From contig NZ_QKNW01000001.1 in the NCBI RefSeq assembly GCF_009663395.1, positions 930,001 to 994,000 on the forward strand: a stretch of DNA of 64,000 nucleotides. Direction: 5' to 3'. Positions 1-64,000 of this stretch are shown one piece after another (within the stretch, counting starts at the first letter, position 1; each line of letters begins with the position of its first letter). The notes beneath the pieces are model-generated. The model searched no databases. It was not told where the DNA came from and saw only the letters and a program-made list of their open reading frames with translations. The position numbers were made by a program, and so were the translations under genes. Source of the stretch: Halosegnis longus (GTDB lineage: Archaea; Halobacteriota; Halobacteria; Halobacteriales; Haloarculaceae).

Positions 1-301
1 AGGAGTAACACGCGGTGTCGTACCCCGCCGACTGGAGCGCCTCCGCGAGCGTGCCGATTGACTCGTCGAGATACGGCTGCTCCTGGCTCGCGCCGTGTTG
101 ACTCGGGTACAGGCCGGTGAACATGGAGGCGTGGACGGGGAGGGTCCACGGGGCGGGCGAGACGGCCTGCTCGTAGACGGTCGCCTCCGCGGCGAGCGAC
201 TCGAGCGTCGGCGTCGTCTCACGGTCGTAGCCGTACGGGGTGAGATGGTCCTTCCGGACGGTGTCCAGCACGACGAAGAGGACGTTGTCCGCGTCTGTCA
301 T
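1..301 (-). CDS. Sulfatase/alkaline-phosphatase superfamily hydrolase, N-terminal part only
   Basis: The first 100 residues are visible and the rest lies beyond the window edge. The opening strand NVLFVVLDTVRKDHL, with metal-ligand Asp13, and the later PAPWTLPVHASMFTG motif place it in the sulfatase/alkaline phosphatase superfamily. True sulfatases have CxPSR at the second motif. Here the nucleophile position holds Thr53, as in LtaS-like phosphotransferases, so a phosphoester or sulfoester role cannot be decided. The ATG at 301 lies 25-30 bases after a TTTATT element, which fits a leaderless transcript divergent from metY. Confidence 0.85.
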   Translation of the reverse strand, partial: MTDADNVLFVVLDTVRKDHLTPYGYDRETTPTLESLAAEATVYEQAVSPAPWTLPVHASMFTGLYPSQHGASQEQPYLDESIGTLAEALQSAGYDTACYS

Positions 302-325
302 ACCCGTCTCGTGTCCTGTGACGCG

Positions 326-331
326 AATAAA
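326..331 (-). promoter_or_regulatory. TATA-like element for the sulfatase-family gene
   Basis: TTTATT on the minus strand, 25-30 bases before the ATG at 301. This is the spacing expected for a leaderless haloarchaeal promoter. Confidence 0.5.
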
Positions 332-374
332 CCTCGTGGTCTCCCGCTGCCGGCAAGCGTTGCCGTAACTGAGA

Positions 375-380
375 GTTATA
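375..380 (+). promoter_or_regulatory. TATA-like element for metY-metX
   Basis: GTTATA ends 28 bases before the metY ATG, in the divergent intergenic region. The spacing implies a leaderless metYX transcript. Confidence 0.5.
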
Positions 381-408
381 CGAGTCTTGAAGAATATGCA
401 TACTGTAC

Positions 409-1668
409 ATGAACACGCTCGGTTTTGATACGCGAGCGCTCCACGCCGGCGACGAGGGCGACCCGGCGACCGGGGCGGCGTCGCTCCCGATTCACCAGAC
501 CACCTCCTACGAGTTCGAGAGCGCCGAGCAGGCCGCCGAACTGTACGCGCTCGAACGCGACGACCACATGTACTCGCGCATTTCGAACCCGACGACGGGT
601 GTCTTGGAGCGCCGGCTCGCCTCCCTCCACGGCGGGACGGGAGCCTGCGCCACCGCCTCGGGGATGGCCGCCTTCGACGCCGCCACGCTCGTGCTCGCGG
701 AATCGGGCGACAACGTCGTCTCCGCCTCCTCGATTTACGGAGGTACCCATGCTTATCTGAGCCACACCGCCGCGCGCCGGGGTATCGAAGCCCGGTTCGT
801 GGACACGCTCGATCCCGACGCCTACGCCGAGGCGATTGACGAGAACACGGCGTACGTCCACCTCGAAACCATCGGCAATCCGTCGCTCGTGACACCGCCA
901 ATCGAGGAGATCGCCGCGGTCGCGCACGACCACGACGTGCCGCTGTTCGTCGACAACACGTTCGCGACGCCGGCGCTGTGTCGCCCGCTCGAACACGGGG
1001 CCGACCTCATCTGGGAGTCCACGACGAAGTGGATTCACGGCTCGGGCACGACCGTCGGGGGGATTCTCGTCGACGGGGGGGAGTTCGACTGGCACGCCGG
1101 CGACTACCCCGAGGTGACCGCAAACACCGCGTTCGACGGGCTGGACTTCACCGAGCGGTACGGCGACCGGGCCTTCGAGTACGCCGTCCGCCAGCGCAGC
1201 CTCCGGTCGCTGGGCGACCAGCAGTCGCCGTTCGACGCGTGGTCCACCTTACAGGGCGTCCAGACGCTCGGGCTTCGGATGGAGCGCCACTGCGAGAACG
1301 CGCTCGCCGTCGCCGAGTATCTCGACGACAACGACGACGTGGCGTGGGTGAACTATCCTGGTCTCGACGACCACGAGACCCACGACCTCGCGACCGAGTA
1401 TCTCGACGGCTACGGCGGGATGGTCACCTTCGGACTCGAAGACGGCTACGAGGGCGGCACCCGCGTCTGTGAGTCGGTCGAGGTGGCGACGTTCCTCGCC
1501 AACATCGGCGACTCGCGCACGCTCGTCATCCACCCGGCGAGCACGACCCACGCCCAACTCTCCGAGGGAGAACAGCGCGCCTCCGGCGTCACGCCCGACC
1601 TGCTCCGGCTCTCGGTCGGTATCGAGAACAGCGAGGACATCATCGCCGACCTGGAGGCGGCGATATGA
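409..1668 (+). CDS. metY: O-acetylhomoserine sulfhydrylase (aminocarboxypropyltransferase)
   Basis: PLP enzyme of the Cys/Met metabolism family, 419 residues, expected to make homocysteine from O-acetylhomoserine and sulfide. Family signs are YSRISNPTT near residue 56, the SGMAA turn near 84, the Asp strand VDNTFATP near 182, and the Schiff-base Lys207 in STTKWIHG. The length fits MetY better than the shorter cystathionine gamma-synthase. Its stop overlaps the metX start as ATGA, so the enzyme making its substrate is translationally coupled to it. The ATG at 409 was chosen from the TATA spacing and the conserved N-terminus [10 protein letters not shown]. Confidence 0.95.
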
Positions 1669-2861
1669 GCGACACCGTCTCGCTGGGCGAGTTCGAGTTC
1701 GACTGCGGGGAGTCGATTCCCGACCTCACGGTCGCGTACGAGACGTACGGCGAGTTCACGGGCGACAACGCCGTCCTCGTCTGTCACGCCCTCACCGGCT
1801 CCCAACACGTCGCCGGTCGCCGCCGGCGCGGTGACACGGCCGGCCAGGCCGCCGCGTGGTGGGACGACATCGTCGGTCCGGGGAAGGCCGTCGACACGAA
1901 CGACTACTTCGTCGTCTGTGCGAACGTCCCCGGCTCCTGTTACGGCTCCTCCGGCCCGCCGTCGGAGGGACCGGACGGGGAGCCGTGGGGGACGCGGTTT
2001 CCGGCCGTCACGGTCGGCGACTGGACGCGCGCCCAGCGGCTCCTGCTCGATGAGCTCGGGGTGCCGAATCTCCACGCCGTCGTCGGCGGCTCCGTCGGCG
2101 GGATGAACGCCCTCGACTGGGCGAAACGCCACCCCGACCACGTGGATAGAGTGTTGGCCGTCGCGACGGGCGCGCGGCTCGACGCGCAGTGTCTCGCCAT
2201 CGAGTCCATCGCGCGCCGCGCCATCACGACCGACCCCGACTGGCAGGGCGGCGACTACTACGGCGACGGTCCGGACCCGGTACAAGGACTGGCGCTCGCG
2301 CGCCAGCTCGGCCACGTGATGTATCTCTCCAAGTCGTCGATGGCCAAGAAGTTCGGTCGCCGCTCGGCCGGGATGGACGCCGCCCGCGACGCCTTCGAAC
2401 TCGACCCCGCGGCCGGCTTCTTCCCGTACCGCGAGGTGGAGTCGTATCTCGACTACAACGGCGAGCGGTTCGCCGAGCGGTTCGACGCGAACGCCTACCT
2501 GTACCTGACTCGTGCGATGGACAGCTACGACCTCGCGGGCGGCTACGAGTCGGACAGCGACGCGCTCGCGGCCTTCGATGGTGAGGCGCTCGTCGTCTCG
2601 TTCACCGGCGACTGGCACTTCACGACCGAACAGGGTGAGGAGCTGGCCGAGGCGTTCCGCGCCACCGGCACTCGGAGCGCCCACCACGTCGTCGAATCCG
2701 ACCACGGCCACGACGCGTTCCTCGTGGAGCCGGAACACGTCGGCCCGCCGCTGGGCGATTTCCTCGATTCAGGTGTCAGGGGCCATGCCGTCTCGGACAC
2801 GGTCGAGCGCGACGAGGGCGACGACTTCGCGCCCGTCCACACGAGTCTCTTCTCCAGTTAA
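1665..2861 (+). CDS. metX: Homoserine O-acetyltransferase
   Basis: Alpha/beta-hydrolase-fold acyltransferase, 398 residues, that acetylates homoserine to commit it to methionine. The catalytic triad is visible as Ser143 in [12 protein letters not shown], Asp316 in SFTGDWHF and His349 in HGHDAFL. The oxyanion-side motif [10 protein letters not shown] lies near residue 40. It overlaps metY by four bases. Homoserine would come from the hom gene at 54518-55465. Its stop TAA shares the tetranucleotide TTAA with the stop of the convergent GAF gene. Confidence 0.95.
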
Positions 2862-3733
2862 GCGCCGAACGGCGAGTCCAGCGGGTCCGGCCGCTGGAGC
2901 GAGAGCATATCCATCGCGGTCCGAGCGAACCCACGCAGCCGCGCCACGTCACACTCGTCGTACTCGCGTGCTTCGGTGTCCATCACACAGAACATCCCGA
3001 GCGACTCGCCGCCGGGAGCCCGGAGCGGGACGCCGAGATACGAGCGCAACCCGAGCTCCCGTAGCTCGCCGATGCTGGCAAAGCGGGGGTCGGCAAGCAG
3101 GTCCGTGACGGCGAGGTGTGACTCCTCGTGGAGCCCGTGGGTACAGACGGAGTTCGCGCGGTCGATACAGCCAACATCGAGCCCGCTCGCGCCGAGCAAC
3201 TGCTGTTCGCGGTCGGTGATGACGCTGACGAACGAGACCGGGGCATCGAGCACGTCGGCTGCCAACCCCGTGAGCCGGTCGAACGGGAGACTGGCCGCCG
3301 TCGGGATGTCGTACCCGTCGACCGCGGTGAGGCGGTCGGTCTCGCGCTCGGCGTTGGGCGTGGGCGATCGCTCCTCGATGGCCGCGGCGAGTTCGTCGGC
3401 GAGCGCGGCCGGTGAAACCTCCTCGGCGTCGTAGCGGTCGGTAAGCAGCGTCTCGTGGGCGGTCGTGTCGGCGGCGTCACCATCGGCCGCGTACACGAAC
3501 AGCGGGAGCCACGGTGCGACGAACCCGACGGTCGTCACGAGGTCGGCGGCAGCGCCGTCGGCGACCGTCGCTCCCACGACGACCGCGTCGACCCTCTGTG
3601 CGGCGAGTCGCTCGCGGGCCGCCCGGAGCGACGCCGCCGTGACCGGCGAAAGCCGTCGAGTTGCCTCCAACTCCTCGGAGACGGCCGTTCGCTGGCCAGC
3701 ATCGGCGTCCGCATAGAGGATGATACTGGACAT
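2858..3733 (-). CDS. Degenerate receiver plus GAF-domain protein
   Basis: 291 residues from the ATG at 3733, which begins [11 protein letters not shown]; an upstream in-frame start would add 23 unconserved residues. Residues 1 to about 115 resemble a response-regulator fold, but the strand where the phosphate-accepting Asp should sit reads [13 protein letters not shown], with no Asp. Residues about 145-285 are a GAF domain with the typical [20 protein letters not shown] segment. No kinase, HTH or cyclase output domain follows. It may sense a small ligand or redox state through partners, but the function is unknown. Confidence 0.8.
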
Positions 3734-3826
3734 AGATTTAACAGGAAACGATATTCGGCAATAAGCGTTTCTGCCACTCCGACCCATGGGTCGGATACTC
3801 AAGTAGCAGTAGCCGTATCCGGGCGT

Positions 3827-4840
3827 ATGGACGCCGACGTCGTGGATTACTCTCTGCTCGCGGGGGTGGGTATCGCGCTCGCGACGGGACTCGTCGGGCT
3901 GGTCTCACGCCCCGGCGACGCGTGGCTGTTTCTCCTCCACGGCGGGGTCGGCGTCACGCTCGTGGGCTTTCTCGGCGTGAAGCTGTGGCGGGTCCGCGCC
4001 CGCGTCCGGGCCGGCGTGCGCGCCCGATCCGGTCGCGTCGCCGTCTCGATACTGCTGACCCTGCTTGCCGTCGCCGCGCTCGCGACCGGTATTGCGTGGG
4101 TGTTCGGGGCGAGTCTGTCGGGCGCGTTCACCCTCCTGTTCGTCCACGCCGTGCTCGGGGTGGCGACGACGGTCGTGCTCGTCGGCCATCTTCGCGACCG
4201 GCTCCGGATTCCGTCGCGGGCGAGTCTCCGCGACCGCAGACAGACGCTGTCGTGGCTCGGGATGGTGACGCTGGGCGCGGCCGCGTATCGCGCGACCGAC
4301 GTGCTCGGAACCGCACGCCGGTACACCGGGTCGCGCGAACGGGGGTCCGACAGCGGAAACGACTTCCCCGTGACGGCGTGGGTCGCAGACGACCCCGAGC
4401 CACTCGACCCGGAGGCGTGGACGCTGTCGGTGACGGGCGCGGTCGAGACGGAACAGGAGTTTGAGCGAGGGGACCTCGCGTTCGACACCCAACAGCGCGC
4501 GCTCCTCGACTGCACGAGCGGCTGGTACTCCGAACACGACTGGCGCGGGCTGTCCGTCGGCGAACTACTCGATACTGCTGGCCCGACGGACGGGGCCTCG
4601 TGGGTGCAGTTTCGCTCGGTGACGGGGTACCGGTGGTCGCTCCCGCTGGACGAGGCGCGCGACGCCCTGCTCGCGACGCACGTCGACGGCGAGCCGTTGC
4701 GCCACGGCCACGGGCGGCCGATGCGGCTGGTCGCACCCGGACGCCGCGGCTTCCAGTGGGTGAAGTGGGTGACGGAGGTGCGGGTGTGGCGACGCCGCGA
4801 CTACTCGGAGTGGGTCGCGATCCAGGTGTCGGGCCTCTAG
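3827..4840 (+). CDS. Membrane-anchored molybdopterin-dependent oxidoreductase
   Basis: 337 residues. Residues 1 to about 155 hold roughly four membrane segments with a basic loop. Residues about 180-337 are a sulfite-oxidase-fold molybdopterin domain, with the likely Mo-ligand Cys229 in LLDCTSGWYSEHDWRG and the closing motif GRRGFQWVKWV. Bacterial MsrP/MsrQ-type systems keep the molybdenum subunit and the membrane subunit in separate proteins; here they are fused. The substrate is unknown, and no heme-binding His pair was assigned. The stop shares CTAG with the convergent neighbour. Confidence 0.85.
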   Translation: MDADVVDYSLLAGVGIALATGLVGLVSRPGDAWLFLLHGGVGVTLVGFLGVKLWRVRARVRAGVRARSGRVAVSILLTLLAVAALATGIAWVFGASLSGAFTLLFVHAVLGVATTVVLVGHLRDRLRIPSRASLRDRRQTLSWLGMVTLGAAAYRATDVLGTARRYTGSRERGSDSGNDFPVTAWVADDPEPLDPEAWTLSVTGAVETEQEFERGDLAFDTQQRALLDCTSGWYSEHDWRGLSVGELLDTAGPTDGASWVQFRSVTGYRWSLPLDEARDALLATHVDGEPLRHGHGRPMRLVAPGRRGFQWVKWVTEVRVWRRRDYSEWVAIQVSGL

Positions 4841-5232
4841 ACGGGTTCGCCGCCTTCCGTCGAGGGGATGACGTGGTCGATGTACTGGTCGACCGACGGC
4901 TCGCGCACGTCGACCCGCACGTCGATGACGCCGAGTTCGCCCGGCGAGCCGACGGCGAAGTTGACGACCCCCTCGAAGGCGGCGGCCTTCTTCAAGCGGA
5001 ACGAAAAGCCCTCCTCGTCCACCTCGAAGGCGTTGCGCGCGGTGTCCAGGATCTCCTGTTCGTGGAGGAGTTCGGAGAAGTGCGCGAGGTCGTGTGTCTC
5101 GGCGACGAGGCGGCCGTCCTCCCACGTTACGTCGGCGTCGGGGAAGACGGTGCGGACGGCCCGCTCGACGCGGTCTGGCAGCTCGGTCTCGTTGACGGGG
5201 GTCTCGGCCCGTACGTCGACGGCGAATATCAT
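4837..5232 (-). CDS. UPF0201 family RNA-binding-type protein
   Basis: 131 residues, recognised as the archaeal UPF0201 family, whose fold relates to ribosomal protein L5-like RNA-binding domains. Visible family features are the N-terminal strand IFAVDVRAETPVNETE, the central LLHEQEILDTARNAF helix and the strand GVIDVRVDV near the C-terminus. Its ATG overlaps the stop of the UPF0200 kinase as ATGA, the usual partner arrangement in archaea. The molecular role is not established. A link to RNA metabolism or CoA/nucleotide chemistry is inference. Confidence 0.85.
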   Translation of the reverse strand: MIFAVDVRAETPVNETELPDRVERAVRTVFPDADVTWEDGRLVAETHDLAHFSELLHEQEILDTARNAFEVDEEGFSFRLKKAAAFEGVVNFAVGSPGELGVIDVRVDVREPSVDQYIDHVIPSTEGGEPV

Positions 5233-5759
5233 TGGAGTATCTCCTCGACCTGGTCGTGAAACTGTGCGAGCGAGCCGTCGTTTTCGATGTGGCGGTCGGC
5301 CTGCTCGATCGCCTCGCCCAGCCCGAAGCCGAGTTCGCGCTCGTCGCGCTGGCGGAGCGTCTCGCGGGCGTTGTTGTCGCGGCCCCGGGCGTCGATACGC
5401 TGTGCGCGGTCCGCGAAGGGGGCCTCGATGGCGACGAGTTCGAACTCGTCGCCGAAGGCCGACCGGAAATGCTGGAGTTCGGCGGCCGACCGGAGTCCAT
5501 CGACCACGACGGTGTCGCTGTGTTCTAAGGCGTCACGGATGATGGGGATGGAGCGTTCGGCGATGGCGAGGGGACCGTCCTCCTCGCGGAGCGTCTGTGC
5601 CACCTCGCCGTGGTGGTCTGCGGGGTCGAGACCGCGCCGGCGACACTCCGTCCGAATCACGTCACCCATCGTGACTACCGGGATGTCGAGGTCGTTCGCG
5701 ACGCTTGCGAACTCACCCTTTCCGCTCCCCGGTAGCCCGACGGTTCCGATGACGGCCAT
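5229..5759 (-). CDS. UPF0200 P-loop kinase-like protein
   Basis: 176 residues, with the start set at MAVIGTVGLPGSGKG because the P-loop (residues 8-15) then sits at the N-terminus as in the family. It resembles adenylate and dephospho-CoA kinases: a GDVIR motif near residue 36, an Arg-rich lid ARGRDNNARETLRQRDERE near 118-136, and VVVDGLRS near 79. Archaeal UPF0200 proteins have been suggested as nucleotide or dephospho-CoA kinases, but the substrate is unproven. It is coupled by ATGA overlap to UPF0201 and divergent from serA. Confidence 0.85.
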   Translation of the reverse strand: MAVIGTVGLPGSGKGEFASVANDLDIPVVTMGDVIRTECRRRGLDPADHHGEVAQTLREEDGPLAIAERSIPIIRDALEHSDTVVVDGLRSAAELQHFRSAFGDEFELVAIEAPFADRAQRIDARGRDNNARETLRQRDERELGFGLGEAIEQADRHIENDGSLAQFHDQVEEILQ

Positions 5760-5862
5760 TACCCGTCTTTTTACGGAGCGGCCGATAAGCGCTGTGCTTG
5801 GACACGGGGTGAAAGCTGTCGAGGAGCAAAGCGTTAACCACGCGCCGCTCTCCGCTCTCGGT

Positions 5863-7458
5863 ATGAAGGTACTCGTCACGGACCCCATCGCAGACGCCGG
5901 TCTCGACCGGCTCCGCGAGGCCGGCCACGAGGTCGAAACGGGCTATGAACTGGAGGGGGAGACGCTCCACGAGGCAGTCGCCGACGCACACGCGCTCGTC
6001 GTCCGCTCCGGCACCGAGGTGACCCGCGAACTGCTCGAATCGGCCCCCGACCTGCGTATCGTCGGCCGCGCCGGCATCGGCGTCGACAACATCGACATCG
6101 ACGCCGCCACCGACCACGGCGTCATCGTGGCGAACGCACCCGAAGGGAACGTCCGCGCCGCCGCAGAACACACCGTCGCGATGGCGTTTGCCAGCGCGCG
6201 CTCGATTCCACAGGCACACAGCCGACTCAAGAACGGCGAGTGGGCGAAAAGCGACTACCTCGGCACGGAGGTCAACGCCAAGACGCTCGGCGTCGTCGGG
6301 CTGGGCCGTGTCGGCCAGGAGGTCGCCAAGCGACTCGCCGCGCTCGGGATGGACCTCGTCGCGTACGACCCCTACATCTCCGAGGAGCGGGCCGAACAGC
6401 TCGGTGCCGAACTCGCGGAGCTCGATACCGTCCTCGACCGCGCCGACTTCCTCACCATCCACACCCCGCTCACGCCGGAGACGGAGAATCTCATCGGCGA
6501 GGACGAACTCGCGAAGCTGGAGGGCGGCTACGTCGTCAACTGCGCGCGCGGCGGCATCATCGACGAGCCGGCGCTCGCGGCCGCCGTCGAGGACGGCACG
6601 CTCGCGGGCGCGGCACTCGACGTGTTCGGCGAGGAACCGCTCCCGGAGGAGTCGCCGCTGCTCGACGTGGACGACATCATCGTGACGCCGCATCTCGGTG
6701 CCTCCACGAGCGCCGCACAGGAGCACGTCGCCACCTCCATCGCCGACCAGGTGCTCGCGGCCTTCGCCGACGAGCCGGTCGTGAACGCCCTGAACGCGCC
6801 GTCGATGGACGCCGCCGCCTTCCCGCGCGTCGAGCCGTACATCGGCATCGCGGAGACCGCCGGCGAAATCGCCGTCCAGCTGCTCGACGACCGCATCGAG
6901 CGCGTCGAAATCGCCTACGAGGGCGACATCGCGGACGAGGAAATCGACCTCGTCACCGCGAGCGCGCTGAAGGGCGTGTTCAAGCCGTCACAGATGCACG
7001 TCAACAGCGTCAACGCGCAGGGCGTCGCCGAGGAGCGCGGCATCGAGGTGACCGAGAGCAAGCGCCGCCAGTCCGACGACTTCCAGAGTCTCGTCACCGT
7101 CACCGTCGAGGGTGAGACGGATTCGGTCGCCGTCGAGGGGACGCTGTTCAACGGCGAGGACCCGCGTATCGTCCGCATCGACGGCTACCGCGTCGACGCG
7201 ATTCCGGGCGGCCAGATGGTCATCGCGCGCAACACCGACGAGCCGGGCGTCATCGGCCTCATCGGCTCGGTGATGGGCGAGTACGACATCAACATCGCCG
7301 GCATGTACAACGCCCGCGAGACCATCGGCGGGGAAGCGCTCACCGTCTACAACGTCGACCACGAGATTCCCGAGGGCGCACGCGAGAAGCTGCTCGACGA
7401 CGACCGCATCATCGACATCACCTACATCGCGCTCGACGGCGTCGAAATCGACCGGTAA
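5863..7458 (+). CDS. serA: D-3-phosphoglycerate dehydrogenase
   Basis: 531 residues; first step of serine synthesis, oxidising 3-phosphoglycerate to phosphohydroxypyruvate. The NAD-binding motif GLGRVGQ lies near residue 146, the catalytic Arg in NCARGGIIDE near 231, and the catalytic His in TPHLGAST near 280. Residues about 320-450 form the allosteric substrate-binding domain and about 455-531 an ACT domain (ARNTDEPGVIGLIGS), which suggests serine feedback. The length matches the long SerA type. serB, the last step, is at 28853-29485. The ATG start is fixed by the conserved MKVLVTDPI. Confidence 0.96.
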   Translation: MKVLVTDPIADAGLDRLREAGHEVETGYELEGETLHEAVADAHALVVRSGTEVTRELLESAPDLRIVGRAGIGVDNIDIDAATDHGVIVANAPEGNVRAAAEHTVAMAFASARSIPQAHSRLKNGEWAKSDYLGTEVNAKTLGVVGLGRVGQEVAKRLAALGMDLVAYDPYISEERAEQLGAELAELDTVLDRADFLTIHTPLTPETENLIGEDELAKLEGGYVVNCARGGIIDEPALAAAVEDGTLAGAALDVFGEEPLPEESPLLDVDDIIVTPHLGASTSAAQEHVATSIADQVLAAFADEPVVNALNAPSMDAAAFPRVEPYIGIAETAGEIAVQLLDDRIERVEIAYEGDIADEEIDLVTASALKGVFKPSQMHVNSVNAQGVAEERGIEVTESKRRQSDDFQSLVTVTVEGETDSVAVEGTLFNGEDPRIVRIDGYRVDAIPGGQMVIARNTDEPGVIGLIGSVMGEYDINIAGMYNARETIGGEALTVYNVDHEIPEGAREKLLDDDRIIDITYIALDGVEIDR

Positions 7459-7494
7459 GGTAGTTTCTTCACACTCGGCTGTCACGAGTGGCGT

Positions 7495-8190
7495 ATGCGA
7501 CGGTCCACGCTTGCCCTCCTTGCACTCCTGTTCGGTATCGTACTCGCCGCGAGCGCCGCCAGCGGCGCACCGCCACCCGTCGACGTGTGTGGGGTCTGCG
7601 GACTGGCCGACGATGAGGGGTATCCGCCCGACCAGCCCGACGCGACGATAGTGGAGAGTTCACTTACGATTACCATCGCCGAGGACGGCACGACCCGGTG
7701 GGTGGAGACGGCGACCGTCGGCGAGGAGACGGCGCGACGACTCCGGACGGACGAGTCGTACCGCGAGCGCGTCGCCGAAAGCGAGCGCATCGTCACGCGG
7801 CCACGGAACCTGACGGCGACGCTCGACGGACAGCAGTTCACCGTGCGCTACGGCGGCCAACGGCCGGCAACGCAGCGAGTCGGCGGCGTCGTGGTGTTCG
7901 ACTTCGACCAGTCGAGCTACCGCCCCTCGATCGGGGAGTACGCGGTGACGGTTCGAGGGCCGGGCGAGACGGTACCGCGGCGCGTTCCGGGCAACGGCGA
8001 GCGCGCGAACGGGACCGCACGCTGGCCGGCGGCGGCGACCGACGGCTTCGGACGAACGCGGGTCGTCTTCGGTCCGTCGGGGCCGGTCGGGGCGGTGCTC
8101 GGCTACGTCGTCGGGCGACCGCTGCGCGTGGTCGCCGGCGGACTCCTCGTCGCCGCGATACTCGCCGGTGGGCGGCGAGTCAGCAGGTGA
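7495..8190 (+). CDS. Secreted, C-terminally membrane-anchored protein of unknown function
   Basis: 231 residues. Residues 1-24 are a signal peptide (RR then a hydrophobic run ending ASG) and residues about 203-226 a hydrophobic anchor followed by RRVSR. The outer segment has a CGVCG motif near residue 32 and beta-rich sequence ending in an FGPSG turn before the anchor. I do not recognise a catalytic motif. This architecture is common among uncharacterised haloarchaeal surface proteins. It follows serA by 36 bases on the same strand and converges on thrC with a 13-base gap. Confidence 0.65.
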   Translation: MRRSTLALLALLFGIVLAASAASGAPPPVDVCGVCGLADDEGYPPDQPDATIVESSLTITIAEDGTTRWVETATVGEETARRLRTDESYRERVAESERIVTRPRNLTATLDGQQFTVRYGGQRPATQRVGGVVVFDFDQSSYRPSIGEYAVTVRGPGETVPRRVPGNGERANGTARWPAAATDGFGRTRVVFGPSGPVGAVLGYVVGRPLRVVAGGLLVAAILAGGRRVSR

Positions 8191-8203
8191 AGAGAGAAAC
8201 AGC

Positions 8204-9511
8204 CTACAGCAGACGACGGAGCAGGCCGAGCAGGCCGCTCCCGCCGATGGATTTGCCGGCGAGGTGTCGGAGGATGTCGTCGGTGTCGTTCGGGACGCCC
8301 TCGGGCGCGTTGCCGGCAGCGGCGGCGGCGTCGGGGTCCTTCAGCAGGTGGCCGGTCGTGAGACAGACCACGTCCTCGCCGGTAGAGACCTCGCCGCTGG
8401 CGACGAGTTTGCGGAGCCCGGCGACGCTTGCCGCGCTCGCCGGTTCGACGCCGATACCCTCGCCGGCGAGGTCGCGCTGTGCCTCGGTGATCTCCTCGTC
8501 GGAGACGGCGACGGCCGTGCCGCCCGTCTCGCGGATGCCGGGGAGCGCCTTCGGCGCGTTGACGGGGTTGCCGATGCGGATGGCCGTCGCGATGGTCTCG
8601 ACCTCCTCCCAGCGGCGGGTCTCGTCGTTCCCCTCGCGAATCGCCTCCACCATCGGCGCGGCACCCTCGGCCTGCACGCCCGTCAGCTTCGGCACGTCGC
8701 CGGGAGCGAGCGCCCCCGACTGGACGAGTTCGCGGAAACACTTGTACAGCGCAGCGGTGTTGCCCGCGTTGCCGACGGGGAGGACGATGCGGTCCGGAAA
8801 CCGACCCTCCTCGTTGCGGAACCGTTCGAGGATTTCGAGCCCGATGGTCTTCTGCCCCTCCAGTCGGTACGGGTTCAGGGAGTTCAGGAGATACGCCTCG
8901 CCGCGGTTGGCGAGGTCCTGCACGCGGTCGAGACAGTCGTCGAAGTTCCCCTCGACCTCGAGGATGCGCGCGCCGTGGAGACTCGCCTGTGCAATCTTCC
9001 CGGCGGCGACCTTCCCCTCGGGGAGGAGGACGAGCGTTTCGAGTCCGGCGCGGGCACCGTAGGCCGCGAGCGCGGCCGAGGTGTTGCCGGTCGAGGCGCA
9101 GGCGAGTCGGTCCACGTCGAGTTCCTGTGCGACCCGGACGCCGACGGTCATTCCTCTGTCCTTGAACGAGCCGGTCGGGTTCATCCCCTCGTGTTTGACC
9201 CGAAGATTCCGGACGCCGAGGTCCGCTTCCAGTCGCGGCACCTCGTGGAGCTGGGTGCCGCCCTCGGGGAGCGAGACCCCAGCCTCGAACGGGAGCGCGG
9301 CGCTGTAGCGCCAAACGCGCTCGTCGCCGGCGAAGTCGTCGAAGGTCGGATACTCGGCGTAGCGAACCTCAAGCAGGCCGTCACACTCCGGACAGGTGAA
9401 GACCACATCGTCGAACGGCGGCAGGGTGTGCGAACACTCGATGCAGTGGAGCCACACGTCGTCGGCTCCTTCGGGCGGCGTAGGGTGGTCGGGCAGCGTC
9501 AGGTCGGCCAT
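8204..9511 (-). CDS. thrC: Threonine synthase
   Basis: 435-residue PLP enzyme converting O-phosphohomoserine to threonine. An N-terminal zinc ribbon is formed by Cys23/Cys26 and Cys40/Cys43. The PLP Lys117 sits in GSFKDRG, followed by ASTGNTSAA, and the phosphate-binding segment PVGNAGN lies near residue 239. Homoserine dehydrogenase is at 54518-55465. No homoserine kinase is visible in the window. The start ATG at 9511 is 16 codons before the first ribbon strand. Confidence 0.95.
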   Translation of the reverse strand: MADLTLPDHPTPPEGADDVWLHCIECSHTLPPFDDVVFTCPECDGLLEVRYAEYPTFDDFAGDERVWRYSAALPFEAGVSLPEGGTQLHEVPRLEADLGVRNLRVKHEGMNPTGSFKDRGMTVGVRVAQELDVDRLACASTGNTSAALAAYGARAGLETLVLLPEGKVAAGKIAQASLHGARILEVEGNFDDCLDRVQDLANRGEAYLLNSLNPYRLEGQKTIGLEILERFRNEEGRFPDRIVLPVGNAGNTAALYKCFRELVQSGALAPGDVPKLTGVQAEGAAPMVEAIREGNDETRRWEEVETIATAIRIGNPVNAPKALPGIRETGGTAVAVSDEEITEAQRDLAGEGIGVEPASAASVAGLRKLVASGEVSTGEDVVCLTTGHLLKDPDAAAAAGNAPEGVPNDTDDILRHLAGKSIGGSGLLGLLRRLL

Positions 9512-9557
9512 GCTCCATGTGTGCGGTCACGGCACAAATAGCGGGCGGTCGCGACAG

Positions 9558-9914
9558 TTACTCCTCGGCGGCCAGATGCGTCTCGCCCCACTCGCGCATC
9601 GACTCGATGACGGGTTCGAGCGAGGCTCCCCGCTCGGTGACGGAGTACTCGACGCGGAACGGCTTCTCGCTGACGACCTCGCGAGCCACGAGCCCGTGGT
9701 CTTCGAGCTGTTCGAGCGAGTCCGACAACACCTTCGAGGAGATGCCGTCGACGGCCCGCTGGAGGTCGTTGAAGCCCCGCTCCTCGGCGATGAGCCGGTG
9801 GATGATGACTGGGTGCCACTTCTTGCCGAGGATGGTCGCGGTCGCGGTGATGGGACACCACTCCTCGCCGGCACACCACACTTCGAGTCGGTCGTCGGTG
9901 TCGTCGGCAGACAT
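9558..9914 (-). CDS. HxlR-family winged-helix regulator
   Basis: 118 residues with the HxlR signature: an N-terminal Cys-containing stretch (Cys14, Cys20), the helix ILGKKWHPVIIHRL, the recognition region GISSKVLSDSLEQLEDHGLV and the wing VEYSVTERG. HxlR proteins bind DNA as dimers and often use the N-terminal Cys to sense electrophiles or redox stress. It is monocistronic between thrC and a TrmB-type gene, and its target is unknown. The quinone-type detoxification genes at 45-47.7 kb are only a speculative candidate regulon. Confidence 0.88.
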   Translation of the reverse strand: MSADDTDDRLEVWCAGEEWCPITATATILGKKWHPVIIHRLIAEERGFNDLQRAVDGISSKVLSDSLEQLEDHGLVAREVVSEKPFRVEYSVTERGASLEPVIESMREWGETHLAAEE

Positions 9915-9961
9915 ACGTCACCATTCGACCGACCGCAGAAAGGGTTACCGTTAGAAAGTAC

Positions 9962-10339
9962 TCAGCGGCCGAACTCGTCGATGCGGTCGTGGACGTACGC
10001 GGTCCACTCGTCGAGCGTCTCGTGCATCAGTTCACGCGCCTCGGAGACGGGGGTTGCGGTGTACTGGTAGACGTGTCCGCCGGAGTCGAGCAGTTCGCGC
10101 CGGCGCGTCGCGAGTCCCTTCTCGCGGAGCGTGGACAGCGACCGGTTCACGTTCGAGCGGTCGCGGTTGAGCCGCTCGGCGAGCCCGGCCACGGTGGTGT
10201 TCGGCTCGTCTAACAGCGTCAGATACGTTCGTACCTCGATATCTTGCATCCCGAAGACGCACGCGAGGACGTCCTCGAACCCCGGCTCTGAATCGAGCAT
10301 CAGTTCGCGGAACCGACTCGGGTCCGGATCACTCTGCAT
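9962..10339 (-). CDS. TrmB-type helix-turn-helix regulator
   Basis: 125 residues from the ATG at 10339; another ATG at 10366 would add nine residues. Residues about 28-90 form a winged helix typical of TrmB-like proteins: FGMQDIEVRTYLTLL, then AGLAERLNRDRSNVNRSLSTL and a wing rich in Arg. The C-terminal helix HETLDEWTAYVHDRIDEF may dimerise. It lacks the large sugar-binding domain of full TrmB. It is divergent from a membrane protein gene, with a 49-bp dyad between them, so autoregulation plus control of the neighbour is likely. Confidence 0.85.
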   Translation of the reverse strand: MQSDPDPSRFRELMLDSEPGFEDVLACVFGMQDIEVRTYLTLLDEPNTTVAGLAERLNRDRSNVNRSLSTLREKGLATRRRELLDSGGHVYQYTATPVSEARELMHETLDEWTAYVHDRIDEFGR

Positions 10340-10380
10340 GGCGCTGTGTTCGACGGCAATACACATCAAACCCCGACACA

Positions 10381-10429
10381 GGCGCGCGTGCGGCCGTGTG
10401 ACCCGGACACACAACCACGCACACGCGCC
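10381..10429. promoter_or_regulatory. Imperfect dyad operator between TrmB-type gene and membrane protein gene
   Basis: The outer arms 10381-10392 and 10418-10429 match at 11 of 12 positions as an inverted repeat. The inner arms GTGTG (10396-10400) and CACAC (10408-10412) are perfect. The dyad ends five bases before the T-rich TATA element of the plus-strand gene, a position where a bound regulator could block or aid TFB/TBP. Confidence 0.5.
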
Positions 10430-10433
10430 GGCT

Positions 10434-10440
10434 CTTTTAT
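10434..10440 (+). promoter_or_regulatory. TATA-like element for the 155-residue membrane protein
   Basis: CTTTTAT lies 22-28 bases before the ATG at 10462, immediately beyond the dyad. It suggests a leaderless transcript. Confidence 0.5.
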
Positions 10441-10461
10441 GTAACACTCGCAGGTGTCGGT

Positions 10462-10929
10462 ATGGCAACACAGACAGAGTCGACCGGTGTATCGACGGAC
10501 CACTCGTGGAAAGGCGGTGTCCTCGCGGGCATCGCGGGCGGGGCAGTGATGGCCGTCGTGATGCTCGCGATGGGGGCAAACGGCGTGTTGGGCGGTGCGA
10601 TTCCGGCGCTGTACGGGCTTGCGCCCCCGCTGAATCCTGCCGCTGGACTCGTCGTACACATCTCTCACGGGGCGGTGTTGGGTGTCGTCTTCGCCGGCAT
10701 CGTCGGCGCGGCGGGACTCGACGAATCGGCAAAGGTAGTCGGTGCGGGTGTCGTGTACGGCATCGCGACGTGGGTCGTGCTCGCCGCCCTCGTGATGCCG
10801 GTGTGGCTCCAGACGGTCGGCTTTCCGAACGCGCCGCCGCTGCCGAACTTCGCGCCCCCGAGTCTGCTGTGGCACGTCGTCTACGGCGTCGTCGCCGCGG
10901 GCGTGTTCACGCAGACGCGCGACCTGTAG
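10462..10929 (+). CDS. Small polytopic membrane protein of unknown function
   Basis: 155 residues with about four hydrophobic segments (near 19-40, 60-82, 88-113 and 135-150), many Gly/Ala, and a His in the second (HISHGAVLG) and fourth (LLWHVVYG) segments. I recognise it only as a haloarchaeal membrane family. It is divergent from the TrmB-type regulator, with a palindromic site between them, which suggests regulated expression. The ligand or substrate is unknown. It converges on argF with six bases between stops. Confidence 0.7.
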   Translation: MATQTESTGVSTDHSWKGGVLAGIAGGAVMAVVMLAMGANGVLGGAIPALYGLAPPLNPAAGLVVHISHGAVLGVVFAGIVGAAGLDESAKVVGAGVVYGIATWVVLAALVMPVWLQTVGFPNAPPLPNFAPPSLLWHVVYGVVAAGVFTQTRDL

Positions 10930-10935
10930 GCCGGC

Positions 10936-11823
10936 TCAGACGAGCCCGGCGAGCAGCCCCTTCTGTGCGTGGAGGCGATTTTCGGCCTGCTGCCAGACGA
11001 CGGCGTTGTCGCTTTCGAGCGCGGCATCGGTCACTTCCTCCCCGCGGTGGGCGGGCAGACAGTGCATCAGCGGCCGGTCGCCCAGTCGCTCGGGCGTGAT
11101 CTGGAAGCCGTCGAACGCCGCGAGCTTCTGCTCGCGCTCGTCCTCCTGGCCCATCGACACCCACACGTCGGTGTAGACGATGTCGGCGTCGGCGATGGCG
11201 GCGTCGGGGTCGTCGGTGAGCGTCGGCGACCCGCCGAGGTCGCCCGCCCGGTCGAGCACGTCGCTCCCGGGACCGTAGCCGTCCGGCGTCGCCACAGTCA
11301 GGTCGAGGTCGGTCATCGCGGCCCCCTTGATGAGCGAGCGACAGACGTTGTTGCCGTCGCCGACCCACGCGACGGAGGCGTCGAAGCCGCCGGTTAGCTC
11401 ACGGATCGTGAGCAGGTCGGCGAGCGTCTGACACGGGTGGGCGTCGTCGGTCAGCCCGTTGACGACCGGAATCGAGGCGTACTCGGCGAGTTCGGTCACG
11501 TCCGAGTGGTCGAACATCCGGGCCATCACCACGTCGACGTACCGCGAGAGGACGCGCGCGGTGTCTTTGATGGGTTCGCCGTGGCCCAGTTGGATGTCGT
11601 TCGGGCCGAGGAAGAGGGCGTGTCCGCCCAGTTGGGTCATTCCGGTCTCGAAGGAGATGCGGGTACGCGTCGACGGCTTCTCGAAAATCATCGCCATCGA
11701 GTCGCCTGCGAGTTCGGGGTGGGCCTTGCCGCGCCGGAGCCGCTCTTTCAGGTCCTCGGCGCGGGTGAGTACGTCGGCCAGTTCATCGCGGGTCAGGTCG
11801 TCGATGTCGGTGAAGTGTGTCAT
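10936..11823 (-). CDS. argF: Ornithine carbamoyltransferase
   Basis: 295 residues. Transfers the carbamoyl group to ornithine to give citrulline. The carbamoyl-phosphate motif STRTR is at residues 51-55, HPCQ lies near residue 127, and HCLPAHRGEE near the C-terminus carries the catalytic Cys. It is the last gene of the carrier-protein arginine cluster; its ATG overlaps the upstream stop as ATGA. The argG and argH genes for the next two steps lie upstream on the same strand. Confidence 0.95.
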   Translation of the reverse strand: MTHFTDIDDLTRDELADVLTRAEDLKERLRRGKAHPELAGDSMAMIFEKPSTRTRISFETGMTQLGGHALFLGPNDIQLGHGEPIKDTARVLSRYVDVVMARMFDHSDVTELAEYASIPVVNGLTDDAHPCQTLADLLTIRELTGGFDASVAWVGDGNNVCRSLIKGAAMTDLDLTVATPDGYGPGSDVLDRAGDLGGSPTLTDDPDAAIADADIVYTDVWVSMGQEDEREQKLAAFDGFQITPERLGDRPLMHCLPAHRGEEVTDAALESDNAVVWQQAENRLHAQKGLLAGLV

Positions 11824-12896
11824 AGGCGTGTCGCCACCTCTTCGAGAATCGCGGTCGCGCGGTCGAGTTCCGCAAGCGGGAGCCGTTCGTCGGGTGCGTG
11901 GTCGCGGTCGGAGTCGCCGGGACCGTACGTCGCCATCGGCACGTCCCACGGCGCGAACAGATTCATGTCGCTGGTGCCGGTCTTCCGGAGGAGCCGCGGG
12001 TCGCCGCCGGCGTTGCGGATGGCCACCCGAAACGCGCGGGCCGCCTCGCTGCGCGGTGAGACCATCACCGGCGGGACGGAGTCGTGCCAGTTCACGTGGC
12101 CGGCGTCGAGTTCGGCGTCGGCGCGCTCGCGCACGTCAGCGACCGACAGTCGGGGCGGGACGCGAAGCTGTACGTCGAGGGTCGCCTCGACGCTGAGTCC
12201 GTCCTCGCTCGTCCCGCCGTCGACGGCAATCGGCTTGGCCGTCACCTGCTCGAACGTCGGCTCGTAGGGGTCGTGTTCGAACCTGTCCTCGACGCGGTTC
12301 CACCATCCCAGCCCGTGCTGGATGGCGTTCGGTTCGGGTCGGGAGGTGTGGCCGGACTCGCTTGTTGCGACGTACGTTCCCGAGAGGATACCGCGGTAGC
12401 CGAGGGTGACGCCGTCCCAGCCGGATGGTTCACCGTTGATGACGGCGTCGGGAGCGTCGCGGGTCTCCACGAGGTGGTGGGCACCGCGGGAGTCGACCTC
12501 CTCGCCGACGACGCCGGCGAAGGAGACGCCCGTGCGGACGGCGGCGACGGCCATCGCGGCCAGCGGGCCGGTCGCGTCGACGCTGCCGCGGCCCCACAGG
12601 ACGGGGCCGTCCGCCTCGTACTCTGATACGTCGTCGGTGTCCTCGACGCGCACCGGAATCTCGCCGGGGACGGTGTCGATGTGTGAGGTGAGGAGCAGCG
12701 AGTCGTCGGCCGGCGCGCGCACGTTGCCCACGTCGTCAATCCACACCTCGCGGTCGTTGGCCTCGAAGAACGCCGCAAGTCGTTCTGCGGCCTCGCGCTC
12801 CTCGCCGGTCGGCGAGGGAATCGACACGAGGTCATACAGCAGTCCACGCGCCTCGGTGTCCGCGCTGTCGTCGGAAGCGAGCGCGGCCCGGGTCAC
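11820..12896 (-). CDS. lysK: [Amino-group carrier protein]-ornithine/lysine hydrolase
   Basis: 358-residue M20-family metallohydrolase that releases ornithine (or lysine) from LysW. Metal-site motifs are HIDTVPG near residue 72, GRGSVDATGPLAAM near 98 with a bridging Asp, and GEEVDSRGAHH near 131. The start is GTG at 12896, overlapping the argD stop as GTGA. In this locus with argF, argG and argH the physiological product is most likely ornithine. A dual role in lysine synthesis cannot be excluded. Confidence 0.92.
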   Translation of the reverse strand: MTRAALASDDSADTEARGLLYDLVSIPSPTGEEREAAERLAAFFEANDREVWIDDVGNVRAPADDSLLLTSHIDTVPGEIPVRVEDTDDVSEYEADGPVLWGRGSVDATGPLAAMAVAAVRTGVSFAGVVGEEVDSRGAHHLVETRDAPDAVINGEPSGWDGVTLGYRGILSGTYVATSESGHTSRPEPNAIQHGLGWWNRVEDRFEHDPYEPTFEQVTAKPIAVDGGTSEDGLSVEATLDVQLRVPPRLSVADVRERADAELDAGHVNWHDSVPPVMVSPRSEAARAFRVAIRNAGGDPRLLRKTGTSDMNLFAPWDVPMATYGPGDSDRDHAPDERLPLAELDRATAILEEVATRL

Positions 12897-14020
12897 GACA
12901 CGACCGCCTCGATTGCATCGACGACCGCATCACACTCCTGTTCGTCGACGACGAGCGGGGGGAGCAGTCGGAGCACGGTCCGGCCGGCCGGGAGCGCGAG
13001 CACCTGATGGTTGAGCGCTAGCTCGCGCAGCAGGCGGTTCGCCCCGCGTTTCACCTCGATGCCGACCATCAGCCCCTCGCCGCGCACCTCGCGCACGTCG
13101 TCGCCGACGCGCTCTGTGAGCTGGTCGCGGAGGTACTGGCCCATCACGGCCGCGTGGTGGGGGAGATTCTCCCGTTCGAGCACGTCGAGCGTCGCGCCGG
13201 CGGCCGCACAGACGACCGGCGTCCCGGAGAAGGTGGAGCCGTGGCTGGCTGCGCCGTCGGCGACCCAGTCGCGAACGAGCGTCGCCCCGAGCGGAAGTCC
13301 CGAGGCGAGTCCCTTTGCCGAGGTGAGGACATCCGGCACCACGTCGTGCTGTTCACAGGCCCACATCGTCCCCGTGCGCCCGAGCCCGGTCTGAATCTCG
13401 TCCATGACGAGCGCAGCGCCGTGTTGTGCGGTGTGGACGCGCACCGCCTGCAGATACTCCGTCGGGACGGGGTTGATACCGCCCTCGCCCTGCAGCGGTT
13501 CGAGGATGACGGCCGCGGTCTCGTCGTCGACGGCCTCGGCCATCGCCCCGGCGTCGCCGTAGGGGACGAACTCCACGTCGCCGATGAGCGGCTCGTAGGG
13601 TTCCTTGTACTCGTCTTTCCACGTCGTGGCGAGGGCGCCCATCGTGCGCCCGTGGAAGCCGCGGGTCGTCGCGATAATCTTGGTGCGGTCGGTGGCGGAG
13701 CGGGCGAACTTCAGCGCCGCCTCGTTCGCCTCCGTGCCGGAGTTACAGAGCCAGACGTTGTCGATGTCGCTCGGCGCAACGTCGGCGAGTTGGTCGTACA
13801 ACGCGGTGCGGGCCGCCTGCGGGTAGGAAGCCTGCACGTACAGCAGGTCCTTCGCCTGCTCCGTGATGGCGTCGACCACGTCCGGATGGCAGTGGCCGAC
13901 GGGCGTACAGGCGTAGGAGGCCCCGAAGTCGAGATACTCGGTGCCGTCACGCGCGGTCAGTATCGCGCCCTCGCCCGACTCCATCGGGATGGGCTTCTCG
14001 GCGAAGACGAAGGAGCTCAT
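12893..14020 (-). CDS. argD: Carrier-bound acetylornithine-type aminotransferase
   Basis: 375-residue class-III PLP aminotransferase (ArgD/LysJ), which aminates the LysW-bound semialdehyde. Family motifs: SGTEANEAALKFAR near residue 92, the Asp-containing strand LVMDEIQTGLGRTG near 202, and the PLP Lys in TSAKGLASGLPLG. At 375 residues it is compact, as in archaeal LysJ. It overlaps argB (ATGA) and lysK (GTGA). The ATG at 14020 is fixed by this overlap. Confidence 0.95.
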   Translation of the reverse strand: MSSFVFAEKPIPMESGEGAILTARDGTEYLDFGASYACTPVGHCHPDVVDAITEQAKDLLYVQASYPQAARTALYDQLADVAPSDIDNVWLCNSGTEANEAALKFARSATDRTKIIATTRGFHGRTMGALATTWKDEYKEPYEPLIGDVEFVPYGDAGAMAEAVDDETAAVILEPLQGEGGINPVPTEYLQAVRVHTAQHGAALVMDEIQTGLGRTGTMWACEQHDVVPDVLTSAKGLASGLPLGATLVRDWVADGAASHGSTFSGTPVVCAAAGATLDVLERENLPHHAAVMGQYLRDQLTERVGDDVREVRGEGLMVGIEVKRGANRLLRELALNHQVLALPAGRTVLRLLPPLVVDEQECDAVVDAIEAVVS

Positions 14021-14826
14021 TCGAGCGCCTCCGGGTGAATGTGGGTCCCACCCGCATCGAGCGCGGTCACAATCGGTCGTTCGGCGTTGGCCGACGCGAC
14101 GACGACCTCGCGGGCACCGGATTCGAGCGCCTCGGTGGCGGCCATCACCTTCCGGGTCATGAACCCTTCTGCGGCGTCGGTGAGCGCGTCGTACTCGTCT
14201 GGGGTCGCGACGGATTCGATGCGCGTGCTCGGGTCGTCGGGGTCGGTGTAAACGCCCTCCACATCCGTGAGGACGACGAGGGTCGCGCCGAGTGCACCCG
14301 CCACGGCGGCGGCCGCGCGGTCGGCGTCGGTGTTGACGGCAGTTCCCTCGGCGAGCATCGGCGGCGACGCGACGGGCGTGTAGCCGCTCGCGAGCAGGGT
14401 GTCGAGCAGGTCGGCGTTCACGTCCTGAATCGTCCCGGAGTGGTCGCCGCGGCGAATTTTCTTCTTGCCGTCCTCGACGACACGGACGGCCGACTTACGT
14501 TTCCCCGTGAGCAGGCCGCCGTCAACGCCGGAGAGCCCGACGGCGTCCACGCCGGCGTTCTGGAGGCCGGTGACGAGGTCGGTGTTCACGAGCCCGGGCA
14601 GCGCCATCTTGAACACGTCCATCGTCTCCTCGTCGGTGAAGCGGCCGACGACGCCCGACGGCGTCTCGACGTACTCCGGTTCCGTCCCCATCGCGTCGAG
14701 GGTGTCGTCGACGGCGGTGGAGCCACCGTGGACGACGACGCAGTCCTCGTCCAACTCGGCGATGTCGGCGAGCGCGCCCTCGGGGTTGACGGCGCGTGCG
14801 CCGCCGATTTTGACGACGACGGTCAC
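14017..14826 (-). CDS. argB: [LysW]-glutamate/aminoadipate kinase
   Basis: 269 residues from the GTG at 14826 (MTVVVKIGGARAV). A GTG nine bases upstream is also possible. It phosphorylates the side chain of the carrier-bound amino acid. Amino-acid-kinase motifs: VVKIGG at the N-terminus, VVHGGS near residue 31, NTDADRAAA near 164 and TDVEGVYTDP near 183. The GTG at 14826 overlaps the stop of a 31-codon upstream ORF, mirroring the GTGA/ATGA couplings elsewhere in the operon. This is why I favour the shorter start. Confidence 0.93.
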   Translation of the reverse strand: MTVVVKIGGARAVNPEGALADIAELDEDCVVVHGGSTAVDDTLDAMGTEPEYVETPSGVVGRFTDEETMDVFKMALPGLVNTDLVTGLQNAGVDAVGLSGVDGGLLTGKRKSAVRVVEDGKKKIRRGDHSGTIQDVNADLLDTLLASGYTPVASPPMLAEGTAVNTDADRAAAAVAGALGATLVVLTDVEGVYTDPDDPSTRIESVATPDEYDALTDAAEGFMTRKVMAATEALESGAREVVVASANAERPIVTALDAGGTHIHPEALE

Positions 14827-14918
14827 GCTGTCCACCTCGTGGATACGCCGGCCGAGCTACCGGTCGGGGGCTTCCGAGGAGCTGTGCTCGTACTCGTCTG
14901 AAAATCGTCGTTCCTCAT
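14823..14918 (-). CDS. Small upstream ORF coupled to argB
   Basis: A 31-residue ORF (starting MRNDDFQTSTSTAPRK) lies between argC and argB. Its TGA overlaps the argB GTG as GTGA, exactly like neighbouring gene junctions in this operon. It has no recognisable domain and is rich in Thr, Ser, Pro and Arg. A nearby repeated motif of the form GATTTT(T)CAGAC occurs once before and once just after its ATG. It could be a leader peptide, a coupling device or a chance ORF. No conservation evidence is available. Confidence 0.35.
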   Translation of the reverse strand: MRNDDFQTSTSTAPRKPPTGSSAGVSTRWTA

Positions 14919-14968
14919 GGTACTGAAATCCGACTGCACTGCTGTCTGAAAAATCGCGGCGGCGGACA

Positions 14969-16000
14969 TCACGGCGCTCCCACCGGGTGGAGGCCGGTGT
15001 GTTCGAGACCGGCGGTCTCGTCCAAGCCGTAGGCGATGTTGGCGGCGTGGACGGCCTGGCCGGCGGAGCCTTTCATCATGTTGTCGATGGCGGAAAAGAC
15101 GACGAGCCGCTTGTTCGCGGCGTCGAGTTCGAAGCCGACCTCCGCGAAGTTGGAGCCGGCGACGGCCTTCGGCTCGGGGTAGCGATAGACGCCACCGCCG
15201 CCCGAGGCGAGCCGGACGAACGGCTCGTCCTCGTAGCTGCCGCGGTAGGCTCCCCAGAGGTCACCCTTGGAGACGGGCGAGTCGGGAAAGACGTGGCAGG
15301 TCGCGCTCGCGCCGCGAATCATGTCGACCGCGTGGACGGTAAACGACACGTCGATGCCGAGATACTCGCTGATTTCGGCCTCGTGGCGGTGGCCCGTCGG
15401 CGCGTACGGCCGGACGACGCCCGACCGCTCGGCGTGTGAGGCGGCCTTTCCGCCGCTCGCGCCACCCTCCGAGGAGCCGACCTTCACGTCGATGACGACC
15501 CGTTCGTCACCCGAGAGGATGTCGGCCTCGAAGAGCGGGAGCAGCCCGAGGATGGAGGCGGTCGCGTTACAGCCGCCGGCGGCGATGAGAGTCGCGCCGG
15601 GGAGGTTGTCGCGGTTCAGCTCCGGGAGCGCGTATTCGGCGTCGGCGAGCAGTTCCGGGCGGTCGTGACCGTCGTAGTACTCGTCGTACGCCGACGCCTC
15701 GGGCAGCCGGAAGTCGGCAGAGAGGTCGACGACGGTGTCGGCCGCGTCCTGGAACGCGTCGATGTGTTGCATCGAGACGCCGTGTGGCGTCGCGGCAAAC
15801 AGCACGTCCACCGATTCGAGGTCCGCGGGGTCCGAAAACCGGAGGTCGAGATGGCGGAGATTCGGGTGGGCGTGGCCGACGGTCTTGTTCTCGTACTCGC
15901 GGGAGGTGGCCTGCACCAGCTCGAAGTCGGGGTGGCCGTCGACGAGCCGACACAGCTCGCCGCCGGTGAAGCCGGAGCCGCCGACGACGGCGGCCCTCAT
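14969..16000 (-). CDS. argC: Carrier-bound glutamyl/aminoadipyl phosphate reductase
   Basis: 343 residues; NADPH-dependent reductase of the ArgC/LysY family. The nucleotide-binding motif GGSGFTGGEL is at residues 7-16 and the catalytic Cys lies in AAGGCNATASILGL near residue 142. HRHEAEISEYLG and VHAVDMIRGA are typical. Its ATG overlaps the argX stop as ATGA. Unlike the other junctions of the cluster, about 140 bases separate it from argB. Confidence 0.95.
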   Translation of the reverse strand: MRAAVVGGSGFTGGELCRLVDGHPDFELVQATSREYENKTVGHAHPNLRHLDLRFSDPADLESVDVLFAATPHGVSMQHIDAFQDAADTVVDLSADFRLPEASAYDEYYDGHDRPELLADAEYALPELNRDNLPGATLIAAGGCNATASILGLLPLFEADILSGDERVVIDVKVGSSEGGASGGKAASHAERSGVVRPYAPTGHRHEAEISEYLGIDVSFTVHAVDMIRGASATCHVFPDSPVSKGDLWGAYRGSYEDEPFVRLASGGGGVYRYPEPKAVAGSNFAEVGFELDAANKRLVVFSAIDNMMKGSAGQAVHAANIAYGLDETAGLEHTGLHPVGAP

Positions 16001-16863
16001 ACGGTGGCCTCCATCCCGGCCTCGGCGCGGGCTTCGAGCCAGTCCACGACGGTGCCGGGCACGTCGGTCTCGGCGACCTCGTTGAGCGCCTTGAACTCGA
16101 CCGTGTGGTTCACCTCGTGGACCGTGTAGGAGTCGCCCGTCTCCATCAGGTCGACGCCGAGGAGTCCGCCCCCGACCGACTCGCTGGCGCGGGCGACGAG
16201 GTCGCGCATCTCGTCGTCCACCTCGATGTGTTCGGTCTCCGCGCCCTTCGCGGCGTTGGTGAGCCAGTGGTCCGACGAGCGGGCCATCGCGGCGACCGGC
16301 TCGCCGTCGGTGGCGAGCACGCGGATGTCGCGGCCCGGCTTCTCGACGAACTCCTGGATGTAGAACACCTTGTGCTCGTAGTGGCCGAGCGTCTCCTTGT
16401 GTTCGAGGATGGCCTCGGCCGCCGAGCGGGTGTCGATTTTCGCCATCAGGCGACCCCACGAGCCGACGACCGGCTTGATGACGCAGGGGTAGCCGAACGA
16501 CTCGATGATCTCCATGGCCGCCTCCTTGGTGAAGGCGACCTCGGTGTTCGGGGTCGGAATTCCGGCGTCCGCGAGGACGAGGCTGTTGCGCGCCTTGTCC
16601 GCACAGACGGCAGCGGTCTCTGGGTCGTTGACGACCGGCACGTCGTACTGCTCGACGAAGCGGGTGACGTATCGCGAACGCGAGGTCGCGAGACAGCGGT
16701 CGACGACGAGGTCACAGTCCTCGATGTCGGCCGGTGGCTCCGTCAGCCCGAACCGCTGTTTGCGCACGTCAATCTTTACAACGTCGTGGCCGCGATCGCG
16801 CAGCTCCGAGAGGAGGAGCTTCTCGTCCCGGCGAATCCGCGAGTACAACATGCCGATTCGCAT
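15997..16863 (-). CDS. argX: Glutamate/aminoadipate-LysW ligase (ATP-grasp)
   Basis: 288-residue ATP-grasp ligase of the LysX/ArgX group, which attaches glutamate or aminoadipate to the C-terminal Glu of LysW. Visible motifs: MRIGMLYSRIR start, IKPVVGSWGRLM near residue 131 (ATP-binding loop), FVEKPGRDIRVLA near 172, and Mg-site residues in VHEVNHTVEFK near 249. The 3-base gap after lysW and the ATGA overlap with argC place it in the operon. The argF/G/H context favours the glutamate-specific ArgX role. Confidence 0.93.
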   Translation of the reverse strand: MRIGMLYSRIRRDEKLLLSELRDRGHDVVKIDVRKQRFGLTEPPADIEDCDLVVDRCLATSRSRYVTRFVEQYDVPVVNDPETAAVCADKARNSLVLADAGIPTPNTEVAFTKEAAMEIIESFGYPCVIKPVVGSWGRLMAKIDTRSAAEAILEHKETLGHYEHKVFYIQEFVEKPGRDIRVLATDGEPVAAMARSSDHWLTNAAKGAETEHIEVDDEMRDLVARASESVGGGLLGVDLMETGDSYTVHEVNHTVEFKALNEVAETDVPGTVVDWLEARAEAGMEATV

Positions 16864-16866
16864 CGC

Positions 16867-17031
16867 TTACTCGCCCCAGTCTTCCTCCAGTTCGGGCGCG
16901 GTGTCGAGCTCGACGGGGTCGGTCCCCAGCACCTCGAGTTCCGCGCCACACGTCGCACAGTCAACAATCTCGCCGACTTCCAAATCGTCGTGGAGGGTCA
17001 CGTCCGCTCCACATTCAATGCACTCTGTCAT
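16867..17031 (-). CDS. lysW: LysW-type amino-group carrier protein
   Basis: 54-residue protein. Two CxxC pairs (Cys4/Cys7, Cys25/Cys28) bind zinc, and the conserved C-terminus EEDWGE ends in the Glu whose carboxylate forms the isopeptide bond with the substrate amino group. The acidic surface is typical of LysW, which docks to the basic faces of ArgX, ArgB, ArgC, ArgD and LysK. It is the first gene of the seven-gene carrier operon. A CTTAAG element 27-32 bases upstream suggests its own leaderless promoter. Confidence 0.95.
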   Translation of the reverse strand: MTECIECGADVTLHDDLEVGEIVDCATCGAELEVLGTDPVELDTAPELEEDWGE

Positions 17032-17057
17032 CAGTCACCTATCGACACCACACCCCC

Positions 17058-17063
17058 TTAAGC
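17058..17063 (-). promoter_or_regulatory. TATA-like element for lysW operon
   Basis: CTTAAG on the minus strand, 27-32 bases before the lysW ATG. It separates this operon from argG-argH, which end 182 bases upstream. Confidence 0.45.
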
Positions 17064-17166
17064 CCGTCGAACGTGTCAACGAAAAATAACTGCGTAGTGC
17101 CGTTGCTATCGAGGTAGAGCGCGTCGAGAGCCGGTTTCTGATTCGAGTACCAGAATGTTGTTATGT

Positions 17167-17199
17167 GTCCCCGGAGGGGGACGGCGGCAGTGGCCGCCG
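17167..17199 (-). terminator. Tandem hairpins after argH
   Basis: Two adjacent perfect inverted repeats lie between the argH stop and lysW. One is CGGCGGC/GCCGCCG with loop AGTG (17182-17199). The other is GTCCCC/GGGGAC (17167-17172 and 17177-17182). The first begins 14 bases past the argH stop. No long T run follows, so this is either a weak terminator or a processing/stability element. Confidence 0.4.
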
Positions 17200-17212
17200 C
17201 CGCGGGAGCGGC

Positions 17213-18661
17213 TCACACATAGGAATCGACCTCCGTCTCAAGGAGAGTCGCCCCGTCGGCGAGCGTCTCGCGGCGCGCAGCGAGGGCGGCCTCGGCGTCG
17301 GCGATATCGCCCGCGACACGGTCGAGCGCGCCGGCAACGGCCTCCGGTGCCGGTCCACCGTGGGAGTCGCGCGAGGCGACGCTCTCGGTCGGGTCGAGCG
17401 CGGCATCGAGTGCGGCGGGCTCGACGTACGCGTCGAGGTCGACGCCCGCCTCGCTCGCGGCCGACTCGACGGCCGCGCGGTCGGCTCCCCGTTCTGCGGC
17501 CTCCGCCACGATTTCGTGGGCGGTACGGAACGGGAGTCCACCGGCGGCAAGCAGGTCGGCCACGCCGGTCGCCGTCGAGAAGCCCGCACCCGCCTCCGCG
17601 GCGAGCATCTCGTCGTTCCAGTCGGCGGTGGCGACTGCGCCCGCTGCCACCTCCGTCGCCTCGGTCACGGCGTCGATAGCCTCGAACGCGTGGCCGTGAG
17701 CGCGCTGGAGGTCGCGGTTGTACGCGCGCGGTAGCCCCTTCAGCGTCGTGAGCAGGCCGGTGAGACCGGCGCTCGCGTCGCCAGCGGCAGCGCGCACCAG
17801 CTCCAGCGAGTCGGGGTTCTTCTTCTGTGGCATGATGGAGGAGGTCGACGCGTAGTCGTCGTGGAGGTCGACGTACCCCTTGTTCGCGAAGACGATGATG
17901 TCCTCCGCGACCCCCGAGAGCGTCGTCGCGAGCGTCGCGAGCGCCGCGGTGGTCTCGGTGAGGAAGTCGCGCGCCGAGACGGCGTCCGTGCTGTTTTCGA
18001 CGACTGCATCGAAGCCGAGCAGGTCGGCAGTGCGCTCGCGGTCGATGTCGAACGTCGTGCCGGCGAAGGCCGCCGCGCCGAGCGGCGAGCGGTTGGTCCG
18101 GTCGAAGGCCGCGAGCAGGCGCTCGGTGTCGCGGGCGAGCGCCGACTCGTACGACAGCAGGTAGTGGCCGACGGTCGTCGGCTGGGCGAACTGGAGGTGG
18201 GTGAAGCCGGGCATCGTCGTCTCGGCCTCCTGTTCGGCCAGCTCACACAGCGACTCGCGGAAGGCGAGCACCGTCTCGACGGTGTCGAGGAGGTCCCCGC
18301 GGAGGCGGTAGCGCAGACACGTCGCCACCTCGTCGTTGCGCGAGCGCCCGGTGTGCATCTTCCCGCCGACGGGACCGATACGGTCGATGACGGCCGTCTC
18401 GATGGCCGAGTGCACGTCCTCGCCGTCGGGGAGGTCGCCGTGGCCGCTCGCCGCGACGGCGTCGAGCGCAGCGAGAATCTCGCTCGCCTCGTCGCCGGTG
18501 ATGATGCCCTGTTCGGCGAGCATGACGACGTGGGCGCGGTCCACCTGCAGGTCGGCCTGGAAGATGCGCTCGTCGGCCGCGAGCGACGAGAGGAATCCGC
18601 GGGCCGGGCCGCCGCTGAACCGCTCGCGTCGCACCACGTCGCCCGCAGACTCCTCGCTCAT
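17213..18661 (-). CDS. argH: Argininosuccinate lyase
   Basis: 482 residues; splits argininosuccinate to arginine and fumarate. The fumarase/aspartase-superfamily signature SSIMPQKKNPDSLE lies near residue 279, HTGRSRNDEVAT near 102 and GFTHLQFAQPT near 148. The N-terminus VVRRERFSGGPA is the family start. Its ATG abuts the argG stop with no gap, so the two form an operon. Two hairpins follow the stop. Confidence 0.96.
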   Translation of the reverse strand: MSEESAGDVVRRERFSGGPARGFLSSLAADERIFQADLQVDRAHVVMLAEQGIITGDEASEILAALDAVAASGHGDLPDGEDVHSAIETAVIDRIGPVGGKMHTGRSRNDEVATCLRYRLRGDLLDTVETVLAFRESLCELAEQEAETTMPGFTHLQFAQPTTVGHYLLSYESALARDTERLLAAFDRTNRSPLGAAAFAGTTFDIDRERTADLLGFDAVVENSTDAVSARDFLTETTAALATLATTLSGVAEDIIVFANKGYVDLHDDYASTSSIMPQKKNPDSLELVRAAAGDASAGLTGLLTTLKGLPRAYNRDLQRAHGHAFEAIDAVTEATEVAAGAVATADWNDEMLAAEAGAGFSTATGVADLLAAGGLPFRTAHEIVAEAAERGADRAAVESAASEAGVDLDAYVEPAALDAALDPTESVASRDSHGGPAPEAVAGALDRVAGDIADAEAALAARRETLADGATLLETEVDSYV

Positions 18662-19954
18662 CTACTCGTCCTCCTCCTGTTTCTTCGCCGTCTCGTCGAT
18701 GTCCGTCCCGGAGAGAGGGGACTCCTCGCCGAGCCCGCCGTCGGTGGCGGTGACGCCCTGCTCCTTGTTGGCGGCCGCGATGCGGCGGTTCGCGAGTCGC
18801 TCCTGGAAGCCGTGGTACTTCGCGACGCCCGTCGCGTCGGCCTGTTCGATGCTGCCGGTGACGGCCTCCGTGTTGAACGAGGCAGCCTCGGCGGAGTAGA
18901 CGGCATAGGGAGACTCGCGCCCGACGACGCGCGCCTGTCCACCTTCGAACCGGATGGTGACGGTGCCCGTCACGCGCTCGTTCGTCGTCGCGATGAACGC
19001 ATCGAGCGCCTTCATCAGCGGGCCGTCGATGAGTCCCTGATACCCCTTCTCCGCCCACTGATTGTCGACCTGCGTTTTGAAAGAGCGTTCCTCCTTCGTT
19101 AACACGAGGTCTTCGAGTCCTTGGTGGGCGTTGAGCAGCGTCGTCGCGGCCGGATGCTCGTAGTTCTCGCGCACCTTCAGCCCGAGCATGCGGTCTTCCA
19201 TCACGTCGGTGCGGCCGACGCCGTAGGAGCCGGCGAGTTCGTTCAGCGTCTCGATGAGTTCCACGTCGTCGTACGCCTCGCCGTTGAGCGCGACCGGATA
19301 CCCCTTCTGGAAGGTGAGTTCGATTTCCTCGGTCGCGGCAGACGGCGGCTCCGTCCACTCGTAGATGTCCTCGCCGGGGACGAAGCTCGGCTCTTCGAGC
19401 TCCTTGCCTTCGACGGAGCGGGACCAGAGGTTCGTGTCGATGGAGTAGTCACCGCCCTTGCCGGCCTCGACCGGAAGGTTGCGTTCTGCGGCGTACTCCT
19501 GTTCCCACTCGCGGGTGAGACCGAGTTCGCGCACCGGGGCGATGACCTCGAGGTCGGAGTCGCGCCACACCGCCTCGAAGCGGAGCTGGTCGTTTCCTTT
19601 GCCGGTGCAGCCGTGGGCGATACCGGTACAGCCCTCCTCCTCGGCGACGCTGAGGATGGCCTTCGCGATGACCGGGCGGGCGAGGGCGGTGCCGAGCGGG
19701 TACCCCTGGTAGGTGGCGTTGGCGCGCACGGCATCGAGCGCGAGCGCGGCGAACTCGTCTTTCGCGTCGATGACGTGGATGTCGAGACCGAGCGCCTCGG
19801 CCGTCTCTTCTGCCTCGGCGAACTCGGCGTCGGGCTGGCCGACGTCGACCGTGACCGCGATGACCTCGTCGTAGCCGTACTCTTCTTTCAGTAGCGGGAC
19901 GCAGACCGTCGTGTCGAGCCCGCCGGAGAAGGCGAGCGCAACTGTATCCGTCAT
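18662..19954 (-). CDS. argG: Argininosuccinate synthase
   Basis: 430 residues; ATP-dependent joining of citrulline and aspartate. The PP-loop motif AFSGGLDTTV is at residues 8-17; GCTGKGNDQLRFE lies near residue 114 and the tetramerising C-terminal helix region follows. The C-terminus has an acidic haloarchaeal tail with EEDE. It is the first gene of argGH. The upstream region contains a GT-rich run directly before the ATG and a TTTACC element about 40 bases upstream. Confidence 0.96.
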   Translation of the reverse strand: MTDTVALAFSGGLDTTVCVPLLKEEYGYDEVIAVTVDVGQPDAEFAEAEETAEALGLDIHVIDAKDEFAALALDAVRANATYQGYPLGTALARPVIAKAILSVAEEEGCTGIAHGCTGKGNDQLRFEAVWRDSDLEVIAPVRELGLTREWEQEYAAERNLPVEAGKGGDYSIDTNLWSRSVEGKELEEPSFVPGEDIYEWTEPPSAATEEIELTFQKGYPVALNGEAYDDVELIETLNELAGSYGVGRTDVMEDRMLGLKVRENYEHPAATTLLNAHQGLEDLVLTKEERSFKTQVDNQWAEKGYQGLIDGPLMKALDAFIATTNERVTGTVTIRFEGGQARVVGRESPYAVYSAEAASFNTEAVTGSIEQADATGVAKYHGFQERLANRRIAAANKEQGVTATDGGLGEESPLSGTDIDETAKKQEEDE

Positions 19955-20249
19955 ATGTGTGTTGTGTGGTGTGTGGCTACCGCCGACCGGGCGGTAAATC
20001 GTTGAGAGCGGGCGGCCGTCGTGGAAAATAGGTATTGTGCGGGCTCAAAGGCCCGGCCGCGGTCGCCGCGAGAGAACGAGCACACCGCTCGCCGTGGAAG
20101 CCGCGCCGCCACGAGTGAGGGTGTGGTGCATCGTACCTCTCCGTACCTACCACTCGATATTAAACACTTGTGCAAGCGCAACGTTGTCCGACCGTGGTAA
20201 CACCCCACGCACCCGACGACTTATCAGGCCGACCGCCGAACGCGGGATT
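19955..20249. other. Divergent intergenic region argG / 57-residue membrane protein
   Basis: The stretch holds a GT-rich tract next to argG (19955-19978), a TTTACC-like promoter element for argG near 19993-19999, and a relatively AT-rich patch around 20156-20170 (GATATTAAACAC). The other small ORFs here have no coding character and no convincing RNA gene is seen. Confidence 0.4.
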
Positions 20250-20423
20250 ATGGACGAAGATGGCGTGTTGAAACTCGTGCTCGTGCTCGTCGCCCTCTGG
20301 GTCGGGTTGGAGATACTGGGCGCGATTCTCGACCTGACGTTCACGCTGTTGGGGGCACTCGACTCCATCATCGGGCTCGTCATCATCGCGCTCATCGTCG
20401 CGTTCCTCCTCGATAGGATTTAA
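20250..20423 (+). CDS. Small two-segment membrane protein
   Basis: 57 residues: an acidic start (MDEDG), a hydrophobic helix near 7-25 and a second near 36-54, ending DRI. I recognise it only as a short haloarchaeal membrane family of unknown role. The ATG was chosen because the reading frame upstream lacks coding character. It lies 23 bases before the 2H-phosphoesterase gene on the same strand, so the two may share a transcript. Confidence 0.65.
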   Translation: MDEDGVLKLVLVLVALWVGLEILGAILDLTFTLLGALDSIIGLVIIALIVAFLLDRI

Positions 20424-20446
20424 CGACCGGCGCGCGACCACAGAGC

Positions 20447-20926
20447 GTGCACAGCGTCAACGTCCCCGTCCCGGGCGACATCGTCCGGCTCGCGCGGGGG
20501 CTCGCAAGCGAGTGTCTGACCGCGAGTCCCCGTCGCGGTCACAGTCTCGTCGTGAAACGACTCCCCGACGAGCGACTGCAAGGGATGATACGGGAGGTCC
20601 GGTCGGCGCTCGACGGGGTCGACCCCTTCGCGATTCGCATCGAGGAGATCGACCTGTTCCGCCAGCCGCCGACCGGAACGGCCCCGGTCGCGTATCTGGC
20701 CGTCGAGTCTGCGGGTCTCGAATCACTCCACCGCGACCTCTGTGAGGTGTTCGACCCCGTGGCGGGGTTCGAGGGCGAGGAGTACGACCCCCACGTCACG
20801 ATTGCGCGGGGCGGTGACGCCGCAACCCTACTGGGCCGCGACATCGAGCCGCGAGAGTGGACGGTCGACCGGCTGGCGGTGTGGCATCCGGGCCGGGAGA
20901 TGGAAGTCGAGTCGATTGCGCTCTGA
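20447..20926 (+). CDS. 2'-5' RNA ligase-type 2H phosphoesterase
   Basis: 159 residues with the two HxL/HxT motifs of the 2H superfamily: His32 in GHSLVVKRL and His116 in DPHVTIARGG. These enzymes act on 2',3'-cyclic phosphate or 2'-5' linked RNA ends. The fold order and length match the LigT/ThpR-like group, though the first motif is HSL rather than the more common HxT. The start is GTG at 20447. The stop directly abuts the stop of the convergent helicase gene, with zero bases between. Confidence 0.82.
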   Translation: MHSVNVPVPGDIVRLARGLASECLTASPRRGHSLVVKRLPDERLQGMIREVRSALDGVDPFAIRIEEIDLFRQPPTGTAPVAYLAVESAGLESLHRDLCEVFDPVAGFEGEEYDPHVTIARGGDAATLLGRDIEPREWTVDRLAVWHPGREMEVESIAL

Positions 20927-23155
20927 TTACGGTTGGGGTGGCGGGCCGTCCCACGCGTCCATGTCGGCGTAGAAGTTCAACATCGCGTACTTCAGCTTCT
21001 GAGACGCGATGTCGATGTGTTCGGTTCGCTCCTCCTTGGGGAACGAACCGAACACCGAGTACTGGCCCAACTCGCGCGTCTTCGACTGGGTGTACCGTTC
21101 GTCCAGGAGGACGCGGACGCCGAAGTCGTCGGGCGAGCGCACGACGCGGCCGAGCGCCTGTCGCGTCTTCCGAATCGTCGGCACCTCGACGGCGTACTCC
21201 CAGCCGGCGTCATCGTCGTCGAAGGCCGTCGCGTACGCCCGTTCGACCGCCGCCATCCGGTCGTCGAGGTGCGGGTACGGAACGCCGACGACGACGACCG
21301 ACCGGGCCTGGTCGTCGTCGTAGCTCACCCCCTCGGCGAGCGTCCCCCACAGCGACGTAAAGAGGACGCCGTCGTCGTCGCTCGTGAACTCCTGTTTTAG
21401 CTCCTGTGCCGAGACGCCCGCGCGGTCGAGATACGGCCGGCCGTCGGTCGCTACCCGGTCGTAGTAGCGCTCGGCCTCGCCGTAGGAGGGGAAGAAGACG
21501 AGCGTGTTGCCGGGCGTGAACTGAATCACGTCTTCCAGCGTCTCGGTGATGGTCTCCTGCACCTCGGGGTCGTCGCGCGCGCTGGCGAACAGCGCCGGCG
21601 TGTCGACGGCGTAGGTGCGCCGGCGCGACTCCGGAAACTGCTCGCCGTACGCCATCGTCACCGGGCCGTCCTCGTCATCGCTGCTATCTCGCGGGCTTCG
21701 CCCGCTCGAACTATCCGTGGCGCGTTGCGCCACTCCGCCGACCCCGAGCACGTCGCCGAGCACGTCGAACGGACGCAAGGTCGCGGACATCAGGACGGCG
21801 GCGTGGACGCTCTCGAACAGCGGCTCCGTCACCGACCGGGGGAGACAGGCGAACAGCTCCGCGCGGCCGTAGAGTCCGGCGTCGTCCCGGCGAACCGAGA
21901 CGACCGGATACGTGGTCTCGTCGGTGCTGTCGACCCACTCGTCGATGAAGCCGGCCGCCTGCAGGACGCGACACTCCTTGCGGGTCGTCGTCTCGCCGTC
22001 CTTGTACTGCTCCTGATACCGACGGTCGAGCGTGGAGCCGAGGTTCAACGCGGCTTCGAGGTCCTGCCGGAACCCCGGCCCTTCGTACGCCTCCAGGAAT
22101 CCGAGCGTCACGTCGTCGCGGCCCGCCTCGTTGTCGATTTCGAGGTCGTGCCACTCGTCGCCGACGGACTGCTTTTCACCGAGCGAGAGGGCGGCGTCGT
22201 AGCTCTCGGTCAGTCCGGTCAGGTACGCCGAGATGACGCGTTCGGCGGCGTCGACGCGGTAGTCGTCCACGTCTTCGAGTTCGGTGAGCGCCGAATCGAG
22301 CGTCGGCTCCGCGAGCTGGCGGGTGGCGTGGTCGCGGGCCGCCTCCTCGATGTTGTGCGCCTCGTCGAACACCGTGATCACGTCCTCGGGGTCGCGACCG
22401 AGCCACCGGAAGAACTGCTCGCGAATCATCGGGTCGAGCAGATGGTGGTAGTTGCAGATGACCAAATCGACCCCTTCCATCCCCTTCTTCAGGAGTTCAT
22501 AGCCGCAGAAGCCGGCGCGCTCGGCGTAGTCGTACACCTCCTCGGGCGTGCGCACGTCGCCGGTGAGCCACGCGTAGAACTCGTCCGTGTCTTCGGTGAG
22601 GTTCGCGTGGTAGCGTTCACAGATGTTCCCTTCGTCGCGGAGGGTTTCGACGCTCTCCTCGACGGTTTCGAGTTCGTCCATCACGGCCGAGCGGGCCTCG
22701 CTGGCTTGGTCGTTGCCATCGCGTGCGGCATCGAGGAGCTCCTCTTGGCGAGCCTCCAGTTCCGCGAGGTCCTCCTCCTTGTCGGCGAGCTCGCGGGTCG
22801 TGTCGCGGAGCGCCTGACACTCCTCGTACCCCACGTCGATGTGACACATCGACCCCTTCCCCTTGAACACGACCGTGCGAATCTGCTCGTTGCGCGTGAT
22901 TGCGCGAGCTTCCTCGATGAACTGGCGGGTCTGTTGGTGGACGTTCGTGGAGATGACGACCGTCTTGTTCTCCGTTTCGGCGTACTCCAGTGCGGGAACG
23001 AGCGAGGCGAGCGTCTTCCCCGTCCCGCAGGCTCCCTCGAACAGCACGTCGCGTTCGTCGGCGAGCGCGTCGTGAATCCGGCCCATCGCGTCCCGCTGGT
23101 GGTCGTACGGCTCCTCGTACGGGAAGTAGCGGAGATACGACGCGGTCTCGCTCAC
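20927..23155 (-). CDS. Rad3/XPD/DinG-type superfamily 2 DNA helicase
   Basis: 742 residues. Walker A GACGTGKT is at 41-48 and the DEAH box VFDEAHN near 265. Four Cys (104, 113, 179, 217) in the iron-sulfur region are split by a charged coiled-coil segment (about 120-175). C-terminal helicase motifs include LWGTLAEGVSYD and QALGRVVRSPDDFG. A segment of about 18 residues near 475-491 (QRATDSSSGRSPRDSS) interrupts an otherwise ordered region and is encoded by two tight palindromes. The start is GTG at 23155, 21 bases after a TTTTTATC promoter element. It probably acts in repair or recombination. Confidence 0.92.
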   Translation of the reverse strand: MSETASYLRYFPYEEPYDHQRDAMGRIHDALADERDVLFEGACGTGKTLASLVPALEYAETENKTVVISTNVHQQTRQFIEEARAITRNEQIRTVVFKGKGSMCHIDVGYEECQALRDTTRELADKEEDLAELEARQEELLDAARDGNDQASEARSAVMDELETVEESVETLRDEGNICERYHANLTEDTDEFYAWLTGDVRTPEEVYDYAERAGFCGYELLKKGMEGVDLVICNYHHLLDPMIREQFFRWLGRDPEDVITVFDEAHNIEEAARDHATRQLAEPTLDSALTELEDVDDYRVDAAERVISAYLTGLTESYDAALSLGEKQSVGDEWHDLEIDNEAGRDDVTLGFLEAYEGPGFRQDLEAALNLGSTLDRRYQEQYKDGETTTRKECRVLQAAGFIDEWVDSTDETTYPVVSVRRDDAGLYGRAELFACLPRSVTEPLFESVHAAVLMSATLRPFDVLGDVLGVGGVAQRATDSSSGRSPRDSSDDEDGPVTMAYGEQFPESRRRTYAVDTPALFASARDDPEVQETITETLEDVIQFTPGNTLVFFPSYGEAERYYDRVATDGRPYLDRAGVSAQELKQEFTSDDDGVLFTSLWGTLAEGVSYDDDQARSVVVVGVPYPHLDDRMAAVERAYATAFDDDDAGWEYAVEVPTIRKTRQALGRVVRSPDDFGVRVLLDERYTQSKTRELGQYSVFGSFPKEERTEHIDIASQKLKYAMLNFYADMDAWDGPPPQP
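21691..21732. repeat. Twin palindromes inside the helicase gene
   Basis: GCGGGC-TTC-GCCCGC (21691-21705) and TGGCGC-GTT-GCGCCA (21718-21732) are perfect six-bp-stem, three-base-loop palindromes 12 bases apart. They read through in frame as a Ser/Arg-rich low-complexity insert. They resemble intergenic hairpin units of haloarchaea rather than helicase coding sequence. Confidence 0.6.
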
Positions 23156-23321
23156 ACGAGGCCTCGGTCGTTCTCGGATAAAAAGGGTCGCCCGGCGGGG
23201 TGGAAGTGGAGCGAGTCCTTATACCAGAAGCCGGACCCACCGGCCGTGTGCGCTGAGAGTCACCCGGGCCGGCACAGGGGAATGCGTGGACGACCGGTCC
23301 GGGGCCGTGTCCACCTGTTCG
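23156..23321. other. Intergenic region upstream of the helicase gene
   Basis: On the minus strand a CCTTTTTATCC element (23176-23186) lies 21-31 bases before the helicase GTG and is a good leaderless promoter. A second element GGTATAAGG (23218-23226) lies further upstream. The rest (23230-23320) is GC-rich with two copies of GGCCGTGT. No gene is seen. Confidence 0.5.
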
Positions 23322-24281
23322 CTACCGCTCCGGCTCGATGTACACCTTCTTGATGTCGGGGTTGGCGTCGATGAGCGACTGCTCGATGGCGGTGATGCGC
23401 TCGTCCATCTCCCCGGTCGGAATCCGCGCCTCGAAGCTGATGTCGGCGGTGACGAGGACGTTCTCCGGTCCGAAGTAGACGGTTCGGAAGTCGACGATGT
23501 CGGCGACGCCGTCGGCGTCGAGGACGATGTCGCGGAGCTGCTGTTCTGCGTCTGCCGGAACCGACTCACCGAGCAGGAGTCGCTTGTTCTCCCACGCGAG
23601 CGCGACGGCAAAGCCCATCAGCATGACCCCGATGATGGCCGCCGACGTGGCGTCGTAGATCGGATTTCCGGTGGTGCGCGTCAGGAAGACGCCGAGGAGG
23701 GCGATGCCCGCCCCACCGAGTGCGATTGCGTCCTCGGTGAGCGCCGTCAACACGGTCACGTCTGCGGTCTTCGTGAACGCCTCGCGGAAGCCGGACCAGC
23801 CGTGTTCGTCAATCTGGCTCGACATCGAGGCGTACGCCTCTTTGAACGCGTACGACTCGAAGACGATTGCGCCGATGAGGACGGCGTAGTTCACCCAGAC
23901 GCTCGGAATCTCTGCGCCGACGAGCGGGATGGCCACCTCCGTCACTTCGACGGGCGTGGGGTGAAACAGCGCCTCGCGCATGGCGTGATAGCCGTGCTTG
24001 AGCGACTCCCAGCCGGCGATGCCGAAGAGGAGCACGCTGACGAGAAACGAGTAGAAGAACTGCGCTTTCCCGTAGCCGAACGGGTGGTCGCGGGTGGCCG
24101 ACTTCCCGCCGTAGCGGATGCCGATGAGCAGGAAGACCTGATTGCCGGTGTCGGAGACCGAGTGGTACGTCTCCGAGAGCATCGCCGGGGACCCGGTGAG
24201 GAGATAGCCGACGAACTTCAGAACGGCAATCGCGCCGTTCGCGACGAGCGCCGCGAGAACGACTGATTTGCTACTCGCCAT
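23322..24281 (-). CDS. Cation diffusion facilitator transporter
   Basis: 319 residues from MASSKSVVLA. About six membrane segments in residues 10-220. The metal-site pattern His40xxxAsp44 (SETYHSVSD) is in the second segment, and LTEDAIALGG sits in the fifth, where CDF proteins usually carry another Asp. A cytoplasmic C-terminal domain follows (about 230-319, ending KKVYIEPER). Such proteins export Zn, Mn, Fe or Co in exchange for protons; the metal is not decidable here. A longer in-frame extension upstream was rejected because it overlaps the divergent promoter region. Confidence 0.9.
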   Translation of the reverse strand: MASSKSVVLAALVANGAIAVLKFVGYLLTGSPAMLSETYHSVSDTGNQVFLLIGIRYGGKSATRDHPFGYGKAQFFYSFLVSVLLFGIAGWESLKHGYHAMREALFHPTPVEVTEVAIPLVGAEIPSVWVNYAVLIGAIVFESYAFKEAYASMSSQIDEHGWSGFREAFTKTADVTVLTALTEDAIALGGAGIALLGVFLTRTTGNPIYDATSAAIIGVMLMGFAVALAWENKRLLLGESVPADAEQQLRDIVLDADGVADIVDFRTVYFGPENVLVTADISFEARIPTGEMDERITAIEQSLIDANPDIKKVYIEPER

Positions 24282-24339
24282 TATCCCGGGGACACGCGGG
24301 GACGGCAAAGTCCTTGCCGTCGGGGAACCGAACTCGGAT

Positions 24340-24861
24340 ATGATCGTCGTGCTCTCCGACACCCACGGAACCGACGGCCCGCGGCTCGACGGCCGGACCG
24401 CGACGGCCGTTCGCGAGGCCGACCTCGTCTGTCACTGTGGCGACTTTATGACGGAGCCGGTGCTCGACAAGTTCGAGTCCGTCGTGGCGTCGGCCGGCGG
24501 AGAGTTCGCCGCCGTGGCCGGCAACAACGACCCGCCGTCGGTTCGCGAGCGCGTCGGCGACGAAACCGTCGTCGAACACGAGGGGGTTCGGCTGGCGCTC
24601 GTCCACGGCCACCGCCACCACGACACCGCGCTCGCGATGTTCGGCCGGCAGTCGAACGCCGACCTCGTCTGTGTCGGCCACAGCCACAAGCCGGGGGTTC
24701 GACGGCTCGGCGAGGTGCCGGTCGTGAACCCGGGGAGCCACGCCGACCCGCGCCGCTACCGCCCGGCACACGCGGAGCTATCGGTCGGTGCGAAGGTCAT
24801 CGGCGGCTCGCTCGTCTCGCCCGACGGCGAGCGATTCGAGCGGTTCGAGCTGCCGAGATAG
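24340..24861 (+). CDS. YfcE/MJ0936-type metallophosphoesterase
   Basis: 173 residues. Calcineurin-like metal motifs are in order: DTHG (residues 7-10), CHCGDF near 32, GNND near 60, HGHRH near 88, and GHSH with NPGSH near 110-125. Small archaeal members hydrolyse phosphodiesters or cyclic nucleotides; the substrate is unknown. The ATG at 24340 is set by the first metal motif close to the N-terminus. It is divergent from the CDF transporter, 58 bases apart. Confidence 0.9.
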   Translation: MIVVLSDTHGTDGPRLDGRTATAVREADLVCHCGDFMTEPVLDKFESVVASAGGEFAAVAGNNDPPSVRERVGDETVVEHEGVRLALVHGHRHHDTALAMFGRQSNADLVCVGHSHKPGVRRLGEVPVVNPGSHADPRRYRPAHAELSVGAKVIGGSLVSPDGERFERFELPR

Positions 24862-24921
24862 GAGAGGGCCGAAGTCAGCACCTGTCGCTACGCGAGGGGT
24901 ACAAAAAGCCGTGTCCTAAGC

Positions 24922-25647
24922 TCAAACAGCTCTTTGAGTGTACGACAGGAGGACGACGGTACACAACACGAGCAGGCCACCGAGGAAGAAGACCAGCCCC
25001 GGCGGGAGCGAGCCGAACAGCGCGTCGCCGCCGCTCGCGGTCGTCTCCGTCGCCTGCCGGACCGTCTCGGTGGCGGTCTCCTGTGGCGTCTGTGTCGCCT
25101 CGGCGATGCTGAAGCCGCCCCCCTCGTCCGTGGGCGTGGCGGTGGGTGCCGTGTCGCCGGCCGCGCCGCCACCGCCATCTGCGCCGCCGCTTGCCGATTC
25201 GCGGCCGGGAAACAGTCCGCCGCCGAAGTACTGCTGGACGGCCAGGCTTCCGACGAGCAGGACGCCGACGCTGCCGAGCAGTCGCGACAGCGCGGCCCGC
25301 ACCCCGGAGGTGCGTTCCTCCTCGGCGGCGACGATGACGAGCGGGCTGTCGGCGGGCGCGTACACGTCCATCTCGCGGCCCTTCTCGGAGTAGGCGGTGC
25401 CGGCGACGGTGACGACGCCGGCGTCCTCCAGTCTGCCGAGGTGGTACTGGACGTTCTGGACGGAGGTGTCGACGCGGTCGGCGAGCTTGGCGGGGGAAGC
25501 CGGCTCCTCGTGGAGCGTGGCGACGATGTCCCGGGCGGTCTCGGAGCCGAGCGCGGCGAGCAACTCGTCGGCGTCCTCGCTGTCGACGCCGACCACTCTG
25601 GGGTCGCCGTCTCGCGAGATATCGGGGGAGGAGGGCAGCAGGCTCAC
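24922..25647 (-). CDS. Membrane-tethered ArsR-like HTH protein
   Basis: 241 residues. Residues about 25-95 are a winged helix of the ArsR/HTH_20 type: LLAALGSETARDIVATLHEEP, VDTSVQNVQYHLGRLEDAGVV, and a wing with YSEKGREMDVYAP. A hydrophobic segment lies near 122-138, followed by a long Gly/Ala/Thr-rich low-complexity linker (about 150-212) and a second membrane segment near 212-235. This resembles a regulator anchored by two segments with an external loop. The ligand and targets are unknown. The start is GTG at 25647. Confidence 0.8.
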   Translation of the reverse strand: MSLLPSSPDISRDGDPRVVGVDSEDADELLAALGSETARDIVATLHEEPASPAKLADRVDTSVQNVQYHLGRLEDAGVVTVAGTAYSEKGREMDVYAPADSPLVIVAAEEERTSGVRAALSRLLGSVGVLLVGSLAVQQYFGGGLFPGRESASGGADGGGGAAGDTAPTATPTDEGGGFSIAEATQTPQETATETVRQATETTASGGDALFGSLPPGLVFFLGGLLVLCTVVLLSYTQRAV

Positions 25648-25722
25648 AGGTTTCCGTAGCCTGCCACCAGTATGAGTTTTGTGAGGGGAAACGCCTATTC
25701 GCGTGAGCCAAGAGTCACGCGT

Positions 25723-25854
25723 ATGGTCAACGTGGACCCCGTACTCGTGGTCATCATCGCGCTGCTGTTGGGCGTGGTCCTCTTCGTGTATCTGTTCATC
25801 CGACGGACGCTGCTGGCCTTCTCGGAAGGAATACGCGACTCCCGACGCGACTAG
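25723..25854 (+). CDS. 43-residue single-span membrane protein
   Basis: Starts MVNVDPVLVVII and has one hydrophobic helix (about 5-27), followed by RRTLLAFSEGIRDSRRD. The frame extends upstream, but the ATG at 25723 gives the natural hydrophobic N-terminus. The stop TAG shares CTAG with the stop of the convergent threonine aldolase gene. The role is unknown. Confidence 0.55.
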   Translation: MVNVDPVLVVIIALLLGVVLFVYLFIRRTLLAFSEGIRDSRRD

Positions 25855-26855
25855 ATGGACTGAGCGGCCGCAACCGCTCGCTCCACGTCCGACTCGTCTA
25901 CGTCCCAGTGGGTACAGAACCTGACCTGCTCTGGACCGAACCGCGAGGCCTGTACCCCCTCGGCTTCGAGTGCATCGATGAACTGCTCGGCGGGGCCGTC
26001 CGTATCGACGAGGACGATATTCGTGTCCGGCTCCGAGACGCCGAGCCCGTCGATATCGCGCAGGCCGTCCGCGAGCAGTCGGGCGTTCGCGTGGTCCTCG
26101 TGGAGTCGCGTCCGATTGTCGAGCGCGAGCAGCCCGGGCGCGGCAATCATCCCGGCCTGTCGCATCCCGCCGCCGAACAGTTTGCGCACGCGGTGGGCCT
26201 CCTCGATGAACGACTCGGGACCGGCGAGAATCGAGCCGACCGGCGCGCCGAGCCCCTTCGAGAGACAGAACATCACCGTGTCGACGGGCGCGACGATCTC
26301 GCTCGCCGGCACGTCGAGGGCGGCCGCGGCGTTGAACAGCCGCGCGCCGTCGAGGTGGACCGAGACGTCGTGGTCGCGGGCGGCCTCGGCGGCAGCGGCG
26401 ATGTCGTCGACGGGAATCGCGGTCCCGCCCTTGCTGTTGTGGGTGTTCTCCAAGCAGAGCAGACTCGTCCCCGGGCGGTGGCCGTCGCGGGCGACGTAGC
26501 CGTCGTGGACCTGCTCTGGCGAGAGCGCGCCGCGGTCGTCACCGTCGATAGTGCGAGCCTGCACGCCCGAGTGTTGGGCGATGCCGCCGAGTTCCCACTT
26601 GTAGATGTGGCTGTCCGTCTCACACAGCAGTTCGTCGCCGCGCGCCGTGTGGGTGCGGATGGCGACTTGGTTGCCCATCGTGCCGGAGGGGACGTAGAGT
26701 GCGGCCTCGGTGCCGACGACCTCGGCAGCGCGGGCTTCGAGTTCGTTCACCGTCGGGTCACCGCGGTACACGTCGTCGCCAACGTCGGCGTCGCGGGCGG
26801 CCTCCCGCATCGCCTCCGAGGGCTTCGTCACGGTGTCGGAGCGGAAATCGGGCAT
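25851..26855 (-). CDS. ltaE: Low-specificity L-threonine aldolase
   Basis: 334-residue PLP enzyme cleaving threonine to glycine and acetaldehyde. Motifs: FRSDTVTKPSEAM at the N-terminus, SGTMGNQVAI near 57, HLDGARLFNAA near 167, and the PLP Lys200 in CLSKGLGAPVGS. With serA, serB, hom and thrC in the same window it links threonine to glycine and serine metabolism, though no operon is shared. A GTATTTG element precedes the ATG by about 21-27 bases. Confidence 0.94.
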   Translation of the reverse strand: MPDFRSDTVTKPSEAMREAARDADVGDDVYRGDPTVNELEARAAEVVGTEAALYVPSGTMGNQVAIRTHTARGDELLCETDSHIYKWELGGIAQHSGVQARTIDGDDRGALSPEQVHDGYVARDGHRPGTSLLCLENTHNSKGGTAIPVDDIAAAAEAARDHDVSVHLDGARLFNAAAALDVPASEIVAPVDTVMFCLSKGLGAPVGSILAGPESFIEEAHRVRKLFGGGMRQAGMIAAPGLLALDNRTRLHEDHANARLLADGLRDIDGLGVSEPDTNIVLVDTDGPAEQFIDALEAEGVQASRFGPEQVRFCTHWDVDESDVERAVAAAQSI

Positions 26856-26897
26856 ACAGAGGGTTCACGCGGGGAGACAAATACGCGGCGGTCGGGC

Positions 26898-26915
26898 ATC
26901 GAAATCCGTTAGACG
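26898..26915 (+). promoter_or_regulatory. BRE/TATA-like element for the M29 peptidase
   Basis: A CGAAA purine-rich block followed by GTTAGA ends roughly 22 bases before the ATG at 26937. The pairing of BRE and TATA in this spacing is typical of haloarchaeal promoters. Confidence 0.4.
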
Positions 26916-26936
26916 CGTCCGGCACAACACGGCTGC

Positions 26937-28019
26937 ATGGACCCACGGATTCGCGAACACGCGGACGTCATCGTCGACCACTCCATCGAGGCCGAGGCCG
27001 GCGACGATATCGTCATCGACGCCCACCCCGTCGCTGAGGACCTCGTAACTGCGCTCCACGAACGACTCGCCGACGTCGGCGCGAATCCGCTGGCGATTCA
27101 GGGGCGTGCCGGCAAGCGGTTCCGCCGCGCGTATCTCCGCAACCACGACGGTGAGTTCGAACTCCCCGACCACGAGATGGCGCTGTTCGAAGCCATGGAC
27201 GCCTACATCGCCGTCCGCGGGGACGCGAACGTCACCGAGGAGGCCGACATCGACGGCGACGTACAGACCGCCTACGACCAAGCCCGTCAACCCCTGTTAG
27301 AGGAGCGACTCGGCAAGACCTGGTGTCTCACGCAGTACCCCGCCCCCGCAAACGCCCAGCTCGCGGAGATGAGCACCGAAGCCTACGAGAACTTCGTCTA
27401 CGACGCCGTGCTGAAGGACTGGAACGAGGTGCGTGAACACCAGGCGCAGATGACCGATATCATGGACGGTGCGGAGTCGGTGCGTATCGTCTCGGGCGAG
27501 ACGACGGACCTCACGATGCGCGTCGCCGGCAACGAGACGCTCAACGACGACGGCCACGCGAATCTGCCGGGCGGCGAGGTGTTCACCGCACCCGTGCGCG
27601 ACAGCGTCGACGGCGAGGTGTACTTCGACAAGCCGGTGTACCAGCGCGGGAAGGAGATCACCGGCGCGCGACTCCGCTTCGAGGACGGAGAGGCCGTCGA
27701 GTGGGACGCCGAGAAGAACGCCGACGTGCTGGACGACATCCTCACGACCGATGAGGGGGCGAAGTACATCGGCGAACTCGGTATCGGGATGAACCGCGAC
27801 ATCGACCGGTTCACGTACAATATGCTGTTCGACGAGAAGATGGGGGATACGATTCACCTCGCGGTTGGGCGCGCGTACGACGCCTGCGTCGGCGAGGCGA
27901 ACGAGCAGAACGATTCCGCCGTCCACGTCGACATGATTGTCGACATGAGCGAAGATTCGTACATCGAGGTGGACGGCGAGCGCGTCCAGGAGGACGGGAC
28001 GTTCGTGTTTGAGGAGTAG
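26937..28019 (+). CDS. M29-family aminopeptidase
   Basis: 360 residues of the thermophilic aminopeptidase (AmpS/M29) family, which uses two metal ions to remove N-terminal residues. Recognisable segments: ADVIVDHSIEAEAGDDIVI at the N-terminus, the Gly-rich ANLPGGEVFTAP region near 216 with a likely metal-ligand Glu, YIGELGIGMN near 280, and HLAVGRAYDACVGEANEQNDSAVHVDMIVDM near 303-335, where His and Asp ligands cluster. Start ATG at 26937. A short hairpin begins directly after the stop. Confidence 0.9.
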   Translation: MDPRIREHADVIVDHSIEAEAGDDIVIDAHPVAEDLVTALHERLADVGANPLAIQGRAGKRFRRAYLRNHDGEFELPDHEMALFEAMDAYIAVRGDANVTEEADIDGDVQTAYDQARQPLLEERLGKTWCLTQYPAPANAQLAEMSTEAYENFVYDAVLKDWNEVREHQAQMTDIMDGAESVRIVSGETTDLTMRVAGNETLNDDGHANLPGGEVFTAPVRDSVDGEVYFDKPVYQRGKEITGARLRFEDGEAVEWDAEKNADVLDDILTTDEGAKYIGELGIGMNRDIDRFTYNMLFDEKMGDTIHLAVGRAYDACVGEANEQNDSAVHVDMIVDMSEDSYIEVDGERVQEDGTFVFEE

Positions 28020-28044
28020 TTCAGCCGAACGAAGTGAGGCTGAA
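28020..28044 (+). terminator. Hairpin after the M29 peptidase gene
   Basis: TTCAGCC (28020-28026) and GGCTGAA (28038-28044) form a perfect seven-bp stem directly after the stop codon. No T run follows, so it could be a processing or stability element rather than a terminator. Confidence 0.35.
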
Positions 28045-28199
28045 TAGCCTCCGAACGGCGAGGTACGAGCCGTGAGGAGAGCGACACCGAGTAACACGAG
28101 GCGTCGAAACGGAGCGGGAGGAGTGAACGGAGTGAGCGACGACACCCGTCGCTGTTCGAGCGGTGGTCCAGAAGAACGGCGCAGTCGCTTGCGGTCGTT

Positions 28200-28465
28200 G
28201 AAAAACACCCAGCGAGTGAGCCCTCGCTGGGTCCCAGGCAGATAACCACCGTCACGGGATGGGGACGGTGGACGCGAAGTGACAACGCGTAAGATGGTAC
28301 GGTGTTGAGCGCACTCGTACCGGATTGCGGCTCTCGCCGCGGTAGCCCATCTGGTCGGTTGCCAGTCCCGATTCTATCTGAACACCTCAGCCGAGTTTTT
28401 CTGTCCAAATGTTGTGGTCTCGGCCGACCACTGTATGGTCCAACGCACTCGTTCGCACATTACAC
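28200..28465 (-). ncRNA. Candidate structured non-coding RNA ending at a hairpin-T5
   Basis: On the minus strand a TATA-like CTTATAC (about 28486-28492) would start an RNA near 28465. Downstream come inverted repeats GCGGC/GCCGC (28327-28340), GGTACG/CGTACC (28296-28321), CCACCGTC/GACGGTGG (28246-28271), and a 10-bp hairpin followed by TTTTT at 28201-28205. Motifs of SRP RNA or RNase P RNA were not found. Boundaries and existence are inferred. Confidence 0.3.
28201..28232 (-). terminator. Hairpin plus T5 terminator (minus strand)
   Basis: The ten-base-pair perfect stem (28207-28216 with 28223-28232, six-base loop) is followed on the minus strand by G then TTTTT. This is the strongest terminator-like structure in the window, and it faces the minus-strand transcripts from the tRNA-Arg side. 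Confidence 0.6.
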
Positions 28466-28684
28466 TCCATTCGTCCACCTGGGCGTGTATAAGCGTTGTG
28501 CTGTATGCAGTTTTGAGTCTAATTACTGTTCATACGACCTTATATACCGCGGAGGAACGACTTGTTCGTAGTATTCTATCTCGAAAGAGGGCAGATTTGC
28601 TATATTCTATGCGCGAGAGTGCGGTAGGAGTGAGCAAACGTGAAGCGTTTGCGAGCTACGCAGTGGGAGGAGCGAACCCAGCGA

Positions 28685-28760
28685 CGAGCACGGTGGGATT
28701 CGAACCCACGATATTCGGATTAGAAGTCCGACGCTTTGGTCCGAGCTAAGCTACGTGCCC
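28685..28760 (-). tRNA. tRNA-Arg (anticodon UCU)
   Basis: 76 bases fold as a full cloverleaf: acceptor GGGCACG/CGTGCTC (one G-U pair), D stem GCTT/AAGC, anticodon stem TCGGA/TCCGA with loop CTTCTAA, T arm GTGGG-TTCGAAT-CCCAC and discriminator G. The anticodon TCT reads the rare AGA codon. No intron is present and CCA is not encoded. A CTTTTGC element lies about 25 bases upstream. Confidence 0.95.
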
Positions 28761-28852
28761 TCACCGCTCGTATCCCCGGCGCGAGCAAAAGGACAACGGC
28801 TGGGGACTGCGGGAACCGATGGGTTTGGATACGATGGCGGAGAAGACGGCGT

Positions 28853-29485
28853 ATGCTCATCGCGTTCGACTTCGACGGCACGCTCTCTGACTCCGAGATG
28901 ACGGTCCTACTTGGCGAGCAGTGTGGCGTCGCCGACGAGATGGAAGCCATCACTGAACGGGCGATGAACGACGAAATCGACTACGCCACCTCGCTGCGCG
29001 AGCGGGCCGCACTCTTGGACGGGCTCTCGGAGGATGCAGCCGCTGAGGCGTGGGACCAGGTCGTCTTGCGCGACGGCGCGGCGGCGGTCATCGACGCGCT
29101 CCGTGAGGGTGGCCACACGGTCGCCATCCTGACGGGGGGGTTCGAGACGGGCGTCGAGACAGCACTCGACGCAGCAGGGACGAGCGTCGACACCATCGTC
29201 GCGAACCGACTCCCCGTAGCGGCGGGTGCACTCACCGGCGAGGTTGAAGGCCCGCTCATCGAGGGGACGAAGGACGACGCGCTCGAATCGCTGGCCGCGG
29301 AGTACGGCGTCGAGATGGCGGAGACGGTCGCGGTCGGCGACGGAGCAAACGACCTGCCGATGTTGGAGGTCGCGGGACTGGCAATCGGGTTCGAGCCGAA
29401 GCCGGCGGTCGAGCCGTCGTGTGACACGGTCGTCGCGTCGATGCAGGAGCTGTTGGCGACGCTCGAATCGCGAAACGTCGTCTGA
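28853..29485 (+). CDS. serB: Phosphoserine phosphatase
   Basis: 210-residue HAD hydrolase; final step of serine synthesis. Motif I DFDGTLSD (Asp6 nucleophile, Asp8), motif II in ILTGGF, the Lys of motif III in EGTKDDAL, and motif IV VGDGANDLPMLE. A cap domain at residues about 17-75 holds the substrate. The ATG at 28853 puts motif I at the N-terminus; the longer upstream frame was rejected. The nearest functional partner, serA, is 21 kb away. Confidence 0.92.
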   Translation: MLIAFDFDGTLSDSEMTVLLGEQCGVADEMEAITERAMNDEIDYATSLRERAALLDGLSEDAAAEAWDQVVLRDGAAAVIDALREGGHTVAILTGGFETGVETALDAAGTSVDTIVANRLPVAAGALTGEVEGPLIEGTKDDALESLAAEYGVEMAETVAVGDGANDLPMLEVAGLAIGFEPKPAVEPSCDTVVASMQELLATLESRNVV

Positions 29486-29605
29486 AACGGCAGGAGGCTC
29501 TCGGGGGAGAAACGGCGCGGCAGTAGTTTCTCGCGGACGGCGTCAGACGCACGTCAGCCGTTGCGTACTGCGGTTTTTTGCTGTGAGCCGGCGTAGCCGA
29601 GGTCA

Positions 29606-29827
29606 ATGGTTCGGCTGAATCCGCTGTCGTGGCTCGGGGAACAGATAGGGAACTATCCGCTGCGGCTCTCGGGCGGGTTTGCCGTGCTTGGCGGTGCGGT
29701 CGCGACGGCGCTGTCAGTCGGGCCGAACGCCGGCGTGAACGAGCTCGTCTCCTTCGCGAGCACGCAGCCGGCGTACGCCGCCGCCGTCGTCTGTGGGCTC
29801 GCCGTCATGCTGTTCGTCGACGGCTGA
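29606..29827 (+). CDS. Small two-span membrane protein
   Basis: 73 residues with hydrophobic segments at about 22-40 and 53-70 and the sequence SVGPNAGVNELVSFASTQPAY between them. Unknown haloarchaeal type. A run of six T lies about 30 bases before the ATG and could serve as its promoter or as the terminator of serB. The CBS-MaoC gene begins 40 bases downstream on the same strand. Confidence 0.6.
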   Translation: MVRLNPLSWLGEQIGNYPLRLSGGFAVLGGAVATALSVGPNAGVNELVSFASTQPAYAAAVVCGLAVMLFVDG

Positions 29828-29866
29828 CCGTCGGGCTTCTTGTGTTCGCCGGTCGTCGGTTCTCGT

Positions 29867-30730
29867 ATGGCTTCGCCACGCGCCGTCAGCGAACTGCTGA
29901 GCAGCGACGTGGAGACGGTCGGGCCGGCGGCGTTTCTGCGCGCCGTCACCGAGTATCTCTACGGAACCGGCGTCGGCTCCGTCGTCGTCACCGACGAGCA
30001 CGACGTGCCCGTCGGTATCATCACGGGCAGGGACATCGGCCGCGCCGCCGCCGAGGGACTCGGCTTCGACACCACGCGCGTCCGTGAGGTGATGACCGAT
30101 TCGCCGGTCACCGTCGCTCCGGAGACGACCGGCCAGCAGGCCGCCGAGACGATGCGCGAACACGGGATTCGCCATCTGCTCGTCGTCGACGACGACGGAC
30201 TCGTCGGCGTGGTCACGGCCACGGACCTCGCGTACGCGACTCCGGACGCGCCCGCGGCGGAGAGCGTCGAGGTCGACGTGGACGCCCGCGACCGCTACGA
30301 CGAGCGCGACTGGGCCTTCGACGGGCCGGCGGGGTCGGCGCTGTCGGTCGGCGACGAGTTCACGTTCGCGAAGACGCTCACCGAGACGGATATCGAGCAG
30401 TTCGCCGAGGCGACCGGCGACACGAACCCGCTCCATCTCGACGCCGAGTACGCCGGCGCGACCAGATTCGGCGGACGCATCGCACACGGCGTGCTCACGA
30501 CGGGCGTCGTCTCGGCCGCGGTCGCACGGCTCCCGGGGATGCCGATTTATCTCGAACAGAACGCCCGCTTCACCGCCCCGGTCCACGGCGGCGAGCGCGT
30601 CACGGCGACCATCGAGGTCATCGAGGAGGAGACGACAGACCAGTTCCGGCTCTCGACGGTCGTGACGGACGAGGACGGAGAAATCGTGTTGGACGGCGAC
30701 GCGCTCGTGTTGGTCGAAGCGGAGCCCTAA
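29867..30730 (+). CDS. Tandem CBS domains fused to a MaoC-type hydratase
   Basis: 287 residues. CBS repeats at about 8-62 and 73-127 (GIITGRDIGRA; RHLLVVDDDGLVGVVTATD) form a likely adenine-nucleotide-binding pair. Residues about 150-287 are a MaoC/(R)-hydratase hot-dog domain with the catalytic pair Asp185 and His190 in GDTNPLH, and the family motif GGRIAHGVL at 202-210. MaoC proteins hydrate enoyl-CoA. The fusion suggests that hydratase activity responds to AMP, ATP or SAM. The ATG at 29867 was preferred over one 27 bases upstream. Confidence 0.88.
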   Translation: MASPRAVSELLSSDVETVGPAAFLRAVTEYLYGTGVGSVVVTDEHDVPVGIITGRDIGRAAAEGLGFDTTRVREVMTDSPVTVAPETTGQQAAETMREHGIRHLLVVDDDGLVGVVTATDLAYATPDAPAAESVEVDVDARDRYDERDWAFDGPAGSALSVGDEFTFAKTLTETDIEQFAEATGDTNPLHLDAEYAGATRFGGRIAHGVLTTGVVSAAVARLPGMPIYLEQNARFTAPVHGGERVTATIEVIEEETTDQFRLSTVVTDEDGEIVLDGDALVLVEAEP

Positions 30731-30903
30731 CGCGGGACGGATTCGTTCGTCTCGTCGGTTCGGTTCGGGAGTCGGTTCTGGTTCCGGTAACCGAAGGTCC
30801 GGGGTGCGGCCGCCGTCGTGACACGGCGCTCGTCGGTCCAGCGGTCGCGTGTGGTGGTGGTCGTCGGCTGTCCGGGTCGGGTCGTGGATTCTGTGGTGCT
30901 CAT
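30727..30903 (-). CDS. Possible 58-residue Thr/Arg-rich protein
   Basis: An ATG ORF with GC-rich third positions and acidic/polar composition typical of local coding sequence. It begins MSTTESTTRPGQPTTTTT and ends ETNESVPR. It has no domain or membrane segment. Its stop overlaps the stop of the CBS-MaoC gene as CTAA, the same pattern as eight convergent pairs of firmer genes here. It lies downstream of the aldehyde dehydrogenase on the same strand with 156 bases between. It may be real, but support is modest. Confidence 0.4.
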   Translation of the reverse strand: MSTTESTTRPGQPTTTTTRDRWTDERRVTTAAAPRTFGYRNQNRLPNRTDETNESVPR

Positions 30904-31059
30904 TTGGGTCGGGGAAGGATGGTCGGCGTGCTGTACGCGCAGTATGGGAGAGTTATCGGTGGCGTACAGCGAGCATATCAACTGCGAGGAGCCAGACTAT
31001 AATGAATGTTTGTGTTCGTGCACGATTGTACACGAACGATACCCGGATTCGGGGACAGC
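30731..31059. other. Region between CBS-MaoC and aldehyde dehydrogenase genes
   Basis: Apart from the possible 58-residue minus-strand ORF, the stretch 30904-31059 has no gene. It is moderately AT-rich around 30970-31015 (ATTATAG, GATATGC on the minus strand) and carries a near-perfect 24-bp dyad at 31014-31037. Confidence 0.5.
31014..31037. repeat. 24-bp dyad downstream of the aldehyde dehydrogenase gene
   Basis: The arms GTTCGTGCAC and GTACACGAAC are inverted with one mismatch around a GATT centre. It begins 22 bases after the aldehyde dehydrogenase stop. It could be a terminator hairpin without a T run, or an operator. Confidence 0.45.
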
Positions 31060-32580
31060 TCAGTCGTCTTCGGTCGTGATGTCCGCCGAGAGTCCCTGTG
31101 CCATCTCGATATCCTTCGAGTTGTTGAGCGTCCACGCGGTGCGTTCGGTGACGGCCTCGATGACCTCACGCGCCGACGGGTAGCCGTTGCCGGACTTCTT
31201 CACGCCGCCGAAGGGGAGCTGGACCTCCGCGCCGATACACGGGAGATTACCGTAGGCGAGTCCGACCTCGGCGTGGTCGCGGTAGTAGTTTATCTGCCGG
31301 TAATCCTCGGAGATGACCGCGCCGGCGAGTCCGTACTCGGTGTCGTTGTGGACCTCGACGGCACGCTCGATGTCGCCGTCGTACTCCAGCAGGGCGACGT
31401 GGGGGCCGAAGACCTCCTCGTGGGTACACCGGAGGTCGGCGTCGGGGTCGGCCTCGTAGACGAACGGCCCGATCCAGTTGCCCGCCTCGTGGCCGTCGGG
31501 AATCTCCTCGGCGTCGAGTTCCTCGCGGTCGACGAGCACGTTCACGCCCTCGTCGCGGGCGAGTTGGTTGTACTCGCGCACCTTCTCGCGGTGTTCCGGC
31601 TCGATGAGCGGGCCCATGAACGTCGACTCGTCGAGCGGGTCGCCGACGGCGACCTTCTGTGCGAGCTCGACGAACCGCTCTTTGAACTCGTCGTACACGT
31701 CGGTGTGGACGACGAGCCGCTCGCTCGACACGCAGCGCTGGCCCGTCGTCTTGAAGCTCGACATGACCGCCGAGTGGACGGCGGTGTCGAGGTCCGCCTT
31801 CTCCGTGATGACGATGTTGTTCTTGCCGCCCATCTCGCAGGCGGCGAGCTTGCCGGGCTGTTGGGCGACCTTCGATGCGACCTCGTGGCCGACCTCCGCG
31901 CTGCCGGTGAAGAGCACGGTGTCGACGCGCTCGTCGTCGACGATAGCCTCGCCGGCGTCACCGAAGCCCTGCACCATGTTGAACACGCCGTCCGGGATGC
32001 CCGCGTCGATGAACATCTCGGCGAGAATCTGCCCACACCACGGCGTCTGCTCGGCGGGCTTGAACACGACGGTGTTCCCCTCGACCAGCGCGACGGCCAT
32101 GTGCCAGAACGGGATGGCGACCGGGAAGTTCCACGGCGTGATGCAGCCGACGACGCCGCGCGGCTTCCGGCGCATGTAGGCGTCCTTCGACGGAATCTCG
32201 GAGGGCACCACGTCCCCCTTCGGGTGGCGGGCGTCGCCGGCGGCCCACTCCACCATGTGCCACGCCTCGGTCACGTCCGCCTTTCCTTCGGAGATTTCCT
32301 TGCCACACTCCTTGGTGACGATTTCGCCGAGTTCCTCGTGGCGGTCTTTCAGCTCCTGGTAGATGTCCCAGAGATACTCCGCGCGCTGCGGGTGGCTGAG
32401 CGCCTGCCACTCCTCCTCTGCGGCGTCGGCGGCCGCGACCGCGCGGTCGATATCGCTCTGCGTGCCCCGCTCGAAGCTGGCGAGCGTCTCGCCCGTCGCC
32501 GGGTTCCGCGACTCGAACGTCTCCGTTCCGTCGCCGTCGTCCCACTCGCCGCCGATGTAGTGTCGATAGGTGTCCGACAT
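31060..32580 (-). CDS. NAD(P)-dependent aldehyde dehydrogenase
   Basis: 506 residues from MSDTYRHYIGGEW. The active-site Cys283 lies in TTGQRCVSSER, the general-base Glu in ACEMGGKNN near residue 249, and the cofactor motif FTGSAEVGHEVA near 226. The length and the phrase TPWNFPVAIPFWH fit the broad class that oxidises semialdehydes or aliphatic aldehydes, so the substrate is not predictable. It is divergent from a bat-type regulator 83 bases away, which may control it. Confidence 0.92.
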   Translation of the reverse strand: MSDTYRHYIGGEWDDGDGTETFESRNPATGETLASFERGTQSDIDRAVAAADAAEEEWQALSHPQRAEYLWDIYQELKDRHEELGEIVTKECGKEISEGKADVTEAWHMVEWAAGDARHPKGDVVPSEIPSKDAYMRRKPRGVVGCITPWNFPVAIPFWHMAVALVEGNTVVFKPAEQTPWCGQILAEMFIDAGIPDGVFNMVQGFGDAGEAIVDDERVDTVLFTGSAEVGHEVASKVAQQPGKLAACEMGGKNNIVITEKADLDTAVHSAVMSSFKTTGQRCVSSERLVVHTDVYDEFKERFVELAQKVAVGDPLDESTFMGPLIEPEHREKVREYNQLARDEGVNVLVDREELDAEEIPDGHEAGNWIGPFVYEADPDADLRCTHEEVFGPHVALLEYDGDIERAVEVHNDTEYGLAGAVISEDYRQINYYRDHAEVGLAYGNLPCIGAEVQLPFGGVKKSGNGYPSAREVIEAVTERTAWTLNNSKDIEMAQGLSADITTEDD

Positions 32581-32663
32581 ACCCGGGCTTCGGTACCCCG
32601 ACACGAAACCGTACACCCGACCATGGGCGGAAGCTACAAGCCGGTGTGTGCAAACGAGGGGGT

Positions 32664-33380
32664 ATGAGCCAGACGAAACCGACCGGGACGCGGCTAACCT
32701 TGGACCTGTGGCACCCCGACTGCTGGGCTATCGAGGCGACGAGCAAGACGGCGGGGGGTGTACTCGCGCACGCCGTCTACAGCTCCCCGGAGGCCGACAG
32801 CCCGGAGTCGGTCAACGGGCTGTTCACGGCGTTCGGCGAGAGCGAATCCGAGGTCGACGCGCTGCTCGACGAGATACGCGACGTGCCCCACGGGGGGAAC
32901 GTCCACGAGCTACAGGAGCGATTCGGGCGCGAGCGCGACGCCCCCGGGCGCGTCGTCACGGAGTTCTTCCTCGAGTACGACCCCGACGACATGGTGTGTC
33001 CGACCCTGCTCGAACACGGCTTCGTCCACAGCGCGCCCGTCCGCATTGAGGACGGACGCGAGGAGTGGCAGGTGGTGTTCGCGGGCGACCGCAGCGGCAT
33101 CGAGCCGGCGCTCGACGGCGTGCGCGAGCAGGCCGACGCCACCGTCGAGGTGGAGTCTATCACCAGCGGTGACCCCCGGAAGTCACCCCGCGAGCAGCGG
33201 CTCGACTCGCTGACGCCGACCCAGCGGGAGGCGTTCGAGACCGCGCGCGCGGAGGGGTACTACGAGTGGCCCCGCGAGGCGACGACCCGCGAACTCGCCG
33301 CCGAACTCGACGTGTCGAAGACGACGTATCTGGAACACCTCCGGAAGGCCGAGGCGAAGCTGCTGAATCCGTCGTCGTAG
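32664..33380 (+). CDS. Bat-type HTH regulator
   Basis: 238 residues. The N-terminal 150 residues resemble the sensor module of bacterio-opsin activator-like proteins. Residues about 183-236 hold the HTH_10 domain: LDSLTPTQREAFETARAEGYYEWPREATTRELAAELDVSKTTYLEHLRKAEAKLL. Such regulators are abundant in haloarchaea and often act on a neighbour. Candidates are the divergent aldehyde dehydrogenase and the liv-type operon that begins 93 bases downstream. It lacks PAS or GAF domains. Confidence 0.9.
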   Translation: MSQTKPTGTRLTLDLWHPDCWAIEATSKTAGGVLAHAVYSSPEADSPESVNGLFTAFGESESEVDALLDEIRDVPHGGNVHELQERFGRERDAPGRVVTEFFLEYDPDDMVCPTLLEHGFVHSAPVRIEDGREEWQVVFAGDRSGIEPALDGVREQADATVEVESITSGDPRKSPREQRLDSLTPTQREAFETARAEGYYEWPREATTRELAAELDVSKTTYLEHLRKAEAKLLNPSS

Positions 33381-33395
33381 CCGGACGCGAGCGCG

Positions 33396-33408
33396 GCAAT
33401 AATTGCCG
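33396..33408. promoter_or_regulatory. Palindrome upstream of the liv-type operon (distal)
   Basis: GGCAAT-A-ATTGCC is a perfect dyad with a one-base centre. It lies about 30 bases upstream of the operon's TATA-like element and is a plausible regulator site. Confidence 0.45.
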
Positions 33409-33421
33409 TTCACGGCCGAAT

Positions 33422-33433
33422 CGACCATGGTCG
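33422..33433. promoter_or_regulatory. Palindrome upstream of the liv-type operon (proximal)
   Basis: CGACCATGGTCG is a perfect 12-bp palindrome ending eight bases before the CTATACCC promoter element (33442-33449). Its position next to the BRE site suggests an operator. Confidence 0.45.
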
Positions 33434-33441
33434 GGAACAGC

Positions 33442-33449
33442 TATACCCT
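33442..33449 (+). promoter_or_regulatory. TATA-like element for the liv-type operon
   Basis: CTATACCC lies 24-31 bases before the ATG at 33473, consistent with a leaderless mRNA. Confidence 0.5.
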
Positions 33450-33472
33450 TGTAGTTCTTCAAACAACGGTGT

Positions 33473-34768
33473 ATGACAGAGAGACCCATTGACAGACGGA
33501 CAGTACTCGGCATCACGGGCGCGGGAGCGATTACCCTCGCCGCCGGCTGTGTGAGCACGACCGACGACGACGAGGAGACGGCGACCGACTCGGGGGGCGA
33601 CGGCGGTGACGGCGGAGCTACCGCCACGGACACCGACACCGGCGGGTCGGGGGACCCGTACACCATCGGCGTGGTGAACTCACAGACCGGCTCGCTGTCG
33701 GCGTTCGGCGAGCGCAACGCCCGCGGGCTGGAACTCGCGTTGCGTGACGTGAACGAGACGACCATCGGCGGCCGCGAGCTCGACGTCATCGTCGAGGACT
33801 CCGAGAGCACGTCGAGTTCGGGCGTCTCCGCGGCACAGAAGCTCGTGAACCAGGACGGCGTCCCGTTCCTCATCGGCGCGGTCGGGTCGGGGGTTTCGCT
33901 CGCAATCTACGAATCCGTCATCGACGGCACCGACGTGGTACAGCTGAGTCAAAACTCCACGGGAACGGACCTGAGCAACTACCCCGGCCTGCTCCGGATG
34001 TCGCCGCCCGGCGGCGTCCAGTCGTCCGCGCTGGCTTCGCTGGTCGACGCCGACGGCCACGACTCCGTCGCGCTGGCGTGGGTGAACAACGACTACGGAC
34101 AGGGGCTCGCGGAGACGTTCCGCAACGAGTGGGACGGCGACATCGTCTACGACGAACCCCACGACCAGGGGGCGTCGTCGTACTCCAGTGTCGTCTCCTC
34201 GATGGCAAACTCCGGGGCCGACGCGTGGGTGTTCATCACCTACCAGCCGGAGTTCACGACGATGGCACAGGAGGCTTACTCCAACGGCTACGAGGCACCC
34301 TACTACGGGGCCGACTCCGTGCAGGGGTCGGACGTGCTGGACGGCACCCCCGAGGGGAGTCTCGAAGGGATGCAGGTCGTCGTCCCCTCCGCGGCGGTCG
34401 ACCAGGAGAACTACCAGCAGTTCGCGTCCGACTTCGAGTCGGAGTACGACCAACAGCCCACCTCGTGGGCCGCCTTCATGTACGACTGCGTCATCACGGC
34501 CGCACTCTCCATCGCGACCGCAGACGAGTTCACCGGGAGCGCCCTGCAGGGAACGGTCCGCGACGTGACCCGTCCCGAGGGCGAGGAGGTGTTCACCTTC
34601 GCCGAGGCGATGGACGTGCTCGGCGACGACGGCACCGCCGACGACATCGACTACCAGGGCGTCTCCGGTCCCATCGACTTCGACGAGAACGGTGACCCGG
34701 TCGGCTTCCTGCAGGTGCTCACCGTCCAGGACCACGAGTACGTCCAGACCGACACCGTCCAAGGGTAG
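33473..34768 (+). CDS. Tat-exported lipoprotein, branched-chain amino acid-type binding protein
   Basis: 431 residues. A twin-arginine signal (DRRTVLGITG, Arg8-Arg9) leads to the lipobox LAAGC with Cys26. A Thr/Asp/Gly-rich linker (about 30-60) precedes the periplasmic-binding type I fold, which starts YTIGVVNSQTGSLSAFGERNARGLELAL. This is the LivK/urea/amide receptor family. It captures substrate outside the cell for the permeases encoded downstream. The substrate could be branched-chain amino acids, urea or short amides. Confidence 0.92.
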   Translation: MTERPIDRRTVLGITGAGAITLAAGCVSTTDDDEETATDSGGDGGDGGATATDTDTGGSGDPYTIGVVNSQTGSLSAFGERNARGLELALRDVNETTIGGRELDVIVEDSESTSSSGVSAAQKLVNQDGVPFLIGAVGSGVSLAIYESVIDGTDVVQLSQNSTGTDLSNYPGLLRMSPPGGVQSSALASLVDADGHDSVALAWVNNDYGQGLAETFRNEWDGDIVYDEPHDQGASSYSSVVSSMANSGADAWVFITYQPEFTTMAQEAYSNGYEAPYYGADSVQGSDVLDGTPEGSLEGMQVVVPSAAVDQENYQQFASDFESEYDQQPTSWAAFMYDCVITAALSIATADEFTGSALQGTVRDVTRPEGEEVFTFAEAMDVLGDDGTADDIDYQGVSGPIDFDENGDPVGFLQVLTVQDHEYVQTDTVQG

Positions 34769-34770
34769 CC

Positions 34771-35703
34771 GTGGCGATTTTGGAACTGCTGGCGAACGGA
34801 CTGGTGTTTTCGAGCATCATCGTGCTTGCGAGCATCGGCCTGTCGCTGGTGTACTCGATTGCGGATTTCGCCAACTTCGCACACGGGGACACGATGGCCG
34901 TCGGCGCGTACGCCGCCCTGCTCACCTTCGGTGTTCTCGGCGGCGTCGGCCCGACGGTGCTCGCGCTCCCGGTCGGCTTCTTCATCGCCCTGGCCGTCGG
35001 GGCGGCCGTCGCCGCGCTCGTCGCCGTCGTCACCCACGTCGTCGTCTACGAGCCGCTGGAGGTGGACTCCATCGGCCTGCTCATCACCTCCATCGGCGTC
35101 GCGTTCGTGTATCGCGCGATTATCCAGCTGCGATTCGGGTCGAACCCAATCGAGTTCGACATCCCGCTGCAGCGACCCATCGAGGCGCTCGTTCCCCTGG
35201 GAGTTCGCGTCACCGTCCACGACGTGGCTATCGTCGCGACCGCGGCGCTGCTCGTCGTCGGACTCCACGTCCTGTTGCAGTACACTGACCTCGGCCGGAA
35301 GATGCGCGCGACCGCAGACAACCCCGACCTCGCGCGCGTCTCCGGGATTCGCACCCGCCGCGTGGAGTGGTGGACCTGGATTATCGGGGCCGGCCTCGCC
35401 GGCGTCGGCGGCGGCTTCCTCGGACTGTACAATCAGCTCTCGCCGCGGATGGGCTTCGACATCCTGCTGGTCGTCTTCGCGGCCGTCATCCTCGGAGGGA
35501 TCGGCTCCGTCTACGGCGCGATGGCCGGCGGCCTGCTCATCGGCGTCATCAATCAGCTGATGCCCGCCATCTCCGACCTCGCCGTCGCGCTGCCGCTGGT
35601 CCCGAACGTCGGGCCGGCGTACGCCGACTCCGTCGCCTTCCTCATCATGGTGGCCGTCCTCCTCGTTCGGCCGTCGGGGATTGCCGGAGGTGAGACGACG
35701 TGA
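34771..35703 (+). CDS. livH: LivH-type ABC transporter permease
   Basis: 310 residues with about eight membrane segments. It has the family sequence LSLVYSIADFANFAHGDTMAVGAY near residue 22 and the ATPase-coupling loop ARVSGIRTRRVEWWTW near 188, followed by GAGLAGVGGGFLGLYNQLSPRMGFD. The start is GTG two bases after the binding-protein stop. The next permease overlaps it as GTGA. With LivM it forms the membrane channel. Confidence 0.92.
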   Translation: MAILELLANGLVFSSIIVLASIGLSLVYSIADFANFAHGDTMAVGAYAALLTFGVLGGVGPTVLALPVGFFIALAVGAAVAALVAVVTHVVVYEPLEVDSIGLLITSIGVAFVYRAIIQLRFGSNPIEFDIPLQRPIEALVPLGVRVTVHDVAIVATAALLVVGLHVLLQYTDLGRKMRATADNPDLARVSGIRTRRVEWWTWIIGAGLAGVGGGFLGLYNQLSPRMGFDILLVVFAAVILGGIGSVYGAMAGGLLIGVINQLMPAISDLAVALPLVPNVGPAYADSVAFLIMVAVLLVRPSGIAGGETT

Positions 35704-36896
35704 CGCTGCGCGAGCGCTACGACGCGATGACGCGGGCCGAACAGGGCGTGACCCTGTTCGTCGGCGGCTTCGGCTTCCTGCTCGTGCTCGCACTGTTGAC
35801 CGGCACGCTGACGCCGTCGTACACGCTGTATCTCGCCGGGCTGACGGGGATGTACGTCCTCCTCTCCTTCGGGCTGAACGCCCAGTGGGGGTACACCGGA
35901 CTCATCAACTTCTCCGTCGCGGCCTTCTTCGGCATCGGCGCGTACGCGACGGCGCTCGTCACGGCGACCAACTCCCCGCTTTCGATTCCGGGCGGCGTCC
36001 TCGTCGGCCTGGTGCTCGCGATACTCGCGTCGGCGGTCGTCGCCGTCGCCATCGCGATTCCGACGCTGCGGCTCCGGTCTGATTACCTCGCCATCGCCTC
36101 GCTCGGGCTGGCGGAGGTCGTCCGGCAAATCGTCCTGAACCAGCGCGACTGGACGAACGGCTCGGGCGGCCTGCGGGGAATTCCGGACGTGTTCGCCGGC
36201 TGGCCCGTGCTCGGCGAACTTCCGGAACAGCTCCCGGGGTTGCAGTTCACGGAGTACGCGGTCGGCATTCCGGGACTGTTCCGGGTGCGCGTGCTCGGGT
36301 TCACGCTCGACACCCCGTTCTGGACGGACCTGCTGAACTTCGTCGTCGTCGTGGTGTTCGTCGTGGCCGTGTATCTCCTGCTCCGGCGGGTCCACCGGTC
36401 GCCGTGGGGGCGCGTCCTCCGGACGATTCGCTCCGACGAGGACCTCGCCTCGGCGCTGGGGAAAGACACCTACGGGTTCAAGCTCCAGTCGTTCGTGCTC
36501 GGCTCCATCATCATGGCGCTCGGGGGCATCTTCTACGCCTTCCTCGCAGCGTACGTCAGCCCCGGCGACCTCGAACCCATCAACACGTTCTACGTCTGGA
36601 TTGCGGTCATCCTGGGCGGGAGCGGGTCGAATCGCGGGGCGATGTTCGGCGGCTTCGTCGTCGTCGCCATCCGCGAGGGAACGCGGTTCGCGAGCGATAT
36701 TCTCCCCAGTCAGCTTCCCGTGAACATCCCGGTGCTCGTGGATGTGTACGGCGCAATCGTGAGCGACTTCGGCTCGACGCGACTGCTCATCGTCGGTCTG
36801 CTCATCGTGTTGGTGATGCGGCTCAGACCGGAGGGCGTGTTGCCGCCACAGCGCGAACTCGTCTGGCCGAGCGCACTGGAGGAGAAGGATGAGTGA
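35700..36896 (+). CDS. livM: LivM-type ABC transporter permease
   Basis: 398 residues with roughly ten membrane segments. Signature stretch LSFGLNAQWGYTGLINFSVAAFFGIGAY near residue 57 and the coupling loop ALGKDTYGFKLQSFVLGS near 255. It is longer than many bacterial LivM proteins because of an extra loop near 160-205. Start GTG at 35700, overlapping the livH stop. The livG ATG lies eight bases inside its 3' end. Confidence 0.92.
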   Translation: MTLRERYDAMTRAEQGVTLFVGGFGFLLVLALLTGTLTPSYTLYLAGLTGMYVLLSFGLNAQWGYTGLINFSVAAFFGIGAYATALVTATNSPLSIPGGVLVGLVLAILASAVVAVAIAIPTLRLRSDYLAIASLGLAEVVRQIVLNQRDWTNGSGGLRGIPDVFAGWPVLGELPEQLPGLQFTEYAVGIPGLFRVRVLGFTLDTPFWTDLLNFVVVVVFVVAVYLLLRRVHRSPWGRVLRTIRSDEDLASALGKDTYGFKLQSFVLGSIIMALGGIFYAFLAAYVSPGDLEPINTFYVWIAVILGGSGSNRGAMFGGFVVVAIREGTRFASDILPSQLPVNIPVLVDVYGAIVSDFGSTRLLIVGLLIVLVMRLRPEGVLPPQRELVWPSALEEKDE

Positions 36897-37701
36897 AAGC
36901 GAGACCCTAACGACCGGCGCGAACCGAGAGAAGGACGACACCGTGCTCGAAGTCGAGGGGCTGCGCAAGGCCTTCGGCGGGCTGGTGGCGACCGACGACG
37001 CCAGCTTCGCCGTCGAGCGCGGGACGATTACCGCGCTCATCGGCCCCAACGGCGCGGGGAAATCGACCATCTTCAACCTCGTCTCCGGCTTCTACGAGCC
37101 GGACGCGGGGACGGTTCGGGTCAACGGGACCGACGTGACCGGGATGGAGCCACACGAGGTGGCCGACGAGGGGCTCATCCGGACGTTCCAGACCCCCCGG
37201 AAGCTGGAGGGGATGACCGTCCGCGAGGCGATGTTGGTCGGCGCGAGCGACCAGCCCGGCGAGTCGTTCCTGAAGCTGTTCACCGACCCGTCGGGGGTCG
37301 AGGCCGCGGAGCGAGCGAACGTCGAGGACGCCCACGAGATGCTCGAACAGTTCGAAATCGGGCATCTCGCGACCCAGCCGGCGACGGACCTCTCTGGCGG
37401 GCAGATGAAGCTCGTGGAGCTGGCGCGTGCGATGCTCGCCGAGCCGGAGATTCTCCTGCTCGACGAGCCGGTCGCGGGCGTGAATCCGACGCTCGCCAAC
37501 AAGCTGTCCGACCACATCGCCCGGCTCAACGACGAGGGCGTCACCCTGTGTCTCATCGAACACGACATGGAGTTCGTGATGAACCTCGCGGACCCGGTCA
37601 TCGTGCTCGACCGCGGAAGCGTGCTCGTGGAGGGGTCACCCGAAGCGGTGCGCAGCGACCAGCGCGTCATCGACGCGTATCTCGGGGGTGACTCGGCGTG
37701 A
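36889..37701 (+). CDS. livG: LivG-type ABC transporter ATPase
   Basis: 270 residues. Walker A GPNGAGKST near residue 49, Q-loop TFQTPRKLEG near 105, signature LSGGQMKLVELARAM near 167, Walker B ILLLDEPVAGVNP near 190, and H-loop IEHDM near 224. The about 20-residue N-terminal extension before the first strand is unremarkable. It pairs with LivF to drive uptake. Confidence 0.94.
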   Translation: MSESETLTTGANREKDDTVLEVEGLRKAFGGLVATDDASFAVERGTITALIGPNGAGKSTIFNLVSGFYEPDAGTVRVNGTDVTGMEPHEVADEGLIRTFQTPRKLEGMTVREAMLVGASDQPGESFLKLFTDPSGVEAAERANVEDAHEMLEQFEIGHLATQPATDLSGGQMKLVELARAMLAEPEILLLDEPVAGVNPTLANKLSDHIARLNDEGVTLCLIEHDMEFVMNLADPVIVLDRGSVLVEGSPEAVRSDQRVIDAYLGGDSA

Positions 37702-38402
37702 GCATCCTCGAACTGGAGGGGATCGACACCGGCTACGGCGACGTGCAGGTGCTCGATGACCTCTCGATGTCCTTGGAATCGGACGAAATCGTCTGTCTCA
37801 TCGGGCCGAACGGCGCGGGCAAGTCGACGGTCCTGAAGACGGTGTTCGGGCTGTTGGAGCCGTGGACCGGGTCGGTCCGGTTCCGCGGCGACGATATCGG
37901 CGGGCTCGCGCCCGAGGACATCGTCCGCGAGGGCGTCGGCTACGTTCCACAGACCGAGAACGTCTTCGGCTCGCTCACCATCGAGGAGAATCTCCGGATG
38001 GGCGGGGTCGCGCGCGACGACGACCTCGACCCGGTCATCGAGGGGCTGTACGACCGGTTCCCGGTGCTGGAGGAGAAACGGCGGGCGAAGGCGTCGACCC
38101 TCTCGGGGGGACAGCGCCAACTGCTCGCGTTCGCTCGCGCGCTGATGATGGAGCCGGAGGTGTTGCTCATCGACGAGCCGTCTGCCGGGCTCGCGCCCAA
38201 CACGGCAGACGAGGTGTTCGCCGACGTGCAGACGGTCAACGACGGCGGCACGGCCATCCTCATGGTCGAGCAGAACGCCCACAAGGGGCTGGGTATCTCC
38301 GACCGCGGCTACGTCCTCGACCAGGGGACGGTCGCGTACGAGAACGAGGCCGACTCGCTGCTGGACGACCCAGAGGTGTCGCGGCTGTATCTGGGCGGCT
38401 AG
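37698..38402 (+). CDS. livF: LivF-type ABC transporter ATPase
   Basis: 234 residues. Walker A GPNGAGKST near residue 35, signature LSGGQRQLLAFARAL near 135, Walker B VLLIDEPSAGLAPN near 155, and H-loop VEQNAHKG near 194. GTG start overlapping livG by GTGA. It is the last gene of the transporter operon. A 39-residue ORF follows 38 bases later. Confidence 0.94.
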   Translation: MSILELEGIDTGYGDVQVLDDLSMSLESDEIVCLIGPNGAGKSTVLKTVFGLLEPWTGSVRFRGDDIGGLAPEDIVREGVGYVPQTENVFGSLTIEENLRMGGVARDDDLDPVIEGLYDRFPVLEEKRRAKASTLSGGQRQLLAFARALMMEPEVLLIDEPSAGLAPNTADEVFADVQTVNDGGTAILMVEQNAHKGLGISDRGYVLDQGTVAYENEADSLLDDPEVSRLYLGG

Positions 38403-38440
38403 CCCACGCTTTCTTTGCCTGCCACCACCTACCACGGGGC

Positions 38441-38560
38441 ATGGACCTGCTGTTCATCGTTGGCGGGCTGACACTGTTCGCGCTCGTGTTCGGCGGGCTG
38501 GAGTTTCTCGACGACATTCTCGACCGCTACTACCCGATGGACGAGGAGGTCGACCCTTAG
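38441..38560 (+). CDS. 39-residue single-span membrane protein
   Basis: Begins MDLLFIVGGLTLFALVFGG, with one hydrophobic helix (about 3-21) and then an acidic tail LDDILDRYYPMDEEVDP. It is too short to assign. Its position after livF and its coding-like composition support it. Its TAG shares TTAG with the stop of the convergent MgtE-type gene. Confidence 0.5.
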   Translation: MDLLFIVGGLTLFALVFGGLEFLDDILDRYYPMDEEVDP

Positions 38561-39111
38561 ATCAAGAGCCTGACGACGGCGAACAGGACGAGCACGCCCA
38601 GCACGTCGCAGGTGTTCGTGACGACGGGCAACACCACGTCGTCGGGGTCGGCACCGACCCGGAAGGCGGCGTAGGTCGCCGTGACGCTCACCGCGACCGA
38701 CAGCACGGCGAGTATCCCGCCACACAGCGTCGCGACGACCACCACCGTCGCGACCGGGAGCGCGGTCTGGCCGACGAGCGACTGGACGGCCCACGCGCTC
38801 GCCCCGACGACCGGAAAGAGGGTCGCGGCCAACCCGACCGTCGCGACGGCGTTGCCGGCCAGCGTCTCGTCGGTCGGTTCGAACGACAGCAAGCCGAGAT
38901 GCGTCGCCGTCGAGAGCCGCGAGGCCATGATCGAGCCGAGATTCCCCGCCATCCCGATGGTGACCGGGACGAGCACGAGCAGGGAGGGGTACTGCAGCAG
39001 CGTCTCCTGTAGCGTGTCGAGGACGAGCCCCGACGCCAGTTCGACGAGCGTCAACACGACGAGCACGGGGAGCATGTCGGCGAGAATCTCCCGGACGGTC
39101 CAGCGCGCCAT
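38557..39111 (-). CDS. MgtE/SLC41-type membrane half-domain, second gene
   Basis: 184 residues with about five membrane segments and the family motif VPVTIGMAGNLGSIMASRLSTATHLG near 52-77. It lacks the cytoplasmic N domain and CBS domains of bacterial MgtE, so the magnesium-gated regulatory part is absent. It abuts the upstream gene, which encodes the same type of half-domain. Together they probably form a heterodimeric divalent-cation transporter, like the two halves of eukaryotic SLC41. Confidence 0.82.
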   Translation of the reverse strand: MARWTVREILADMLPVLVVLTLVELASGLVLDTLQETLLQYPSLLVLVPVTIGMAGNLGSIMASRLSTATHLGLLSFEPTDETLAGNAVATVGLAATLFPVVGASAWAVQSLVGQTALPVATVVVVATLCGGILAVLSVAVSVTATYAAFRVGADPDDVVLPVVTNTCDVLGVLVLFAVVRLLI

Positions 39112-39690
39112 CTACCCACCCCCGAGCGCGAGGACGATTCTGGCGGCCGCGAGCATCGTCGCGACGCCGACCACGTCGCCCGTCGTCGTGACGACCGGCC
39201 CGGCCAGCGTGTCGGGGTTCAACCCTCGACGGTAGCCGAGGAAGACGACGCCGACGACGGCAATCGTGAGCAGGAGTCCCGAGACCGTCCCGGCGATGAG
39301 CGCGATACCGAGAAGCGTCGCCAGCGTGGCGTGGTCGCGCCCGAGTACCGACAACAGTGCGAAGCCGGCGGTCGCGGCGAAACAGCTCATCAGGACGCCG
39401 TTTGCCATCGCGGCGGCGACGGCCGCCCGGGTCCGCCGGTCCGCGAAGTCGAACCGCGGCTCGATGAGCCCCTGGTGGAGCGCGCTCGCGAGCCGTGCAC
39501 CCAGCGAGCCGTAGACGTTACCGCGGGTCGCGAGGAGGGCGGGAACGAGCAGCAAAAGCCCGGGAACGGCCGCGAGTTCGGCCTCCATCCCCCCGAGGAC
39601 GACCCCGGCGAACAGACCGCCGACCGCGCTGAGTGCCACCACCGGAAGCGCCTCCCGGTAGGCCTCGACCGCGGTCTGGCGGATACTCAT
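39112..39690 (-). CDS. MgtE/SLC41-type membrane half-domain, first gene
   Basis: 192 residues with about five membrane segments and the motif VPALLATRGNVYGSLGARLASALHQG near 48-73. It corresponds to one MgtE membrane domain without regulatory domains. Its stop directly precedes the ATG of the second half-gene with no gap, which supports co-translation and pairing. The ion is likely magnesium but is not proven. Confidence 0.82.
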   Translation of the reverse strand: MSIRQTAVEAYREALPVVALSAVGGLFAGVVLGGMEAELAAVPGLLLLVPALLATRGNVYGSLGARLASALHQGLIEPRFDFADRRTRAAVAAAMANGVLMSCFAATAGFALLSVLGRDHATLATLLGIALIAGTVSGLLLTIAVVGVVFLGYRRGLNPDTLAGPVVTTTGDVVGVATMLAAARIVLALGGG

Positions 39691-39803
39691 ACTCGGAGGT
39701 CACCCGGCGCGTGCAAAAACGCGGTGGGTGTCGGGGCGTGGGAGCGAGACGCCCAGAGCCGAGGCCCGGGGTGTTTCTTCCGGCTGGCCTGCGATGACCG
39801 GGT

Positions 39804-40121
39804 ATGAGTGGGGACCCCGAGAACGTACCGACCGTTTCCTGTGCGCGCTGTGGCGACGAGTGGACGCTGGCGTACGAACTCGACGAACTCGGTCTCGGTA
39901 ACGGCGCGCTCGAAGCGTTCGCCATCGACCACCGGGAACACACCGGCCACTACCCGGACGGCGTGACGCCGTGGGTCGCCGACTGCCGGCACTGTCCCGA
40001 CGGCGTCGAGCGCATCGACGAGAGCGCAGTCCGCCGGTGGGCGCGGACTCACACGCGACACGCTGGCCACGAAGTCGACCTCAGCTACGACGGTGAGACG
40101 GAGCGCGTGAGGCGAGAGTAG
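39804..40121 (+). CDS. Small protein with two CxxC motifs, unknown function
   Basis: 105 residues. Two Cys pairs, CARC near residue 13 and CRHC near 61, could bind zinc, though they are 45 residues apart. Several His lie between and after them (DHREHTGHYPDG; RTHTRHAGHEVDL). I do not recognise the family. The start ATG at 39804 lies 113 bases after the divergent MgtE-type gene. Confidence 0.65.
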   Translation: MSGDPENVPTVSCARCGDEWTLAYELDELGLGNGALEAFAIDHREHTGHYPDGVTPWVADCRHCPDGVERIDESAVRRWARTHTRHAGHEVDLSYDGETERVRRE

Positions 40122-40160
40122 CGTTCGCCGGCGTCAGGCCATCCGTGGCACACACTGTGG

Positions 40161-40565
40161 CTACTCCAGCGTCGACAAGACGAGCGTCGAGAAGTCGGTC
40201 TCGGAGATGTGGCCGGCTTCCAGCGCGTGGAACCACCCTTCGTGGACCTCGAAGTGGCCTTTCGTCTCGCGGTCGTCCTCGCTGTCGACGTTGTCGAAGG
40301 CCCACACCTCGACGGCCTCGGGGTCCCACGCGCCGGCGTCGGGAATCGAGCGGCCATCGCCGCTTTCCGTCTCGATGCCGGCGAGCGCGAGGAACGCGCG
40401 GAGGATGGTGCCGACCTGCGACTGCGGAATCTGTCGGTTCACGCCCGGCGACTCGTAGCCGACGTGGAGCGCGCCGTCGTGGTGTTCACAGTGCGTGACG
40501 TGGAGTCCGTCGGCCGCGAGTTCCGATTCCAGTATCGCGCCGACGTCGTCTTCTGTGAGGGTCAT
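40161..40565 (-). CDS. Conserved hypothetical protein
   Basis: 134 residues from MTLTEDDVGAILESELAADG, acidic, with no membrane segment. A few His cluster early (THCEHHDGALHVGYE) and a Trp/His-rich portion lies near the end (HFEVHEGWFHALEAGH). I do not recognise a domain. The ATG at 40565 was chosen because the upstream extension is basic and unlike the rest. It is 39 bases upstream of the thioesterase stop on the same strand. Confidence 0.6.
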   Translation of the reverse strand: MTLTEDDVGAILESELAADGLHVTHCEHHDGALHVGYESPGVNRQIPQSQVGTILRAFLALAGIETESGDGRSIPDAGAWDPEAVEVWAFDNVDSEDDRETKGHFEVHEGWFHALEAGHISETDFSTLVLSTLE

Positions 40566-40604
40566 ATCGGGGGTTCGTGGCTGTCGCCTTAGCCCCACCG
40601 GAGC

Positions 40605-41018
40605 CTACACCGGCGACGGCGGTGTCTCCTGGTATGCGACGGCCGCCTCGCGCAGCTCGTCGGGGAAGCGCGTCGGCTCGCCGTCGCGGACACAGACGTG
40701 CGTGACGGTCCCGTCTGCACACACCGCGTCGTCGGCTTTGCGTCGACACTCCCACTCGAAGGTGAGCGAGGCGTCGCCGATCTGCTCGATGCGGGCCGCA
40801 CAGACGAGTTCGTCGCCGAAGGTGGCCGACTTCCGGTAGTTCACGTCGACGTTGACGACGTGGATGTCGAACGTCGACTGCTGGCCCCAGCCGTAGTCGA
40901 TGTCGCGGAGGTACTGACTGACCGTCTCGTCCTGGTAGGTGACGTAGTTGCCGTAGAAGACGACGGCCTGTGCGTCCGTCTCCTCGAACCGCACGCGCGT
41001 CTCCCAGATGTCCTGCAT
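40605..41018 (-). CDS. YbgC/4HBT-type acyl-CoA thioesterase
   Basis: 137-residue hot-dog protein. The N-terminal motif VRFEETDAQAVVFYGNYVTY places Asp15 at the catalytic position, and HVVNVDVNYRKSATFGDEL is the typical second strand region. Members cleave acyl-CoA or 4-hydroxybenzoyl-CoA; the substrate is unknown. It is divergent from an FAD-dependent reductase, 79 bases apart, which could place it in a lipid or isoprenoid context. Confidence 0.9.
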   Translation of the reverse strand: MQDIWETRVRFEETDAQAVVFYGNYVTYQDETVSQYLRDIDYGWGQQSTFDIHVVNVDVNYRKSATFGDELVCAARIEQIGDASLTFEWECRRKADDAVCADGTVTHVCVRDGEPTRFPDELREAAVAYQETPPSPV

Positions 41019-41097
41019 ACAGAGACGGCGCGCCCGGCCGCGAAGAATCCCACGACACGGCGAAAGCTACTCCCCGCCCTCGCTCTAACGAGTGACG

Positions 41098-42285
41098 ATG
41101 ACAGCCTACGACGTTGTGGTGGCGGGCGGGGGACCTGCCGGCCTGCAGTTCGCGCGCGAACTCGGCGCGCGCACCGACTACCGGGTGTGTCTGTTGGAGG
41201 CGAATCCGTCGCTCGCGGACAACGACAAGTCCACTGGTGGCACCTTCGAGCAGGTCATCGACGGCTTCGACGTGGACGAGTCGGTGGTGATGGGGTCGAG
41301 CCCGAGCGTCGTCTTCGAGGGGCCGACCGCGCGCGAGCGGCTCGCCATTCCGAACTACGTGCTCGACTTTCCGGCCTTCTTGGAGTGGCTCGGCGAGGAA
41401 GCAGCGAGCGACGGCGTCGACGTGCGGACCGGCGCTCGCGTCACCGGTCCCGTCGTTGAGGACGGACGGGTCGTCGGCGTCGAGACGCGCGAGGAGACGG
41501 TTCGGGCGACTCTGGTCGTGGACGCGACCGGCGAGACCGGCGCGTTGACGACCGAACTCGGCATGTGGAATCGAAACGCGGGCCAGCGCGGCATCGGCAA
41601 GGAGTTCGAGGTGTCGGGCACCTTCGACTCGGACGCGATGGTGTTCCGGTTCGACCACGAGGTCGCGCCCGGCGGCTACGCGTGGGTGTTCCCCGGCGAC
41701 GACCGGTTCAAAGTCGGCGTCTGCTGGGTGAACGACTTCTACGAGCGCCACGCGCCGGACGACCGCTCCATCGACGACTACCTCCGGTCGTGGCTCGACC
41801 GCGACGACCGGTGGCGGGCCGACGAGATTCACGCCACCCACGCGGGCGCGGTGGTCTCTGACAACTCCATCAATCAGCGCGCGACGGACGGCCTCGTCGC
41901 CGTCGGCGATGCGGTGTCGAGTATCAACCCCCTGTTCGGCGAGGGGATTCGGCCGGGAATGGAGTCGGCGCGGATGGCTGCCGACGTTGCTATCGACGCG
42001 CTCGACGCCGGCGACGTGTCGCGCGAGCGGTTGGCCGGCTACGAGCAGCGGTGGAACGGCGAGAAGGGAGGAGACTGGCGGCTCCAGCGCGTCGTCGGCG
42101 AACTGCTGTACGATTTCGACGCCGGCCAACAGGACGAGTTCGTCCGAGCGTCGGGGGAGTTCTCACGGGCCGGACTCGACCGGCTCCAGCAGTACGAGCT
42201 CACGCTCCGTGACCTCCTGCGGCTGTATCCCGCGCGGGCGAGTGACGTGCTGAAGCTGCCACGCGTGGCGCGACACCTGGCCTAG
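41098..42285 (+). CDS. FAD-dependent geranylgeranyl reductase-like oxidoreductase
   Basis: 395 residues from MTAYDVVVAGGGPAGL; a GTG six bases upstream is also open. The Rossmann motif GGGPAG is at residues 10-15 and the second FAD motif GDAVSSINPLFGEGIRPGMESARMAAD near 277-303. The family includes digeranylgeranylglycerophospholipid reductases, which saturate archaeal lipid chains, and other halogenase-like flavoproteins. Lipid saturation is likely but not proven. The stop shares CTAG with the convergent gene. Confidence 0.85.
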   Translation: MTAYDVVVAGGGPAGLQFARELGARTDYRVCLLEANPSLADNDKSTGGTFEQVIDGFDVDESVVMGSSPSVVFEGPTARERLAIPNYVLDFPAFLEWLGEEAASDGVDVRTGARVTGPVVEDGRVVGVETREETVRATLVVDATGETGALTTELGMWNRNAGQRGIGKEFEVSGTFDSDAMVFRFDHEVAPGGYAWVFPGDDRFKVGVCWVNDFYERHAPDDRSIDDYLRSWLDRDDRWRADEIHATHAGAVVSDNSINQRATDGLVAVGDAVSSINPLFGEGIRPGMESARMAADVAIDALDAGDVSRERLAGYEQRWNGEKGGDWRLQRVVGELLYDFDAGQQDEFVRASGEFSRAGLDRLQQYELTLRDLLRLYPARASDVLKLPRVARHLA

Positions 42286-42896
42286 AGCCGGTCGGAGAGC
42301 GACCCCGTCGCGAAGTAAGTGTCGAGGACGGTCTCGGCCAGGAAGCCGTCGGGGTCGAGCACGATGTAGACGACGACGAACGGCTCGTCCGGGTCGATGA
42401 CGAACACCTCGAAGGGGGGAGTCGCGCCCTGGCTCTCCTCGTGGTAGCTCCCGCGCCCGCCGGCCGCGCGCACGAGCAGCGGTTCGAGTGGTTTCACGCC
42501 GTCGCGGAACTCGGCGAACACGTCCTGTTGACCGGGCTGGTCAGCGAAGGTGTAGACGATGCCGTTGGCGTCGCCGTCGGTGCCGTGGGTGACGCGGGCG
42601 TTCATCCCGCTGTTCTCGCTGACGGCGTCGTCCCAACACCGGGTGGCGGCCTCGAAAATCGCCTCCTCGGTGCGCGTAAACCGGATGCGCGTCTCGTCGG
42701 TCACCGCGTAGTCGGACAACGTCGGGTCGCCGTCGGTCCACGCGAGGGTGGCGTCGATGCGGTAGCCCGGCTCGAGGTCGGGGGCGTCACCCCGGGGGAC
42801 GTAGGTGGGGTCGCCGCTCTCGGTGTCGAGCAGGAGCCACTCGTCGCCGTCGCGGCCGGCGAGCACGCGGAACTGCCCGGTCGTCGTCTGCTCCAT
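42282..42896 (-). CDS. Conserved haloarchaeal protein of unknown function
   Basis: 204 residues, acidic, soluble. An N-terminal strand-rich part (GQFRVLAGRDGDEWLLLDTESGDPTYV) resembles a small beta barrel. The second half has a segment FEVFVIDPDEPFVVVYIVLDPDGFLAE that looks like paired beta strands. No catalytic motif is recognised. It is divergent from the dUTPase-like gene by 79 bases. Confidence 0.65.
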   Translation of the reverse strand: MEQTTTGQFRVLAGRDGDEWLLLDTESGDPTYVPRGDAPDLEPGYRIDATLAWTDGDPTLSDYAVTDETRIRFTRTEEAIFEAATRCWDDAVSENSGMNARVTHGTDGDANGIVYTFADQPGQQDVFAEFRDGVKPLEPLLVRAAGGRGSYHEESQGATPPFEVFVIDPDEPFVVVYIVLDPDGFLAETVLDTYFATGSLSDRL

Positions 42897-42975
42897 ATCG
42901 GAAGGATGGTGCGGGCGTGGAAAACGCCGACGGTGTGACCGACACGGCTTTGCGAGTCGCTCCGCGAGCCGAGGT

Positions 42976-43440
42976 ATGTACGAGAGCGGACGCTACGTCG
43001 CCCGGCAGCTCGAACCCGTCGCCGACGAGCAGATACAGCCCAACGGCGTCGACCTGACGCTCGCGGCCGTGGAACGCCAGCGAGAGCCGGGACGCATCGG
43101 CACGGACGGGAAGACGGTCGGCGAGCGCGAAACCATGGAACCTGCAGACGGCGTCTACCGGCTGGAGCCGGGGGCGTACATCGCCCGCTACGGCGAGACC
43201 ATCGCCGTGCCCGACGACCACGTCGGCTTCGTCTACCCGCGCTCGTCGCTGATGCGCAACTCCTGTATGCTGAACACGGCAGTGTGGGACGCCGGCTACG
43301 AGGGGAGAGGCGAGGGACTCCTTCGGGTTGGCCACACCATCGAACTGGAGGCCGGCGCGCGCATCGCACAGTTCGTCCTCGCGGAGGCGGACCACGAGGG
43401 GCGGTACGACGGGACGTATCAGGGCGAGCGCATCGAGTAG
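42976..43440 (+). CDS. dUTPase / dCTP deaminase-like nucleotidohydrolase
   Basis: 154 residues of the archaeal DCD-DUT family. Motifs in order: QPNGVDLTL near residue 20, YPRSSLMRNSCML near 90 (RSS for the phosphate), NTAVWDAGYEGRGEG near 103 with the catalytic Asp, and the C-terminal YDGTYQGER. The length is closer to stand-alone dUTPases than to dCTP deaminases, and the RSS-then-WDAGY pattern supports dUTP hydrolysis. It would limit uracil in DNA. Confidence 0.85.
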   Translation: MYESGRYVARQLEPVADEQIQPNGVDLTLAAVERQREPGRIGTDGKTVGERETMEPADGVYRLEPGAYIARYGETIAVPDDHVGFVYPRSSLMRNSCMLNTAVWDAGYEGRGEGLLRVGHTIELEAGARIAQFVLAEADHEGRYDGTYQGERIE

Positions 43441-43518
43441 CGGCGAGCGTGCGAATTCAGTCACTGAGACGCCCGACAGTCTTTATGAGTGTCGCTCCCG
43501 AACTAGCAGTCAGTAACT

Positions 43519-44544
43519 ATGGCTGCAGGTGCTCAGCCGAACTCGTTCACAGACCGTGCCTTCTTCGAGGCGTTGGTCCAGAACGGCTCGGACGCGATCA
43601 TCACAATCGACACGGACGACCGGATTCGGTTCGCCAACGACGCCACGAAGAGGGTGTTCGGCTACGACCCCGAGGAGCTCATCGGGGAGTCGCTGACCAC
43701 CATCATGCCGGAGCGTTTCCAGGACGCCCACCGGGCGGCCATCGAGCGGTATCTCGAAACCGGCGAGCGGACCCTCGACTGGAGCGGTATCGAACTCCCG
43801 GCGGAACACCGCGACGGTCACGAGGTCCAGGTGTCGATTACCTTCGAGGAGTACGAGTACGGGGGCCAGAAGGTCTTCTCCGGAATCATGCGGGACGTGA
43901 CCGAGCGCAAGGAGCGTGAACGCAAGCTCGAACAGCAAAACGAGCAGCTGGAGCGGTTCGCGTCGGTCGTGAGTCACGACCTCCGCAGCCCGCTCCAGAC
44001 GGCGAAGGCGACCCTCGCGGTCGCGAAGGCGACCGACGACGACGAGGCGCTCGAGGAGCTAGACGAGCTACTCGACCGGATGGACGAACTCGTCGACGAC
44101 GTGCTCGAGCTCGCGACCCAGGGCCAGACGGTCGACGAGACCGAGCGGGTGTCGCTGGAGGCCGTCGCGTCGGACGCGTGGAGCGTCGCCGGCCACGAGG
44201 ACATCACGTTTGAGAGCGAGGACGTGACGCTGGACGCCGACCCCGAGCGGCTCCAGACGCTGCTGGAGAATCTCTTCCGCAACGCCCGCGAACACGGCGG
44301 CGCGGAGTCCATCTGGGTGGAGACCACCCACGACGGCTTCGCCGTCAACGACGACGGGAGCGGGCTGGGTCACGTCGACGAGGAGAAGCTGTTCGACCAC
44401 GGCTACACGGAAAGCGAGTCCGGAACGGGAATCGGGCTGAACATCGTCAAGACCGTCGCACAGGCCCACGGCTGGCGGGTCGAGGCCGGCGAGAGTGACG
44501 AGGGGGGTGCCCGGTTCGCGTTCCACGAGGTGACGACCAGATGA
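43519..44544 (+). CDS. PAS-domain sensor histidine kinase
   Basis: 341 residues. A PAS domain covers about 14-125 (NGSDAIITIDTDDRIRFANDATKRVFGYDPEELIG) with a PAC-like end. A short coiled coil (KERERKLEQQNEQLERF) follows, then a His-phosphotransfer region with His153 in VVSHDLRSPLQTAK and an ATPase domain with N box LFRNAREHG, DDGSGLGHV and ESGTGIGLNIV. No membrane segment, so it senses an internal signal. Its stop overlaps the response-regulator start as ATGA. Confidence 0.94.
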   Translation: MAAGAQPNSFTDRAFFEALVQNGSDAIITIDTDDRIRFANDATKRVFGYDPEELIGESLTTIMPERFQDAHRAAIERYLETGERTLDWSGIELPAEHRDGHEVQVSITFEEYEYGGQKVFSGIMRDVTERKERERKLEQQNEQLERFASVVSHDLRSPLQTAKATLAVAKATDDDEALEELDELLDRMDELVDDVLELATQGQTVDETERVSLEAVASDAWSVAGHEDITFESEDVTLDADPERLQTLLENLFRNAREHGGAESIWVETTHDGFAVNDDGSGLGHVDEEKLFDHGYTESESGTGIGLNIVKTVAQAHGWRVEAGESDEGGARFAFHEVTTR

Positions 44545-45137
44545 CGGCCACCTCGGACCGTGTCGAGGCCGACGACGCGGACGAGGAGCACCAGGCCGAG
44601 CCGGTGGTGTTGGCCGTCGACGACGAGCCGCGAGTCACACAGGCGTTCGCGCTGTGGCTCGACGGCTACGACGTCCGGACGGCACAGTCGGGCGAGGAGG
44701 CCTTGGAGATGCTCGACGGCGTCGACGTGGTCTTGCTCGACAGACAGATGCCGGGGATGGACGGCGGCGAGGTGTTAGAGGCGATTCGCGAGCGGGGCTA
44801 CGACTGCCGGGTCGCGATGGTCACCGGCGTCTCGCCGGAGCTCGACGTGGCCGACATGGCCTTCGACGATTATCTGGAGAAGCCGGTCGACCCCGAGGAG
44901 CTGGCCGAGACGGTCGAGAAGCTGCTCGCGCGGGCGGATTACGACGAGCGCATCACGGAGCTGTTGTCGGTGACGCGCAAGATAGAGCTGCTGCGCTCGG
45001 AGTATTCGGAGGCGGAGCTGAACGACGAGGAGTTCGAGTCGCTGCTCGCGGAGCGCGAGCGGCTCAAGGAAGAAACCGACGAGATGCTGTCGAATCTGGG
45101 ACCGGAGGAGTTCGCCCAGATTATGAGCGATCTCTAA
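44541..45137 (+). CDS. Response regulator with HalX domain
   Basis: 198 residues. A receiver domain covers about 16-130, with acidic pair AVDDEPR, phosphoacceptor Asp67 in LLDRQMPGMDG, switch Thr in MVTGVSP and Lys in YLEKPVD. Residues about 135-198 are the HalX domain typical of haloarchaeal regulators, a charged helical hairpin without a DNA-binding motif. It is the cognate partner of the upstream PAS kinase. The output is probably protein-protein contact. The stop shares CTAA with the convergent HTH gene. Confidence 0.93.
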   Translation: MTATSDRVEADDADEEHQAEPVVLAVDDEPRVTQAFALWLDGYDVRTAQSGEEALEMLDGVDVVLLDRQMPGMDGGEVLEAIRERGYDCRVAMVTGVSPELDVADMAFDDYLEKPVDPEELAETVEKLLARADYDERITELLSVTRKIELLRSEYSEAELNDEEFESLLAERERLKEETDEMLSNLGPEEFAQIMSDL

Positions 45138-45349
45138 TCGAGCAGCGTCGAGAGCGCGTGTCGCTCCACCCGTCGGAGCGTTTTCGCGACGGACATCGGG
45201 TCACTGTCGAGCGCCGCGGCCACCTCGGTGTGTGTCGTCTCACGCGGCTGCTCGTAGTAGCCCGAATCGAGAGCGTGCGCGACCGTGCGGCGCTCCTCGT
45301 CCGTCAGTTCGATGCGTCGGACCGCCGTTTCGAGTCCCCCAGTGCTCAC
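45134..45349 (-). CDS. Stand-alone bat-type HTH domain protein
   Basis: 71 residues containing only the HTH_10 region: LTDEERRTVAHALDSGYYEQPRETTHTEVAAALDSDPMSVAKTLRRVERHAL. Full bat-type regulators (such as the one at 32664-33380) carry a sensor module of about 150 residues before this, which is absent here. Start GTG at 45349. It is convergent with the HalX response regulator and 43 bases upstream of the VOC gene in its own direction. It may be a minimal regulator or a remnant. Confidence 0.75.
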   Translation of the reverse strand: MSTGGLETAVRRIELTDEERRTVAHALDSGYYEQPRETTHTEVAAALDSDPMSVAKTLRRVERHALSTLLD

Positions 45350-45392
45350 AGCCGTGGGTTACGGTCGCCGAATGTGAATCTTCGTATCTGGC

Positions 45393-46004
45393 TCACACGC
45401 CCGTCCCCGAGGCCGCCTCCGGCAGGTCGTACTCGTGGACCTCCATGCCGAGTTCCTCGATGGCGCGGCGCATGTGTTCGCGTTCGGCGAAGTCGGCACC
45501 GTCCTCCTCGCGGAGTCGCTGTGCGGTGGCGAACACCTCGCCCTTCCGGTCGTCCGGGATGTCGAACACGTCGGTCGAAATCTCGATGACGAGCCCGTTG
45601 TTGTCCTGCGTGTACAGCGAGTAGAAGATACCGCGGTCGAAGATGTTGTAGCCGCGGCCGTCGTCTTTGATGGCCTGTTCCATCTCCTCGAACCGCTCGG
45701 GGTCGACGCTGAAACAGAGGTGGTGGACCGCGCCGGTCTGTGGTCGCTGGCCCGCTGCCGACGGGCGGTCGTCGCTCACGAAGAAGGTGAGCATCCGGCC
45801 GTCACCCGTGTCGAAGAACAGGTGCGTCTGTGAGGGGTCGTCTAGGTTCGGCTGGCGGAGGACGAGGGGCATTCCCAGCAGGTCGCGGTAGAAGGCGAGG
45901 GTGTCCTCCTCGTTGGACCCCCAGACCGTGATGTGGTCGGTGCCGGTGGTGTTGAACGGTGCGTCTGGCTGCTCGGCGGTGATCTCCGGGCTGTCGTCTG
46001 CCAT
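45393..46004 (-). CDS. VOC-family dioxygenase/glyoxalase-like protein
   Basis: 203 residues. A pair of VOC modules carries likely metal ligands His in TDHITVWG near residue 23, His in VHHLCFS near 93 and Glu in LVIEIST near 142. The C-terminal 60 residues are helical and acidic (LREEDGADFAEREHMRRAIEELGM). It is divergent from the ring-cleaving-dioxygenase-like gene, and both have TATA-like elements in the shared 121-base region. Confidence 0.85.
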   Translation of the reverse strand: MADDSPEITAEQPDAPFNTTGTDHITVWGSNEEDTLAFYRDLLGMPLVLRQPNLDDPSQTHLFFDTGDGRMLTFFVSDDRPSAAGQRPQTGAVHHLCFSVDPERFEEMEQAIKDDGRGYNIFDRGIFYSLYTQDNNGLVIEISTDVFDIPDDRKGEVFATAQRLREEDGADFAEREHMRRAIEELGMEVHEYDLPEAASGTGV

Positions 46005-46026
46005 ACACGTTATTGGTGGTCGCCCT

Positions 46027-46033
46027 ACATAAG
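46027..46033 (-). promoter_or_regulatory. TATA-like element for the minus-strand VOC gene
   Basis: CTTATGT lies 23-29 bases before the ATG at 46004. Confidence 0.45.
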
Positions 46034-46096
46034 CAGTCGCGGGCGTCTACGTCGCCGGGTGACGCCGATGTCAGTGGCACGCGCGTCGGTGGCGTC

Positions 46097-46102
46097 GTTA
46101 TA
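46097..46102 (+). promoter_or_regulatory. TATA-like element for the plus-strand VOC/esterase pair
   Basis: GTTATA lies 24-29 bases before the ATG at 46126. Confidence 0.5.
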
Positions 46103-46125
46103 CCGCTGGAACGTGAACGTCGTGT

Positions 46126-47025
46126 ATGCATCCGACGGGTATCCACCACGTCACGGGTATCGTCCGTGACGCACGGGCGAACGTCGACTTCTACACCGAC
46201 ACGCTCGGTCTGCGGTTTCTCAAGCGGACGGTCAACATGGAAGACCGCTTCGAGTACCATTTCCACTACGGCGACGCGACCGGCAGCGCCGGGAGCGCCG
46301 TCACCTTCCTCCCGTTCCGCGACGAGGCGGACGGCCGGGTGGGCCGACCACAGATTTCCGAGGCCGCTCTCGCCGTACCGGACGGCTCGCTCGACGCGTG
46401 GGACGCTCGTGTCGCCGAGAGCGCGGGAACGGTCGGCGAGCGAACCGAGCGGTTCGGCGAGCCGACGCTCACCCTCGAAGACCCCGACGGGACGCACCTC
46501 GCGCTCGTGGAGACCGAGGGCCACGGTGAGCCGTGGACCGAGACGGTTGCGGAGTCGGCGGCGACGCGCGGGATTGCTGGCGTTTCGCTGCTCTCGGCGA
46601 GCCCGTTCGTGACGGCGAGCGTGCTGGAGACGTTCGGCTTCGAGCGCGGCGGCCAGGAGGGCGACCGGGTCCGGTACGAGACCGGCCGCGGCGTCGTCGA
46701 TATCCTCGACCGCGAGGCCGAGTTCGGCCGCGAAGGGGCCGGCACCATCCACCACGTCGCCTTCGGGGTCGACAGCGAGGAGCGGCTCCACGAGTGGCGC
46801 GACCAGTTGGCCGGCCGCGACGACGTGCGGGTCTCGTACGTGAAGAATCGCCACTTCTACCACTCGCTGTACGTGCGCGACGCCGGCGGCATCCTGTTCG
46901 AGCTCGCGACCGAGCCGATGGAGATGCTCGCCGGCGACCCCGCGCCCGGCGACCACCTGTATCTGCCCGAGTGGTTCGAGGAGGACCGCGCGCTCATCGA
47001 GTCACAGCTTCCGCTCGAACCGTGA
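46126..47025 (+). CDS. MhqO-type ring-cleaving dioxygenase (VOC family)
   Basis: 299 residues with two tandem VOC modules. The start TGIHHVTGIVRDARANVDFYTDTLGLRFLKRTVN is typical of MhqA/MhqO dioxygenases; metal ligands are His5 or His6, His in TIHHVAFG near 205 and Glu in ILFELATEP near 262. In Bacillus such enzymes are induced by hydroquinones and partner a hydrolase (MhqD). Here a MhqD-like esterase gene follows, originally overlapping as GTGA. The quinone or catechol role is inference by analogy. Confidence 0.85.
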   Translation: MHPTGIHHVTGIVRDARANVDFYTDTLGLRFLKRTVNMEDRFEYHFHYGDATGSAGSAVTFLPFRDEADGRVGRPQISEAALAVPDGSLDAWDARVAESAGTVGERTERFGEPTLTLEDPDGTHLALVETEGHGEPWTETVAESAATRGIAGVSLLSASPFVTASVLETFGFERGGQEGDRVRYETGRGVVDILDREAEFGREGAGTIHHVAFGVDSEERLHEWRDQLAGRDDVRVSYVKNRHFYHSLYVRDAGGILFELATEPMEMLAGDPAPGDHLYLPEWFEEDRALIESQLPLEP

Positions 47026-47116
47026 GCGACATCGACCCGCACGCGGGCGAGGGCATCGAGAGCGCGGGCGCACCGGCGATGGCGACCGACCGCGTCCTCG
47101 TACTGCTCCACCGGCG
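47022..47116 (+). other. Orphaned 5' end of the esterase gene (original GTG start)
   Basis: GTG at 47022 overlaps the dioxygenase stop as GTGA and opens a frame beginning MSDIDPHAGEGIESAGAP. Removing one copy of the downstream 38-bp repeat would join this frame directly to the esterase at LVLLHGRG, giving a protein of about 213 residues. In the present sequence the frame runs off into a stop at 47264, so the leader of about 19 residues is cut off. Confidence 0.8.
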
Positions 47117-47148
47117 ATGGCGACCGACCGCGTCCTCGTACTGCTCCA
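47073..47148 (+). repeat. 38-bp perfect tandem duplication at the esterase start
   Basis: Two identical 38-base units, 47073-47110 and 47111-47148; identity extends to 41 bases counting overhangs. Each contains the ATG and the first codons (ATDRVLVLLH). Because 38 is not a multiple of three, the copy shifts the frame from the original GTG start. Confidence 0.95.
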
Positions 47149-47701
47149 CGGGCGGGGCGACTCGCCGGCGGGCATCCTCCGGCTCGTGGACGACATCTAC
47201 GTGCGGGGCGTCCGGTATCTCGCCCCGGCGGCGGCCGGGCGCGTCTGGTATCCGGGCGAACTGACGGAGCCGGTGACACAGCGCCGACGGGCGTATCTCG
47301 ACTCCGCGTTCGGACAGGTGGAGCGCGCACTCGCCGAGGCGAGGTCGCTCGGTGTCGACCCCGAGGACGTGGTGCTTGCGGGCTTCTCACAGGGTGCGAG
47401 CGTGGCGACGGAGTTCGCGACGCGGCGGCCCCGCCGCTACGGCGGGCTGGTCGCACTCGCCGGGGGGCTGCTCGGCCCGACGGACGAGCTTGGCCCGCGA
47501 GCGGGGAGTCTGGACGGGACGCCGGCGGTCTGTGGCGTCGGCGGCGATGACCCGCACGTCTCCGTCGAACACGCCGAGGCGACGGCCGCGGCGCTTTCAC
47601 AGATGGATGCGGACGCGAGCGCCGAGACGTATCAGGGCGTGGGACACGCAATCGGCGACGGGGGAGTCGAGACGCTCCGGCGGCTCACTCGTCGGGACTG
47701 A
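47117..47701 (+). CDS. MhqD-like carboxylesterase/phospholipase (start shifted by duplication)
   Basis: 194 residues from the ATG in the second repeat unit. Alpha/beta-hydrolase core: LVLLHGRGDSPAG at the first strand, nucleophile Ser91 in AGFSQGAS, and His near 177 in GVGHAIGDGG. It belongs to the phospholipase/carboxylesterase group next to a MhqO-type dioxygenase. The ancestral start appears to be GTG at 47022. If expressed at all, the current product lacks the leader and the translational coupling. The last 17 bases overlap the convergent ATPase gene. Confidence 0.82.
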   Translation: MATDRVLVLLHGRGDSPAGILRLVDDIYVRGVRYLAPAAAGRVWYPGELTEPVTQRRRAYLDSAFGQVERALAEARSLGVDPEDVVLAGFSQGASVATEFATRRPRRYGGLVALAGGLLGPTDELGPRAGSLDGTPAVCGVGGDDPHVSVEHAEATAAALSQMDADASAETYQGVGHAIGDGGVETLRRLTRRD

Positions 47702-50183
47702 GACGGGCGAGCCGCATCGCGTTGCCGGTGACGCCGACGGTCATGCCGGCGTCGCCAGCGAGGACAGCCGCCCAAATCGGGACGAGGGAGAGCGGCACCC
47801 CGACCGCGAGCAGCGCCTTCACGCCGAGACTCGTCCAGATGTTCTGGCGGATGATGCCGTTGGCGGTCCGGGAGAGCCGGTGGAGGTACGGGAGCCGCGA
47901 GAGGTCGTCGGCCATCAGCGCGATGTCGGCGGTTTCGAGGGCGGTGTCCGTGCCGGCGGCACCCATCGCGACGGCCACGTCGGCGGTCGCCAGCGCGGGC
48001 GCGTCGTTGACACCGTCACCGACCATCGCGACCGTGCCGTGGGTGTCGCGCAGCCGCTCGACGGCGGTCACCTTCTCGTCGGGCATGAGACTCGCGTGTA
48101 CGTCGTCGATGCCGACCTCGTCGGCGACGGCGCGGGCGGTCCGGTCGTTGTCGCCGGTGAGCATGGCGACGTGGACGCCCGCCTCACGGAGCGTCGAGAC
48201 GACGCGCGCGGCGTCGGGGCGCACCTCGTCGGCGACGGCGACGACGCCCTCGACTTCCGCCTCGGTACCGACGAGGACGACGGTCTTCCCGTCCGCTTGG
48301 AGGCGTGGAATCACGTCATCCAGCAGGTCGAGACAGCCCGTCTGAGCGCAGATGTTCCGGGTCGTGCGGGTGATTTGGCCGCCGTCGGTCGCGGCGTGGA
48401 CGTGCGAGAGGTCGAAACCGAGGTCGGAAAACAGGTCGGGCGTGCCGGCGTAGTGGGTCGTCCCGTCGAGGTCGGCGGTGACCCCCTGTCCGGTGAGCGC
48501 TTCGAACCCCTCGATGTCGCGTTCGGTGACGCCGGCGGCGTCGGCCCGCGCGACGATGGCCTCGCCGATCGGGTGTTCAGACCGGCGTTCGAGTCCGCGC
48601 GCACACCGGAGCACGTCCTGTTCGTCGTTGTCGCCAAGCGGGACGATGTCGGTGACGGTGAGTTCTCCCTTCGTGAGCGTGCCGGTCTTGTCGAAGGCGA
48701 CGGCGTCCACGTCACCCATCGCTTCGAGGTGGCGGCCACCCTTCACGAGGACGCCGTTTCTGGCCGCGCTCGTGATGCCGGAGACGACGGTGACGGGCGT
48801 CGAGATGACGAACGCGCAGGGACACGCCAACACGAGCAGCGTCAGCCCGTAGACGATGTACGTCTCCCACGCACCCGAGACGAAAAGCGGCGGCACGAGC
48901 GCCAACAGGACGGCGACCCCGACCACGAGCGGGGTGTAGTAGCCGGCGAACCGCTCGACGAACTGCTCGCGGTCGGTCGTGTCGCGCTGGGCCTGCTCGA
49001 CGAGGTCGAGGACGGTCGCGATGGTGTCCTCGCCGGCGTCGCTGGTCACCTCGATTTCGAGGTAGCCACCCTCGTTGATGGTGCCAGCGTACACCTCGTC
49101 GCCGCTGGTCTTGTCGACGGGGACCGACTCGCCGGTGACGGGGGCCTGATTGACGGCGCTGGTCCCGTCGCGCACGACCCCGTCGCGGGGTATCTTCTCC
49201 CCGGGGCGGACGGCGACGCGCTCGCCGCGTGCGACCGCGTCGGCCGCGACCGTCACCTCCCCGCCGTCACGAATGACCGTCGCCTCGTCGGGGGCGAGCT
49301 TCATCAGCTCCGCGAGCGAGCCGCGGGCGCGGTCCATCGCGTACCGCTCCAGCAGCTCCGAAATCGAAAACAGCGTCGCGAGCATCGCCGCCTCGAAGTA
49401 GAGGCGCTCGCCGAAGCCGACGCTCACGGCCAGCGCGCCGAGGATAGCGACGGACATCAGCAGGTCGATGTCGAGGCTCCGCTGGCGCAGCGAGTAGTAG
49501 CCGTTGCGGAACACGGCGGCCCCGCCGACGGCGACCGCAGCGAGGTAGGCGATATCGCCGACCGGAAACCCCTCGATTGTCGGCCCGGTCGCCTGCGTGA
49601 GCGGGTTCGCGAGCAGCAGCCCGACGAGGGTCGCGACGCCGGCGACGTAGGTGGCGAGCGCGCGGGTGCTGGTCCACGTCCCCGACCGCTCGTCGTCGCC
49701 GTCGTCCGCGTCGGTGACCTCATACCCCGCCCCCTCGACGGCGCGTTCGAGGTCGGCGAGCGTCGTCCCCTCCTCGTGGTCGACCTCGACGGTCCCGGTC
49801 GTCGGGTTCGCGTCGATGCGGGTGACGCCCGGCACCGACTCCAACCCCTTCGTCACCTTGTCCGCACAGGAGGCGCAGTCCATCGACGGCACAGAGAGCG
49901 TCGCCGTCTCGCTGCCGGATTCGACGGCGTAACCGGCCCGTTCGACGCGGTCGGTGATATCGGCCTCCGAGACGCCGGGGTCGTGGGCGACCGTGAGGGT
50001 GCCCGTCGTCGGCTGCGGGTCGATGGCCGAGACGCCATCGAGGGCCGCGACGCTCCCTTCCACCTTCTGGGCACAGGAGGCACAGTCCATCGTCGGCACC
50101 GAGAGCGTGGTCTGTTCGGCAGGCGTCTCGTGGGGGCGGTCCGTCTCGTCGCCGTGGTCGTCACCTCCGTGCGCGTGGCTCAT
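47685..50183 (-). CDS. P1B-type heavy-metal-exporting ATPase, Zn/Cd/Pb class
   Basis: 832 residues. A His/Asp-rich start (SHAHGGDDHGDE) precedes two metal-binding HMA domains with MDCASC (Cys34/37 and Cys103/106). The membrane CPC is Cys454-Pro-Cys456, the phosphorylated Asp498 lies in FDKTGT, SEHPIGEA is the nucleotide-domain motif and GDGVNDAPAL the hinge. The last membrane region has NIWTSLGVKALLAV and GDAGMTV, which matches ZntA/CadA (P1B-2) rather than CopA. Start at MSHAHG, 23 bases after an ATTAATAGG element. Confidence 0.93.
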   Translation of the reverse strand: MSHAHGGDDHGDETDRPHETPAEQTTLSVPTMDCASCAQKVEGSVAALDGVSAIDPQPTTGTLTVAHDPGVSEADITDRVERAGYAVESGSETATLSVPSMDCASCADKVTKGLESVPGVTRIDANPTTGTVEVDHEEGTTLADLERAVEGAGYEVTDADDGDDERSGTWTSTRALATYVAGVATLVGLLLANPLTQATGPTIEGFPVGDIAYLAAVAVGGAAVFRNGYYSLRQRSLDIDLLMSVAILGALAVSVGFGERLYFEAAMLATLFSISELLERYAMDRARGSLAELMKLAPDEATVIRDGGEVTVAADAVARGERVAVRPGEKIPRDGVVRDGTSAVNQAPVTGESVPVDKTSGDEVYAGTINEGGYLEIEVTSDAGEDTIATVLDLVEQAQRDTTDREQFVERFAGYYTPLVVGVAVLLALVPPLFVSGAWETYIVYGLTLLVLACPCAFVISTPVTVVSGITSAARNGVLVKGGRHLEAMGDVDAVAFDKTGTLTKGELTVTDIVPLGDNDEQDVLRCARGLERRSEHPIGEAIVARADAAGVTERDIEGFEALTGQGVTADLDGTTHYAGTPDLFSDLGFDLSHVHAATDGGQITRTTRNICAQTGCLDLLDDVIPRLQADGKTVVLVGTEAEVEGVVAVADEVRPDAARVVSTLREAGVHVAMLTGDNDRTARAVADEVGIDDVHASLMPDEKVTAVERLRDTHGTVAMVGDGVNDAPALATADVAVAMGAAGTDTALETADIALMADDLSRLPYLHRLSRTANGIIRQNIWTSLGVKALLAVGVPLSLVPIWAAVLAGDAGMTVGVTGNAMRLARLSPDE

Positions 50184-50205
50184 TGTCGGAGGGACGAGAC
50201 AGATA

Positions 50206-50214
50206 CCTATTAAT
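50206..50214 (-). promoter_or_regulatory. TATA-like element for the metal ATPase
   Basis: ATTAATAGG lies 23-31 bases before the ATPase ATG at 50183. The region 50220-50285 upstream is relatively AT-rich and could hold a metal-regulator site, but no clear dyad was seen. Confidence 0.5.
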
Positions 50215-50349
50215 ATCGCTGTTAGAATCGGCCCGAAAAGACGCAATTTCTATTATTTGAATCGTACTGAATTAACAACTCGGAGCCGGTGGAGCGAAGG
50301 CCACCACCTCGATACGGCGATTTAGATAGCTGGCACCCCTCGTTCGGGT

Positions 50350-51039
50350 ATGGAGGAAACGTGGGACGAGACGCGTGTCCGCGAGCTACACGACGACCTC
50401 GTGGACCTGTACGGCCCGGCAGAGCGCGACGGTGAACACGGCAGCGACGCCGAGCCGGGCGAGGGGGTCCGTCAGCTGGTGACGACGATTCTCTCACAGA
50501 ACGTCGCCGACGAGAACACCCGCCGCGCCGCGGAGAGCCTCTTTTCCACCTACGAGGGGTACGACGCCATCGAGGCCGCGCCCCCCGAGGAGCTGGCGGA
50601 GGTGATTCGCGTCGCCGGGCTGCCGGAGACGAAGGCCGACCGCATCCAGCGGGCGCTGTCGGCGGTTCGAGCCGAAACCGGGGGCGCGTACTCGCTCGCC
50701 TTCCTCGACGCGATGGAGACCGACGACGCGAAGACGTGGCTCACCGACATCAAGGGAATCGGCCCGAAGACGGCGAGCGTCGTCCTGAACTTCCACTTCG
50801 GGAAGCCGACGATGGCCGTCGACACCCACGTCGAGCGCGTCTCCAAGCGGTTCGGGCTGGTCCCGGACTCGGCATCGAACGCGAGAGTCCACGACCTGCT
50901 GGACGAGTTAGTGCCGGACGAACTGAAGTATCCGCTTCACGTGTTGCTCATCACCCACGGACGCGAACACTGTACGGCGCGTTCCCCCGACTGTGAGAAT
51001 CCGGTGTGTACACGCTACTGCACCTGTGCTGGCTGTTGA
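50350..51039 (+). CDS. nth: Endonuclease III (base-excision glycosylase/AP lyase)
   Basis: 229 residues. The helix-hairpin-helix IKGIGPKTASVVL carries the catalytic Lys140, and Asp158 lies in AVDTHVERV. The C-terminus has a Cys cluster for a [4Fe-4S] centre, but with six Cys spaced C-X6-C-X4-C-X3-C-X1-C-X2-C instead of the standard C-X6-C-X2-C-X5-C. An acidic insert sits near residues 27-38. It removes oxidised pyrimidines. It precedes a glutaredoxin gene by 39 bases on the same strand. Confidence 0.94.
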   Translation: MEETWDETRVRELHDDLVDLYGPAERDGEHGSDAEPGEGVRQLVTTILSQNVADENTRRAAESLFSTYEGYDAIEAAPPEELAEVIRVAGLPETKADRIQRALSAVRAETGGAYSLAFLDAMETDDAKTWLTDIKGIGPKTASVVLNFHFGKPTMAVDTHVERVSKRFGLVPDSASNARVHDLLDELVPDELKYPLHVLLITHGREHCTARSPDCENPVCTRYCTCAGC

Positions 51040-51078
51040 CGACACAACGCCTTTCACTTTCCACGCGAAGAGAAGAGT

Positions 51079-51468
51079 ATGACATTCGACCCGAGCGCGC
51101 AGGGACTCGACGCCGACGCCGTCCGACAGCGCGTCGACGACGCCATCGCCGACAACGAAGTCGTCCTGTTCATGAAAGGCTCCGCGATGATGCCACAGTG
51201 TGGCTACTCGAAGCGGGCAATCGGCATCCTCCAGCAGTACCGCGACGACGTGGAGACGGTCGATGCGCTCCAGAACCTCGACGCCTTCCGTGCCGCGCTG
51301 GACGACCACTCCGGCTGGGAGACCATCCCGCAGGCGTTCGTCGACGGTGAGTTCATCGGCGGCAGCGACATCCTCGCCGAACTCGACGAGCGGGGCGAGC
51401 TGGCCGAAAAGCTCGGCGTTGACCCCGACGAGGTCGAAAACGACGCCGCGACAGACGCGCCGTTCTAG
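51079..51468 (+). CDS. Monothiol glutaredoxin-family protein (CGYS)
   Basis: 129 residues. FMKGSAMMPQCGYSKRAIGIL is the Grx4/GrxD motif with Cys41; the usual CGFS reads CGYS here. The GSH/Fe-S-binding segments TIPQAFVDGEFIGGSDI (with the conserved cis-Pro) and the C-terminal helix LAEKLGVD follow. CGFS glutaredoxins carry [2Fe-2S] clusters. Placement behind nth, an Fe-S enzyme, is suggestive but no more. The stop shares CTAG with the convergent gene. Confidence 0.9.
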   Translation: MTFDPSAQGLDADAVRQRVDDAIADNEVVLFMKGSAMMPQCGYSKRAIGILQQYRDDVETVDALQNLDAFRAALDDHSGWETIPQAFVDGEFIGGSDILAELDERGELAEKLGVDPDEVENDAATDAPF

Positions 51469-51938
51469 AGCGGGCTGTCGAGCCGCGCCGCGACCGCATC
51501 GAGCCGTTCTTTCAGGAACGTCGCCACGCCCAGCCCCGCGACCACGTCGAGCGCGACGAGTTCACGCCCGACCGCGGTACACTGGTGGGCGGTGTCGAGC
51601 GGGCCGACCACCACCGACAGCGGGCCGACGCCACAGCCGACGGCGCGTGCACCGAACAACAGCGCCGTCACCGTCACGTACGGCACCAACACGCCCGCTT
51701 CGAGCCACCGCTCGGTCGGCAGCGAGTCCGAGACGGCGACGTGGAGCGCGAACTCCGCGGCCAGAAACGCCAGCACGGCGTGTTCGAGCATGTGGATACT
51801 GCCGTGGATGCTCGACGTGTCGGCGGTCAGGTTCAGCGCAACGAGCATCCCCAGCCCACCCACGACCAGCGGGCGTGCTGCGTCCAGTCGCTCGTGAAGC
51901 CGAGCCGCGACGCCGGGAGCGGTACTCGTTGCTGCCAT
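51465..51938 (-). CDS. Integral membrane protein of unknown function
   Basis: 157 residues from MAATSTAPGVAARL. About four hydrophobic segments, with the sequence DTSSIHGSIHMLEHAVLAFLAAEFALHVAVSD carrying several His that might bind a metal. No family recognised. The ATG at 51938 is preferred over one 21 bases upstream because the protein then begins with a soluble leader. It is 51 bases downstream of the next gene on the same strand. Confidence 0.65.
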   Translation of the reverse strand: MAATSTAPGVAARLHERLDAARPLVVGGLGMLVALNLTADTSSIHGSIHMLEHAVLAFLAAEFALHVAVSDSLPTERWLEAGVLVPYVTVTALLFGARAVGCGVGPLSVVVGPLDTAHQCTAVGRELVALDVVAGLGVATFLKERLDAVAARLDSPL

Positions 51939-51989
51939 CGATAGAGTAATACCGGCCATTACGGGTAGGTTCCGTCCCGAACGTGTTCG

Positions 51990-52430
51990 TCACATCCGGT
52001 CGCTGAAGTCCCAGGTGTACAGCTTCGACGGCTCGATGCGGATGTGGATTTCCTCGCGGTCCTCCGAGAGCAGCCGGGTCGCCAACCCGGAGTCCGTCCC
52101 GCCCAGATACCGGTCCAGCAGCGACCGCAACAACCGTTTCTCCTCGTCCGCCTGGAGCGTCGTGTGCCCGCTCCCGCGGACCCCGAAGTACGGCGGCTCG
52201 TTCACCGACACCTCGAAGCTCACGTCGTCGTCGTGGCGGAGATACTCGACCACGTCGGCGCTCGCGCTCGTCGCACAGTCGAACCCGCCGTCGCGCCATC
52301 GGTACCACAGCGACAGCATCCACAACCCGCCCGCGGGCGTCCGACAGGCGAGTCGCAACGGGACGGTCCCGGCCTCGCTCGTCAGAAACGCGTCGAGTTC
52401 CTCGCGACTCCACGCACCAGATAGCTGCAT
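51990..52430 (-). CDS. Pyridoxamine 5'-phosphate oxidase-like flavin-binding protein
   Basis: 146 residues from MQLSGAWSREELDAFL. The split-barrel pattern is visible: PLRLACRTPAGGLWMLSLWYRW, DVVEYLRHDDDVSFEVSVNEPPYFGVRGSGH, and a C-terminal strand IHIRIEPSKLYTWDFSDRM. This family binds FMN or F420 or stores no cofactor; the activity is unknown. ATG at 52430 was chosen because it matches the usual family start near the first helix. Confidence 0.8.
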   Translation of the reverse strand: MQLSGAWSREELDAFLTSEAGTVPLRLACRTPAGGLWMLSLWYRWRDGGFDCATSASADVVEYLRHDDDVSFEVSVNEPPYFGVRGSGHTTLQADEEKRLLRSLLDRYLGGTDSGLATRLLSEDREEIHIRIEPSKLYTWDFSDRM

Positions 52431-52493
52431 ACGCGTTGTAGGCGCGGACGACAAATAAACACAGGCCGGAGCGGCAGCTCAGAGTTGAAAAAC

Positions 52494-52516
52494 ATGGACG
52501 AGCGGGGATTTGAACC
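52494..52516 (-). repeat. Exact 23-bp copy of the tRNA-Ala 3' end
   Basis: Identical to 52651-52673, covering the T-arm half, acceptor 3' strand, discriminator base and one flanking base of tRNA-Ala(CGC). It lies in the same orientation, so the two form a 157-bp-spaced direct repeat. Such pairs flank tRNA-integrated elements (attL/attR), but no integrase lies between. Confidence 0.85.
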
Positions 52517-52580
52517 GGAACCAGACGTGCTCGCTCACTCCGTTCGCTGCGCGCGACTGGTAGGGTTCAAATCCACTCGT
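52498..52580. repeat. 83-bp imperfect palindrome built from tRNA-Ala T-arm sequence
   Basis: ACGAG and GATTTGAACC (52498-52502, 52507-52516) are mirrored by GGTTCAAATC and CTCGT (52564-52573, 52576-52580). An inner ACCAG/CTGGT pair extends the stem. The loop is about 33 bases. It looks like an inverted duplication of a tRNA end. Confidence 0.75.
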
Positions 52581-52651
52581 GGCTCGTGTGTGCGCTCGAG
52601 GCGGCTTGCTCGCTCGCGTCGCTCGTCGCGTGGTGCTGTGAAAAGCTTCGA

Positions 52652-52723
52652 TGGACGAGCGGGGATTTGAACCCCGGGCCTCTTCCTTGCGAAGGAAGCG
52701 ATCTGCCGCTGATCTACTCGCCC
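52652..52723 (-). tRNA. tRNA-Ala (anticodon CGC)
   Basis: 72 bases with the complete cloverleaf: acceptor GGGCGAG/CTCGTCC (one G-U pair), D stem GATC/GATC, anticodon stem CTTCC/GGAAG with loop TTCGCAA, T arm CGGGG-TTCAAAT-CCCCG and discriminator A. It reads GCG codons. CCA is not encoded and no intron is present. It is 102 bases downstream of rps10 on the same strand. Confidence 0.95.
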
Positions 52724-52825
52724 GCAGTGTCCGTGTATCCGCGTGCGTCGCTTATCTGTTTCGTTCCGAAAACGCGCGTGAGTGGAGACACACGCCCGCC
52801 GGAACGCCGGCCGCCGCGACCGCGT

Positions 52826-53134
52826 TCAGTCCTCGAGGACGATCTCGATCGAGACGTCGTTCGGGACCTGAATCCGCATCAGCTGGCGGAGCGCGCGTTC
52901 GTCGGCGTCGATGTCGATGAGCCGCTTGTGGACGCGCATCTCCCAGTGTTCCCACGTCGCCGTCCCCTCACCGTCGGGGGACTTGCGCGACGGGATTTCC
53001 AGCGTCTTCGTCGGGAGCGGGACCGGACCGGACAGCTGCACACCGGTCGAGTCCGCGATTTCCCGCACGTCGTCGCAGATGTTGTCGAGGTCCCCGGGGG
53101 CGGTGCCCGCGAGGCGGACGCGTGCTTGCTGCAT
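52826..53134 (-). CDS. rps10: Ribosomal protein S10 (uS10)
   Basis: 102 residues of the small-subunit protein uS10: start [23 protein letters not shown], the loop [23 protein letters not shown] near 36-58 and the end [16 protein letters not shown]. The ATG immediately follows the EF-1alpha stop, so the two are one transcript, as in other haloarchaea. Confidence 0.97.
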
Positions 53135-54400
53135 TTATCGCTCGTGGACTTCCAGGACCTGACCGGCTGCGACGGTCTGACCCATGTCACGGATTGCGAA
53201 GCTACCGAGCTCCGGAATCTCGTTTGCCGACTCGATGCTGAGCGGCTTCTGCGGTCGGACCGTCACGACGGCTGCGTCGCCGGACTGGATGAAGTCGGGG
53301 TTCTCCTCTTCCTTCTCGCCGCTGGCGGGGTCGATGGTGTAGTCGATGGACTCGATGGTACACGCGACCTGTGCCGTGTGGGCGTGGAAGACCGGCGTGT
53401 AGCCGGCGGTGATGACCGAGGGGTGCTGCATGACGACGATTCGCGCCTGGAACGTCTCGGCGACGCTCGGCGGGTCGTCGGCCGGACCACAGACGTCACC
53501 GCGACGGATGTCGTCCTTGCCGATGCCGCGGACGTTGAAGCCGACGTTGTCACCCGGGCCCGCGGACGGGACCTCCTCGTGGTGCATCTCGACGGTCTTC
53601 ACTTCCCCGCCGACGTCGGACGGCTGGAAGGAGACGTCGTCGCCGGTCTCCATCGTCCCGGTCTCGATTCGGCCGACCGGGACCGTCCCGATACCCGAAA
53701 TCGTGTACACGTCCTGAATCGGCAGACGCAGCGGCGCGTCCGTCGGCGGCTGCGGCTCCGGCAGGTTGTTGAGCGCCTCGAGGAGAGTCTCGCCGTCGTA
53801 CCACGGCGTGTTCTCCGAGGCCGTGGAGACGTTGTCGCCCTCGAAGGCCGACGTCGGGATGAAGCTCGCGTCGTCCGTGTTGAACTGGACCTGCTTCAGG
53901 AGCTGGGTCACTTCCTCGACGGTCTCCTTGTAACGGGACTCCTGGTAGTCGACGAGGTCCATCTTGTTGACCGCGACGATGAGCTCGTTGATACCGAGGG
54001 TTCGCGAGAGGAAGACGTGCTCCTGTGTCTGGGGCTGGACACCGTCGTCTGCGGCGACGACGAGCACGGCGTTGTCTGCCTGGCTCGCGCCAGTGATCAT
54101 GTTCTTGACGAAGTCGCGGTGGCCCGGACAGTCGACGATAGTGAAGTAGTACTCGTCGGTGTCGAACTCCTGGTGGGCGATGTCGATGGTGACACCTCGC
54201 TCTCGCTCCTCTGCGAGGTTGTCCATCACGTAGGCGAACTCGAAGCCGCCCTTGCCCTTCTCTTCTGCTTCTTCGCGGTGCTGCTCGATGACGTGCTCCG
54301 GTACGCTCCCCGTTTCGAAGAGGAGTCGCCCGACCATCGTACTCTTTCCGTGGTCAACGTGGCCAATGACGGCCAAGTTCTGGTGTGGTTTGTCGCTCAT
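53135..54400 (-). CDS. tuf: Translation elongation factor EF-1alpha
   Basis: 421-residue GTPase that delivers aminoacyl-tRNA. G1 GHVDHGKST (residues 13-21), G2 ERERGVTID near 66, G3 DCPGH near 89, G4 NKMD near 144. Start ATG at 54400. The promoter sequence upstream has a TTCGAAATC BRE-like block and GTTTTAC TATA-like box. It is co-transcribed with rps10 with no gap. Confidence 0.98.
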
Positions 54401-54450
54401 GAGTGTAACTCACGCGCTGATGCGCTGTGGAAGTGCTTCGATGCTCGCCC

Positions 54451-54467
54451 GTAAAACGATTTCGAAA
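54451..54467 (-). promoter_or_regulatory. Strong promoter for EF-1alpha-rps10
   Basis: On the minus strand, CGAAATC (BRE-like) is followed by GTTTTAC (TATA-like) ending 51 bases before the ATG. The spacing predicts a start site near 54427 and an untranslated leader of roughly 25 bases, unlike the leaderless genes in the window. Confidence 0.55.
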
Positions 54468-54517
54468 GAAACCCCCGCAGACGGCGGCCTCAGCCCCTAT
54501 GCCAGCCGTTCACACGC

Positions 54518-55465
54518 CTACCGTTTCGCCAGCCGACCAACGTCCGCTAACACGGCACTCGCCGTCTCCGGCCCGCCTGCGCCCCGTCCGGAGATGTTGA
54601 GCCGCCCGGCAAACGCCGTATCCAGCTGGACGATGTTGCGCGTCCCGGTCACCGCGAGCGTCCCGTTCTCGGGGACGAGTCGCGGTCCCACCTGTATCTC
54701 GCCGTCTTGCACCTCGCCGATGAGCCGAACCGTCCGGCCGTCCTCGGCGGCGAGTTCGAGCACGCTCCCCGGGAGGTCCGCGATGCCCTCCACGGACGCG
54801 TCCGCGAGCGTGTACTCGCGGTCGTACAGCACGTTCGCGAGGATGACGCATTTCAGGGCGGCGTCGGTCCCCTCCACGTCGAAGCTGGGGTCGGCTTCTG
54901 CGACGCCCAGGTCCTGTGCCTCCGCGAGCACGTGTTCGTAGTCGAGTCCCTCGGCGGCCATCCGCGAGAGGACGAAGTTCGCCGTCCCGTTCAACACACC
55001 GCGGACGGCGGTGACGTGTGTCGGTCCGAGGTCCGCGACCGTCGAGAGCGCCGGAATCGCGCCCGCGACCGTCGCCTCGAACAGGAGGTCGCCGTCGCTT
55101 TCCGCCTCGGCGGCGCGCACGTCGGCGTACCGCTCGGCCACCGGTCCCTTGTTCGCGAGCACGACGTGGCGGTCCCGCTCGAACGCCTCGACGACGTGGG
55201 AGTAGCCCGGCTCCGCGTCGCCCAGCGTCGTCGGCGTCGCCTCCACCAACACGTCGTAGTCGGCCGCGAGCGCGTCCGCGGGGTCGTGGTCGCCGACGGT
55301 TCCGGTCTCTGCCTTCCGGTCGGTCACGGTCTCGGGGTCTAGCCCGTCGCCGTCGAGGGCCGCAGACGAGGAGTCGGCGATGGCGACGACCTCGTGGTCG
55401 TATTCGCTGGCGAGGTCCAGCACGCTCGCGCCGACGGCACCGGCGCCCATCACGGCCAGTTTCAT
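54518..55465 (-). CDS. hom: Homoserine dehydrogenase
   Basis: 315 residues; reduces aspartate semialdehyde to homoserine, the branch point for threonine (thrC) and methionine (metX). The NAD(P) motif GAGAVGASV is near residues 7-15, GPVAERYADVRA near 104 and the active-site region VRGVLNGTANFVLSRM near 154. There is no C-terminal ACT domain; an ACT protein is encoded directly upstream, with its stop overlapping this ATG as ATGA. Confidence 0.94.
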   Translation of the reverse strand: MKLAVMGAGAVGASVLDLASEYDHEVVAIADSSSAALDGDGLDPETVTDRKAETGTVGDHDPADALAADYDVLVEATPTTLGDAEPGYSHVVEAFERDRHVVLANKGPVAERYADVRAAEAESDGDLLFEATVAGAIPALSTVADLGPTHVTAVRGVLNGTANFVLSRMAAEGLDYEHVLAEAQDLGVAEADPSFDVEGTDAALKCVILANVLYDREYTLADASVEGIADLPGSVLELAAEDGRTVRLIGEVQDGEIQVGPRLVPENGTLAVTGTRNIVQLDTAFAGRLNISGRGAGGPETASAVLADVGRLAKR

Positions 55466-55983
55466 GCCTCTGCCTCCGTGAGCGGCGTGATGACGCGCAA
55501 GTCCTTCTCCTCCGCGAGGTCGTCGATGGCGTCGAGCACGCCGTCGATACCGCCGGATTCGGTTGCGAGCCGGAGCCGGGCCGACGACACGTCGCCGGTC
55601 CCGCCGGGAGCCGACAGCGACACGTCGGTCACGGAGACCTCACCCGACCCCTGAATCCGGGTCAGCGTCTCGGAGAGGTCGGTCTCCACGAGGTGGCCAG
55701 AGAGAATGACGACCAGTTCCTCGCTGTACCGCTCCGCGCCGGCCTGGACGACGTTGACGCCGGCATCGCGGAGCGACTCGACGATTGCGTCGAACCGCTC
55801 GGGGGTCGCTTCGAGGTCGACCTCGATGGGGATGCGTCCCCGCGGCGTGAGGTTCCCCCGCTCGTGGAGCACGGAGAGGAGATTGCCGCCGTTTTCAGAA
55901 ATCGGCTCCAGCGCGCGCAGCAGTTCGCCCGGTTCGTCCACGAGTTCGAGTCTGACGGTGTAGGCCTGAACAGCCTCGCTCAC
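55462..55983 (-). CDS. ACT-domain protein paired with homoserine dehydrogenase
   Basis: 173 residues from a GTG start (MSEAVQAYTVRLELVDEPG). Residues about 7-75 form an ACT domain (LVDEPGELLRALEPISENGGNLL), and the second half (RLRLATESGGIDGVLDAIDDLAEEKDLRVIT) looks like another ligand-binding fold. Co-translation with hom suggests it is a detached regulatory subunit giving threonine or methionine feedback. That function is inferred. Confidence 0.85.
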   Translation of the reverse strand: MSEAVQAYTVRLELVDEPGELLRALEPISENGGNLLSVLHERGNLTPRGRIPIEVDLEATPERFDAIVESLRDAGVNVVQAGAERYSEELVVILSGHLVETDLSETLTRIQGSGEVSVTDVSLSAPGGTGDVSSARLRLATESGGIDGVLDAIDDLAEEKDLRVITPLTEAEA

Positions 55984-56089
55984 GGTGAACCCTCGGTCAT
56001 ACGGGACACAGCGCGGGCGCGAGTATAAACACGCCGGCACTCACAAACCCCGCCGTCGAATCCTTTTGCTCGCGGGGCGTAACGCGGGT

Positions 56090-56305
56090 ATGGGAGTTCT
56101 GTTTCAGGCGCTCGATATCGTTATCGCGGGCATCCTCGCTGGCGTGACGACGTTCGTCCTCGCGACGGTCGCCCCGAACGTCGCCGTCAGCGTCGGCGTG
56201 CTCGCCGCTGGATTGTACTACTTCTCCCGGAACCCGTGGGGCGGCAACGGCGAGGAAGTGAACGACGCAATCGACGACGTGTACGCGCGGCTGCTCCGGC
56301 GGTAA
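56090..56305 (+). CDS. Small membrane protein of unknown function
   Basis: 71 residues: two hydrophobic helices (about 7-28 and 31-47) with YYFSRNPWGG between the second helix and an acidic, Arg-ending tail (EEVNDAIDDVYARLLRR). It is convergent with the EF-2 gene, 25 bases apart, and divergent from the ACT gene. The ATG is fixed by the first helix. Confidence 0.6.
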   Translation: MGVLFQALDIVIAGILAGVTTFVLATVAPNVAVSVGVLAAGLYYFSRNPWGGNGEEVNDAIDDVYARLLRR

Positions 56306-56330
56306 GAACGAAGAAGGGCCGACTGTCGGG

Positions 56331-58517
56331 TTACAGGTAGTCGATCTGCTGTGGCAGCTCCGTCTTCATGCCCTTGCGCTCGCGGATGCGCGTGATGGTC
56401 TCCGGCTGGAGGTTGTCGGCCATGACGCGGAAGCCGGCGTTCTCGGTGTTCCACGACGCGCGACCTTCCGTCGCCGAGCGGATGTCCGAGGAGAAGCCGA
56501 TCATCTCGTCGACGGGTGCGATACCCTCGACGACCATGAGGTCACCCTCCTGGTACATGTCGTCGACGCGGCCGCGGCGACCCTGAATCTCGCCGGAGGC
56601 CGCGCCCATGTGTTCGTTCGGCACGTCGATGCGGACGTTCTGAATCGGCTCCAGCAGTCGAATCTCGGCGTCCATCAGCGCGGTGTGGACCGCGTCGCGG
56701 GTCGCCGGGATGACCTGTGCCGGACCGCGGTGGATTGCGTCCTCGTGGAGCCGGGCGTCGTGGAGCTTCAGCAGTGCGCCACGCACCGGCTCGGCGGCCA
56801 GCGGCCCGTCGTCGAGCGACTCCTCGATACCTTCGAGGACGAGTTCCATCGTCTCGTTGAGATGCTGGATACCCTTCGTGTCGTCGATGATGATGTTGGT
56901 CCCGTGGATGTGCTCGACGTCCTGTGCGAGGTCCTTGTCGAGTCCGGCGTCCATCAGCGCCTCGCGGCGCTCCATCTCCGGCATGTCCATCGTGGCCTCA
57001 CCGAGCTGGAGGATTTCGACGATGTCCTCCGAGAGCGGCTCGACGGTCATGTAGAAGCGGTTGTGGCGGTTCGGGGAGATGCCCTCGACCTCGCGGGAGT
57101 TCGTCGTCGGTGCCTCGCGGTAGACGACGATTGGTTCGCCGGTGATGACCGGAATGCCCTGATTGCGCTCGATGCGCTGGGTGATGACTTCGAGGTGAAG
57201 CTCACCCTGTCCGGAGATGAGGTGTTCGCCGGTGTCCTCGTTAATCTCGATGCGGATGGTCGGGTCCTCCTTCGAGACCTGTCGCAGCGTCTCGATGAGC
57301 TTCGGGAGGTCGTCCATGTTCTTCGCCTCGACGGACTTCGTGATGACGGGCTCGGAGATGTGCTCGATGGACTCGAACGGCGTCATCTCGACGCTCGACA
57401 CCGTGGAGCCGGCGATGGCGTCCTTCAGCCCGGTGACGGCGGCGATGTTGCCCGCGGGGACGCGTTCCACTTCCTCGCGTTCGCCGCCCATGTAGATGCC
57501 GACCGACTGGACGCGGTTCGTGCCGACGGTTCCGGAGACGTGGAGATTCTGGCCCTTCTCCAGCGTGCCAGAGAAGACACGCCCGGCGGCGATTTCGCCG
57601 GCGTGCGGGTCGATACCGATGTCGGTGACCATGAGGACGACCTCGCCGTCCGGGGCGACGTCGCGCATGTCCTGTGCGAGCTGGGACTCGGCGTCGCCAC
57701 GCCAGACGCGCGGAATACGTCGCGGCTGTGCGTCGAGCGGGTCCGGGAAGTGCTCACACACCATGTCGAGCACGACGTCCGAGAGCGGCGTGCGCTCGTG
57801 GAGTTCGAGCCGCTCGTCGTTCTGTTCGAGCTCGATAATCTCGCCGAAGTCCATGCCGGTGCGCTGCATCGACGGGAAGGAGATGCCCCACTTGTAGAGG
57901 GCCGACCCCATTCCGACGGTGCCGTCCTGGATGGAGACGGTCCAGTCGTCCACGTCGTCCATCTCTTCGGTCATCCCCTCGATGAGGTCGTTGACGTTGG
58001 CGATGACGTCCTGGAGGCGGCGCTGCATCTCCTCGGGACCCTCCTGCAGCTCGGAGATGAGTCGGTCGACCTTGTTGATGAACAGCGCCGGCTTCACGCC
58101 CTCGCGGAGCGCCTGTCGCAGGACGGTCTCGGTCTGGGGCATCGCGCCCTCGACCGCGTCCACGACGACCAGCGCGCCGTCGACCGCACGCATCGCACGC
58201 GTCACGTCGCCGCCGAAGTCGACGTGGCCCGGCGTGTCGATGAGGTTGATGAGGTGGTTGGTGTCCTCGTACTCGTGGGTCATCGAAACGTTCGCCGCGT
58301 CGATGGTAATTCCGCGTTCCTGTTCGTCCTCTTCGGTGTCCATCATCAGCTGGTCGGCCTGCTCGCCGCCGCCGATCATGCCTGCACCTTCGAGGAGATT
58401 GTCTGTGAGCGTCGTCTTCCCGTGGTCGACGTGAGCAGCGATGGCGATGTTGCGGATTTGGTCCCGCTCGTCCATCAGCGCCTCACACTCGTCTACGATC
58501 TTTTTCCGTCGGCCCAT
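56331..58517 (-). CDS. fusA: Translation elongation factor EF-2
   Basis: 728 residues. GTPase motifs: AHVDHGKTT near 28, [12 protein letters not shown] near 94, NKVD near 151. The domain IV motif [16 protein letters not shown] near residues 592-607 includes the His normally modified to diphthamide. It translocates tRNA-mRNA on the ribosome. The start at [15 protein letters not shown] matches archaeal EF-2; the longer upstream frame has no support. In this locus hom and ACT separate it from EF-1alpha. Confidence 0.97.
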
Positions 58518-58618
58518 TATGCAGGCGAGTAACGACACCAGCGACAAAAGGGTAGTGTTTCGCCGCCACCGAAACGGCCCCGAAACCGTGGTAACGCGCC
58601 GCAGGCCGGCGAACTCGC

Positions 58619-59230
58619 TCAGTCGTCCCGGTGTTCGTGGAGATACTCGTAGGCCCACCGGACGCGCTTGAACTCGGCTTCGTCCCCGTCGCGGTCGGGG
58701 TGGGTCTCTTTCACCCGGTCGCGGTAAGCGCTCGTGATGGTCTCTTCATCGGCGTCGATATCGATACCGAGCACCTCACACGCCTCGCGCTCGCGGGGCG
58801 CGACCGTCTCGGGCTGGCGCGGTTCGCTGTTGACGCGCTCGTCCCACCAGTCGCTCGGCCCCTCGTCGGGACCCGGCGGGTCGTGGTCGGTCGGCTCGCG
58901 CCAGAACGGCTCCTCGAACCACGCGGGGTCGTCCCAGTCGGGGGGCTCGTAGTCGATGTCCGCAGACCGGGACCGTTCCGTCTCCGCGCCGGCCTCGCCG
59001 ACCGTCCCGTCGGGGTTGCGCTCGACGCCGACCCGCTGGTAGGCGGTCGCAGTGATGGTCTCGCGGCTCCGCGTGAGACAGCGGTAGCCGCCGGCGAACG
59101 TGAGACCCGCACCGGCGAACAACAGCAGCGAGCGCCCACCGGGCGTGACGAACGCGGCAAACAGCGTGAGCACCGTCCCCGCGACGGCGAGCACCACGCC
59201 GGCCCCGAACAGCAGCCACCCACGGTACAC
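58619..59230 (-). CDS. Membrane-anchored J-domain protein
   Basis: 203 residues from GTG at 59230, which gives two hydrophobic helices (about 2-25 and 30-48) right at the N-terminus; a TTG 51 bases upstream is also open. An acidic, Trp- and Pro-rich linker (about 80-145) leads to a C-terminal J domain with the HPD motif in [24 protein letters not shown]. It probably recruits a DnaK-type chaperone to the membrane; no dnaK gene is in the window. It is about 100 bases upstream of EF-2 in transcription order. Confidence 0.82.
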
Positions 59231-59316
59231 ACCGCTTGTAGTGGACGAGGCGTGTAAATCTCTCCGGTGGATTCGCCGCAAGGCTCAAACGCGCGCGAAC
59301 CGTGCTACTAGTACAC

Positions 59317-60075
59317 ATGGAACTGCGCGTAACGGGCGACGGGCCGGCCGCACCGTTCCTCTCGGCCCGCGACCGCTTCGAGACGGAACACGAGGTAGAC
59401 CTCCCCGTGACGGTCGAGATTCGTGAAGACCCCGACGAGCGGACCCTCGTCGGCCACTACGACGACCACCACCGACTCGTGATGAGCCAGCAGGCCGCCA
59501 CGAGCGTGATGGCTCCCGAACTCGCCATCCACGAGTTCGCCCACATGGCACGGTACGAGGAGGAACACCCCTCCCACACGATGGAGACGAAGGAGGCGCT
59601 GTTTCTCGCGCTCGCCGGGCGGTCGGTCGAACAGCGCAAGCTCGCGCACTGTTATCAGATCGCGAACCACATGAAGGACATCTACGCCGACGACCTGACG
59701 CTCGCCGTCTCGCCGGCCGACAAGCTGGTCTCGTTCATGGAGTCGTCGCTGGCGACGGCGGTCGCGGACCGACCGGTCGAGCGGCCGGGCGACTGGACGC
59801 GGCTGACCAGCGCGGCCGACCCCGAGATTACGGTCGTCAACGCGGCGTTCGCGCTCGCGCTGTTAGAGCGACACGACGCCATCGCCGACGACCACCGACT
59901 GTACGACCTCGCGCGTGCGGCCGCGAGCGACGCGCCCGGCGTCTCGCTGTCGGCGTTCAAGGGGGCGTTCCGGTCGCTCGACGCCGACCCCGACGAGTCG
60001 GAGTACCGGAAGGCGCTCGTGGACGTGACCCGCGAGTACGTGTTGGAGTCGGGAGGGCCGGCGGCCGCAGACTGA
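59317..60075 (+). CDS. Conserved haloarchaeal protein with HExxH motif
   Basis: 252 residues of a haloarchaeal family I know only as uncharacterised (DUF5781-like). The motif [21 protein letters not shown] near 69-88 places His72-Glu73-x-x-His76 in the zinc-metalloprotease pattern, with further acidic and His residues nearby. The N-terminal 60 residues are strand-rich and the C-terminal half is helical and acidic. It is cytoplasmic with no signal. Peptidase activity is possible but unproven. Confidence 0.7.
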
Positions 60076-60136
60076 CGTACCCGTCGCTGAGACGCGATTC
60101 AATACCCTTTTCATCGCCCGAAGATACATTTCCCGT

Positions 60137-60538
60137 ATGGCAGACTTTCAGATCGTCGTCGGTGACCCGAGCGACGGGATGACGTACCAACTGGAGATCG
60201 ACGGACAGGACGCAGACCGGTTCATCGGCAAGTCCCTCGGCGACGAGGTCGACGGCGGGGCGATCGGCCTCTCGGGCGCGACGCTCGAACTCACGGGCGG
60301 GTCGGACACCGCCGGGCGACCGATGCGCTCTGACGTGCGCGGTCCGAACACGGAGTCGATTCTCGTCACCGGCGGCACGGGGTACAACCCGGAGCGCGAC
60401 GGCGAGCGCCGCCGCGTCACCGTCCGCGGCGCGGAAGTGAGCGACGAGACGCGACAGATCAACGTGAAGGTCACGAGCGACGACGCGGACGTCGCGGCGG
60501 TCCTCGGCGATGACGCCGAGGAGAGCGACGACGAGTAA
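60137..60538 (+). CDS. rps6e: Ribosomal protein S6e (eS6)
   Basis: 133 residues: [22 protein letters not shown] start, [17 protein letters not shown] near 33 and [31 protein letters not shown] near 62-93 are diagnostic of archaeal eS6. It heads a run of four plus-strand genes with short gaps. A CAATACCC element about 40 bases upstream is a possible promoter. Confidence 0.95.
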
Positions 60539-60547
60539 CACGTTCTT

Positions 60548-60985
60548 ATGGCTGATTCAGTCCCGAGCGACGCCGTGAACAGCGTGCGTGCAACGCTCGC
60601 CCGCGCTGGTCGCACCGACCGGCCGAAGGTGACGGTCCCCGACGAGGAGACCGACCGGTTCCCCGAGTTCGAGGTCGTCCGCATCGGCACCGGCGACAGC
60701 ACCTACTTCGCCCGCGTCGAGCTCGCCATCGACGACACGATGGAGCTTCGCGGGCTCTACGACAACGCCCGCCTCGCGAAGGAGGGCGACGGCGAGAACC
60801 ACCTCCCCGCGTGGGCCGACGACAACAACCTCGATTTCGGCCGCACCGTCCACCTCGACATCGTCGACGAGGGGTTCTTCTACGGGCTTCGCGCCCCGGG
60901 TGAACGCGTCGTCTACCGCGTCCCCGACCGCCCGGACGACGGGCTGGCCGATATCGCCGAGGGCATCGAAGAGGGGTCACAGTGA
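60548..60985 (+). CDS. Conserved haloarchaeal protein of unknown function
   Basis: 145 residues, acidic and soluble, rich in beta strands (PKVTVPDEETDRFPEFEVVRIGTGDSTYFARVELAID), with a conserved-looking stretch DFGRTVHLDIVDEGFFYGLRAPGERVVY. It follows S6e by nine bases and overlaps the next gene as GTGA. The context suggests a housekeeping role but no function can be named. Confidence 0.7.
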   Translation: MADSVPSDAVNSVRATLARAGRTDRPKVTVPDEETDRFPEFEVVRIGTGDSTYFARVELAIDDTMELRGLYDNARLAKEGDGENHLPAWADDNNLDFGRTVHLDIVDEGFFYGLRAPGERVVYRVPDRPDDGLADIAEGIEEGSQ

Positions 60986-61413
60986 GCGACACCCCCTACG
61001 AGCAGTTCCTCGCCGGCCAGCGCCACGACGACATCCTCGTGTTCCTCCACGAGCAGTCCGTCGGCGAGCCGGAGGCGCTCGCCGGCGTCGCCGAGGACGT
61101 CGGCCCGGGCGTCGCGCTCGTCCTCCCCGGCGACCGTGGCAGCGATGTGCTCGGCGAGGTCGTCGGTATCGACCCGATGGACTTCGCCGGCGTCGCGATG
61201 GACACCGACGGCGACATCCGCCGCGACTGCACCGGCGGCACCTGCCCCGAGGGAACGGGTGACGCCCACCGCGTCAAGTTCGTCTTCGCGTTCACCGAGG
61301 CCCAAAACGAGGAGGTCGGCGGCATCTACGCGGAAGGCGACGTGCTCCACGCCTACGCCGCCTGCGAGTGCGGCCAGACCTACTCCGACAAGTGGGTCAT
61401 CGGCGAGGAGTAA
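60982..61413 (+). CDS. Conserved haloarchaeal protein with Cys motifs
   Basis: 143 residues, GTG start overlapping the previous stop. The C-terminal half carries DCTGGTC near 87 and CECGQTYSDKW near 128, which could bind a metal; the N-terminal half looks like an alpha/beta fold (DDILVFLHEQSVGEPEALAGVAEDVG). I do not recognise a function (DUF5807-like). It is followed 45 bases later by a phosphotransferase gene. Confidence 0.68.
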   Translation: MSDTPYEQFLAGQRHDDILVFLHEQSVGEPEALAGVAEDVGPGVALVLPGDRGSDVLGEVVGIDPMDFAGVAMDTDGDIRRDCTGGTCPEGTGDAHRVKFVFAFTEAQNEEVGGIYAEGDVLHAYAACECGQTYSDKWVIGEE

Positions 61414-61458
61414 CACACCGACACAAGAGCCTTACCGGATTCGCGACTCGATTGACTC

Positions 61459-62517
61459 GTGAGTGACGACGCCATCGGCTTCGCCGCCGTCGCCGGGATG
61501 GTCGCCGCCTGTCGTGACGACTGGACGCTCGACTCCTTCGACCGCGTCGAGCAGGGGACGGATTTCGTCGCCCGAGTCGCCTGTTCGACCCCGAACGGTG
61601 AGCAGCGAGCCGTCCTGAAGGCCACCATCGCGGAGTGGATGACCCCCGAGATTGCGCGCGCCGAACCGCGACTGTTCGAACGTATCGGGCGCGAGACGGC
61701 GATTCCGGTTCCGGAGGTGTACGGGTTCGTCGACCGCCACGCCGAGTATCCGACCCCCTTTTATCTCGTCGAAGAATGCCCGGGCGAGAATCTCGAAGGG
61801 CGACCGGAGACGCTCGCGCCCGCGGCCCGCGAGCGCGTCCTGCGGGAGGCCGGCGAGCATCTGGCCGCGCTACACGAACTCGGCGAACAGCCGCGATTCG
61901 GCCAGGTCGGCGTCAGCGACGGCGAACTGGCGATACTGCCGACCGACCACGACGCCGACTCCGAGCGTGAGCTGTTCCGCGCCGGCGTCGACGAGACCTG
62001 TGACGCGCTCGCCGACGGGACCGCGTTCCCCGACTACGCCGACGAGCCACAGCGATTTGCCGACCTCGCCGAACCGCTCCGCGAGGCCCTCCACGCCCGG
62101 GCCGATGCCCTGACCGAACCGGAGCCGCCCCGCTACTGCCACTGGGATTACCGCTACGGGAATCTACTCCTTGACCCCGCGACGGGGGAGACGACCGCCG
62201 TCCTCGACTGGGCGAACCTCTCCGTGCGCGAACCGGCCCACAACCTCGCGAAGGTGGAGGCGCATCTGCTCGACCCCGGCGGGAACGACAGCGAGGCCCG
62301 GGCGCGCGAGCTCCGGGCGCTGTTTCGCGACAGCTACGAGTCGGCCCGCGACGGCTGGGCGTTCACCCCGGCGAAGCGCGACCGGATGGAGACGTATCTG
62401 CTGAAGTGTCGGACGGAGGCGATGGCGTGTCTCCCCCTGTGGTTGGAGGACGCGACGCCACGCGAGAAAGCGAAGCGGGAGCGCGAACACCGCGAGTACG
62501 TGCGGGAGTATCTCTAG
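61459..62517 (+). CDS. Aminoglycoside/choline-kinase-type phosphotransferase
   Basis: 352 residues. APH-fold motifs: the nucleotide-binding strands near 25-60 with VLKATIAEW, the Brenner-type catalytic loop HWDYRYGNLLLDPATG near 224, and the Asp-containing VLDWANLSV near 247. The substrate could be a small alcohol, choline or homoserine-like metabolite, so the antibiotic name should not be taken literally. GTG start at 61459. The stop shares CTAG with the convergent DHH gene. Confidence 0.85.
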   Translation: MSDDAIGFAAVAGMVAACRDDWTLDSFDRVEQGTDFVARVACSTPNGEQRAVLKATIAEWMTPEIARAEPRLFERIGRETAIPVPEVYGFVDRHAEYPTPFYLVEECPGENLEGRPETLAPAARERVLREAGEHLAALHELGEQPRFGQVGVSDGELAILPTDHDADSERELFRAGVDETCDALADGTAFPDYADEPQRFADLAEPLREALHARADALTEPEPPRYCHWDYRYGNLLLDPATGETTAVLDWANLSVREPAHNLAKVEAHLLDPGGNDSEARARELRALFRDSYESARDGWAFTPAKRDRMETYLLKCRTEAMACLPLWLEDATPREKAKREREHREYVREYL

Positions 62518-63596
62518 CGTTCGGTGTCGACGCCTTCCTCGTCTTCGTCGGGGAGATTCCGGAAGGCGTCGAGGATGACCTGTTTCGCCACCGCGCCGCG
62601 GGTCGTCCAGTGGTGGGCGTAATCGAGCATGTCGTCGTAGATGTCCGGCTTGCAGCCGGCCGCCTTCGGGTGGCCGCCGCCGTTCACCTGCTCTGCGACC
62701 TCGTGACACCGCTCGAAGCCGTCGGTGCCGCGAATCGAGGCGGAGCCGGCGGGCTTGACGACGACCGCCGCGTCCGCACCCTGCTCGCGGAGGGCTTCCG
62801 CGACCTCGTTCTGTGAACACCGGCCGTAGGTGACACCGACCGTCGTGCCGTCGATATCGCGGAGTTCCGCGCGCTCGACGGCCTTGTCGATGAGCCGCTG
62901 TTTCTCCACGCGCTCGGCTTCGAGGAACGCCTCCACCTCGGTGGGGAGGTCAGCGCCGTGTTCGCGGACGGCGGCGACGTACTCCTCTGGCTCCTCCCAG
63001 TGGGCGTAGTCGGCGAGGTCATCGGAGCGCGGGTCGTCGCGAATCCACAGGTCGTGGTCGCGGGTGACGGCCGCGAGTTCGGCAAACCGTCGAGGAAGTT
63101 CGCCCAGCGACCGGAGGGTCACGTCGGCGGAACACTCCTCGTCGGAGTCGCCGACGACGAGTTCGACGCCGGCGGCCTCGACGCGGTCGGTCGCCCCGCT
63201 GCTCCACTGGTGGTGGTCGTACCACGAGACGGATTCGGCCCGCTCGACGAGCTCCGCGAGCCCGGTCAGGTCGTCCCGCTCGTCGGGACACAGGTCACAG
63301 ATGTAAACGCGGACGCCGTCGGGGGCGAACTCCGCGAGGTCGGCGATGGCGTCATCGAGTTCATGTGGGCTTGCAGGAAGGAGGGTCGCGCCCTCGTGGA
63401 ACTCACGGATGAAGGCGACACAGGCGAGTCCGTCGGCGTCGGGGTCGGCGACGACGACCGTCTCGGCGTCGCCGAGCGTGGCTTCGAGTTCGGCCTCGTC
63501 GCGCTCCTCCTCGTCGGGGGCGAAGAATCCGGCCCCCGGCAGCAGCGATGTTCGCTCCAGCGGGAGCGTCTCCGGGTCGATAAGCGAGTCGTCCAT
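62514..63596 (-). CDS. DHH-family phosphoesterase
   Basis: 360 residues. DHH motifs: VADPDADGLACV (DPDADG at 51-56), DLCPDE near 99, the DHH triad in WYDHHQW near 125, and DHDLW near 187. The DHHA1-type C-terminus has GGGHPKAAGCK near 322. Members degrade small RNAs or cyclic dinucleotides, or act as RecJ-like nucleases. At this size it is closer to the nanoRNase/phosphoesterase type than to RecJ. ATG at 63596. Confidence 0.9.
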   Translation of the reverse strand: MDDSLIDPETLPLERTSLLPGAGFFAPDEEERDEAELEATLGDAETVVVADPDADGLACVAFIREFHEGATLLPASPHELDDAIADLAEFAPDGVRVYICDLCPDERDDLTGLAELVERAESVSWYDHHQWSSGATDRVEAAGVELVVGDSDEECSADVTLRSLGELPRRFAELAAVTRDHDLWIRDDPRSDDLADYAHWEEPEEYVAAVREHGADLPTEVEAFLEAERVEKQRLIDKAVERAELRDIDGTTVGVTYGRCSQNEVAEALREQGADAAVVVKPAGSASIRGTDGFERCHEVAEQVNGGGHPKAAGCKPDIYDDMLDYAHHWTTRGAVAKQVILDAFRNLPDEDEEGVDTER

Positions 63597-63641
63597 GCGC
63601 TGGCTGTGACGGCTGTGGGCAAGAAGCCCCCGATACGCCGG

Positions 63642-64000
63642 TCAGGCCTCTAACTGCCGGACGGTGAGGACGGGCACGGGACAGTCGCGCACGACCGCCT
63701 CCGCGACCGACCCGATGATGAAGGAGTGTTCGCCGTGCCGGCCACGGGTTCCCGTCGCGACCACGTCGGCGCCACTCTCCTCGGCGTACTCGATGATTTC
63801 CGTCGCCGGGTCGCCCTCTCGAACGGCGACGGTGACCGGCTGGTCGGCAGCCCTCTCGACGGCGTCGAGCGACTCGTCCGCCTGTGTCTCCAGTGCCGCG
63901 CGCACGTCGTCGTGGACGTCCTCGGGGAGTCCGTCCACCTGCGTCTCGTCGACGACGTACAGCGCGTGGACCGAGGCCTCGAACCGGCGGGCCACGTCGA
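63642..64000 (-). CDS. Universal stress protein family, 5' end off the window
   Basis: About 119 C-terminal residues are visible. The frame continues upstream beyond the window edge (DVARRFEASVHALYVVDE reads through), so the GTG at 63995 is internal. UspA ATP-binding pattern: ATGTRGRHGEHSFIIGSVAEAVVRDCPVPVLTVR. A small nucleotide-binding protein; the role is unspecific. Confidence 0.9.
   Translation of the reverse strand, partial: DVARRFEASVHALYVVDETQVDGLPEDVHDDVRAALETQADESLDAVERAADQPVTVAVREGDPATEIIEYAEESGADVVATGTRGRHGEHSFIIGSVAEAVVRDCPVPVLTVRQLEA

What the first reader, a model, noticed from the sequence alone, without database searches (positions are those of the whole stretch)
52494..52723. 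Duplicate and inverted copies of the tRNA-Ala 3' end next to the gene
A 23-bp exact copy of the tRNA-Ala(CGC) 3' half lies 157 bp away in direct orientation, and a third, diverged copy is inverted beside it, so that the pair forms an 83-bp imperfect palindrome. Direct repeats of tRNA ends are att-site scars of integrated elements. The inverted copy is not explained by simple integration and may show repeated rearrangement, or a small hairpin element that grew from a tRNA end. There is no integrase in the window.
Basis: seen in the sequence. Interest (0 to 1): 0.6.

Follow-up and report, generated by a model that had tools for sequence, protein, structure and literature searches.

The report
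Mobile hairpin cassettes at tRNA ends
The palindrome beside this tRNA gene is one copy of a very common but apparently undescribed family of tiny gene-less DNA units in salt-loving archaea, which sit exactly at the 3' ends of tRNA genes, rebuild that end with a copy of it, and come and go between related species.

Summary
In the window, a 157-bp unit (52495-52651) follows tRNA-Ala(CGC). Read in tRNA sense it is: variable module B, an inverted copy of the tRNA T-arm (T'), a hairpin core (A), and an exact copy (T) of the tRNA's last 22 nt. The same T'-A-T hairpin occurs in 189 of 194 Halobacteria genomes sampled (up to 24 scored copies each) and in none of the sampled non-halobacterial Halobacteriota. 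It lies almost always 40-300 bp downstream of a tRNA gene, in one orientation, and its T matches that particular tRNA (26 isoacceptors seen). Across 168 units T is 89-99% identical to the tRNA at all 22 positions and stops sharply at both ends. T' is conserved only over the T-arm (~11 nt). Units form tandem arrays of 1-4, swap B and A modules, and differ in presence between congeners; clean empty/filled pairs place the junction exactly at the tRNA 3' end. Stem pairs covary while an internal A.A mismatch is kept. Best reading: gene-less integrative cassettes recombining at the tRNA T-loop through a folded hairpin, attC-like. The mobilising enzyme is unknown. The ordinary att-scar reading is not sufficient.

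The parts
52652..52723 (-). tRNA-Ala(CGC) gene, the target; its last 22 nt are 52652-52673
   Evidence: ARAGORN, Rfam RF00005 66.5 bits
52495..52651 (-). complete unit (157 bp) in tRNA sense: module B, T', core A, T
   Evidence: repeat spacing; unit anatomy from 168 units; empty/filled pairs at another tRNA locus
52495..52516 (-). T: exact 22-nt copy of the tRNA-Ala 3' end (T-stem/T-loop to discriminator base)
52563..52574 (-). T': inverted copy of the T-arm (GGATTTGAACCC in tRNA sense)
   Evidence: inverted repeat I1; per-position conservation
52506..52574 (-). hairpin A (T'-core-T), the conserved part; covariance model R1 scores it 100 bits
52517..52562 (-). core of hairpin A with asymmetric internal loop and a conserved A.A mismatch in the stem
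52575..52651 (-). module B, exchangeable between units: 77 bp here and alike in G002, replaced by a different hairpin module in G003 and G005
52485..52493 (-). T-rich stretch right after the distal T copy
   Evidence: sequence

Best explanation
This is a gene-less integrative cassette of tRNA genes. SHOWN: each unit (in tRNA sense B-T'-A-T, median 131 bp) lies exactly at the 3' end of a tRNA gene and ends with a copy of that tRNA's own 3' end. Units stand alone or in tandem, exchange modules, and are present or absent at the same tRNA in closely related genomes with precise junctions. INFERRED: a unit moves as a circle, or is copied, by site-specific recombination between the 7-bp T-loop of the tRNA gene and the T-loop copy in its hairpin. 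The inverted T-arm and the mismatch-bearing stem make a folded single-strand site, as in integron attC. Every insertion replaces the tRNA's 3' end with the unit's copy, so only units with a perfect copy leave a working tRNA; this would explain why T is exact while the rest diverges. Loss can occur by the reverse reaction or by ordinary recombination between the 22-bp repeats. The recombinase would act in trans and is not identified.
For: Class-wide family: 189/194 Halobacteria genomes, none outside them in the phylum sample. Position: in the own genome the 7 best hits are all 37-75 bp downstream of a tRNA and strand-consistent; 38/40 census loci; 103/126 exact-motif copies within 400 bp of a same-sense tRNA 3' end, and several of the 12 exceptions inspected keep a remnant of a tRNA end. 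T copies are 22/22 in 113 of 190 and bounded sharply at the T-loop 5' side and at the discriminator; T' is conserved only over the T-arm. Empty/filled pairs: a 112-bp A unit in L186 against L202 with the next 122 bp 96.7% identical, and a 65-bp C-type unit in L188 against L187 with 852 bp of flank 93.7% identical. Tandem arrays and module shuffling. Stem covariation 34 double-change cells against 7 in shuffles; A.A mismatch kept in 90/115 while neighbouring pairs hold in 112-116 of 116 copies, two of them with several pair types each. Cores are shared between different tRNAs of one genus as often as between the same tRNA in different genera.
Against: No circle, no expression and no enzyme was seen. 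All units examined lack genes. The 5 genomes without copies also carry tyrosine recombinases, so no correlation points to an enzyme. Empty/filled pairs would also arise from deletion between 22-bp repeats. attC's GTTRRRY motif is not matched (T-loop is GTTCRAA). T-arm covariation could partly come from quasi-palindrome templated mutation.
Confidence: 0.5

Rival explanations
1. Cis-acting RNA element: the unit is a structured 3' trailer of the pre-tRNA (terminator, processing signal or small RNA), kept by selection on the RNA, with tandem copies made by local duplication.
For: Same-strand position just after tRNAs, compensatory stem changes, T-rich stretch after the T copy.
Against: Presence and type change quickly among congeners at the same tRNA, and only some tRNAs have it (8 of 42 here). 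The acceptor part of T, exact in most units, has no pairing partner in module B (5.12 against 5.00 +/- 0.07), so an RNA role does not explain its exactness. No Rfam family matches the unit.
Confidence: 0.2
2. Passive repeats: the family arose long ago and is now moved only by homologous recombination and gene conversion between T copies and between tRNA loci, with no dedicated recombinase.
For: 22-bp repeats suffice for precise loss; module shuffling between arrays; no enzyme identified.
Against: Spread to tRNAs with different acceptor sequences, each with its own exact 22-nt end and matching inverted T-arm, is hard to get by homologous exchange; T' is not homogenised beyond the T-arm.
Confidence: 0.2
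3. Att-site scars or deletion derivatives of ordinary tRNA-integrated elements.
For: Copy of a tRNA 3' end in direct orientation; integrase islands do target the same tRNAs (L153).
Against: Conserved core and constant anatomy across the class; the real island has a 49-bp att repeat from the anticodon arm and lies proximal to pre-existing units, which it pushed away.
Confidence: 0.05
4. IS200/IS605-derived palindromic element (PATE-like), moved as single-stranded DNA by a Y1 transposase.
For: Two palindromes per unit, no target duplication; PATEs are described in Haloquadratum walsbyi (PMC3119063).
Against: The own genome and G125 (22 copies) have no Y1_Tnp gene, while G066 without copies has 10 hits. 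A 22-nt copy of the target is far longer than an IS605 target or guide sequence (own knowledge).
Confidence: 0.05

Closest known systems
Integron cassette arrays / CALINs (attC sites)
   Same: Tandem short units behind a fixed anchor; imperfect hairpin with inverted core sites at its foot and conserved unpaired bases; unit gain, loss and shuffling
   Different: Anchor is a tRNA gene, units have no genes, no IntI found, core is the tRNA T-loop and not GTTRRRY
tRNA-integrated elements and CIMEs (cis-mobilisable elements with att sites but no integrase)
   Same: Insertion at the tRNA 3' end, which is restored by a copy carried by the element; no own integrase; tandem accretion
   Different: About 105-210 bp (5th-95th percentile), gene-less, obligatory inverted T-arm hairpin, one conserved core for all tRNA species
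PATEs and SMRs of Haloquadratum walsbyi (PMC3119063)
   Same: Short transposase-less palindromic repeats in haloarchaea without target duplication
   Different: Those target other mobile elements or carry IS605-like ends; in the passages read no tie to tRNA 3' ends is described
E. coli tyrT 178-bp repeats / rtT RNA (own knowledge)
   Same: Tandem repeats behind a tRNA gene, each carrying a short copy of the tRNA 3' end
   Different: No inverted T-arm hairpin known to me, and not a dispersed family over many tRNAs

Membership tests
tRNA-integrated element using a tyrosine recombinase | Direct repeat of the tRNA 3' end at the far end of the element | tested here: met
   22-nt T copies in 168 units, sharp borders
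tRNA-integrated element using a tyrosine recombinase | Empty site in relatives with the junction at the tRNA | tested here: met
   L187/L188 and L202/L186, for the tRNA-Gly(ccc) locus; no alignable empty site for the window's own locus
tRNA-integrated element using a tyrosine recombinase | Integrase carried by the element or shown to act on it | tested here: not met
   Units are about 105-210 bp and gene-less; no integrase hit in the window; action in trans untested
Integron cassette array | attC with inverted R''/R' core sites and unpaired bases | tested here: inconclusive
   Inverted T-arm sites and conserved A.A mismatch, but the core is GTTCRAA and not GTTRRRY
Integron cassette array | IntI integrase and gene-bearing cassettes | tested here: not met
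   No genes in units; no integrase beside the window array
IS200/IS605-type PATE or REP | Y1 (TnpA/RAYT) transposase in the genome | tested here: not met
   No Y1_Tnp in G000 or in G125, which has 22 copies
MITE | Terminal inverted repeats shared with a transposon, usually target duplication | not tested
   The inverted T-arms are not at the two ends of the unit; no parent transposon was sought
tRNA-like RNA element (t-element) | tRNA-like fold with acceptor and T-arm | tested here: not met
   No Rfam tRNA match in the unit; no 5' partner for the acceptor strand across units

The most novel reading that the evidence does not exclude
A categorically new, class-wide system of gene-less cassettes in Halobacteria that uses the tRNA T-loop as its insertion site and a folded T-arm hairpin as its recombination site. 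Arrays read T-B-T'-A-T-B-T'-A-T, the pattern expected from copying a small dumbbell circle whose stem is the tRNA 3' end.
Probability: 0.3. Interest if true: 0.88.

Novelty: new variant of a known kind. Interest (0 to 1): 0.74.

Why it matters
A repeat family present in nearly all Halobacteria, with up to 24 or more copies per genome, appears not to have been described (no paper found among those searchable here). It gives a natural case of tRNA genes being repeatedly rebuilt at their 3' ends by tiny units, and a possible archaeal parallel to integron folding-based recombination without genes or an adjacent integrase. The prediction is directly testable in Haloferax or Halorubrum, and the family could explain part of the hypervariable DNA behind haloarchaeal tRNA genes.

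Tried and rejected
Simple pattern search of the own genome for the palindrome found only the window copy, because other copies differ in sequence; a covariance model was needed. Phage records: no match. Viral contigs: one exact motif hit, in a coding region without palindrome or tRNA, judged chance. Plasmids: four hits; the two examined lie beside or among tRNA genes. IS605 mobilisation: rejected as general explanation. tRNA-mimic RNA: no own-acceptor complementarity. Bacterial occurrence: one Bacteroidetes MAG contig (L286) whose ORFs look like an archaeal-bacterial chimera, judged by eye only. An enzyme correlation with the 5 copy-free genomes gave nothing for PF00589. Literature searches found no description, but subscription papers are not held.

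Full report
WHAT IS IN THE WINDOW. The 23-bp repeat, the inverted copy and the palindrome are all present at the stated coordinates, next to tRNA-Ala(CGC) at 52652-52723 on the minus strand. The tRNA is followed, on the same strand, by a 157-bp unit (52495-52651). The gene upstream of the tRNA is ribosomal protein S10, then EF-1A. In tRNA sense the unit reads B (77 bp) - T' (inverted T-arm, GGATTTGAACCC) - core of hairpin A - T (GGTTCAAATCCCCGCTCGTCCA, identical to the last 22 nt of the tRNA). The hairpin folds far better than shuffles as RNA (z -5.3) and as DNA (z -4.1 and -4.8).

IT IS A FAMILY. A BLAST of the locus against 59 relatives returned many partial hits to the palindrome alone. Extracting them showed one consensus, GGATTTGAACCGGAANCAGACGTGCTCGCTC...GCGCGACTGGTAGGGTTCAAATCC, and nearly every copy lay downstream of a tRNA, next to a copy of that tRNA's own 3' end. 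A covariance model built from 28 copies finds it in 189 of 194 Halobacteria genomes, up to 24 copies each; at most 25 candidates were scored per genome, so counts are lower bounds. In the phylum sample it is found in 31 genomes, all Halobacteria, and in none outside them.

IT BELONGS TO tRNA ENDS. In the own genome the seven best model hits all lie 37-75 bp downstream of a tRNA on the matching strand, and 8 of 42 tRNAs carry a copy of their own tail downstream, against none upstream or antisense. Of 40 further loci chosen from the census at moderate scores, 38 lie downstream of a tRNA. Of 126 exact-motif copies, 103 are within 400 bp of a same-sense tRNA 3' end; among the 12 exceptions inspected, several keep a remnant of a tRNA 3' end, as expected if a larger insertion separated them from the gene, while others show no clear remnant. 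One such case is clear: an 8.2-kb island in G037 with a broken integrase gene sits between an intact tRNA-Gly and a truncated tRNA-Gly followed by units; its own att repeat is 49 bp and starts in the anticodon arm. The integrase call rests on its position and a readable tyrosine-recombinase-like C-terminal motif; Pfam and PHROGs gave no match to the N-terminal ORF.

ANATOMY AND LIMITS. In 168 units the T copy agrees with the tRNA at 89-99% at each of 22 positions; 113 of all 190 copies are 22/22. Agreement falls to about 0.1-0.5 directly 5' of the T-loop stem and to about 0.6, then 0.4, directly 3' of the discriminator. T' agrees over the T-arm (11-12 nt) and is at random level beyond it. This is the border expected if the crossover lies in the 7-bp T-loop and the tRNA end must be restored. 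Stem pairs covary (34 double-change cells against 7 expected; the covarying stem keeps pairing through up to four pair types), while the A.A mismatch is retained in 90 of 115 copies and unpaired in 103. The alignment used for the second count was fitted to the model, so it leans towards the structure.

DYNAMICS. Arrays of up to four units occur (tRNA-Asp, Phe, Leu). Orthologous tRNA-Asp arrays of two species hold the same B and A modules in different combinations (L154 and L164). At tRNA-Gly(ccc) in one genus, presence, number and type of unit differ widely. Two pairs show precise junctions: a 112-bp A unit (L186 against L202, next 122 bp 96.7% identical) and a 65-bp second type that duplicates and inverts only the last ~12 nt of the tRNA (L188 against L187, 852 bp of flank 93.7% identical). 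At the window's own locus, G000 and G002 share module B, G003 and G005 have another B with the same A, and G004 has no unit; its flank cannot be aligned to the window's, so no clean empty site is available there. Core similarity does not follow tRNA identity: 17% of same-genus, different-tRNA pairs and 15% of different-genus, same-tRNA pairs reach 85% identity.

MECHANISM. The best-supported reading is a gene-less integrative cassette that recombines at the tRNA T-loop through a folded hairpin site. Shown: position, borders, presence/absence, module exchange, structure conservation. Inferred: site-specific recombination, the hairpin as recombination site, an enzyme in trans. Tyrosine recombinases are present in all genomes tested with or without copies. 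Y1 transposases are absent from the own genome and from a 22-copy genome, against IS200/IS605. Homologous recombination between the 22-bp repeats explains losses and part of the shuffling, but not easily the colonisation of tRNAs with different acceptor ends. An RNA role in the pre-tRNA trailer remains possible.

KNOWN SYSTEMS. Archaeal integration into tRNA genes is well known, and the review of archaeal tyrosine recombinases (PMC8371274) describes the anticodon-arm site; H. walsbyi has PATEs, SMRs and MITEs (PMC3119063). In the passages read, neither describes a tRNA-end hairpin unit. The parallels with integron attC arrays, CIMEs and the E. coli tyrT repeats are from my own knowledge. Novelty is therefore stated as a new variant of a known kind, with the open possibility of something more distinct.

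Noticed in passing
L187/L188, L153 8300-8720 and L201: A second unit type (about 65 bp) that carries an inverted and a direct copy of only the last ~12 nt of the tRNA, often alternating with the T-arm type in the same array.
   Followed up: partly
L245 (Haloarcula halophila plasmid NZ_CP119561.1, about 7700-10200 of the locus): A plasmid array of 20 or more packed tRNA genes near a TROVE-domain protein; one unit lies inside what looks like a tRNA-Cys, between its variable region and T-arm.
   Followed up: no
L153 (G037:C1:113000-132000): 8.2-kb island in tRNA-Gly(TCC) with a 49-bp att repeat, an apparently frameshifted integrase and a large ORF that reads like a DNA methylase/restriction protein; it displaced a pre-existing unit array.
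   Followed up: partly
L231 (G060:C1:1221364-1221428) and integrase at G060:C1:1220286-1220840: Orphan unit about 0.5 kb from an integrase gene, with a 13-nt tRNA-end remnant: probably the edge of a large island.
   Followed up: no
L286 (PXTT01000074.1): A contig labelled Bacteroidetes begins with archaeal-looking DNA including a tRNA and a unit, then bacterial-looking genes: probably a chimeric metagenome contig.
   Followed up: partly
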